A DNA stretch of 64,000 nt from Stictocephala bisonia (lineage: Eukaryota; Arthropoda; Insecta; Hemiptera; Membracidae), in the NCBI GenBank assembly GCA_035578905.1, contig JAQJVL010000573.1, positions 310,001 to 374,000 on the forward strand, written 5' to 3'. Every line of letters starts with the position of its first letter. Positions within the stretch are counted from its first letter, which is position 1. This document shows, in pieces, positions 1-64,000 of the stretch. The position numbers and the translations under genes were made by a program. Under the pieces are notes generated by a model that worked only from the letters and a program-made list of their open reading frames with translations, did no database searches and was not told the DNA's origin.

Positions 1-189
1 CAGTTTTTTAGAGCAGTAAATTATTGATTAACAGTAGGTAGATAGTGAATTAATGGAAAAAAGTAATGGTAGTGAATTATCGAAAGAGTTAGTCTTCTTT
101 ATAAAGAGAAATAACTACATTAAACCTAAGCACTTGCTCTTGACTGTTCATTTACATATCCAACTTTGACGCTTTCATTCCAACTTTTA

Positions 190-680
190 ACTTCATCAGA
201 AGCCTGATTCACTGAATTAAATAAAAAAATGTTATCTTGCTTACTACTAAAATATGCTGTACCGCTTTGGGGTTGTGAGAGCCAGAGGACCATATTATTG
301 TTTCACCTACAAAAGAAGGCTATAAGAGTCATCGTCTCTCTTCGTAGAGATCAATCATGTAAAGATATATTTAGGATGAACAGGATCTTAACTTTCCCTT
401 CTTTATATTATATTTTGGTGCCTTTTTTTGTTCGTGAGGAGGAATATTTCTATGTTTAGTTTTTCCACTCATTATCCATATCATAGTAGCATATTATTCA
501 TAGTATTTCATTTCCTGTCATTCCACTTAATTTTTCCAGAGAAATTTCTACTACAAAGCTATTATACTTTTTAATAGTCTTCCACACTCATTGAAGATCG
601 AGTAGGACCATCAGATGTATAAGAATAAAGTTAAGAATATGCTTCTGGATGAAGTTGTTTACAGCATCCGGGACTTGTAA
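190..680 (+). pseudogene. Degenerate non-LTR retrotransposon, RT C-terminal region
   Basis: An open stretch at 229-459 reads YAVPLWGC...LLFHLQKKAIRVI..., the well-known segment downstream of the RT palm in Jockey/CR1-type elements. After frameshifts, about 540-680 gives FYYKAIILFNSLPHSLK and a basic C-terminal tail. No palm motif and no endonuclease is present, so it is a 5'-truncated, broken relic. Confidence 0.65.
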
Positions 681-1761
681 GGCTGGTAGTTAAAGCTGAC
701 TATAATAATTACTAATTAGTATAAATTATTGTTGATTTTAAGCTGTACAATTAACTAGAAATACTTAATGACTTGGCTAATGCAATTAGAACTTGTTAAT
801 CTGGCCTAATAAATAAGCTATTGAGTAATAACCTGAAATGCTGTATGTACTGTTGATAAAATATATATATTATAGTAATATATTATTATTTGCCTTGACA
901 CCTATACGTGTAGGGGTGGGGGGTGGGTCACTGTTACTGTATATAGTTGTCCAACATATAGTAGGCTTGAATTATTTGTTTAAAAACGATTAATTTGTTA
1001 TAACTACCTACATTTTTAGTGCAAACTGAAACATACATGAACATAATTTTAAAGATACCAGTTCAAGCATTTATAATTTTTTAAAGTGTAATTGGTTTTA
1101 AAAAATAAATACAAAACATTTGGATTGAAATTGCACTGCCTGCCCTTTTACCGTAATATGCTGAATGCTACTCTGCAGAAGTAGACAGTTGCTTGTAACC
1201 AGATCTCTTACCAGGCCTATGCAAGTTAACAAGTTTGTTATGTTGTTTCAGTTTTTTTACCAATATTCTGGAAAAAGTAAACATTCACCAAAAGTTTTCT
1301 GCCCCTTAGAAATTTCTGCCCTGGGCAATTTCCCAATCTGCCCATTTGTAAATTGGGGCCTGGTATTGCCATTTTAGTTTTACACATAGATTCAGTTATT
1401 TCATTTATTGCATTGTTGCACATTTCACCATAAGATAGGGCAAACTAATTGTTTATCATGAATACATCCGAACGTTGTACATTTTATACAAGTTAGATAA
1501 GGACACAGATTTGGTTAGGGACTTAGAACAACCGTTGTATTTACCTTAGTATTTACATGATCATATTCATTTTTAGACTTATCTTACTTGCCTACAGTGT
1601 TCTTCAATTCATCTAAATTCAATTCTTTCTTCTAATAGATAAAGATTAGCTCCGGGAACTTCAACTGTTTTACAAAATGTAACTGTAAATCATTATATAT
1701 TCTCTGTTAGAAAATGTTATTATTATTTTTTTTTTTTTACATTTTATTCTAATGTGTGCCT
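681..1761. other. AT-rich spacer, no gene seen
   Basis: I find no coding frame with recognisable motifs. A G-run with gggtggggggtggg at about 913-927 is the only compositional landmark. Short open frames here have no family signature. Confidence 0.5.
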
Positions 1762-1909
1762 ATGATCTTAATAGTTTTTTCTTATGCTCTTTAAATTCAC
1801 AATGTTTTATCAGTTTTTAATGATTTGATTAATATATGATCTTAATAGTTTTTTCTCACGATCTTTAAATTCACAAAATTTATCAGTTTTTAAAGATTTG
1901 AATAACATT
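1762..1909. repeat. Two-copy tandem duplication, 74-bp period
   Basis: The block beginning ATGATCTTAATAGTTTTTTC at 1762 recurs at 1836 with about a dozen differences (TTATGCTC against CACGATC, for example). It is non-coding. Confidence 0.8.
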
Positions 1910-2289
1910 TCCCAAAAAGCTCATCAGTTTGTTGTTTTCTTGATAAAAAAGTGAAAATAGCCATAATTTAATTTTTCTGTGTTAGCAGTGTTCTTTCAAA
2001 TGCACAAAACTGTTTCTGTATTTTCATCATCATATAAGACAATGTCTTGTATAGTTGCAGTCCTTCAGTTCCTAGTAAATTTGTCAGTATTGCTACCTGT
2101 ACATGTCTTGGTTTCTTTTCAGATTCTAAAACAAATGATAAATAAAAGAGCTTCTTTGTAGAAAGCTTTAAAATTATTGCAACTTTCCATATTGATTAAA
2201 AATGGTTAATTTTTAAACCCTGTTAATCATGAAACTATTTTATATTCAACCATCGACTGTGTCATGTTGTAAATTTAGCTAATATACAA

Positions 2290-2810
2290 TTACTAGCCGA
2301 CAGCTCTTGCTTAGCTACGGGTTGGTTCTCTACGCTTGCGTACCCTTCCCTCCATAGTTCTTTCTAAACCATAACATCAATATTAAAGCTCAGTCTGCAG
2401 CTGTTCTCTTAGATAAAAAAGTTTTATTTATAGACAAGAAAATCCAATAAGTCTACTTTATGGGGATTCAAAGTAGTACATTCGAGTCAATATAAATTAC
2501 CTTAAATGTTTCACAATGAAAACCAAATTAGCCATGCTTTTGTGGAATATTTATGTTTTTTTTACAATCTGTTTGAAATAAATTATTAAATTAAATTAAT
2601 GCCAAGGTTATTCTTAAAAAGGTAACATTAGAGAAAAGGAAACATTAAAGGGTTGCTCCTACCCCTTAAAAATGAAATTTAGAGAAATCCTTTCTAGGTG
2701 GGTCTCTATGATACAAAAGCTAACTTTTCTCCAAATTTCATCAAAATCTGTTGAGTGGTTTTGGAGATTTCATGACAAATGAGTACATCATTTTTGTATC
2801 ATAGAGTACA
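2290..2810 (+). repeat. Retroelement-type 3' fragment (low certainty)
   Basis: It begins CTAGCCGACAGCTCTTGC and ends near a segment reading CAAATTTCATCAAAATCTG-TTGAGTGGTTTTGG. That wording is seen in many insect retroelement and SINE tails, which end with a phrase about substrate sites such as this. No coding remnant is visible, so the assignment rests on resemblance only. Confidence 0.35.
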
Positions 2811-5461
2811 AATAATATCCAAAGATATACAGTATATCCAAAAGCATATTTTATAACAAGAGGTATAGACAATTTCTGTTTGTCTCTATTAATATAATAT
2901 TGTTGACAAGGCAATATATTTTCTTACTACTAACATTACTTGAACAAATTAAATATATTGAAGGTAATTATTTGATGCTTATATATAAATATCATAAACA
3001 ATCAAACAGTAATTGATGAAAGTAAATTGAATAAATATTCAACAAATTGTAAGTTGTTATTAACTGTTATACATATTATAAATGATATTTTATTAGCTTC
3101 AGTTACCTTCATCTTAAACATAGGAAGTTGGTCAAAAAGAATAATTTGTTAAAAAAGAAGTGACATAAATTGTATTTAGGTTAAGAAGCATAAAAAACTT
3201 AAAATCATTAAATAATTCAATAAAGCATGAGACTGCACAAAATACAGAATATTGGAAGAGTCCGAGATGAGCAGCACACAGTTTGTCTGAGGGCCTTTGC
3301 CAGTTGGCACGAGCCCAGTTCCATATGTGTAAATGAGACACGTGCATCGTGCATCATGTCTGTCTTTGGTACTCTAGGTTAGTTTGGTAAACCATGTACT
3401 ATGAACTTAAATTATTTTGTACAGGTTTGTTTATCTTGCTTTTAAGTGTCTTGTGTTTCTATTGTCTGAACAGTTTTTTGATATGTATAACTGTGACATT
3501 CTAAATGGGTGTATAATGGAGTGGTACAACTTTTAACATTTATTTTTCATGTATGTTAGCAAAATATTTCCAAACGTCCTTTTTTTACTTGGTTATCAAA
3601 AGTGAACATTAATGTAATAGAATTTTTACTATATTAAATTTTAAAAGTAATATATAAATGGAGATATCTGTCTCTGCAGTTTGTTTTCCATAAACTTTAT
3701 TTTTAGAAAAAATTAATTTATATAATTTTTCAAATCTTGGCATGATTTATCTTCTATTATCTAAAACGTTTAAACTACATTGCAACTTTTCTGATTAAAA
3801 TGAATGAAAAAATTAAATAAAAGTAATATCAAATATCTTTTATAAAGCTAAGCCAAAACCACTTTGATTACTCAATTTTTTTTGTTTCACTCTGCTAAGA
3901 CCAGCACAACCTCCTGAGCAAGGGCATGAACTAGCTATGTATTCATCCATAGATCCATAGATAAGATAATTTGTTTTAGTAGGATTTCAGTATTTGATTT
4001 CATGTACCTGTTTTGCTGGACATGGTCTTGTACAACAATACTATTATAAATTGACTAAACAATATTGTAGGGAATCTATAGCAAAAAGTCCAGAAAGATG
4101 CTGTGCAATTTTGCCATTGGTTTTAATTATTTAGCTGCTAATTTCCTTAGATAAACATTGAAGGCAAGATATTCATCTAATGTTACTTCAAAGTAGCTAG
4201 GATGTTCAATATGGTAAAATTCAATACCATAAAAAAGACGTTATGTTTCAAGTCAGCTATAATTCTTTGTATTTGTATCAGCTTGTACTTCCACTATACT
4301 ACATTTATGTTGTTCAGCATTTAAATTATTTATAACCTCTGTGTTTTAGTCTTATAATTCTATGTTTTAAATCAGTGTGCAGTGCTAATGCAGAATTATG
4401 CAAATAAATTCAGTTATTTTGTTTTAACAACAAAATTTGCTGCAAAAGTGTTTTAGCATCATGAAATAAGGACATTTTTGTTAGGACAGTTCATTGAAGG
4501 TACCGTAGTACAAAAGGGAGATTTAAAGTACACAAAATATCTTTAACTTTCTTAGAATTACGCTAATCTGTGCTTATTCTTATAATAAACATGTTACCCT
4601 ACAGTGAAGGAACTGTTCAATCCAACTTAGTTGTGTTGTGCTCTGTTAAAGATTTATTTGATTCTGTTGATATAAGTTGTGTCAACTACCGTACCTACTG
4701 AAGCGTATGTAACATAATTAATGTTATGATATCTTTCATTTAAGTGTCACTAAGACAGTTAAATCTTGAACCTTCATAGATATCCCTTCCTTATTATATT
4801 GAGAATAATACGACTGATTAAATGCTACTATATTTTTTATACAACTACTTACAATTAATTATTAGCCATTAAAAATACTCTGACTCAACTTGTTTACACT
4901 GTTGAATAAACAATATCTTTTTATAAGTTATCGCACAGTGAAATAAAAACGCCATCCAATCTTAGGCTTTATATTTTAACAATTTGTCGTTTAAAACAAC
5001 ATGTCAAATCAAATATGTTTTGGCTGATTATAATCTGTATGAAAATAACTTGATGAAATATTGTATTTTTACTTTAAGACATTGAGAGAAATAACTATGA
5101 GCACTCTAAAGCTGTTTTATTGCAAGTTCAAAGCTCAAGGCCAACCAAGTGTGAATCATAATACAGTATCCTGTATTTCTTGTCACATGGAAACCAAATA
5201 ACCTTGGCAGTTGCATGATATAAAAATATTCAGGAATAAAAAACATTCAAAGTGTTTTTATTCCTTTTTAACATGCAGTTTTGATCTTTAAAAAAATCAT
5301 TTGTGTACAACATGTTTAGAGAGATGATATCATGGACCTGGAAAATTAGTTTTTCTTAGTGTAGAAAAGAACATAATTATGTTATTTGACTATCCCACAT
5401 TCCATCTATCCACTGACCAATTATGTTATAACACTGAACATTCAAACTTGAATCAAATACG
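2811..5461. other. AT-rich intergenic spacer, nothing recognised
   Basis: Both strands carry only short random frames. A minus-strand frame at 3132-3347 reads WARANWQRPSDK but matches no family I know. No promoter could be placed for gene 1. Confidence 0.45.
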
Positions 5462-5780
5462 TTTTTTAACTATTAGTGATTTATTCCGACATAACTGACA
5501 TTACCTCACAGTCAATGTTTTTGGAACGAGGAGTGAGGGGGCGTCAAGACCTCTTTTGACCCGGGTGCCGTCAACGCTAGGGACGGCCCTGCTGTTGAGT
5601 GTGCTGTTAAAATAATTAAAAGAATAATTACCAAACAACAGGCTCAATTTGTAAATAATAACATCATGTCTAAATAACAATATATCTTTATTAATACAAA
5701 TAAATTAGACCCTCTATTAGACCTATGTAAAGAACTTCAGAAGTACAGGGTGGCAAAAAATATGGAAACGCTTTCACAAC
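5462..5780. repeat. 319-bp dispersed repeat, copy 1
   Basis: It is nearly identical to 10078-10398. It contains the right end of a hAT-type element (GGACGGCCCTG), the octamer CTGTTGAG, and the sequence flanking it. Only a right end is present at this locus, with no matching left end. Confidence 0.85.
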
Positions 5781-6780
5781 ATTACTTCAAAAGTAATCAA
5801 TCACTGTATAGTAAACATTATTTTTCATGATCTTTGGAAATAACCACTTTTTAAACTCTGATATGTTTTGAATCATCTCTACATTGGTGCCAAATGTTAT
5901 AGTATCGTGTGCTATATTTCAATATAAAACTTCGGAGAGTTAGCCTACATACTGGTTAGTTGAGTTGATGCTTTAGAATAAATCTAGAAACATTTGTTTT
6001 GTAGAAGTATTATTAAAAACTTAGGGCACAATCACACTGTTGTAAAAACAAAAATATTTTTACTATTCAATTTATTAAATTTTAAAATAAAAAGTATTCT
6101 TACTTTTGCTTTATTGTTGCAGAAATATTTGGGGCTAAACAGAATTGTTGAATCAACTTATGGTTGATATGCAAGTAATAGCATAGTGATTTATATCTGA
6201 ATTTGTCTATTTCTTGAATTATCAGTAATTTCGATCTTGATATTAATATTCTAGTATGAAATAGGTCTTTATTGGAAGTAAAAGTAAATTAAATAAAATA
6301 AAACTACAAATATTTTTATTTTATTGGAAAGTTTGCAACAAACCAATAAATGAATATAAAAAATGTAACCAGACGTATTGAACATTTACAAGATCTATTG
6401 TATTTTACTACTTTAAATCCTACAAACAATGGTTAAAATATGATTTATACCTGTTTCTACAAATGTTTGTAATTTTCTTACATTGCATCTGTTTGCAACT
6501 TGTCCAGAAAGTTGTCTAAATAAAAAAAAAAAACTTCTCAAGACATATCTTTGTTGTGCAATGTGCCATGCCAACAAAGATTATTTGGTACATTATACTG
6601 ATGTTGGCTACATGAGCCCAAAAACATATAGATCCACCAGTTTCTAAATATATAATAACAAGTCCAAGAAACTAATTGTTGATTCTGATTCTATAAATGA
6701 TATTACTTAGTGTAGTACTTACTACATTCCTGGACTAATTAGAAATAGTTTGATCAGTAATGTTAATGTTTTTACCTCAG
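5781..6780. other. Spacer before coding exon 1; 5' UTR exon and promoter not located
   Basis: AT-rich sequence without a recognisable gene. It ends in the polypyrimidine/AG acceptor at 6769-6780, which is the only functional signal I can support. Confidence 0.45.
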
Positions 6781-6806
6781 GTGAGAAGAGATTCTCCAGG
6801 CCAGAA

Positions 6807-6947
6807 ATGGAAGCTTTACAGTTTGATCCGCAGAAAAAAACTTTATCCCTGGTGAAGACTGACCTGCCGGCCATCATAGAGAAACATGAAGTTATCGTAA
6901 AGGTGGTCTATGCAGGTGTTTGTGGCACTGACCTCCACATTATTGAT
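6807..6947 (+). CDS. MDR gene 1, coding exon 1 (residues 1-47)
   Basis: The ATG at 6807 starts the usual N-terminal beta region. The exon carries Cys39 and His44 of the VCGTDLH motif and ends in phase 0 at GAT before the donor GTAAGA. A pyrimidine-rich acceptor (tttttacctcag) ends at 6780, so this exon probably starts at 6781 with 26 nt of 5' UTR and at least one non-coding exon lies further upstream. I could not locate that exon or the promoter. Confidence 0.9.
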
Positions 6948-9900
6948 GTAAGAGTTGCACTTCCCCAGTAAATACTAACATTTGCAATACAACCAAAGTT
7001 AACAGTCAGTGCATGCATAGTGAGAAAGAGGATAGACTCACACTTACCATTGCTGCAAGTGTTCCTCTTAGCAGACTTTACTACAAATGCAAGTATGTGT
7101 GATTTATAACTCATATATTAATGAGACAAATTATGTTTGATAGTTATTGTTCTTATTGAATGATTTGTTTGACTTACCATCATAAGTAGGAAGTGAATGG
7201 AACTTTCGTATTATGCTCAGCTGTTATTGTTGCCACACGTTTTACAGAGTATATTATACTCAGCCAATCTCTTATTGTTTGTCACTTTGTATTATAGTCA
7301 TATCTTCTTTTGAATGGTTGTTTTTGTACTGCTAAAATAACCACAGAACCACTCATCCACCCACCCCACAGAGAGTACATCTTATGTGACCAACCAGCCA
7401 GAGTTGGTATTAAATCAGTAAGTAGCACATATACCTAGTTTTGCTTCTGTTGGAAGAGAATCAGATTACAATATTTATACAGGAGGTGACCCAGCATGAA
7501 TGACGTGGACTATCAAAAAACAAAATTTCTGACATGTAATTTGCGGTGGCTTTGTACCCGGTTGTAATGGCATCCCGGCCAAACCTCAAATTTCATATTC
7601 ACGTCTGTTTTCCTCCTTTGTTGTATTTAATTAATTTCGATATACCCACTAACACTTTTCCAAACATCCTCAAGCTTGTGAAAGTTGTATCTGTGCTAGT
7701 ATGTCTGATGTACATTCCAACAAAACAACTTCTTTCCATTGATAATGGTTATACCTTTTTTATATCCTCTTGTTTTGATGATATGTACAACCGGTTTCGT
7801 GGCGACCTACCACATCATCAGGTATGTCTTCTGTTGGGATTCGTCATCGAATTAAAATTGAGACACATATCACGATTTGATTAAAACATTAATATAATAA
7901 CATATACTCAAATATACGGTCGCGGAGCGTGCATGCATCTTAGGTTGGGCCAGCGGCGACTGATGTGTCATGCACTTCCTGGTCACATGACCCTTTCCTG
8001 AGATAATACGTGGTGATGTGGCAGGTCACCACAAAACCGGTAGTACAACATACATCAAAACAGGGGATATTAAAATGGTAAAACCATTATCAACATATTG
8101 CATTAATATCCAGAATTAGGAATCATGAATTCTAACTTCTTTATGATATCACTGTTGAGCAGGGCCATCAGAAGGAGGGGGAGCAGGGCAGTCGCCCTTG
8201 GCGCAGCGGCCAATGTAGGCGCTTAATTTTTGTGAAGAAGTTGTGAAAACATTTTATGAAGAGGTTAAAGAAAAGCTCTAAAAAAATAATATAATACTAA
8301 TTCTAACAGCCAATGAGAAATTAAATAGCAATCAACCTCTTCATAGAGCATGTCTAGACTAGCATTATGGTAAACTAAGAGTAGATACAATATTCGCAGA
8401 CTACTGCTGCTGTCAAACTACCATCGGTCGGCAGCTGGCGTATCAAAGGCGAACCACCCTCGATACTAAAGACTCCTGTCTTGGCCATTATCGTTCAGTT
8501 TTATGATGTGTATATATACATCTGTTACTCCTAGATTATCTGTACATCATTGGTATTATTTGTTTGATATATTAGTTAATTGTCATTATCACAATCACAT
8601 GTTATTTCTTGTTTAGAAGTAGACAGACTAATTATATGGATTAAAATTGGTAAAAGGTCCATAGGTAACTAGGTATTTGGTAAAAGCAATGTTCAATTAA
8701 ACATTTAAAAAAACTCCTTTTGAATTTTTAAAGTTCATCTATCTCAATAAGCTTAGGTGGTAATAAGAGAGGAACATACTGGGGTTTGTTTTAAAATAGT
8801 TTCCAATTATGATACATTGAAGGACTGATATTTCTGTTTCTGGTGTTGTGGAATGCTGACGTACCTTTACAAGTTGTTCTTTAACGTAGGAAATCTTCAA
8901 ACATGTAGGTAACAGGTGCGGTTAGTAAGCTTGGTTTTTTAAAATTAACTTTACATGATTATGTTGGTTTAGCTTTTAAAATACATCTTAAAGCTCTTCT
9001 TTTAATAACAAATATGTTAGCCTATTGTAAATAGATATGCTCCAGAGTACGACTGAGTACCTTATCAAGCCAAAGTAAACCAGCTTTGACAAAGCAATGT
9101 TATTTAGGAAAGAAATGCTTCTCAGAACAAAACTGTTGGCAGAAAGTTGTTTTGCCAATTATTTATCAACATGGTCGTTACACCTGAGACTACCGTCCAG
9201 ACTCACTCCAAAGTAATCAACAAACTGTGATTCCTCGATCACATTCTTATCAAGTTCAACGGAAGGAAGTTTCACAGTTATTTGTAGTTAGGTTGTACTT
9301 TGTGAACCTAATCTGATTAAAGTGTTTTTTTTTTTTTTTATATTTTGCCATGATGTGAAGAAATTAGGGTGTTTGTTGATTCACGCAGAGATTGATGCTT
9401 GAGCTTTTTTACAGTTAAGGAAGGATTCCTGTTCTGTTATTTAATTCTTTATGGGAGGTCAAAATGGAATTATCATCTGTGAAGATAGTGCGGAGCTTGC
9501 CAGGCAGGTAGTCAGCTAATGTTATTGATATATAAAATAAACATAATGGGTTCAAGAATGGATCTTGTGGAACTTTGAATGTGACTGTTTTTGGGTTTGA
9601 ATCTAAAGGATGTATTACACACAATGTTTTGATCAAGAGCATGTCCACATCAGCATGCTCAAGAGCAAGTTCTCCTGTATAATAAAGGGGATTTTGGACA
9701 TAGAAATGCTGATGAGGACATGCTCATGAACATCCAATGGGTTTGATATTTGCGACTTGCCCACAAGCATGTCCCACGTGTAAGAGGTCTCAACGCCAAC
9801 TTAGCGTATTGCGCATGCGCGCCCCGTTTTCACTGCCAGCACCACCATGCTGTTTATTGTGTTTATATTATTTTACCTGTCTGCTTATTGTATTTAACTT

Positions 9901-12900
9901 GTCCTCTCATGTAATACACCCTCAGAAGATTTCCTGATTCTTTTTTATCGAAAAGTCTACTTTGTTTAATTGAGACCTATCAGAGATATATGGCTGCCAC
10001 ACCAAAAGAATCAAGTTTCTGTATTAACAAAAATAAATAAAAAAAAAAACAAAAAAAAAACAATAAATGTAAACTAATTTTTTAACTATTAGTGATTTAT
10101 TCCAACATAACTGATATTACCTCACAGTCAATGTTTTTGGAACGAGGAGTGAGAGGGGCGTCAAGACCTCTTCTGACCCGGGTGCCATCAACGCTAGGGA
10201 CGGCCCTGCTGTTGAGCGTGCTATTAAAATAACTAAAAGAATAATTAACAAACAACAGGCTCAATTTGTAAATAATAACATCATGTCTAAATACCAATAT
10301 ATCTTTATTAATACAAATAAATTAGACCCTCTCTTAGACCTATGTAAAGAACTTCAGCAAATACAGGATGGAAAAAAATATGGAAACGCTTTCACAACAA
10401 CATTGTTTCTTTCCATAGTTAATTGGATAGTTAAATATTTGTTAATAATTGTGTTCCATAAAATATAAATTTTTATCAGAATAATTTACTTAAATCTGTT
10501 AAATAGCGGAGAAATAATATTGTTCAAATTAGTTACTTTGAAATTCAAATGACCACTACTCTGGAAAGAATGAACCTTTCGAAGTCTGGATTGTGGCAAT
10601 TGATTTCTCTTGAATAGACCTTTCATTTGATACCAAACTCGACCTAGGCTTACGTTGAAGATTTTCGTTCAACTCCTCATGGGCCGTCCTCCTGAAAAAA
10701 TGACATGTCTCTGATAGCGTCAAAAAGTATGTTATTTGTAACCATGATCATATACAAGATTTCACTTTTATTAGTAAATTCATACAAAAGTTGTAGAAGC
10801 GTTTCTATATATTTTTTTCTACTCTGTATAACAATAACAAGTAATGCTAACCTTAATTAAAAATAATTTGAATTTGTAGACAAAGGAAAACTTCTAAAGA
10901 AGCCTGAGCTGATTGGAGTAAGGCAGTGGTTTCCTGTGTTTCAATATTATTTAACAAGTAGGCAACAGATAAATCAATTTGCGGAGTAGCTAATTGTGTC
11001 TTTTAACTAAGGATTAACTCAAGAGAGCATACTTGGTCCATTTATGCCTATTTAAAACAATACCTATATCTTTTAGTTAAATATTACAGGTTAATTCTAG
11101 GGTACTAGATCAGCTGTTTTGATACTCTGGTCAGCTTATGTTGATAAACCACTATGGCACTGCAAAGAATGTGGTGTGTGTGAAAAGTGGAAAGTGTTTT
11201 AATTAGCATAATACATGTTGGTACATATACAGTACAAGTAAAACGTCACACAAAACAAATTTATTGCAATATAAGCACAAAATGCACAAATATACTACAA
11301 TGCAAGTACAAAATATTTGAGCATTTTGTACTTGTATTGTAATAAGTTTGTGTTGTGTGAGGTTTTACTTGTACTGTATATAAATAATCCATGTAAATAT
11401 TACACACTGCGTAAACGTTGCCTCGCTCTATACAATTTGTACAGCAGATACCCACCATCAAAGAGATTCAGAGGGTCTATTGTAATTTTTTGTCTTTAAT
11501 TTTCAGAGTATAGAAATATGAGGTTAGAATTATTTTGGCACTACAACTTCAAAATATATTCCCTCTGTGGTCATAATATTCATAAAGATAATGTTAACAC
11601 TTAACGCTAGATAATAGTTCACAACTGCGTACCAATTTTTCACAATTTGGTAATACCACAATTTTACCAATACCACTATACGTGTATGGTTGGGCGGATG
11701 GGATATTACCATTGTACTCAATTATGCTGCTGTATCTTGGTTATTTATCAGTAAAAAGAAACATTTGACTAGTGCAAATTGCAGTAAATTGATTATTCTT
11801 TAACTTTTTTCATAACAGCTTTAACATTTAGATTTATAAGCTATAGCTGAAAAACTGAAAAAAGTCACCATCAGTGAAAAAAACCTCACAAAATTTCATT
11901 GGTTTGTTAATATCTAAAACTTGGAGTCTACTATCAGACTACCCCATAAACAACATTCCAAAAGATCATTAACTTTGGAATGTTGTCCCTTTACCATCAC
12001 CTGCCACCTGAACTATTTCCCCCTGGTCTATTATTATTTTTATATTACATTCAATGGTGATCTAGAAAAAATGATTTTGAAGTTTATTGTATAATGATGT
12101 CATGGACAAGTTAAGACATTTTTCAGCAGAAGGGATATAAAATATAAAAGGTACACTTGTAGTTAATATATCTTAACTAAAACTGCTATGATAAAAATTT
12201 AACACTCTTTGCAATTCCTTGGTACAATTTTCAAAATTCAAAAGAAATATTTAAGAATTATGACCTTTTTTAAAAAAATACATCATGTAAACCTTTATTC
12301 AATCGGTTAGAAATATTAACAATGTCGTGTCTCTACCTTTAAATCCTGCTCTTTTCAAAAATAATAATGAATCATTAAATAGAGAAAAATACTGTCATGG
12401 ATATTGTACAAGGTACAAAAATAATTTTACATTTCTAAAGCTTGATACTTTTTGGAAAAAACGCCACATTATATGGCAATGAAACTCTATAATAAGCTGC
12501 CTTTGAGAATTAAAGAAATTGAAGATGGGACGAAATTTTAAAAAGATATCAAACAGTTTTTACAAATACAAAATATATTACTCTGTTAGTGAATATTTAA
12601 ATGATAATGAGGCCCAGTAACAATAATAAATAATGTAATAAAAATATAAAAAGAGCATTGTAACTTTTTTTGAAACTCTGTCACTTTAAACTTTCAACGA
12701 ACTTGTTCTAGTTTTAACTTTATTTTTAATTATTTGTAGTAAATTTATATTTTGACAATGTCACCTATTTTCTAGCTGCGCTAGACTATAAACTGTTATT
12801 TGACAAGAGAGATATGTTTCATTTGACAATGGAGGAATGGCCAACAAAAACTAAACATGGGCATTCCTCCATTATTATTACTTTGACATATCTCTATTGA

Positions 12901-14985
12901 GATTGGGTTTGATAATGATAGTTGTACTTAGTGAGTTGAAACTTTCTTTTGAAAGTTTTTATAATAGTAATAAAGTTAACATATGTGTGTATAAATATAT
13001 ACATACTCTTGCTTTATGATATGGCAACATTTAATGTTGTAACAAACTTTATTTGATAATTTCTACCAATAAATTAATGAATAAATTATATAAAATATGA
13101 GTATAAAATATTACAACAACAGAAAAATATTTATTCAGCATATTTGTTAGAACAGGGCTCTTTTCCATGCCGAGATCGGCCATTCGTCCCTGGGCATGAG
13201 TTCTGTGGGATAGCTAGCTCAATTGGCTCAGAGGTGAAACATGTCAAACGTGGCGACCGAGTTGTTGTGGATCCTAACAGGTCAGATTTTCCATTTTACA
13301 TATACACATTGAGAGATAATTAATAAAATATATACATAAATTATTTTGTTTTTTAAACTATATAAATATTAAAAACATAAAGTATGAATAAGCATCTTAG
13401 ATTGCAACCTACTGAAAGCACTGGTGTGAAAAGAGAGATAGAGAATAAATTTACCTCCACTGTACCTTTCCATTTAATAATTGTCATGGAGAGAGGCTAT
13501 GAGATGGCTGTGTAGTAGCTCGTCCCATCCATTATGTCATCAGAAGCAGTTGATTCGTTTCATCAACACTAAAGAATCAAGCTTAGAAAAATAAAATGAA
13601 ATCATTATTTCATATTCAAATAACAGTCTGCACATTACAAGAAGTAGTAAGAAAGAGTGTGCAAATTATGTAATTCCATTATGTGTTTTTAGTTACTATT
13701 CAGTAACAAGAAATATTTCATTGGAAATAATTATTCTAAAATTACAGAACACTTAACCCTTATAGTGCCGGGCCATTTTTGCATTTCCTATGCGAAAAGT
13801 GCCAGGCCAATTTTGGCAAAAATGTAAGGTTCCAGGTAAAAATTTATAGTATCCATGTTTTAGTCATATTTATATAAATTCTTTTTTAAATGAAAGAGCA
13901 ATAAGTGGTCTATAGAGCTATGTATATATATTTAACCTTTCTTTGTAATAAATTTTATTTTTTTCTAAAAACCTAGAGAAAAAAATTTTTTTAATTTTTT
14001 TTCAAGTTTGAAGGTCCGTATGTTAGTTATAATTTTATTTTAGAATATTGTCCTGAACGGCATTTTATAGAGCATTTAAAACTGAACTAATACATATAAT
14101 TTCATTTACTATACTTCTAAAATTATCTCTTTACAAAATTATAACTAAAACATTACAAATTGGTTGCTAAGCGACATACCTAACCTAACCTAATAGTTAA
14201 GTGTCTGTCATGGAACAGTTACGTCATCTAGACACAGTCCAAGAGCGAAACTGCGTGCAGCGGTCATTGGCAAAGCGTCTGGTATTATTCTGGTGGCCAT
14301 TTAATAAAACATAACGATGCACTATAACAAATACAGCGCGTCTCTCACAGCGACGCTGGCATTTCTCGCACTAGTAAGGGGCGTCGCTGACAGCGATTCC
14401 CGGCACTATAAGGGTTAAGCACTCTTGTCTTTTTTTATGAAATTATTTATCAATAAAAAGATACTGCCTAATGTACACAGTTATTTAAATTCTATATAAT
14501 CTTTTTAAACACACGTTTGTCATGTGTATGGCAGAGTAACTTTCTGTGAAAGCATAGTTCTACTCCCATATATTTTACGCAAGTGTCAACCAACTCCAAT
14601 CTTGAACGACAAGTATGAAGTTTTTAGACACTTGAACTCCTGTTCTTCAGTTAATTACTTTCAATATTTTTAAAATCAATTACAACAAAACTGTGACATT
14701 TTAACTAGTTTGCAAAATCAATACTCTAAATTATTAATATCTTGTTTCCTTTATCCAAATTAATATTCTTGATTAAATAATTAGTTAATATCTATTTTAA
14801 TGATTTTGCAACAATGATCCTCTAAATTACTCTTCGTTTTCAGTTTACGCTGTTGCCTATGATCTCTGAAAAAAATTAGTTTGAATTCATAGCTTGTACA
14901 AAACACCATTATACCTGCTTTTTATCTCTGAACTAGACTAGTGATCCGCTAATATCACCGTACATGCATGGGCAAGTAGGTGGGC

Positions 14986-15016
<31 letters not shown>

Positions 15017-18000
15017 TTTTATTTGCCACACAAATTTTACATCATTGACAATGTCATAGCAGCAGCTATTGCAATAGCTTGTGTCATACATACTAATTAC
15101 TAAAATTAGACTATTTATGAATCTACCAGTAGACTTTAAAGTCAAATTAGTAATAAAAAATGTGTACTTTAAAAATTAAAAATTAAGGTCAATTGCGTTA
15201 AAAAATTCATCTAAATTGTAAAATGGGTTTTTTAAAAGCCAGCAGTAAAATTTATTTTTGAATTCAGAAAAAGAGTACTGATTAATTTTAGGTTCCAAAA
15301 AATTGTAAATTTTAAGGGACAATACTATATGACTATCCAGAGTCTTATTCAAACGATAAAAGTCAATTTTAGCATTTTTCTTTCCACGTGTATTATAGTT
15401 ATGGAAAGATTGTTTGAATTTTAAGAATTCTGAATTTGTAATAGTATAAGTAACCAAGTCAAATATGTAAAGATTTATAATGGTTTGAAATTGGAAATCA
15501 ATAAAAAGTGGTTTGCAGTGTTCTCTGGAGTCACATTTCTTAAGAACTCTTAAAGCTTTTTTTTGTAAAGTTAATAGTTCTTTAATTCTGGTACAATTAC
15601 CATAAAGAACTAAACCGTACCTGAATACAGACTGAAAATATGCAAAATAGGCTGTTCTTATATAAATTTTTGGTACAATATCGTTCAATCTATTCAAAAG
15701 ATAAATTACCCTTGATAGTCGTTTATTTAAATAGTCTATGTGATCGTTCCAGGTTAGCTGATTGTCAATATAAACCCCCAAAAATTTAATCGAATCCACA
15801 AAATTTTCATCCAATGAAATAGAACTAGGCTTAAGATGAAATAGTATGTTTTTTGTTTTATTACAATTTAGCAAAAATCCATTCGAATTAAACCAATTTA
15901 AAGCTTTAGAAAGAGTCTCATTAGCCATAATTTCCAGATCATTAATGTTTTTGCTTACGTTAAAGAAAGTTGTGTCATCGGCGTAAAGAATAATTTTAGA
16001 ATCAATTGTCGATGGAAGATCATTGATATATATCAAAAATAGGAAGGGACCCAGGACAGAGCCCTGTGGGACACCCCACTCCACTTTCAATTCTTTTGAC
16101 CACCTTCCATTGACACAAACGGTTTGCCTACGGTTGTTTAAATAGGATTCAAAAAATTTTAAAGATGGTTTACAGAAACCATAATGTTTTAATTTTGCAA
16201 TTAGAATTTTACTTTCAACACAATCAAAAGCCTTGCTCAGGTCACAAAAAGTGGCCTGCGCAAAGGCTTTGTCTTCAAAAGATAGGTGAATTTGTCTGAC
16301 TAAGTTATCTAAAGCATTGAACGTTGATCTGCCCTGTCTAAAGCCGAATTGTGATGAATTAAAAATATTGTTGTTTTCTAAAAATGAGTAAATTTGTTTG
16401 TATACTAACTGTTCAATTAATTTTCCAAGTACCGGGATTATTGATATAGGTCGATAGCTCTGAGGATTGTGTTTTGGTCCATTTTTGTAAATTGGGCATA
16501 CACGAGAAATTTTAAGTTGATTGGGAAAAATGCCATCACTAAGCAGACGATTTACACATACTGCTAGAGGTTCAGTCAAACCAACAATAATTCTTTTCAG
16601 TAAATTATTTGACATATTATAAAAATCATTACTATCTGAATTTTTCATATTTTTAACAGCATCAAGAACATCTTTTTCTGTTACTGCTGACCATTTAAAA
16701 TGATTTAAACTATTATGGGTAGACCTATTGTCATCACTTAAAAGGTTTGGCAATTTACAATTTGTTTTAATTTTTATTTCCCTAACTGAATTAATAAAAT
16801 ACCTGTTCAATACATCAGGTTCAATGTTAGGCTCACTTTTCTTGTTGACTTCTGTGTTATATTTAATAACATCCCATGCAGCTTTGCATTTGTTTTTGCT
16901 AACTTCAATATATTTAACATTTGTGACAAACTTTGCTTCATTAATAGATTTTCTGTATTGATGTTTTAATTTTGCAAAACTTAATTTAATATCACAATTG
17001 TTTTTATCATTATTACATTTCATTAGACAATCTAAAAATAACAATCTATTTTTCATTTCAGCCAATTCAAATGTATACCAATCCTGGTTCAACTTCTTTA
17101 CTTCAGTAATACCTCTGAACGTATACTGTATTTCCCTTCTCAGCAGATCAAAGAATAAAAAAGCTGCTTATCATATACAAATCAATTCTAGTATATTTTT
17201 GAGATAATAAAACCCTTATATTGTAATACCAGTTTCCTCTTAATTTTCTCACATACCATCTGTTAATAATAAATAATTAAATTCTATTTTGAAGTTTTAC
17301 TAGCAAAGTTGTTATTATACGAATTGTTTAATGTTGTTTATGTGCAGTGGCTGTGGAGTGTGCTCATACTGTGCAAATGGACAATACCACTTGTGTCCAA
17401 ATGTCAACACTACTATCGGCATACTTAGCAATGGCGGTTGGGCCCAGTTCTGTAAAGTTCCTGCCCGCCAGGTTTACCTTATACCTGACGCCATGAGCTT
17501 CCAGCAAGGTTACCTTCTCTATAATATTTAGCTTAAGATATCCATATACAAACGGACCTTTAATGAAAACAATTTGGTATTAATCTTTCAGGAGATGTTT
17601 CCTAGATAAATACTTACACAGTAGGGTGGGCTGAAAAAAATAAATGTTTTTTTTTTCAAGTGCTATACCGCGAAAAACTTGCATATATACTTCATAAATA
17701 AAATGCAACTGAGAAAAAAATTATTTTTTCAATATCACGGTAGCGCAATGCAATTAAAATAGTTCGTTTTTTGAAAAAAACTTGTATTTTTAAAATTTTT
17801 TCTCCGGTGTAAAAACTTTAAATAATCAATCGCTATAGTGAAAAAACTGTATAATTTGACTTAGAAAACAGAAATACACAATGAACCAGTTTAAAAAACA
17901 ATGTTTACGGTAGCGCAAACAGCTTTAAATAACGGATAATTACGCTAAAAGGCGCAGTTTACAACACTGCCGTCCCGCGCGGAATGATTCGTTTTGTATG

Positions 18001-21000
18001 TGACTGTACCGTTTCCCCCACCACTCGTACCCAACCCACAATTCCTTGTGTTGTGTACGCTTGCTTCGCCATTTTGTGAGCTCGCGTCAGTGACTCGGCA
18101 GTGTTTGTCAGTGTCAAAGCTTCTGTTGTGTTACTTTTACTGTTACGTTGAGTGTGTGTTGAGTGTCATGGCTTTGTCCAAGAAAATTACGCGTAGTGAG
18201 TTTGATTGTCCAATATTCGGTTACCCAAAGGAACTACCTGTAAGTAAACTGCCTTCCTATGAAGACGTTTTAAAGTGCTTCTTTCTTGAACATTACAATT
18301 TAGCTGTGGAAACCAACAACAAATTGTTGAACAACAACAGTTTTTCACAAATTTCTAATATTGTTGCACCGAAAGTTAAGCAATTATTTGATAAAGCCTC
18401 AATACCAACAGTCTCCCTTTACAGAATTGTTCAAATGATCAATGCCTACAATAACAGTTACAGAGGTCTTATGAAGTCCTACAAACGAGATAAGGAAAAA
18501 GACTCGTTCAAAAAAAAAGTTGAAGAATTCAAGCAAAAGTCCTTGCGACTGTTTGATATCTCCGCATGCAAATGCACAATAACATTAGATTGCAATTGCC
18601 GAAAGGCCGTTGACTTGTGTGAGTGTCCGGTATCGATTGTTTGTACATGTGAGAAGTCAAAAAAAGTACCAGTCATTGAACTTAAGTTTTTGTACCTTCA
18701 AAGAGAACATAGTTTAGGCAAAATTGGTAACGTAGATGTGAAGGAGTCAAAAAAAATTATTCAAAGACAAAAAAGAAAAAACACTGAGTACAGCAGATGT
18801 CAGTCGAACGTTGACTCATTGTCACAGCCATCGTGCTCAAAAACTATGGAACCTACACAAATAGAAGACTTTAACTCAACTGAAATAAATAGAAATGAGG
18901 ATAGTAGCGATGAAGAAGAGTTTGAACCTGTTGTAAAGTCACCATGGCAGATGCGAGTTAAATTGACTAATACTGCGCTAACAAGTGATCGTTTTGGAGT
19001 TTCTGATAGAGCAACAGCTGCTATTGCTTCTAGCCTTTTGCAAGATTTTGGTATTATAACTAAAACTGAACATTCTAATGTTATTGATAAAAATAAAATC
19101 CGAAGGGGGAAAAAGGTTATCCGCACAGAACTGCAGGTGCAGAATAAGGCTGAGCTCAACACATTTCAAGGATTGTATTTTGATGGAAGGAAAGATGACA
19201 CCATTGTGATTGAGAAGGTAAATTCAAAGCATTTTCGGAGAGTGATTAAGGAAGAACATTATTCTATCATTCAAGAACCTGGATCCGTATATGTTGGTCA
19301 TGTTACACCTTGTTCTGGATCTGCTCAAAACATTGCCGACAGTATAATTACTTATTTGAAAAAAACTGGACTTTCCCTTGATGATTTAGACGTCATTGGA
19401 TGTGACGGCACCGTTACAAATACAGGGTGGAAAGGGGGCGTAATTCGAACAATTGAAGAAAAATTGAAAAGGCCAATGCAGTGGGCAGTTTGTCTCTTGC
19501 ACTTCAACGAATTACCACTCCGACACCTGTTCCAGTTTTTGGATGGAGACACTACAGGGCCTACAACATTTAAAGGACCTATCGGAACAGAGCTCAATAA
19601 CTGCGAAAAACTCCCCTTGGTGAAATTTGCTAGTGTGGAGTGTGAAATTCCAGATATTGACCGAAGCATATTGAGCAAGGACCAACAGTATTTACTGGAC
19701 ATAAGTTCTGCTGTACAATCAGGAATCTGTCCTATAGATTTATCTCACCGTGAACCTGGCCCACTCTCTCACGCAAGATGGCTAACAATGGCTAACAGGA
19801 TTCTAAGATTGTATGTGAGTGTTGAATATCCATCAGACGAACATAAAATCGTAGTTCATTTTATTCTGAAGTCATACATGCCTGTTTGGTTCAATATCAA
19901 AAAAAGCAAGTACTTAACTGATGGACCAGAACACATATTTCAAACTGTAAAATCCTCAAGATTCCTGCCTGAAAATCTGCTTCAAGTAATAGACCCCGTT
20001 ATTGAAAGGAACGCTTACTTTGCCCACCCAGAAAACTTGATGTTGAGTATGATAGTAGATAAAAGAACTCACATAAGGGAATTGGGATTGAGACGAATCA
20101 TAAAGGCCAGGACATCAGCACCCAAAAGAAAGTCAATTAGAGCTTTCCATCCACCCAAATTAAATTTTCAAGCCACAGAGTACAGTGAACTGATTGACTG
20201 GACTGCCACCACATTGTCACCACCACCATTACTAAGAAGAATCAGCGACGAAGAAATTCGTGCAAAAATCTTCACTGGGGACACCGCAGCTGAATGGAGA
20301 TTCGACAAATTTCCTTGTCATACGCAAGCGGTTGAACGATGCATCAAACTTGTAACCAGCGCTTCACAAAAAGTAGTTGGTTTTGAAGCAAGAGATGGGC
20401 TCATCCGAACTACACTACAGTCAAGAGCAGCTATGCCATGCTTTGAAAGCAAATCAGCCTTCAAACTTCCTAAACAAGAATGATTATGGACTTAGTGATG
20501 AAATATATCCTACTAATCAAAATTCCTTTTTGAATTTTCAATAACAATTTTCATGAAAGATTTGTAATGCTATGATTTAAGTTGATGCTAATAAACTATG
20601 TTAAAAGGAATTTGAATTATTAATTTGCAGTTGCCACACTTTAAACAACAAATAAATTAAAAGAAATCTTTTTATTAAAAGGCATTGTGAGTAAACTGTC
20701 GCAGGACGGCAGTGTTGTAAACTGCGCCTTTTAGCGTAATTATCCGTTATTTAAAGCTGTTTGCGCTACCGTAAACATTGTTTTTTAAACTGGTTCATTG
20801 TGTATTTCTGTTTTCTAAGTCAAATTATACAGTTTTTTCACTATAGCGATTGATTATTTAAAGTTTTAACACCGGAGAAAAATTTTAAAAATCCAAGTTT
20901 TTTTCAAAAAACGAACTATTTTAATTGCATTGCGCTACCGTGATATTGAAAAAATAATTTTTTTCTCAGTTGCATTTTATTTATGAAGTATATATGCAAG

Positions 21001-24000
21001 TTTTTTGCGGTATAGCACTTGAAAAAAAAAAACATTTATTTTTTTCAGCCCACCCTATTACACAGTATTTACAAGAAATGAAATTTTATTGAGAAATCAG
21101 TTCCAGAATATTGGTCTAATTTACTGAGTCTGTGTTCTGCAAGCCTGCTCAAGGACTAATGATTTCATGGATCAAAGTTCTTGTATTTATCTTGAACATT
21201 TTGTTTGAAGTGCCTTCCATGACTGTACTGTACTTTTAATTATAATTTTTAACGGATTTTCTTTCTTAGAATGTTGAGAACGGATGCTGAAATAATGAAC
21301 TCACTTTTAAAGCTTTTCCATACATATTTCTTACTACTAGTCCTCAGAAAACTATGCCAATATTTCTCTGTAATTTCATTATGATTAGTAATGACGATCA
21401 GTATGTTTGCAACAACAATATCAATCTAGCATTCTGGAAGTTTCCTGTGGAGTGCTGCAGAGATCAGTTTTGGGGCCTCTACTCATCATGTAATTGCATT
21501 GTTCATGGCTAATGATATTATTTTAAGTGTCTCGTCTATACTGTCGACACCACACACAGTCAGGCTCTTGCAGTTTTTAAAGTGAATCAAAATTAGGTTT
21601 AAAAGAGGCTGTCTGTGATTGAATTGGTTTTAAATGAAGAAAAAAACAATTACAGATTTTGGTCTTAGAGAAAAATCAAATTTACCTGTAGACTTTCAAA
21701 ATTGTTTAGGCGTAACCCTAGACCAAATACTTTGTTGGAGTCAACTATCTTTCCCTTAACAAATTCAAGCAAAAGTATTTTCGCTCTAAAAAGACTTTTT
21801 GGTGAGTTGAGGGCCTTGAGTTAGCATAATTTTGATAGTTGCAATCTCATCTAGGTAACAGCCTTATAGTGTGGGGAGAGCCTCTCAGGCAGTAGAAGGT
21901 TTTTGATAAAAAAGTTATTACAGGAGCAATCAATTACGAACATTATGCAATCCTTTTTAGGCTGCTTAATTTACTTCCTTTTTTTAGTCTTTATTTTTTT
22001 CATTGTTTTGATCATCATTTTGTTAAGATCAATCTGCAAAGATCATTACTAGAGACGAGGTCCTTAGTTATAACAACACTAGGTATAACCCTTTGATTGA
22101 TGTTCGACAACAGGCTATACAAGAGCAACTGACAAAAGTTCTCTAATCATGTTTTCCATGTTAAATAATAAACTAACATTAGGAATAAGACAGTTGTTAT
22201 TGAAAATTTAAAACTAATATATGTACATTATTGCTAAACCATCCTTTTTATAGTTTAAATGTGTTTATGACAAAACAATTGACACTAGAAGATTTTAGTA
22301 CAACTCCATATAAGTATCTTTCAGATCAACAAATGTCTTATATTATTGAATATTATTTAGAATGTTAGAATTATTACTGAGGTACCAATAATAATTGACG
22401 TAGACGCTTGACCATTTCATAATGATCCTTTATTACCAAAAGAATATCTCTCAATATCGTAACTTTCCCTGTTTTATTGGTGTTCTTGTTGATTTAGTTG
22501 CTCTTAATTACGATGCGATATACCATGTGTTAGGTTAAACTATTATATTCATGTTATTGTAATATAGCGGTGCTCTGTGAGCCTCTGTCGTGTGTTTGCC
22601 ATGGCTGGGACAAAATAGCGCCACTGCCTATTGGATCTACAGTCCTCGTGTCTGGGGCTGGGATCGTAGGAAACTTATGGATCAGTCTGCTACACCACTC
22701 TGGCCACCGAAAGGTCATTATCACTGAGCCTGTCACAGCACGCAAGACTCTCATTCAGCAGCTCAGTAAGAATTATTTTCATTTTTGCCTAAACTATATA
22801 TAAGTAAAATAAAAAGTTAACAGATTTACGGGCTAATAGTTGGTGACATAAAGAATTATTCATCTAACAAGAAACCTGTACTGTGACAGTTATTTATTTA
22901 TGTATAATAGCATTGATTTTACTATACATAGAAGATGGTTCCATCCAATTCTAAATCTTGAGGCATGGAATATGGGAGCGACCGTTCAGCGACCGGAAGA
23001 GGGCGAAATCGCCACAAGTTTTGACTGTTCAGTGCGCAACTTGTGAGTAGTAAAGGAAACTAATTACCCCTCTCATTCCCCCATTTCTTTCTCTTGAGTC
23101 GCTTGTCCGGAAGTACTTCTCGTTCTCCTCCCTGGCTGCCCAAATTGTCTACTGTGGCCAAGCCGATATTCCTTGTCCTTGACATTGTTTCTTGTGGTTT
23201 GTTGTGCATGCAAAGGCATCAGAAACTTCTAGTTGAGAGGGCAGAGATACTCACTATGTAGCCTTTAGGACGCTAGCACCCCTTAACACTATTTTTTGCA
23301 GGCTTTTATTTTTTTAAAACTGCAATAATGTATTAAGTGCAGGCAAGTAAAATCATTTGTCTGATATTTCCAATTTATTATTTTAAATAATGTTTTATAC
23401 AAAATATTTGGTTTACTGACTAGGTTTCTTTACCGACAATGTATGTATATGGGTGTATATAGAAACTGTATATATATGTATGGTACTTGCGACCCTTAGA
23501 TTATTTTGAGAAAAGTAATAAGGCTCATCATGAAATCCTAGTGAGAAACCCTTATTCAGGGATTTGTGTAAATAACAATTTCTGTACATTTATATTTTGA
23601 AATTTGGACTAACCATTTCGACCCTAGTAAAATTTAAAAAAATTGTACATTTCCCTGATGTAATAACATTGTGGTTGCGATGGACAGTTTATTTAAGCGT
23701 TTTAATGATAACCTCATTTAATTCATTAAAACCGTGATATTAAATTTTCAAGTAGGACCAGCGTAAAAACTGTTCAAAATTAACCAAAATAATTAATGAA
23801 TTAATCAGAAATCTTTTTGAACCAGAAATTATAGTTTCTTTACAATAGGGATTAAAAGTTCAAACTTAAGAAATACTTATTAAAGCCTTTTATTGTTTTA
23901 TTTCTTATGCTGATCAAATTTATTTTCTTGAGCCATAGTTTGATAAAACATTGGATTCTCCACAGCTTTTACACATACATTTAATTTTTTAGAGTAAAAT

Positions 24001-27000
24001 TTTATGATTGTAAAATAAAATTGTACATTTGTAGTTTGTTCCAACATTGGTTATTATGACATGAGTATATTAACAATTTAACTCACTTCGCTCGTTGGGG
24101 GCTTCGCCCCAAACCCCCTTTAAGTATAATCGTCAATGGCTTCCCAAGATGATCACGGTTGCTACCCAAACTGATCACCAATGCTTCCCAAGTTGATCAC
24201 GATTGCTACCCAAGATGTAATACGTGCTACCCAAGATTATATCGAGTGCTAACTAAGTTGATCAAGGCTACTACCAAAGTTATTGAAGAAGGGGGGAGAC
24301 CCAAGCTTATCATGGATGCTACCTAATATGACAACGGGTGCTACCCAAGTTACTCACAGGGGAATACCCAATTTGAGCACAGGAGACTACCCAAGTTGAC
24401 ACCAGGGGACTATCCAAGAAAATTACGGAGGTGGGATAGTTGGTTGGCTACCCAAGGTTATCACAGGGTCCAAGTGGATCCAGAATGTGCACACTTTTAT
24501 CCTTAGCTACATATATTATTTAGATGTGGTAAAACAAGTAGGTGAACCGCTACCTATCCTGTCCTATACACTGGTTATCCTATCCTAGTTGATTATACAG
24601 TAGGCTATTAAATTGATTATGAGAATTTCTCAAGACTCAAGTTGATCATGAAGGGCTACCCAGGTTGATCACGGGGGCTACCCAAGTTAATTACGGGTTG
24701 CTACACAAGTTGTTCATGGGGGCTACACAAGTTGATCACGGGTGTGTAGCTAAGTTAATAACAGGTTGCTGCCTAAGTTGGCCACAAGGGGTTTCTAAAG
24801 TTGACTATGTGGGCTCGCTACTCAATATTTTATTGTTTATGAAAGGTGAAATATCAAAGTTTAAAAGCAGTTTTTTTAACAGCCTAGTTACGAAATATAG
24901 TCTGTAACTTTTTTTTCAGCTTCTTTTTAATCATGCTTGAGTGGGAGAGAATATTCCGACTTTCTGTGACGGAGAATATATTCACTTTACCCACTTTCTG
25001 TGACAAAACTTGAAAAAAAGAAAGAAAAACGAACAAAAGTAAGATTTCTTGCGAGTTTAGTGATTAGCAATTCTGCTTTACATGCAGAGGGTCACGGTTT
25101 CAATCCTGGAAGGTCCACTAAAAATTTGCTTGGTGGGTTTGGACCGTTGTCCCGTTAGCAATGTTAGTATATTCAGTTTAAAATGCCTCTGGCTAAATAG
25201 ACTAATAAAAAACTATCAAAAACACAGTAAAAATGTAATTTAATAGTAAAATGTGAAACGAGGCCAGATGCCAGATATAATGCATAATTACTTACAAATC
25301 ATTTATAATTATAAACCATTCTGTAAAATTAAGAAAATATATTTTATATTCTGATAATAAGATAATACATGGTTAGCATTAATCCATTTGATTTACATTT
25401 ACATCGCTTATGAAAACTAAACACAGAACGGGCAGAATTGTAATAATAAAATCAACTGTTTTCCCAAAACTACTTGATGCTCTCTAATGTCTAATGAGCA
25501 TAAAAAACTTTAAATTGTACCGTCCAGTGAACAATGATAATGAGAGTGAAGGAGTGCCAATGAATTAAGAGATAAATTGGGAAAAATTATTAACGACTTA
25601 GTTACATATGCTCGTAATATTACAACTATGTTTTCATTTAAGATTACAGAATAATACAATATTATTAGACAGTTAAGTTTTTCTTTTAAAAAGTCATTCA
25701 TTACGTTTAAGTTAATTCGGCAGAATTTAATAAATTGACAATTGTTCAGGCATCTCTTGTGCTAGTTGTATAATATACTGACTGAAGGCTGAAGCCAGTC
25801 AAATTTTTCTGAAGATATTAATGTTTAAAGTAATTCATAACATATTATTGTTAACTTTGATGCTCAGAACAGCTTTGCCATTCTCCACTGACAGCCTAAT
25901 TTAATCGGGTGTCCAGACATTTTTCATTTGAATAAAGCTTGTTCAACTGGTGCCGATGGACTGAGTAGAGAAAGAGCAAAATCCACCACTCTTTCAACAT
26001 GTTCACAGCAATTATCGGCCAATTTCAAGAGTTGAAAAACTTCTTTTTTAAGGGGAGGGAGGTGTATGGTATTATAATAATAGAGCATAGTATGTGAGAC
26101 CATTACACAATCTCTCACGAGTGTTGATTGACAATTGCCCGAAGTAATACATGTTTGTATTTTTTACAATATTGAATATTTAAAATATATACTTTTAATA
26201 TAAATAGAATGAAAAATATGGACATTTACCCAGTTTTTTCTTTGTACAGTACGGACACGGACATTGAATGTAAAATACAAACTGTCCATACAAACAGCTA
26301 GGACATTTTTTATATTTTGATCATTTACCTTTGGCCAGATATATTTACCGAACATATAGTTAATGAAATATTTAAAAAACAATAAAGTAATTACTTAGAA
26401 CTAAATTACATTTAAAAAAATTCTATGCCATTGAAAGTAATAATATAACAGGAGTTTTTAATAAAATGAAAAATAATTCTGTACACAGCTTGTCTCAATT
26501 AGGCCATAAGTTAAAAGCTATATACAACATTATATAGCAGTAAAAAATATATTTATTTTGTATATAGCTATATACAAAATAACAACAGTACTGTATATGT
26601 TTTGATTTATTGTAGTTCTACATTTCACCTTGAGAGTGTAGCACACACTACGTTTACTTGATCAGGTGATCTGTATTTGGTGTTAACCTTTTTTCCTCGG
26701 TAATTAAAACATGTGGTGAAACGTAAAAATAAAAAATAAATAATTATTTGCAAAAATTCTTTTTATTGCTTTATTTTGGTATGTAAATGAAAAATGAAAG
26801 GCGAGACAACATCCGCCGGGTTCAGCTAGTATAAATATATTAATGATTTTTTTAATTAATTTTATATAACCTTATCATAAAACGTACAGTTTTATGTTTT
26901 GTCCAGACTTTTTCTTTATAAATACAGTATTATGTTAGGCCTATTTAAATATTTACTTTGTCAAATAAATAAATAATTTAAATTATTTTATTATTCCATC

Positions 27001-29007
27001 ATTTCATATATTGATAGAATATTTGCAGATTACGTTTGTAATATAAACGGAGTCATTAATTACAAATGAAAACTCTAGATTTTGTTTAATGACTCTTTTT
27101 CTGTAATAACCTATTTTAAATTTAAAGTGAGGTCTTTGTTAACTTGAAGTGAAGCATCAAGACGATTTAGTACTGTTGTTATTTCTGGGGTTAAATCTAC
27201 AATAATATCAGATGAATATTTGTTAGTAATTACACTAAACAATCCATATATGTTTAAAGCAAAATCCACAGCCTCTTAAGAATTAATTCATCCGTTATAT
27301 TTAAAAATCTGTCATCTGCCATTTTTTTAAGGTGCCACAGGCCTTACGTGTCATCATTATGTAGTTTGTTAAGAATAAAATCTACTTCAATCTCAGGAAA
27401 CTTTTGACACACACTAAAGTAATACCGCGTCTCAGATGAACTGTTCTGTCAACAGATAGTGGGAGCCTTCACTTATACTTATACTTATACTTATATATGA
27501 GACGCCGACCAACGTTGTTGGTATTTTAAGGCGAATATGAATGGTTATATGAGTGTAGGATGAGTGTGGATGAGTGTAGTCTTTTGTGGCGTATTGAAGA
27601 GTCCCCTGCATAAACTGGAAATTCCCACTGAGATGACAACCTGTTCCACAGGAACGCATGTCAAATCAGAAGAAGCTGAGCGTGAGGTTCCAGCTAGACA
27701 AATCACGTCTAAAACTAACCTGTCCTGTAAGATAGGATTGGAAATTTATCGAAATAACCAACTCAGAGCATTAATAAAACTTTTCTCAGATGCTGCAAAC
27801 GGTACTTAGTCTTATAGATAATACACAGAACCTGTCTAACGATTGAAACCCCTTATGAATACTTTAAAATAGAAAATACTGTCAGAGAATAAAAAAATCA
27901 CTGCTATTTAATTCACTACAGGGATCCCACTTTGTTATTTATTACTTTGAATAATATTTTTAATTTGAAATAACCAAAACATAAATTACACAAGAATTAT
28001 AAAAACTCTTAAAAATTTCTAAGGAGGATATTAGTAATATACAATTTTTATTATATTTATATCGCAACATTTAGATAGAATTTAATAAATTTATAGTAAT
28101 TATAATTCCAAGAAATCTTGCTGTATCACAAGTTCATGATATCATTGATAATCATATACACATTTTTAACATTACTAGGATGTTTTCCAAATTATATTAG
28201 TTGAATTTTTAAATTATTGGTTAGAAATCAGTTATTATTAAACCATTCACAAATTTTGACGTATGAATTTATTATTTATGTCTAATTTTGAGTGATCTGA
28301 TTACTATGATTATATATAATAGTACATTGTGTATGATCACCTGTCTGGCATAGTTAAGTTGTATTCTGTTGTGTGAAGATACAGGGTATCAGTGTCTCAC
28401 TCCTGAAGAGGTGCAGGCGTTGAAGACAGCCTGTCCACAATGGGGTGTGGATATGTGTGTGGACTGTAGTGGCAATGGAAAGGCAATCCAGCAAGGGCTC
28501 TCCCTCCTGCTGCCAGGGGGCAAGTTGTGTATATTTGGCGTTGCTGCTCCAGACACCACCATCAGGTTAGGTATCTATAAGTTATATATACAATTATCTT
28601 TTATATAAACTTTTTGACCTGTTTTACATTTCAACATTTTTTTTAAAATTATGCCTCCATGGATTGGATTTAGCTTTGTGATAGGAGATCACTTTATGTT
28701 TTTATTTTAAATTTTATTCAACATGACTTTTGGATCTTGAACAAAATATATGTATATCATACCTTTTTTTTAAAATGAATAAATAGTAGCTGACAACAAA
28801 CCATACGCTACATATATACTCTTACTCTTTTACTTCCATGGCCATCGATGCCCAAGAAGGGATTTGGCCTCACCAACAAGCTCTCTCCATCTTTCTCTGT
28901 TTTCTGCCTCCTGAATTGTAGTTCCAAGTGCTGCGGTGTCTGTCTTCACCCCATCCCACCATCTTCTTTTTGGTCTACCTAGAGGTCTTCTAGGTAGACC
29001 AAAAAGC

Positions 29008-29073
<66 letters not shown>

Positions 29074-32000
29074 AATAATTATGAAAAGATGTATCAATAT
29101 ATTAACAAAGGATATATTTAACAATTTAAAGGTCAGAAGATTAGAATCTCAGCTATCCAAGTCCCGATCAACCGAGCCTCTGGGTTAACCGAGCTAGTAG
29201 TCAGAAGACGAAAAATAAACATAAAGCTATTAATAAAAGAACAACTAGAGCATGACAAATCATGTAATCGTTTGACAAGGAATCATTGTCTCTATTGGCT
29301 GTAGGTGCTGGGTTAAAGCACTGCAGGAGCGTCATGTGACGTATTTATAATACAGTACTGTACCCTATAACAAATTTTAGGAATAATTTTCCCACTCAAA
29401 TGCATTCACTAGTGACACATCACTTCTTGACACCATTAGTTTAGTTGACTCCTGCTCAGGCTCTAAATGTGGTTGTTTTAGTGTTTTGACTTACGTGATT
29501 TTACAGTACAGTATTAGATAAATTATTGCCGTAATTTATTACTGTACTGTACTGTTACTGCCCATTATTTTGTTCTAGTGTTTTGATATCTGTGTTAAAT
29601 GGTAGGCAACTGTTTATCTTATAAATTGAAATGACGAATCCATGAGTGTTTTCGTAGCCAATGCCTACAAAAAATGTGGTATTGATACGATAATTTTGTT
29701 CCGTTAAAATGTTGAATGGTTCTCCGCACTATTAATCCTTCGCATGCGGCAAACGAATACATACCCAGTCTCTACTTTGCCTCAAACGTGGTAAACAAAG
29801 ATATCTGAAACGAAATATTTCTGTCGATAGCATAAATAATAGTTCTTAAAACTTCCTCTAGAGTGCAGCATCAACTTAGAGATGTCTTTGGCCAACTCTC
29901 TTATCCTATCAAAAATGTAAATTGTCTATGAATGAAAAGGGGTGGAGCAGCCAATTAGAGCATGCATGAGCGCGGCTCCGTCTCCAGCCTTTACACACAC
30001 GTAAAACGAAAATATCCTCCTTCTGTCGCTCCACCCAAGAACATTATTTTCAACACTTATCGTTCTTTTTCTCTGTTTTCTAGGTTTCAATTATTTTGTT
30101 GTAATTATTATTGTATCATAAATTAAAGATACTGTTAACAGTTTCAACTAAAATGTTGACAATTTTTTATATATATGTACTTTTCATTATAGTTGTACAT
30201 TTATAATACAATAGCGATAAAAGTTGTAATTTTAACATTAAATATAAAATTATATATTTTTTATGAATCTTTATGTTTCTAAAACTTAAAAAAAATTAAC
30301 TTCACATTTCATTAAAATATTTTTTTTACATAATTACATGTTACTTTAAAATAGGGTAAAATAATTTCTGCGTGCGAAGGGTTAAGAGTGTAAAGCAGAT
30401 TGATTGTCTTGGACGGCTGGATAAATATGATAATTTCATTCCGTAAACTGACTGAACGGAACCCTGCACATAAAACTAAGGTGAATGGACAATACATTAT
30501 ATCTTTACAATCAAGTTATCTGTGTTTTATCAACTGTTATCGAGTTTTAAAATGTAAAACTTATTCCCAACTTCTTGTCATCCTGCGGTAATATAACTTT
30601 TAAAAGTCATAACCTGATGTAACTACCTTCTTACGGGATTGTAACTAATTTAATTTGCTTTATTTCTTATAATAAACTATTGTGCGCACGTTATATGTTT
30701 GCATTTGGGATTTGCACAAACTGGCAACGCAGCGGGCTCGCCAGCCCCTCAATTATCCTATTACAGACATCCGGCCGGAAATGAATCACTACTAGGCCTT
30801 TATTGAAATATGAACTTTTTTCTAAATATAATTATGTTAATTTAAAATGTTCATTGCGAAGAGAATTTTCTCACGATCATGGTCATAAAAAATATTTCCA
30901 ATCGGACAACAAATAATCTTTGAAAAACTAATATAAATATTTTTAAAATACAGGCGTATTTGTTGCTATTTACGTCTACATTTTGTGTTTCCTCTTCATC
31001 TGTTTATATCTCAGTCTTTCTTTACTCATCTGTGACAGTGGTTGTGAGTTCTGTGGAGTTAGAGAATTTGTAGAATACATTTGTGGGGTTGGTAGAATTA
31101 GAAAAATAATGACGAGTGTTAAAGGGAAAACACTTTTATTTTTATATTTACTATGGTAGAACAATAGTCAGACTAGGACGATTGTTCTGAGTGTCGTGCG
31201 ATACTTCCAACAGGAGAAAACAAAAAATGGACCGGTCAGAAACGTGAATCAAGTTTTAAAATGGGTCGCAGAAGCTTGTAATATAAGTGAACGTTCAGTT
31301 ATAAATATTCAAAATCAAGAGAAGACATCTGAAAGAAACGCCAATGGGATGCCGGTAATGACAACACCAGGTAAAAAAAGAAATAAAATGAAACCAGTTA
31401 CAGGCATTGATAATTTTGATACTGATGCAATAAGGCGACACGCGTATTCCTACCACAATAGAAAGGAAGTGCCTACTGTACCCAAACTGTTGAACAGTTT
31501 ATGTGAATGTGGACTTTTTAGGGGGAAAAGCACTTCTCTACGAGACATTTTAAAGAAAATTGGTTTTAAGTATAAAAAAATTAATAAACGTAAGGTACTC
31601 CTTGAGAAACCCGAAGTTGCATTAGCAAGGTATCGTTTTTACGGGCTTCAAGAAATATTGATTGGAAAAAAACTGTATTTTTGGACGAGACGTGGGTTAA
31701 CAAAAATACTACAAAAACGACCGGTTGGACTGATGACACTGTTCAGAGTAGTCTGGGGGCTCCGATAGGGAAGGGAAGTAGGTTGATTGTTTGCCATGCG
31801 GTATCATCAAAGGGCTGGATACAGTCTCAGCCATTGATATTCACCACAAAAAAGACTTTCACGAAGAAATGAATTCGCAAACGTTTGAATGTTGGTTTCA
31901 GGACTCTTTGCTTCCTAACCTTGAAAAAGAAAGTACCATAGTAATGGATAATGCCCCCTACCACTCTAGGATACTAGACAAAGCACCAAATAAAAATAAA

Positions 32001-35000
32001 ATAAAAAAGGTGATATAGTTGAGTGGTTAACGCGAAAAGGTATATCGTTTAGCTCTAATTCCATCAAACTAGAACGTTTAGAACTAGTTAAAAAACATAA
32101 ACCTTCACGCCCAGAGTATGTATTAGATAAGATGGCGGAACAGTATGGACATAAGTTTTAAGACTGCCCCCCCTATCACTGCGAATATAACCCCATAGAA
32201 ATGGTATGGCCCTGGCTCAAAGATTACGTGAAAGAGCGGAATGTTACGTATAAGTTATCTGATCTTGAAAAACTGTTTAGAGAATCTATAAATAACTTTA
32301 CGTCCGAGATGTGGGCAAAGTACGTCTCACACACTAAAGCCCTGGTGAAAAAGCTTGGGAAGCAGAGGGGCTGCATCATAAGGACGTGGAACAATTTATA
32401 ATTAGTCTGGGGGTGGATGACGATGACGACATGTATAGTGACAGTGGCAGTGAAGAGGGAGATGTTGATGATCTCCAAGACTACCAGTTCCCTCCAGGAG
32501 TGTCTGAAGACCTAGGTGTCTCACCGTTAGATTAGAAACAGGATTAAATGTACAGGTAAATAATAATTTATTGTATAGCTACCAGATACGCTTTATTTTA
32601 TGCTAGTTTGTTCAATTTAACATATCAAATTAAACTAGTGGTTCCTAAAGCTTTAACAAAACGAGGCATACAAATGTCCGATATTAATCATTTTTACATA
32701 TTTATTATAAGCAAAATAAGGCAAATTATCTTAAAATAAAAAATACTAGCAATCATCTAGAGTTGAAAAAAATATTACACATATTTGGGCTTTCCAAGAA
32801 GCGTGCCAGAGTATAAACAGGATTTCATGTACATGTAATTTAACACTTTATTTTATGTATATATTATAAGGCTTACAACTGTGCGATATGAATTATATTT
32901 ACACATTTATTATGAGCAAAGTAAGGTATTAACAATCTTCAAGGATAAACAAATGTTTAATTCATAATTTTGAAAGAGGCTATTCAGGAGGCGCCTTGTC
33001 CCGTGAGTCAGGTGGGGTGGTCAGGGGAGGTAACCTACCCTCCCTCATATACTTGTACAGTGGTATTGACCCACCCTACCACCCATACAGGTACAGTGGT
33101 ATTGACTCCAAATTCTATGAATTTGGAATTAATGGATTTTAGAAAATAATAACCTACTATTATATAGATCTTTACATGGTGTTTCCTTCCATGCTGATAA
33201 TTCCAAAAGACAACAATTTACACAGTCATCTCATTTACCCACCCCTTCAAATAATACAATACAATTTGATTTAGATTTCTTTGTGTTTTTAACAGAAATA
33301 ATTCAGTATTATTATGTTGCAAAAACATTTCTTTTATATTTAAAACAGTAAATACCAACTATAGAAGTATTAAAAATACTCCTACTGAATTTTTAAAATA
33401 ATGAATTGTATTTATGTTTATTTTGTAACTTATAATACAAAATATTTAGTAAATGTATTTGAAAATATTTCTTACTCTGGAATAATATTTTTGTCATTTC
33501 AGCATATCTCCATTTGACATCTTCAAAAAAGAACTGACCATTGTAGGTGTGTTAATCAACCAATTCAGCTTTCACAAGGCTCTGGGCTTGATTGAGGCTA
33601 TGGGCTCCAGGTATGTCCATAAGTATGTACAACGCTTTTGCTTTTATCCACTCACCCTAATGCATTGCTTACAGTATTTAATAATATTATTTTACGTTTT
33701 TATTGTTGGACTTAGTGATTGGAGAATTGATTCCAGTTATTTAAAGAATAAATAATCGGATGTATGAATTGATTTACGTTTAAGATGCTGCTGTTGCAAT
33801 ACTCTCCTGTGACCCGATTATGAGTAAACAAAGAGTCAATCTTTGCATGACTAGACTTGTTTATTGTTTTGAGTTTTTTTATCTTATTTTCTATTGAGTA
33901 GTAAGTAGTATTTGTTTGGATATGTATTCACATGCAGAAATAACATTGGTATTTTATTAATATCTACTAAACTGTAAATGTGTTTAAATATTAATTTATT
34001 TGTTTTTAATATATTAGACCCAACTTTGTTCTTTATTTTCTCAAAATTATAAAAAATTACATCATAACTGCTAGTATATTATGGATATATACATTATAAT
34101 AAATAACAATCTATTATTTTGGGTTTGTGGTGGGTTTTCAATCTATAACACATTTTTCTGATTATTATTTAAAACATTATTTACCAAGTTTTTACAATAA
34201 TATGTTACATTAAGATAATAAAATGGAAATTAAGAAAAGTAATTGGAACAGGGAAGAGATTTAAATTCCATAAGTTTTCAATCTAAATATTAAAGTTTTT
34301 CTGAAATGTATAGGATCTTACACCCTCAAATAAAAATGTAGATTTCCTCTTTTGTAATCAAATAACCAATGTTATTTCAACAAGATCTTTCCATGTGGAG
34401 TTGGATCAACACGATATCTGCAATTTAAAGATTTTGGTGACCATTGGTTTGCTTTTAGCTCGGAGCTCCCTGATTATTATTTGGCCCTTTAGTGTTGAGA
34501 CAATTTTGCGAAGATGGGTTGTCCACGTAAAAGCGTTTGACCGCCCTTTCCTCAGTCTTATTTTCTGCTACTGTTTGCTTTGAATATTCAGTTCTAAATT
34601 GGGTTCGACGTTAGTCAAACTACGACAATTTTTCAATTTCTAGTGGAATTTATAGTAATGTGCAGTTTGAGTTTCTTTGAGTGTGTGCGTGGTTGTTTAA
34701 TGCAACTGGCGACATATTTGGATATAATAGACCATCTGCAACCCCAATAAGCAGTCCCGGACCGAGGCCTGCAGGGGCAGCTGAGGAGTGCAGCTGACGG
34801 GAGCAGTGACCCCGCGGACCCTGAACTCAGCACCACACCCAACTCATACAAATAGATGACACTGTCTCAGAGGATAGAAGTAGGAATGGAGCCACCAAAC
34901 CACGCGTGTACCATAACCCCAGGGCTCTTGAGGGTACAGTTGTTAAAACCGGGATGGCACACCGGGCTGCCAGATAGTACAGGGGCCCGACCTGGCCTCA

Positions 35001-38000
35001 TCAGCATGTGGTGGCTGCCCTATGAGCTGGCGAAAATCCCGATCCTGTTTACATTGCCAGTTGGTGACTGGATGGGACCGTGTAGACGGGCTATGGGAGC
35101 ACTTCCGAGGCCACAGGGGTCCCTGGCGTGGGTACGCTCGGGGGGAGGTGGCAAAAGGAATATGGATGGCCCTTGGGACTTGAAAATGGACACACACACA
35201 CACACAATAAAACAACTTTGGAAAATGGACAAAAGAAAAGAGGAAATAGCCTTGAACGTGCCAGAGGTGAGTGAGCAGCCCAGCTCAGTGGTGGAGGCAG
35301 ACAAGGGCGGCGTGTCTTCGGACCCTGCCCAGTCTGGTAGAGACAACAAGAGGCTTGGGCTACCCGGAGCAAGAGGGGAACCGAGGAACAAGGTGCTGGA
35401 GAGGAGGAAATGGTAAGTTTCCTACAAGCCAACCTCAATCATAGTATTGAGGCCTCTACTATACTAGCTCGAACTGTAAGAGATAGGGGGGTTAATGTTG
35501 CTCTGATTCAGGAACCGTGGATTCGGGATAACTGTATTAAAGGTCTTAACATTCCTACATATAAGCTCTACGGGGGATCGGGTGGGCTGAAACCCCGGGC
35601 GGACATTTTGGTTGAAGGCGTAGACAGTTGGCTCATACGGGAATTCTGTGGGGGTGATGTGGTTACAGTGGTAATTAAACTGCAGGAGGTCAATGGCGTA
35701 AGGAGGGAACTGGTGGTTGCATCGGTATACCTCCTATACGATAGGACGATCCTCCCACCATCAAGACAGATGGTGGCGTTGGTGGATTACTGCCGGAGTG
35801 GGATCTTTGAGCTAGTGGTCGGCTGCGACTCCAACTCTCACAATGAGGTTTGGGGAAGCAGTAACACGAACGAGAGGGGCCTTGCTCTTGCAGAGTACCT
35901 TTTGGTACTCAATAAGGGTAATCTCCCAACCTTTTCGAACATCATTAGGAGGGAGGTTGTAAACATAACTATGGCCTCAGCCTCAATGTTTCATGACATT
36001 AGGGACTGGGAAGTTTCGCAGGAACCCTCGTTGTCGGACCACAGACACATCTGCTTTGTGTTTGAGGGCCAGACAACACTGAGGGTGTACAAGAATCCCA
36101 GACAGACAGACTGGGCCTCCTGTTCGGTGGAACTGTCTGACAGACTGGATCTAATTCCTAAAGGCCAGATTTAATCAGGACAGGACCTAGAGGAGAGGGT
36201 GGCACTCCTTACGGAGCCCATAATCACCTCTTATGAGAACAACTGCCCTTTGATTACACAAAGGGATGCTCGAAGCCGGAGATGGACTCAAGAATTAGAG
36301 GTCCATCGAAGGAGAACCAGAAGGCTCCTCGGCAAGGCCAACAGATCCGGTAGTGATGCTGACTGGCTGGCCTACTGAGAGTCCCAAAAAAATTACAGAC
36401 GAGAGGTTCGCAGATTCTCCAGGAATTCCTGGAGAGACTTTTGTACCTCATAGAGACGCCCTCAGCGATGTCTAGGCTTCACAAAGTGTTGGCTAAGGAC
36501 CCTGGGGGAGGACTGGGACCCCTCATTAAAGAGGATGGGGAGTGGACCAGATCAGAAGAAGAGACTTTGCAACTTTTATTTGAGACTCACTTTCCGGGAT
36601 CCGTCGAGGAACCAGCGGCGAGCCCCCCCCCCACTTTGGTGAGGCGGGCTTGCACCGGCGTCTCGCACGGGGATTGGAGTGAGGCAAAGAAGGTTGTCAC
36701 AGAGCAAAGGATTAAGTGGGCAGTTGAGTGCTTCGCCCCCTTCAAGAGTGCTGGGCCGGATGGCATCCTGCCTGTGCACTTGCAGAGGGGCCTGGAGTCG
36801 CTCCTACCCCACCTGACCACAATATGTAGGGCTTCCCTGGCCTTGGGTTTTATCCCAAGGCTGTGGAGGACCGCAAAAGAGGTCTATATCCCCAAATCTG
36901 GAAGGGGTACACATTCCAGACCTAAAGATTTCAGACCGATCAGCCTCATGTCTTTTCTATTAAAGACATTGGAGAGGCTGGTCGATAGGCATATAAGGGA
37001 CGGGGTATTGAGAGATAACCCGCATACATGGCTGGGAGATCTTCTGAGTCGGCTCTTCAAAGACTCGTCACGAGGGTTGAGGAGACGATTCGGCAGAAGG
37101 AGCTAGCCATGGGTGTTTTCACGGACATAGAGGGGGCGTTCAACAATGTCTCCCTGCAGTCTATGATTGCTGCTGTCGTTAGGACGGGCGTCAAGGGCAT
37201 TATTGCCAGATGGATTGAAGCCTACCTATGCAGCAGAATGGTTAAGGCAACACTGAACGAAGCGTCGGTTCAGGTTGTAGTCGGAAGCGGCTGCCCCCAA
37301 GAGGGTGTCCTTTCCCCTCCCCTGTGGTCCCTGGTGGTTGATGACCTACTAAAGGCACTGAACGGGATGGGGGTATTGCTCAGGCATACGCGGACGATGT
37401 GTGTATACTGGGCGTTGGTAAGTTTGCCAGCACGGTGTCGGACATCGTCCAAGCTGCCTTGAGATACCTAGAAAGGTGGTGTAGGGACAAGTGGCTCTCT
37501 GTTAATCCTAACAAGACAGAACTTGTACTTTTCACTTGGAAGAAGAGGCTGGATGGCCTATACATACCCACTATGGGAAATATGGATCTAAGAGGTTAAG
37601 TATCTGAGGGTTATCCTGGATGCTAAACTGAACTGGCTCAAGCACCTTCAGGAGAAAGCCAGCAAGTTTAGAATGGCTTTTTGGGCTTGTCGGAGGGCCA
37701 TTGGGACAACGTGGGGTCTTAAACCAAAGATGGTTTACTGGCTATACACGAGTGTACTTCAGCCCATCTTATGTTATGCGGCAGTTGTCTGGCCATGGCA
37801 CAGAACAGTGCAAGGCTAACATTAGACAGATGTCAGAGAATGGCGTGCCTGGGAATTACAGGCGCAATTAGAAAAACCCCATTGGCGGCGAAGGAGGTCC
37901 TCACTGGGCTCCGCCCAATGGACCTGTTTGTAAAAGGGGAGGCTTGTAAAGTGGCCTTTAGAATAAGGACGACTGGTGGCTGGTTGCCTGGCCAACCAGG

Positions 38001-39832
38001 ACTCCATGGGGAAATACTATCTAGGGACATCGGTCTGGACCCGTTATTTTCGATGGGAACAGACTCAATCACACCTAGGTACAGAATTGACAGGCAGGTC
38101 AGGGCCTTCCTTCCAAGTAGAGATAAGTGGATAGGGAGTGCCAAGCCTGCACAAGTCAAAGGAAGGGTCTGGTATACAGACGGCTCACTTACAGAAGGTG
38201 GCGCGGGTGCTGGGGGGGAGGGGGGCACGGAAAGTTCGGTCTGTACCTCTGGGGGCCCATGCTACCGTCTTCCAGGCGGAGGTGATGGCTATCATGACAG
38301 CCACACAAGAGGAAATGCGTCTAGGTGGCTTCGGAAGAGTAGTTTCCATCTGCATGGACAGCCAGGCGGCGATAAAGGCGATCATGGCACCACGTACCAG
38401 CTCTAAGTTGGTATGGGAGTGCCAGGGGATCTTTTCCAGCGGAAACAGGTGAGACTCATATGGGTCCCTGGGCATGCTAGTATTGATGGAAATGAGAGAG
38501 CCGATGCACTGGCTAGGAGAGGGGCAAAGTGCCCTCTGCTGGGGCCGGAGCCGGCTCTTGGTATTCCTTTTCAAAAGGTAAAAAGAAGAATTGACAGGTG
38601 GACCTCTGAGGAACACGATGGCAGATGGAGGACCGAGTCCGGGCTCAGGCAGTCTCGTGCACTTAAACAAGAACCGGATCTGAGATGCACTTATCCGGTT
38701 ACAGAGATCTGCTGAGCTGTAACCGGGCCAAGGTGAGGGCGGTTACGGGAATGCTGACCGGACATAATCTTCTTCACAGACATATGAATATAATGGGCCT
38801 AACAGAGGACTCCACATGTAGGCTTTGTGAGGAGGATGAGGAGAGCTCCATACACATCTTTTCTCATTGTGGAGCTCTCTCATCTCTTAGGCATAGGACT
38901 CTGTGTGCCGCTTTTCTGGGACCAGAGGATATTAGAAGAGCTACACTCGAGAAGATCATGTCCTTCATAAGGGGGACTGGTCTCTTGTGACACTGTCGTC
39001 AGGCTCGGGGCGCAAAGGGCCATGGAGTCTAGGTGCGGTGGGCTTGGTGATAGGACCACAACCCGGTGTATCTAATCTAATCTAATAGACTATATCCTGT
39101 AAGTTTAAACGTTGAGTTTTATTAGGATAATCATTCTTAATAAGTCTCCTCCCCAAATTTACCTGTCCAAACTAAAAATAAATTGAACCTCAGCTTTTTT
39201 ATTTTGAAAGAGCCCTTCTTCTGGCCATGCGTTCAGTAAATGAATACTTGGTAAAATGAAATATTTGGTAACAAGAATAGTAATTGGTTTATTGGACTGA
39301 CATTTTTATGATACTCAAAGTGAAAGTATATTTTGACATCTTCTGATCTAATTACTTTTAATTTAGATGTAATCTTGTATAGTAGAGCATGATGTGTATT
39401 TGAGTGATTGGGATGGCATATTTAAGTTATTTAATGATAGAGTGGAACCTCTATTATCCATCGTCCTCCTTACAATTCCTTGACGATTAATCAAATTCTT
39501 ATTTTAAAATAAGGTTTATAGTTTAAAATAAGTCTTTGTCTTACTTTTTTATTTGAACATATAAATTGCCAAATGCACATTTTAACTATGAGGAATAACA
39601 GAGTGGTGGTAGTTAAAAGAGTGACTGTTAATCGAGGGTTTGCTGTGACGATCAAACCTTGGGGGTGCTTTATTGTTGTTAAAGTTATCCAAGTTGTTCT
39701 TCCAGATACTTGGATTACGAGAAACTTGGCATCAAGGTGTACTCATTGGACCAATACCAAGAGGCATTCCTCGCCCTCAAGAAAGGGACTATTTCAAAGG
39801 CTATCTTCAAACTTTCTCCCGGATCTGATTGA
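6807..39832 (+). CDS. Zinc-dependent medium-chain dehydrogenase, sorbitol/polyol dehydrogenase-like (whole gene, 7 coding exons)
   Basis: Joining 6807-6947, 13156-13280, 17348-17508, 22568-22765, 28379-28565, 33503-33610 and 39706-39832 gives 1047 nt, one uninterrupted frame of 348 residues plus TGA; all introns are GT-AG and all phases match. The length is normal for the sorbitol/threonine dehydrogenase branch of the MDR family, which oxidises polyols or secondary alcohols with NAD(P), usually in cytosol. Visible residues: catalytic zinc ligands Cys39 (VCGTDLH), His61-Glu62 (PGHE) and Glu147 (CEPL); structural zinc cysteines 91, 94, 97 and 105; Rossmann glycines in GAGIVG (172-177). No signal peptide or membrane segment. 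The substrate cannot be told from sequence; insect relatives are often named D-arabinitol or D-altritol dehydrogenase-like. Introns are long and packed with mobile elements, but no coding exon is damaged. It converges on the second MDR gene. Confidence 0.92.
7791..8044. repeat. Imperfect inverted pair containing hammerhead-like cores (Penelope-like trace)
   Basis: 7791-7821 read on the minus strand is CTGATGA, a 16-nt stem-loop (GTGG/CCAC) and GAAACCGGT, the conserved core layout of a minimal hammerhead ribozyme. 8011-8042 is an inverted, decayed copy reading TGGTGATGTGGCAGG...CACAAAACCGG. Such motifs are known from Penelope-like retroelements. No GIY-YIG or RT frame remains beside them. Confidence 0.45.
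8160..10208. mobile_element. hAT-type DNA transposon, non-autonomous or decayed, with 8-bp target duplication
   Basis: The left end reads CAGGGCCATC and the right end is complementary to CAGGGCCGTC. Both sides carry the same octamer CTGTTGAG (8152-8159 and 10209-10216). An 8-bp duplication with short CAGGG-type ends is the hAT signature. No transposase frame is left inside. Part of the interior (about 8960-9650) is a broken RT on the minus strand that inserted later. Confidence 0.8.
8960..9650 (-). pseudogene. Broken non-LTR reverse transcriptase nested in the hAT element
   Basis: Minus-strand translation shows a decayed palm (VPQ...LPGKLRTIFTDDNSILTSH, equal to the PQGS...ADDTS blocks). With frame changes it continues to VDYFGVSLDG...HVDK, LAKQLSANSFVLRSI and a YSSYAGAYLF-like segment. 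TDD replaces ADD in the catalytic box. Many stops; certainly dead. Confidence 0.6.
10078..10398. repeat. 319-bp dispersed repeat, copy 2
   Basis: Partner of 5462-5780. Here its hAT right end pairs with a real left end at 8160. Sequence right of it (to about 10850) reads like a continuing transposon UTR with no coding motif. Confidence 0.85.
11225..11381. repeat. 157-bp imperfect palindrome (long hairpin)
   Basis: The left arm ATATACAGTACAAGTAAAAC...CAAGTACAAAAT is mirrored by ATTTTGTACTTG...GTTTTACTTGTACTGTATAT with an 8-nt centre. A single arm of the same sequence occurs at about 48297-48385, so the arms belong to a dispersed repeat family. Confidence 0.8.
11400..12330. other. Intron 1 spacer, nothing recognised
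   Basis: AT-rich, no coding motif, no long repeat seen on either strand. Confidence 0.4.
12330..12610 (+). pseudogene. Degenerate non-LTR RT, extreme C terminus
   Basis: The frame near 12480 reads LYNKLPLRIKEIEDGTKF, then KDIKQFLQIQNIYSVSEYLN. It has the pattern of the last 60 residues of the intact RT at 15176-17092 and of 60914-61648. There are stops and no upstream domains. Confidence 0.5.
13156..13280 (+). CDS. MDR gene 1, coding exon 2 (residues 48-88)
   Basis: It follows the acceptor at 13154-13155 and encodes the PGHE zinc-ligand motif and the GDRVVVDPN strand that leads into the structural zinc lobe. It ends with AG of a split serine codon (phase 2) at the donor GTCAGA. The phase matches exons 1 and 3. 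Confidence 0.9.
13757..14414. mobile_element. piggyBac-type MITE flanked by TTAA
   Basis: It has perfect 16-bp inverted ends, CCCTTATAGTGCCGGG, and TTAA on both sides (13753-13756 and 14415-14418), the target duplication of the piggyBac superfamily. It is 658 bp with no coding capacity, so it was moved by a transposase from elsewhere. Confidence 0.85.
14986..17175 (-). mobile_element. 5'-truncated Jockey/CR1-type non-LTR retrotransposon with (TAA)10 tail
   Basis: The element lies on the minus strand in intron 2. Its 3' end is a (TAA)10 / (ATT)10 microsatellite at 14986-15015 next to an AATAAAAATT run. Its coding part runs to about 17175, where an in-frame stop ends similarity. No endonuclease region precedes the RT, so it was truncated on insertion. 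The frame is open over more than 1.9 kb, so the insertion is fairly young. Confidence 0.82.
15176..17092 (-). CDS. Reverse transcriptase of the non-LTR element (N-terminally truncated)
   Basis: The frame holds 638 residues; it stays open about 25 residues further upstream without an ATG, so the listed start is only nominal. In order: a pre-RT region (1-150), fingers with [16 protein letters not shown] (about 215), FGFRQGRST (about 250), palm block [11 protein letters not shown] (about 285), [21 protein letters not shown] (about 340), the catalytic YADDTTFF (about 369), the [13 protein letters not shown] block, and a long C-terminal thumb-like region ending in [12 protein letters not shown]. 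All catalytic aspartates are present. The product would copy its RNA at a nicked target, but without an endonuclease and 5' end this copy cannot move alone. Confidence 0.85.
   Translation of the reverse strand: [638 protein letters not shown]
17348..17508 (+). CDS. MDR gene 1, coding exon 3 (residues 89-142), structural zinc lobe
   Basis: It follows the acceptor gtgcag and encodes the C-x2-C-x2-C-x7-C zinc cluster (SGCGVCSYC...LC) and the GGWAQF segment. It ends in phase 1 before a donor reading GTTACC, which is weaker than the others. The frame is fixed by the next exon, which supplies the rest of an alanine codon and then VLCEPL. The 3.4-kb transposon at 17622 lies only 113 bp downstream of this exon. 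Confidence 0.88.
17622..17975 (+). repeat. Left terminal inverted repeat of the hAT-like transposon
   Basis: This is the mirror of 20704-21057. It contains ACGGTAGCGCAA twice (17737-17748 and 17907-17918), a likely transposase-binding word, and T- and A-runs. The promoter of the transposase gene must lie here or just inside. Confidence 0.93.
18168..20483 (+). CDS. hAT-like transposase with N-terminal C-x-C cluster
   Basis: The frame is open from 17994, but the first 58 codons look like translated leader (runs of Pro, Leu and Cys). The ATG at 18168 (gtcATGg) begins a normal-looking protein, so I call 771 residues. In order: a charged helical region (1-130), four C-x-C pairs (134/136, 142/144, 151/153, 159/161) that may bind zinc and DNA, an acidic linker (245-255), and a large domain. 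Candidate catalytic residues are Asp339 (FDGRKD), Asp413 (GCDGT) and Glu723 (HTQAVER). Cys442-x2-His445 and the HARWLT block (Arg537-Trp538) correspond in order to hAT landmarks. A BED finger, usual in hAT, is not seen. No stop or frameshift. Family assignment is by motif order; KDZ-type transposases, which also carry C-x-C clusters, are the main alternative. Confidence 0.88.
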   Translation: MALSKKITRSEFDCPIFGYPKELPVSKLPSYEDVLKCFFLEHYNLAVETNNKLLNNNSFSQISNIVAPKVKQLFDKASIPTVSLYRIVQMINAYNNSYRGLMKSYKRDKEKDSFKKKVEEFKQKSLRLFDISACKCTITLDCNCRKAVDLCECPVSIVCTCEKSKKVPVIELKFLYLQREHSLGKIGNVDVKESKKIIQRQKRKNTEYSRCQSNVDSLSQPSCSKTMEPTQIEDFNSTEINRNEDSSDEEEFEPVVKSPWQMRVKLTNTALTSDRFGVSDRATAAIASSLLQDFGIITKTEHSNVIDKNKIRRGKKVIRTELQVQNKAELNTFQGLYFDGRKDDTIVIEKVNSKHFRRVIKEEHYSIIQEPGSVYVGHVTPCSGSAQNIADSIITYLKKTGLSLDDLDVIGCDGTVTNTGWKGGVIRTIEEKLKRPMQWAVCLLHFNELPLRHLFQFLDGDTTGPTTFKGPIGTELNNCEKLPLVKFASVECEIPDIDRSILSKDQQYLLDISSAVQSGICPIDLSHREPGPLSHARWLTMANRILRLYVSVEYPSDEHKIVVHFILKSYMPVWFNIKKSKYLTDGPEHIFQTVKSSRFLPENLLQVIDPVIERNAYFAHPENLMLSMIVDKRTHIRELGLRRIIKARTSAPKRKSIRAFHPPKLNFQATEYSELIDWTATTLSPPPLLRRISDEEIRAKIFTGDTAAEWRFDKFPCHTQAVERCIKLVTSASQKVVGFEARDGLIRTTLQSRAAMPCFESKSAFKLPKQE
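20651..20656 (+). terminator. AATAAA of the transposase transcript
   Basis: It lies 168 bp after the stop codon and 47 bp before the right inverted repeat, so the element appears to carry its own poly(A) signal. Confidence 0.5.
20704..21057 (-). repeat. Right terminal inverted repeat of the hAT-like transposon
   Basis: This is the mirror of 17622-17975. It carries the complementary word TTGCGCTACCGT at 20761-20772 and 20930-20941. Confidence 0.93.
21340..22160 (+). pseudogene. Broken non-LTR reverse transcriptase
   Basis: Across several frames it shows VLQRSVLGPLL (the [10 protein letters not shown] block), a decayed ANDII catalytic box, CLGVTLDQILCWSQ (the FLGV.LD..L.W block) and a basic C-terminal part. 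Stops are frequent. It lies between the hAT-like transposon and exon 4. Confidence 0.6.
22568..22765 (+). CDS. MDR gene 1, coding exon 4 (residues 143-208), start of Rossmann fold
   Basis: It encodes the CEPL catalytic zinc ligand followed by the dinucleotide-binding strand VLVSGAGIVG and the next beta strand ending in ITEP, where other family members often have a residue selecting NAD or NADP. Acceptor aatatag, donor GTAAGA, phase 1 at both ends. Confidence 0.9.
22930..23290. other. GC-richer island of unknown origin in intron 4
   Basis: Base composition rises here relative to the flanks. There is no open frame, inverted end or similarity that I recognise. It could be an unrecognised transposon piece. 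Confidence 0.3.
24125..24815 (+). repeat. Degenerate 22-bp minisatellite, array A
   Basis: The consensus unit is GCTACCCAAGTTGATCACGG plus 2 bases. Units such as GCTTCCCAAGATGATCACGG and GCTACCCAAACTGATCACCA follow each other at about 22-bp spacing, interrupted at 24484-24600 by unrelated sequence. The start is marked by CACTTCGCTCGTTGGGGGC at 24085. The same unit occurs in reverse orientation at 47590-49410. Confidence 0.85.
25047..25240 (+). repeat. tRNA-Val-like SINE head
   Basis: 25047-25117 has a tRNA layout: box-A-like TTTAGTGATTAGCAATT, anticodon arm TCTGC-TTTACAT-GCAGA with anticodon TAC (valine), and box-B-like GGTTTCAATCC. The acceptor stem does not pair properly and a non-tRNA body follows, so this is a tRNA-derived SINE or tRNA relic rather than a working tRNA gene. 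Confidence 0.6.
25800..26120 (-). pseudogene. hAT transposase relic, C-terminal dimerisation part
   Basis: Minus-strand translation gives HVERVVDFALSLLSPSAPVE-QALFK and, after a frame change, MKNVWTPD-IRLSVENGKAVLSIKVN. This order (an APVER-type motif, then MN.LW....NRLSV..VKA.L..K.N) is the end of many insect hAT transposases. No ends were found; old and truncated. Confidence 0.5.
26600..26833 (-). repeat. Transposon end fragment (ACTAGCTGAACCCGGCGG)
   Basis: Read on the minus strand, it begins ACTAGCTGAACCCGGCGGA and then TGTTGTCTCGCC, a phrase typical of dispersed insect repeats. There is no coding region. Extent and class are uncertain. Confidence 0.3.
27110..27400 (-). pseudogene. Unrecognised degenerate protein-coding relic
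   Basis: The minus strand reads FPEIEVDFILNKLHNDDT, then KKMADDRFLNITDELILK, then after a frame change EAVDFALNIYGLFSVI and SDIIVDLTPEITTVLNRLDA, stopping at about 27112. About 95 residues show protein-like composition across two breaks. I do not recognise the family. It may be a piece of a transposon protein or a processed gene fragment. Confidence 0.35.
27471..27600 (+). repeat. Copy of the GAGACGC short element, next to an (ACTTAT)4 microsatellite
   Basis: 27472-27495 is ACTTAT repeated four times. From about 27497, TATGAGACGCCGACCAACG, then TATTTTAAGGCGAATATGAA and GAGTGTGGATGAGTGTAGTC match the 5' third of the 327-bp element at 54134-54460. Confidence 0.7.
28379..28565 (+). CDS. MDR gene 1, coding exon 5 (residues 209-270)
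   Basis: It encodes VDMCVDCSGN and the LLPGGKLCIFGVA strand, both typical of the cofactor domain. The start at 28379 (acceptor gtgaag) keeps the frame; an alternative AG six bases further in would also keep frame and remove two residues. The donor GTTAGG at 28566 gives phase 2, which the next exon requires. Confidence 0.87.
28805..28985 (-). pseudogene. RTE-like reverse transcriptase C-terminal relic
   Basis: The minus strand reads GRPKRRWWDGVKTDTAALG, then TIQEAENRERWRELVGEAKS. This GRP..RW.D.V..DL..LG...EA.DR..WR..V pattern closes the polymerase frame of many insect RTE-like elements. Only this tail remains. Confidence 0.65.
28967..29005. repeat. Perfect 17-bp fold-back with 5-nt loop
   Basis: TTTTTGGTCTACCTAGA (28967-28983) is followed after GGTCT by its exact complement (28989-29005). 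The first arm is the start of the RTE-like relic's sequence and the second leads straight into a TA microsatellite. Confidence 0.9.
29008..29075. repeat. (TA)n microsatellite
   Basis: About 65 bp of alternating TA with one AAATA interruption. Confidence 0.9.
29736..30381. mobile_element. piggyBac-like MITE 2 flanked by TTAA
   Basis: TTAA (29732-29735) is followed by TCCTTCGCATGCGG. The other end, read inward, is CCCTTCGCACGCAG next to TTAA (30382-30385). It is 646 bp and non-coding. The termini differ from the MITE at 13757, so it belongs to another subfamily. End similarity is imperfect, so it is older. Confidence 0.7.
31180..32535 (+). pseudogene. DD82E (Sailor-type) Tc1/mariner-related transposase, copy 1, broken
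   Basis: Several frames together give a full-length transposase: an N-terminal helix-turn-helix region (31196-31680), then FLDETWVN (first Asp at about 31684), VMDNAPYH (second Asp at 31947), CPPYHCEYNPIEMVW (Glu at 32198), and an acidic tail (VDDDDD...SDSGSEEGD) ending in TAG at 32535. The Asp-Glu spacing, corrected for one frameshift and one TAA near 32160, is about 82 residues, as in the DD82E family. At least two frameshifts and the stop make it inactive. I found no convincing terminal repeats. Confidence 0.75.
32540..33500. other. Intron 5 remainder with a short repeated phrase
   Basis: Mostly featureless. GTACAGTGGTATTGACCCAC at 33055 recurs as GTACAGTGGTATTGACTC at 33091, and with two changes at 63862. 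These may be pieces of a dispersed repeat. Confidence 0.4.
33503..33610 (+). CDS. MDR gene 1, coding exon 6 (residues 271-306)
   Basis: It follows a strong acceptor (gtcatttcag) and encodes ISPFDIFKKELTIVG, the conserved segment after the Rossmann core, then the helix of the C-terminal catalytic lobe. It ends in phase 2 at the donor GTATGT. Confidence 0.9.
34856..35416 (+). pseudogene. ORF1-like frame of the RNase-H non-LTR element
   Basis: It is 186 codons and ends in TAA that overlaps the ATG of the endonuclease frame (ATGGTAA at 35410-35416), the ORF1/ORF2 arrangement of many non-LTR elements. No zinc-knuckle triplet is present and the protein is much shorter than usual, so ORF1 is probably internally deleted. 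A (CA)8 run at 35191-35207 is translated as Thr-His repeats. Confidence 0.45.
35410..38990 (+). pseudogene. ORF2 relic: endonuclease, reverse transcriptase, RNase H
   Basis: Endonuclease at 35410-36110: QANLNHS, LIQEPW, GCDSNSHN and SLSDHRH retain the active-site pattern. A stop follows at 36172. RT at 36441-37599: DFRPISLMSFLLKTLERLVD, GVFTDIEGAFNNV, GCPQEGVLSP, and in a shifted frame AYADDVCIL near 37390. RNase H at 38160-38560: VWYTDGS, CMDSQAAIKA and WVPGHASIDGNERAD, spread over frames. The end at 38700-38990 has CRLCEEDEESSIHIFSHC, the C-C-H-C finger that closes this type of ORF2. At least five breaks. Confidence 0.8.
39438..39650. repeat. Possible pogo/Tigger-like MITE
   Basis: The ends GTGGAACCTCTATTATCC and (read inward) AAACCCTCGATTAACAG resemble pogo-type termini, and TA dinucleotides flank. 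Similarity between the ends is partial, so the call is weak. It lies 55 bp before the last coding exon of gene 1. Confidence 0.3.
39706..39832 (+). CDS. MDR gene 1, last coding exon (residues 307-348 and stop)
   Basis: It follows the acceptor gttcttccag, encodes the KVYSLDQYQEAFLALKKG segment that closes the catalytic domain in polyol dehydrogenases, and stops at TGA 39830-39832. A poly(A) signal lies about 100 bp downstream. Confidence 0.9.
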
Positions 39833-39933
39833 AGGATGAAAGGAGTTTCTGGAAGAGGGGAGGTATAGAACTAATGATGAAGCTATTCCAAGACATACCA
39901 CAAGATGTTCGTCCAAACATGTTATTTTACAGA

Positions 39934-39939
39934 AATAAA
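39934..39939 (+). terminator. AATAAA polyadenylation signal of MDR gene 1
   Basis: This is the first canonical AATAAA after the stop codon at 39832. A T-rich stretch follows from 39955, which suits a cleavage site around 39950-39970. Confidence 0.6.
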
Positions 39940-39959
39940 CCTGTCTATTTACCATATTT

Positions 39960-41010
39960 ATTTTAATTTTATCTATGTACTTTGAATTTACAATTTTTTT
40001 TGCATTTTAAATATAATTTTGCTACGCAAATACTAAATACAGTTAATTGCACTCAATAGCTTCAACAAAAGTCAAATCTGAAGGACTGATGATTTCTTTG
40101 CTAATTTAATGTTTATTTTAAAGCTAAAAATTTTCCTATCAAATTTTACTAGGTATACATTTTAATTTCTCCATCACCAATTTTATTGGTTTTCAAATGA
40201 CAAAAAGAAGTTATAGAAATTCTTTTTCAAAGATAGTTCCTAAATTATTTATGATAGGTTAATATTTTTATAATTACTTCTATTAGTACATATAAATTAA
40301 TTTGTACTAAAAACCTATGATTACAATTTTAACTTATTAGATACTCCCATAAATATATATATTATTAGCTATTTTCCTGAAATTATAAAGGCCTTATTAG
40401 AATCAATATTCATCACTTATATACGTTTTTATTTCAGTGATTCTTTCTCTTAGCAACTCTATTCAGCTATTTATTGTGATTTATATACAGTATATAATAT
40501 TTTCATAATATTGTAAATAGTATAAATAATATGTCTTACAGATAATAAATATCTCACAAACAATTTTTAGTGATAGTTGTCTCATTCTCCTTTTTTATTT
40601 TAATATTGATGAAAAGAAGACATCTTTATAGATTTAATAACAAAATCAATTTTGATCTTGTAAGATCACTATCACTTATGTTTCACATTAAATCAAGTTA
40701 AAAATAAGGTTATATAAAAATGTGTATAACAGATATTTAACAGCTGTTTGTTATGGAAACTCGAAAAAAGAAAATGTTATATATGAGGTGCACATAAAAT
40801 CTTTTTTGACCTTTGATTATATTTGTCAAAAAAGTCAGTTAAAGTTTTTTCTTAACTAAGAATATAATGTTAAATATTATTTCTTTAAATTATTATCATA
40901 TTTTAGGTTTGATAACTCAAATTCGCGATTTCAATAAAATCGATTCAGCTGTACTGATAATATTTTATCTTCTTGATCTTGCCATAACCCATCATGACAA
41001 GGTCACACGC
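39960..41010. other. Spacer downstream of gene 1, nothing recognised
   Basis: AT-rich, no coding motif on either strand. Confidence 0.4.
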
Positions 41011-41012
41011 AC

Positions 41013-43231
41013 AGCTATGTACACATCGAGGACTTTAGCTCTGCGCGCGGAAATAAACTACTACCCATTCAACAAACAAACACAATATGTTTTACGGGTT
41101 GCGTTCATGCGCTCGCCGCTGAAACGAAGGCGCCAAAACTTCTTCCTAGGTTCTATATCGGTTACACTTTACTAATTGACAGCTAAACATGTATGGGAAA
41201 AGTATTATAAATTGAAAACATTAAATGTATTATGGTAACTCTATTTTTATAGTAGGTCGGAAAGTATGTAAATTTCACAAACACAAGAAACACATTATTA
41301 TTATTGCTATTATTCCTCTTATTTGTCTACTTCATTTAAAACGACTGTAATAATATACTTGGGCATTTTATTTTTGTAAATAGTTAGTAAAAAGTTGAGT
41401 AACTTATAAGTACTTTCTTATAATGAATATATAATGAATGTGAATTTTATATAATATGAATCTTATAATGATATATGAATGTGACTTACAATCATTTTAC
41501 TTCATTAGAGTTCTTCAATCCCACTTAACTCTTCCTCCTCCTCTGAAAGACCGTCACTGTCTGTATCAGATTCATTTCCAACTGATATAACAAATGATTC
41601 TATAACATTGTCTACTGGGGCTCTGCCGCTGCATAGTCTTTTTCTATCTTCTCCACATGCTTGCACTTTCCTAACCATTCTTCTGCACCCATTCTTGATA
41701 TTTTTTCTTCGCAGAGGGTTTTAGCTTGAGATATAGTACAGGACGTATTTCTCTTGGCTACATAACCTTTGACTTCGGCCCAAATTAACTCAATCCGATT
41801 GAGATCTGGGTGGTAGGGTGGGAGTCGTAAGATGTCATGACCCTCAAGTTTGACAGTTTTATCCAAGGCATATCGGAAATAATTTGGTTTATATAGCTCC
41901 ACAAGTTTGTACAGTTCAGATAAAAACTTATCGTCGCTGAATGGTATTCCTTTTTTTAAAAGCCACGCCTTCACATCCTGTCTCTTACTTTTTGAAGTAG
42001 GAGCCTTTTCAATTAGAATTTTATGGTAGGGTGCATTATCGACTACCAGTACTGAATTTGGTTCCAAATTGGGCAATACTTTGTCCTTCATCCATTTCAT
42101 AAATATTTCCCCAATCACGTTGTCGTGGTAGTCTCCACTATGGTTGCTCGCTTTGCAGCAGGTAAAAGCGTTAGGCACGAACCCTTTCTCTCCGCCCGCA
42201 TGGATAGTTATCAATCTTTCACCCTTAGAAATTGGAACGTGTAACCCTTTATTTGAGCCATCTGAACAAGTTTTATTGGAAACGTGAGAATATAGTATGT
42301 GAGACTCGTCTAAATAAATTATTGGACGTCCTTCCTCTCTGTAGCTTTTCAACGCTCTCAAATATGTTATCCGTTTTTCTCGGATTTCTGGTTTTTCAAT
42401 TAACAGCCTTCTATTGTTTGCTGTCTTTCTCCAAGTAAACTCTAAATCCTTTAATATGCGTCTCAAACTTTTATCACAACTCTGAAAGTTTATTCTTTTC
42501 TTTTAGCGCCTCCCTCAATAGTTTTACAGTTGGTATTCTATGTTCTTCCATATGAAAATTGTACACTAGTCTTCTCACTACACAGTTATAGAAGTCATCT
42601 AAATAGTTTACTGTTTTACGTCGTTGTCGGTTTTTGTTTGGCGTAGTAAAACTTGCCTCGCACTGACCACATGCAATGTTTTAAACTCACTGTTTATTTG
42701 AGTTACAACTCGCTCTGATACCCCCGTAGCTGCTGCTGTTCTTTGACGAGACTTTGCCAACGGAATATTTAAAGTTTTTGGGTCTGCCTCTTCCTTCATA
42801 AATTTAAACACGTTACTGATAATTTTGCGGCCCTGACTATGAATTACTCTATTCTTGACTAGCGACTTGAACTCATCAGTCATTGTGGAAAATTAACAAA
42901 TACTACAACTAACAAAATATATAACAAATAAAATACTCGGTAACTACGGCTATATTAATAATAATCGGTGTAAACCACACGCACTGGTTGAACAAATAAC
43001 TAGATACAAATGACAACCACACTCATTACTGTCACATAAAAGACTGATTTTAGCCAGGAAGTAGGTAGGGTTAGTTGTTATTTTCATTACGAATCTAATT
43101 AAAGAGGTTGTTGCAGGTGAGTCAGTGTTTTCAGGACAGAGCGCATAACACTACCCCACTACCCCTCCCGCCTATCACCACGCAGCCAAGGCCACGCGCA
43201 CAGCTAAAGTCCGCGATCTGTATACACAGCT
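41013..43231 (-). mobile_element. DD82E (Sailor-type) transposon, copy 2, with terminal inverted repeats
   Basis: 41013-41050 and 43192-43231 are inverted copies of about 39 bp sharing GAGGACTTTAGC/GCGGACTTTAGC, AGCTRTGTAYACA and TGCGCG. Between them lies one minus-strand transposase. The total of about 2.2 kb is in the range of an autonomous element. A TA target duplication is expected but the exact border is not resolved. Confidence 0.75.
41505..42883 (-). pseudogene. DD82E transposase, copy 2, nearly full length with frameshifts
   Basis: The start MTDEFKSLVKNRVIHSQGRK and ATGVSERVV mark an N-terminal helix-turn-helix. A frame change near 42630 leads to LDDFYNCVVRRLVYNF, and another near 42460 to the 284-residue catalytic frame. 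That frame has YLDESH (first Asp), VVDNAPYH (Asp codon 42040-42038) and LNRIELIW (Glu codon 41791-41789). Exactly 82 residues separate the second Asp and Glu. A last change near 41625 gives an acidic tail (DTDSDGLSEEEEE) ending at 41505. All three catalytic residues are kept, but three frame breaks make this copy inactive. Confidence 0.82.
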
Positions 43232-43394
43232 ATATATGCCTACATTAAAGATTCATGTAACTTTCCTTTGTAGCACAATTTTCTGAGGCATGTGGTCAGT
43301 TCAGATATCCTGGTTAGTTCAAATAAAATCTAACTGGAAAAATGTCTTACTCAGAGCGCTTGATATGTAGATGATATTTAGAAATTTCAAATGC

Positions 43395-43450
43395 TTCGAG
43401 TGTTTAGGAAACAATCACAACGTTTCGACAGGTATAAGAAACTCTTCAGG
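43395..43450 (-). repeat. Penelope-like fragment with hammerhead-like core
   Basis: The minus strand reads CTGAAGA, 16 nt, then GAAACG (ACACCTGAAGAG...GTCGAAACGTTG), phrasing seen in Penelope-like terminal regions. The internal stem is poor. No protein remnant adjoins. Confidence 0.35.
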
Positions 43451-43628
43451 TGTACTTACTAACTTAGCCTACATCTAAGACTACTTTTTTTCTAAACCCA
43501 TACTAAATCAAAAAAGACTTAATAATATATGCTTAGATACTAAAGATTACTGTTGAAAGTGAAACGTTCTTAAAAAACCTATCACACATAACATAATTAT
43601 ACAAAATATAATAATACACAATATGAAA

Positions 43629-43850
43629 TACAAAAGAAATGCAAAATATGAAATTGATCGACAAAACACAGAGCAAGTCATTAAATAAACCAAATATTCA
43701 ATGAGATACAAAAATAAATGCAAAATATGAAATAAACCAACAAAACACAGAGCAGGTTATTAAATAGACAAAATATTCAATGAGATACAAAATATGAAAA
43801 TAAACAACGAAACATAAAGCAGGTTATTAAATAGACAAAATAATCAACTT
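43629..43850. repeat. Minisatellite, 78-79-bp period, about 2.8 copies
   Basis: Units start at 43629, 43707 and 43786 with TACAAAA, and share AAAACACAGAGCAGGTTATT and AAATATTCAATGAGA. The last is shortened. Non-coding. Confidence 0.85.
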
Positions 43851-43859
43851 ATCCAACCA

Positions 43860-44172
43860 GCTTCCAATTCCATTGGAGAGAGGCGGGGGGAAAGGGTCAT
43901 CTCTATCACTACATTTACAAGATCAACACACCACGACCGTCAAAGACGAACTGTGGGTATCTGACACATTGTTTATGTCATGCTTTACGAAAGTTGTAAT
44001 ACATACTATGCAATCAAAAAGTCTGTATCGAGGAATATTGCCTTTGGAATATTATTTTCAATGTGGGTCTCTTGGAGTGCAAGGATATTGACATTGATTT
44101 TGAGCAGTACCCTTCTGATGTACTCACTCTTTGCCTTGCTTAAGCCCTGGGCGTTAAAATGCACTATATTTT
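43860..44172 (-). pseudogene. Non-LTR endonuclease N-terminal relic
   Basis: Minus-strand translation from 44172 reads NIVHFNAQGLSKAKSEYIRR, then VLLKINVNILALQETHIENN, the opening of AP-type endonucleases (N...N..GL, LQETH). It decays after about 60 residues. The remaining domains are missing. Confidence 0.6.
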
Positions 44173-44266
44173 AATCAGAACCTACTATTTTAAAATTAAC
44201 TTGGTCCTCAAAAAGGCCTTTTATTATTTTGTATGGTAGCTACTATAGCTGGGAGATCACATATTC

Positions 44267-44644
44267 ATGACAGTCCAGCTACCAGATTTGTTCTTGTTTA
44301 GAACTATCCAGAGGGTACATTCAGATTTAAAGATTTGCTGTAGACGCGAACATCATACCTCCCCAAATGGCATACTAATCTTCCTGTTAAAATTGATCAT
44401 GTCCAGACTTTCCATGAATATCATTGTCTATGGGTGGACGGGTCGATATATTAAAATGACTAAGGATATATTAAATGCAACCCATCCACCCAAACATGTA
44501 GCTGACCTGCTAACATGGTGCAGAATATTAATTTTCTCCTCCATTGTCGAGGGACAGTGGTCCAAACCACCAAGGCAAATTGAAGTGGACATCCCGGGAT
44601 ATGAACCCTTATGTAATAAGATATTGTACATTATACCTTATTAG
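44267..44644 (+). other. Orphan open frame of 125 codons, origin unknown
   Basis: The frame is open from ATG to TAG, with composition that could be coding (Pro, Trp, Cys present), but no motif I recognise. The complementary strand is also largely open. It lies directly upstream (in minus direction) of the endonuclease relic and may be leader or ORF1 of that element, or chance. Confidence 0.2.
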
Positions 44645-45195
44645 TTACTTTCCACTTGAATTGTGAATCAAATTGAACTAGACAAAATTATTTGCCTTTT
44701 TCGTAAATAAAATAGATGTGATTATTAATGAAGGTTTTCATGTATTTCTTATATTTTTGATTTAACCTGATGTTGTTTATTCATATTACCATTACATGTG
44801 ACCTAAGGTTGTAAGAAGTTTACTGGATCACTAGGATCATCATCGCACTGTGTCTATCTGTAGAGTGGTAGGTTGCGCAGCTCTGTTGCAGCCTTGATTA
44901 TATACACCTACAATAGATATATCATCTATTGTGTGCAAATAATTAGGTTAGTTAGTGAGTTTTAAACAGCATTATATTTACATAGGACTACACACGCACT
45001 CCACAACTACACCCTAAAACAGCTGATAATTAGAGACATAACATTTAACATTGGATGAGAAATAAAAGGTGATTTTTTTATTGGTGCGTTTTTTAAGTTG
45101 GCACCACTACTAAACACAACATTTAAATTCGAATAAAACAGCTGATCTTTGCTTATTATCATATGTCATTTCAATATTTGTATTGTCTAGTGTCT

Positions 45196-45539
45196 AGTCT
45201 GGCCAGCATTGTCTTTAAAAAAATAAGGGCCAATAACACCACCTGCCCAAATGGCGCACCAAACGGTAAGTTTTTGTGGATGAAGGGGCACACCAACAAA
45301 TTCTTTTGGGTTTTCATTACTCCAAATCCGACAATTCTGTTTGTTGACAAAGCCGCATAACCAGAAATGAGCCTCATCACTGAAAAAAATCTTGCCTGCG
45401 AAAGCTGGGTCACGTGTTATCTTATTTTGAGCCCATTCAACGAAATCAAGACGCTTGCGATAGTCTAAACGTTTCAGTTCTTGCACCAATTGAATCTTGT
45501 ATGGATATAGGCGTAGATCCTTCCGTAAAATATTCCTTA
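45196..45539 (-). repeat. Inverted duplicate of the mariner catalytic region (left arm)
   Basis: Translated on the minus strand, it gives RNILRKDLRLYPYK through FFSDEAHFWLCGF to FFKDNAGQT, identical or nearly so to the plus-strand arm at 45863-46206. It has no start or end of a gene of its own. Confidence 0.9.
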
Positions 45540-45552
45540 TTATTGTGTAACC

Positions 45553-46641
45553 ATGAACAGACTTACAAATGAAGAGCGTTTGCGAATAGTGCAAATTTAT
45601 TTTGAAAACCGCAGTTCAGTTCGGGCAACTTACCGAGCTCTTCGTCCGATTTACGGACCTCATAATCGTCCATCAGAGTCAGGTATTCGAGCTTTGGTTA
45701 ATCGTTTTCGTAATACCCACACTCTTGTTGACAAGCATCGGCAGAGACGCCGCACAGTAAGGACCGAAGAGGCTGTTGATGCTGTTGCTCGTAGTGTTGA
45801 AGAGGATCCAAGTGTGTCGATTCGTCATCGTGCGCAGCAATTAGCGATCTGCTATTCAACTCTAAGGAATATTTTACGGAAGGATCTACGCCTATATCCA
45901 TACAAGATTCAATTGGTGCAAGAACTGAAACGTTTAGACTATCGCAAGCGTCTTGATTTCGTTGAATGGGCTCAAAATAAGATAACACGTGACCCAGCTT
46001 TCGCAGGCAAGATTTTTTTCAGTGATGAGGCTCATTTCTGGTTATGCGGCTTTGTCAACAAACAGAATTGTCGGATTTGGAGTAATGAAAACCCAAAAGA
46101 ATTTGTTGGTGTGCCCCTTCATCCACAAAAACTTACCGTTTGGTGCGCCATTTGGGCAGGTGGTGTTATTGGCCCTTATTTTTTTAAAGACAATGCTGGC
46201 CAGACTGTTACGGTAAACGGTCAATGCTATCGGGCAATGTTACGGGACTTTTTCGTTCCTCAGCTAAACGAACTTGAAGTGGATTTATAAAATGTCTGGT
46301 TCCAACAAAACGGCGCGACGTGCCACACGGCAAACGACACAATTGGCCTCTTGGCAGAAACATTTGGTGAACGTATCATCTCATTTAGAGGTAGTGTCAA
46401 CTGGCCCCCACGGTCGTGTGATATCACGCCAACAGACTACTTTCTGTGGGGATATGTTAAGTCTCAAGTATACGCTGACAAGCCACAAACTTTAAATGAA
46501 TTGGAAGCTAACATTCGTCGAGTTATTGGCGGAATTCAACCACAGCTGCTGGAAAGAGTATTCGAAAATTGGACTACTCGATTGGGCTTTCTACGCGAAC
46601 GAAATGGAGCCCATATGCCAGAAATCATTTTTAAACGTTAA
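45553..46641 (+). pseudogene. mariner-like transposase with one stop and a catalytic Asp-to-Asn change
   Basis: A single frame of 362 codons is broken only by TAA at codon 246 (46288-46290). Codons 1-110 are the paired helix-turn-helix DNA-binding region (TNEERLRIVQIYFENRSSVR). The catalytic core has SDEAHF (Asp158), QQNGATCHTA (Asn253, normally Asp) and CDITPTDYFLWG (Asp290). Spacing between the second and third positions is 36. The C terminus reads RNGAHMPEIIFKR. Both lesions make the protein inactive. It is otherwise well preserved, so inactivation is recent. Confidence 0.87.
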
Positions 46642-46759
46642 TGTCATGACACTGTAGTTCAAATAAATCCATTTTTATGTCAATGCAGGTTGTTTTTCAT
46701 TTTTATATTTAGTATTAAAAAAAGCACCAATAAAAAAATCACCCTTTATATGCACGTGT

Positions 46760-47580
46760 ACAAAATAATGGTTATAAGCTCTGACATGAGTTTGCTTTTT
46801 GGCTTCAGGCTGTTGCACATTCAGTAAAAGATCAGAGCAGACAGCCCGTAGTCACTGCTTTGGAATTTTTATATATGTAATGGCAGGTACACAGCAGACG
46901 GTTGGTACTGCTTTCTACATTTGGAAGGGTCATGTCATCAGGACTCCACATTTGAGTCGGCCCCTGGAAGTCATCTCTTCCTACTAGAGAAGTCAAACTG
47001 CTTAGAGGTTCGTCTATTATTTGGGGCTATCAATGTTTTATTTTGAACCTGGAATGGTAAGCATTAATATATTTTAAGGCATATTTATGTTTTTATTGTA
47101 TATTATGTTACACAGTGGTTAGCTACTCTGTCCGTCAGGGTAATCTCCCCTTCCTCACAATCAAGGTCAGAACTCATCTGACTGTCTCGTATTTGACTTA
47201 GTTTCTTGGCACTGGTGTTGTAACATATATTTATGAATGTTTACCAACAGTGTTACGGTTACCTAAATTATTAAGGTTTTTAAATTTAAAACTTCTTTCT
47301 TCATAATTTCAAACAATCTCAAATAACATTAAATTTGTATGTAAAACAATTAAAATATGCTTAATGAATGATATAAATAGCTTTAATGAAAAATAATTTG
47401 TAGTTAAATACTATTTGTTGTTCGTTTTTCAACACTTGGATAAATAAATTGCAAATAAGATTAAGTGTATAATTTACTAATGCTTATTGATTTTTTGTCT
47501 TTTTTTAAGTTTACCATTCAAGCTCAGTAGGTTTTTAAGTTTAATGTTCAGCGAGGTTATGGCCAAGTCTAATTCAATAA
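46760..47580. other. Spacer, nothing recognised
   Basis: No coding or repeat signal beyond short AT-rich tracts. Confidence 0.4.
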
Positions 47581-48296
47581 GGATAGCCACCTCTGATCAA
47601 TTTGATTAGCAACCATAAACAGCATGAGTAGCAAATGTGATCAGCTTGTGTAGCCACCCCATGATCAGCTTCAGTATCAAACATCATCAACTTGTGTAGC
47701 ACCCATTAACGAATTGGCTAGCAAACATTATCAATCTGGGTAGCCACCCCTGATTTACTAGGACACCCATGATCAGCTTGACTAGCCAACCATGATCAAT
47801 TTGGGTAACAGCCGTGATAGACTTGGGTAGCAGCCCTGATCATCTTGGGAAGCAACCATGATCAGTTTGAGTAGCTATCCATGGTCAACTTGAGTAGTAA
47901 CATTGATTAGCTTGGGTACACCCGTGATAAATTTAGGTAGCTACAGTTATAAGCTTTGGTAGCAACCGTGATCAACTTTGGTAGCAACCATGATCAACTT
48001 AAGAATAAGAATATATTTATTTTCTTGAAAAGATACAACACAGAAAATGTTTTGTAATTTTTTGTATAGAAAGGTATATTTGGTTTAGGGACCATAAATG
48101 CATCCTTTTTTTTTCTTAGCTTGGATTCCAAAATTTATTTTAGGCAAATCTCTTCTCATTGCATAGTACATTTTCAGAACTTATGCACAAGCATATACTT
48201 TAATGGTCACATTTGTTGCTTTAAAAATAAGGGGTACAATGCTTCCATTGTTGCTTTTATACAAATGATTCGAATAAACTTTTTTCTTGTATAAAT

Positions 48297-48445
48297 ATGT
48301 ACAGTACAAGTAAACGTCACACAACACAAATTTATTACAATATAAGCACAAAATGCACAAATATACTACAATACAAGCACAAAAATTATGGTGATCGATT
48401 TCGGTGAACCACGCTCACCTTCCTCAGACCAGAGGGATTCACAAA
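48297..48445 (-). repeat. Dispersed repeat arm and hammerhead-like motif
   Basis: 48297-48385 equals one arm of the palindrome at 11225-11381. At 48405-48440 the minus strand reads GTCTGAGGA, a stem GGTGA...TCACC, then GAAATCGATC, again the CUGANGA-stem-GAAA core of a hammerhead. Confidence 0.5.
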
Positions 48446-48454
48446 GGAATGCTG

Positions 48455-49060
48455 TGAACATATAAATATGTGTCTAATATTTGATTCATAAGTCCCACTC
48501 CAGCAAAAAAGCTCATAATCTATTCTACTATGTACAAGAGAAAAATATACGATTCTGAGTGTTTGTTTACAACATATATTTTTTAGGAAATAAAAATATC
48601 TTAATGTTTTATTGAGTATATTTTTTTAATCTTGAACATGCACTTTCCAATTTAGCTCTTGATCAAGATAAATTCCCACATATTTGATTTGGTCTGTTTG
48701 CCTAATAACAGCATACTTTGCACAACATGTCATTTTACATAGGCATTTTGTACAGTTATATTCAATTTCATTTGTAAAAATGACTCTTTGTCTTGAATTG
48801 AAGTTGATAAATTTTGTTTTTTCCGGACTTAACAACATATGATTGTTAGAGAACCACCACTGAAGTGCTTGAAAATCGAGATTCATAGCTTCTTCAATGT
48901 CATTCCAATTATCTTTCACATAACAAAAAGCAGTGTCATCTGCACAGGACGTTAGTTCACCATAAAATTTTGCATTACACAGATCATTTATATAGATTCA
49001 GAATAATATTGCACCTAGAACTGACCCTTGAGGTAAGCCATATTTTATTATACTCAAAAT
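48455..49060 (-). pseudogene. Non-LTR reverse transcriptase relic inside the minisatellite
   Basis: Minus-strand translation gives GLPQGSVLGAILF, INDLCNAKFYGELTSCADDTAF, ALQWWFSNNHMLLSPEKTKF, KYVGIYLDQELNWKVHVQD and LRIVYFSLVHSRIDYELFCW in the correct order of RT blocks. A few stops break it. No endonuclease. Confidence 0.75.
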
Positions 49061-49632
49061 ATGGTAGTAATCATGGTCAACTCGGGTAGCCTCCAGTGAT
49101 CAGTTTGCATAGCTACCCATGATTAAGTTGGGTAGCAACCCTGTTTAGCTTGGATGTCAACCGTGATCAGCTCGTGATATCTTGGGTGGCCACCCGTCAT
49201 CAACTTGGCTAGCTACAGTGATCAACTTTATTAGCAACCGTGATCAACGGGCAATCACCCGTGACCATCTTGATTAGCAACGTGATAAACTTGGATAGCC
49301 AACTTGATCAGCTTGTGTAGCACTCGTGATAATTTGGGTAGCCACCTGTCACCAACTTGGCTAGCTACAGTGATCAGCTTGGGTAGCACTCGTGATCTAT
49401 TCGGGAAATAGGTGTTTAGAATGTGCATAGCTAGTCTGTTAATAATATTACAAGGTAGTTTTGGAGTAATTACTAAGGTTAAAACAAACACTGTTTTTAG
49501 TTCAATACCAATAAGAATGTATTAGCTGTATTCATTAGTTATATTAGTATACAAGTATATAAATGTGATTCAATAAACATAGTGTATCTATAATGGCGCA
49601 AGATTGGTAAAAATATCTCTTTGGGATTACAA

Positions 49633-64000
<14,368 letters not shown>

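Follow-up and report, generated by a model that had tools for sequence, protein, structure and literature searches.

Hermes, a hAT transposon of Musca domestica, carries subterminal repeats that are bound by BED domains (PMC10368747). The inverted ends of hATs are given as 10–25 bp, and BuT2 is described with 12-bp ends and a five-exon gene encoding 643 aa (PMC3942097); long inverted ends with transposase-binding sites are described for Mutator-like elements (PMC3310237). Here, we analyzed a 64,000-bp stretch of Stictocephala bisonia DNA (the window), which holds an element that shares 8-bp target-site duplications and a similar size class with the Tip/BuT2 hATs (Tip compared by description); unlike BuT2, it has 358-bp ends and a single 771-aa frame. 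We read it, with a probability of roughly 0.8, as a cut-and-paste DNA transposon that is autonomous and belongs to a widespread animal lineage with a hAT (Hermes-type) transposase core. Our verdict is that it works like a hAT but is not filed as a hAT member.

The element spans 3,436 bp, and both flanks carry a perfect 8-bp duplication. Its inverted repeats are 98.3% identical, with 4 mismatches and 2 gaps. The features, by window position, are as follows:

17614–17621, no strand: left target-site duplication, TTACACAG, read from the sequence; a single TTACACAG stands at the empty site
17622–21057: the element
17622–17979, + strand: left terminal inverted repeat, 358 bp by end alignment, starting TAGGGTGGGC
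18168–20483, + strand: transposase gene, 771 aa in one uninterrupted frame (ATG at 18168, stop at 20483)
20700–21057, − strand: right terminal inverted repeat, 358 bp by end alignment, finishing GCCCACCCTA
21058–21065, no strand: right target-site duplication, TTACACAG, read from the sequence

A sequence-only reading of this DNA had given the same bounds, the same tips, perfect 8-bp duplications, and an uninterrupted 771-codon frame, all of which were found again here. It had also reported 354-bp inverted repeats with few differences; their location and likeness stand, but their length does not.

A search of the host genome identified 17 near-identical copies, and the element is therefore more than chance. 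Both ends were found in 16 of them; these occupy 15 different sites, and the 8-bp duplication is perfect in every one. The 17th copy (L021, contig C273) is missing 4 bp from one of its ends and was excluded from duplication scoring. A segment 41 kb away, 95% identical and with a single TTACACAG, constitutes a paralogous empty site, so that the search for copies and empty sites proposed in the sequence-only reading yielded both. A chance palindrome or an assembly artifact as the source of the long ends was ruled out by the 17 copies and by six further lineages (below). The median divergence among copies is 0.23%, and 11 of the 16 two-ended copies retain an intact frame; these values point to recent, perhaps current, activity and support the earlier claim of an autonomous, recently active element. 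We rejected the difference between arms as a measure of age, since the arms differ by 0.6–2.5% within each of the 16 copies, compared with the 0.23% median among copies.

Two protein searches returned 490 (E ≤ 1e-3) and 396 relatives, and the named matches among the best 120 listed per search come from insects of several orders and a leech. The window protein has no hAT Pfam domain: PF05699, the hAT C-terminal dimerisation domain, had no match up to E 10, and it was absent from the families listed (25 of 42) for 50 family proteins and from 10 further relatives. Among the families listed for 60 family proteins, including the window's, there was no recurrent Pfam transposase domain, which is why the relatives are annotated as ‘uncharacterized’ or ‘hypothetical’ proteins; one weak match to DUF4371 (E 0.097) appeared in this set (25 of 42 families listed for 50 of the proteins). 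It is quite conceivable, at somewhat under even odds, that the element belongs to a hAT family already catalogued in Repbase or Dfam and merely absent from Pfam, which would be compatible with the proposed mechanism and bears on novelty. The lineage is common in insects, so repeat libraries probably hold some copies, and a leech relative (P0132) carries the UniProt name DUF4371-domain protein, though no Pfam match was found in it. Against such a catalogued family, no named match turned up among the matches listed when open-licence papers were searched by text, protein motif, or terminal sequence, and sequence profiles fail to join the window family to Hermes-type hATs.

The structure predicted for the transposase matches Hermes over 336–347 residues, and Hermes is the best structural match in a Z-scored comparison. 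The model has the RNase H core expected of a hAT transposase, together with DDE, CxxH, and an insertion that is all-helical and carries RW; a prediction without an RNase-H-like fold had been named beforehand as one outcome that would tell against a hAT-like element. The proposed domains and residues, with conservation counted over alignment rows that carry a letter, are as follows:

18168–18809, + strand: residues 1–214, helical N-terminal domain with a CxC...CxC pair, the putative DNA-binding domain that would replace the BED finger
18567–18650, + strand: C134-x-C136 ... C159-x-C161, candidate zinc ligands (183/183, 11 gaps)
19182–19184, + strand: D339, predicted first catalytic aspartate (FDGRKD), proposed to equal Hermes D180 (192/192)
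19404–19406, + strand: D413, predicted second catalytic aspartate (GCDGT), proposed to equal Hermes D248 (191/192; same register in a non-significant hhalign alignment)
19491–19502, + strand: C442-x-x-H445, proposed to equal Hermes C265-x-x-H268 (193/193; same register in a non-significant hhalign alignment)
19776–19781, + strand: R537-W538 in the helical insertion, proposed to equal Hermes R318-W319 (193/193; matched by order and context, no superposition)
20334–20336, + strand: E723, predicted catalytic glutamate (HTQAVER), proposed to equal Hermes E572 (185/187; same register in a non-significant hhalign alignment)

When profiles were compared by hhalign against 24 and 44 of 60 Hermes relatives, the result was non-significant (probability ≤1.8%), and the family did not group by sequence with the known hAT transposases covered by these Hermes-type profiles. 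Predicted structure and target choice link the lineage to the hATs and sequence does not, a pattern relevant to the spread of the hAT fold.

We fetched 22 further loci (L025–L047 without L028); seven with no matched end pair (L026, L029, L031, L036, L037, L044, and L046) were excluded from the end, duplication, and box counts. The six further lineages examined have ends of about 300–470 bp, which, like the 358 bp in the window, exceed the short ends that are usual for hATs, though not strictly defining. Perfect 8-bp duplications flank 35 of 38 elements (window-type copies plus other lineages). The consensus nTnnnnAn, which is the Hermes target preference, fits 28 of 34 sites, with T at position 2 in 31 and A at position 7 in 31; this set omits L027 (one-base shift) and L053 and L055 (one mismatch each), and counts L017/L018 once. 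The window family shares with Hermes the predicted fold, the order of DDE, CxxH, and RW, the 8-bp duplications, and this target preference. It differs in that no significant profile similarity was found, searches did not recognize the N-terminal domain as a BED finger, and the ends are long, with boxes about 170 bp apart (below). The claim that its ends and N terminus set the element apart from standard hAT families is supported by the 358-bp ends and fits an N-terminal domain in which no BED finger was recognized. By analogy with Hermes, a D339–D413–E723 center would cut at the TAGGGTGG tips, probably with a hairpin on the flanking DNA; the element integrates at nTnnnnAn sites with a stagger of 8 bp.

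Mutator-like elements typically have long inverted ends, and the element could be of this kind (MULE/IS256-type), its core possibly nearer IS256. The likeness extends to the putative binding sites within the ends, but we consider this origin very unlikely: Hermes leads by 5 Z units in the structure comparison and aligns over about 70–90 more residues, RW is invariant in all 193 lettered rows, the duplications are 8 bp at sites of which 28/34 fit nTnnnnAn, and the window protein has no MULE Pfam match.

Long ends also occur in Galileo of the P superfamily, whose members make 8-bp duplications. Foldseek alone ranked ISCth4 first and P-element transposase next, with no Hermes chain among the 50 matches listed; the Drosophila P transposase was second and third (E 5.5e-4 and 7.3e-4), as a divergent P-superfamily element would predict. 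Galileo is named as one of three P-superfamily members in PMC4168063, and the phrase ‘long terminal inverted repeats’ occurs once in that paper. A P origin is nevertheless the least likely of the classifications weighed here, as the window protein has no THAP match and the insertion sites match the Hermes preference; P transposase also lies outside the 50 matches listed in the Z-scored comparison, which is uninformative by itself.

Proteins of the KDZ (Kyakuja-Dileera-Zisupton) group have CxC cysteine clusters at the N terminus, and a CxC...CxC motif lies near the N terminus of the window family. Zisupton also makes 8-bp duplications (PMC12730594), so that, with KDZ compared by description, the two have both traits in common. 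Membership in the KDZ group is still highly improbable, more so than a Mutator-like origin. At a cutoff of E 10, the window protein matched neither KDZ (PF18758) nor CxC in Pfam, and neither appeared in the scan of 50 family proteins (25 of 42 families listed) or in that of 10 more, which together cover 59 relatives. Zisupton proteins of fishes and Pristionchus are described as multi-exonic and as long as 1,400 aa (PMC9297572), whereas the window protein has 771 aa in one frame. A KDZ search of the host genome gave no match, but 14 controls were equally silent and the search is hence uninformative.

What is new here is that the long ends of this element are modular. A box near offset 115 is repeated about 170 bp further in, and the longest ends have a third. 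Motif repeat analysis placed the boxes of the window copy, read as candidate transposase-binding sites, as follows:

17737–17748, + strand: box 1 of the left end, ACGGTAGCGCAA, offset 116
17907–17918, + strand: box 2 of the left end, ACGGTAGCGCAA, offset 286
20761–20772, − strand: box 2 of the right end, offset 286
20930–20941, − strand: box 1 of the right end, offset 117

The full test covered 22 elements from seven lineages, 44 arms in all; copies from the same lineage are not independent of one another, and the window copy alone stood for the 17 window-type copies (sub1). The box repeat was top-ranked at a spacing of 159–173 bp in 39 of the 44 arms. In the five that failed, it was ranked second (L034 left, L035 right, and L052 left, with L035 right also at a different spacing, 150) or was top-ranked at another spacing (189 in L032 left, 145 in L034 right). 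Among 300 random stretches of the window, none had a top repeat at 159–172 bp with a score of at least 14; five of the 39 passing arms (L025, L027, L030, L032, and L033, all right) scored just 12, below this control value. The strongest repeat per arm was reached by 0–1 of 200 shuffles in sub1, sub3, sub4, and C98; for the four sub2 arms in this test, the figure was 17–78 of 200. In a later test of eight arms, six gave 0–6 of 200 and the other two gave 37 and 45. Across both tests, sub2 and two other left arms gave 17–78 of 200, which counts against the box reading there. Plain AT-rich similarity was rejected as the source of the repeat on the shuffles of most arms and the 0/300 random stretches, the sub2 arms being weaker.

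The long ends are, on our reading, more than extended tips, each module of about 170 bp having one conserved box. Binding by the unusual N-terminal CxC domain is the most likely role of these boxes, which may be the counterpart of the BED-bound subterminal repeats of Hermes; the need to extend past the last box would then keep the inverted repeat long. More tentatively, and with less confidence than we give to a catalogued family, the lineage may be an unnamed animal-wide superfamily built on the hAT fold, in which the BED finger was swapped for a CxC-bearing helical domain and the ends are recognized via boxes in register about 170 bp apart. Modules gained or lost would lengthen or shorten the inverted repeat, and the spacing would come from a fixed architecture such as nucleosome-wrapped DNA or a ring-shaped transposase. 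With the register conserved, it becomes testable how multiple internal sites guide a transposase to its ends, a question worked out for Hermes. In five of the 39 passing arms (L050 left and the sub2 left arms of L027, L030, L033, and L035), a different motif near offset 26–41 forms the top repeat, at equal spacing.

The transposon at 17622-21057 is flanked on either side by TTACACAG, an 8-bp duplication, and its tips read TAGGGTGGGC...GCCCACCCTA. We re-read these features and the uninterrupted 771-codon frame from the sequence, and they stand as the sequence-only reading had described them; its claim of long inverted repeats was also right, though the length it gave (354 bp) was slightly short, as each inverted end measures 358 bp (98.3% identity). 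The element and its neighbours in the window are as follows.

Features of the window
17622-21057: hAT-like DNA transposon, 3,436 bp
18168 (ATG) to 20483 (stop): transposase, single frame, 771 residues
15176-17167, - strand: reverse transcriptase frame of 638 aa (RVT_1 domain, E 2.5e-35), adjoining the transposon
41612-42502, - strand: frame encoding a DDE_3 domain (E 3.6e-12), seemingly what is left of another DNA transposon
45196-45539 and 45863-46206: 344-bp inverted duplication, 100% identical, overlapping an open frame that encodes a DUF4817 helix-turn-helix domain; either a recent duplication event or an assembly effect
5462-5781 and 10078-10399: direct repeat of ~320 bp, 95% identity

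A search of the host genome (1.68 Gb, 11,105 contigs) yielded 17 near-identical copies, one interrupted by an insert. All 17 were retrieved, and both ends were located in 16, which differ pairwise by a median of 0.23% (maximum 0.50%) and keep the 771-codon frame open in 11 cases. Perfect 8-bp duplications flank 16/16 two-ended copies at 15 distinct sites; copy L021, which is without 4 bp at one end, was left out of this scoring. Two copies, L017 and L018, are identical, share identical flanks and lie 3,989 bp apart on one contig (G000:C4040:23404-32027), which looks like a tandem segmental duplication or an assembly artefact. An end-only search gave 34 matches at >=97%, two for each of the 17 copies, with 40/65 candidates scored, so that some solo ends may still exist.

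An empty site was found for the window copy. When its two flanks are joined, they match at 95% a segment of the same contig lying 41 kb upstream; the match covers 260 bp on the left side of the junction and 18 bp past it, with TTACACAG present once and uninterrupted. Beyond this segment, a separate 30-bp piece matches the distal end of the right flank. Copy L015 (G000:C372:543562-548195) is inserted in a minisatellite whose adjacent units carry the uninterrupted target. Together these observations show that the element inserted with duplication of 8 bp.

DNA and protein searches, in which 40/169 and 58/800 candidates were scored, revealed six lineages with matched ends besides that of the window element (sub1), and the counts are thus lower bounds; seven further retrieved loci without a matched end pair were omitted.

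Other lineages with matched ends in the host genome
sub2: 7 elements, ends ~300 bp, frames broken in 7/7
sub3: 8 elements, ends ~470 bp, 771-aa frame intact in L038, L039 and L041
sub4: L048 and L049, 760 aa
C98: L050, 753 aa, 46% identical to sub1
L052/L054: one lineage
L053/L055: one lineage

Every element examined starts with TAGGGTGG. Protein identity among sub1, sub3, sub4 and C98 is 43-61%, and dN between sub1, sub3 and sub4 is 0.30-0.36, with dS not estimable; this fits purifying selection without measuring it. Over 565 aa, the sub4 transposase of L048 (G000:C3:287500-292200) shares 96% identity with a protein predicted in the moth Scirpophaga incertulas (P0039), a likeness due to either host kinship or horizontal transfer.

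The long ends have a modular build. Both ends of sub1 carry the 12-mer ACGGTAGCGCAA at offset 116/117 from the tip and once more at 286, and its four occurrences in the 64-kb window all lie there. Boxes occupy the same places in sub2 (AGCTAGCGCA then AGGTAGCGCA), sub3 (TTCC(A/G)GT(T/C)(G/A)CGCA, with a third copy at 452-453) and sub4 (TTCCGTTCGCGCA), and C98 carries AGGTGCCCCAA at 117 and 287. Across ten arms (single element ends), the start of box 1 always falls at 114-117 and that of box 2 at 284-287 in eight, the other two having it at 273 and 274. The left ends of sub1 and sub4 share only their outer 21-23 bp with that of C98, and comparison of the C98 end with four other left ends detected no similarity, yet the C98 boxes keep the same positions. 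Having framed the rule on five lineages, we tried it on four new elements from two additional lineages: the box was the best repeat at 161-172 bp in 7/8 arms and ranked second in the eighth. Shuffled sequences reached each arm's strongest repeat in 0-1/200 cases in sub1, sub3, sub4 and C98 and 17-78/200 in sub2; for the later eight arms the values were 0-6/200 in six and 37 and 45/200 in two.

Overall, a repeat at 159-173 bp ranked top in 39/44 arms (22 elements), five of the 39 scoring only 12; among 300 random window stretches, no top-ranking repeat combined a spacing of 159-172 bp with a score >=14. In 5/39 arms a different motif, near offset 26-41, took the top rank, likewise spaced by ~170 bp, which suggests that entire ~170-bp modules were duplicated in the past. 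The inverted repeat reaches slightly past the last box, giving ~300-365 bp with two boxes and ~470 bp with three. Among 41 arms with a spacing of 159-173 bp, the value is 167-173 in 37 and 159-162 in four, the latter being shorter by roughly one helical turn; this is only a hint of helical phasing, because the four may stem from one or two events.

Perfect 8-bp duplications flank 35/38 elements scored. Among the 34 distinct sites, 31 carry T at position 2, 31 carry A at position 7, and 28 combine the two (chance ~3e-22 from window base frequencies, treating sites and positions as independent). This is the same consensus, nTnnnnAn, that a passage of PMC2803484 gives for Hermes, the hAT transposase of Musca domestica.

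Protein searches returned 490 relatives at E <= 1e-3, and 396 with a distant member as query; the best 120 of each include matches from Diabrotica, Brassicogethes, Frankliniella, Daktulosphaira, Cacopsylla, Scirpophaga, Amyelois, Diatraea, Spodoptera and the leech Helobdella. The 490 relatives suggest an insect as host. When the window protein was aligned with 193 relatives, fragments among them, several residues proved near invariant over rows with letters: D339 is conserved in 192/192, D413 in 191/192, E723 in 185/187, C442, H445, R537 and W538 in 193/193, and C134, C136, C159 and C161 in 183/183. Pfam gave no match to the window protein even at E 10, a 50-row family alignment gave scattered matches only (the most frequent in 3/50 rows, among the 25 of 42 families listed, which include one DUF4371 match at E 0.097), and no transposase domain was found in ten additional relatives.

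The element works like a hAT. Its predicted structure and its target sites agree with that superfamily, though neither sequence comparison nor PF05699 links it there, and we therefore do not file it as a member. Its 358-bp ends also differ from the 10-25 bp given for hATs in part of PMC3942097. Among the papers listed by text searches of the open-licence literature, none showed a named family of this kind; a catalogue entry in Repbase/Dfam is quite possible.

Along with the recent insertion, staggered 8-bp duplication, target preference and conserved end architecture seen here, the transposase core and active site are predicted to be Hermes-like. By analogy with hATs, for which a section of PMC6900584 describes flank hairpins, excision would proceed through such hairpins. 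The CxC-bearing N-terminal domain would bind the boxes. Hermes finds its left end by means of several BED domains that bind subterminal repeats (PMC10368747, in part); the boxes may serve the same end-finding need, although they are far more widely spaced.
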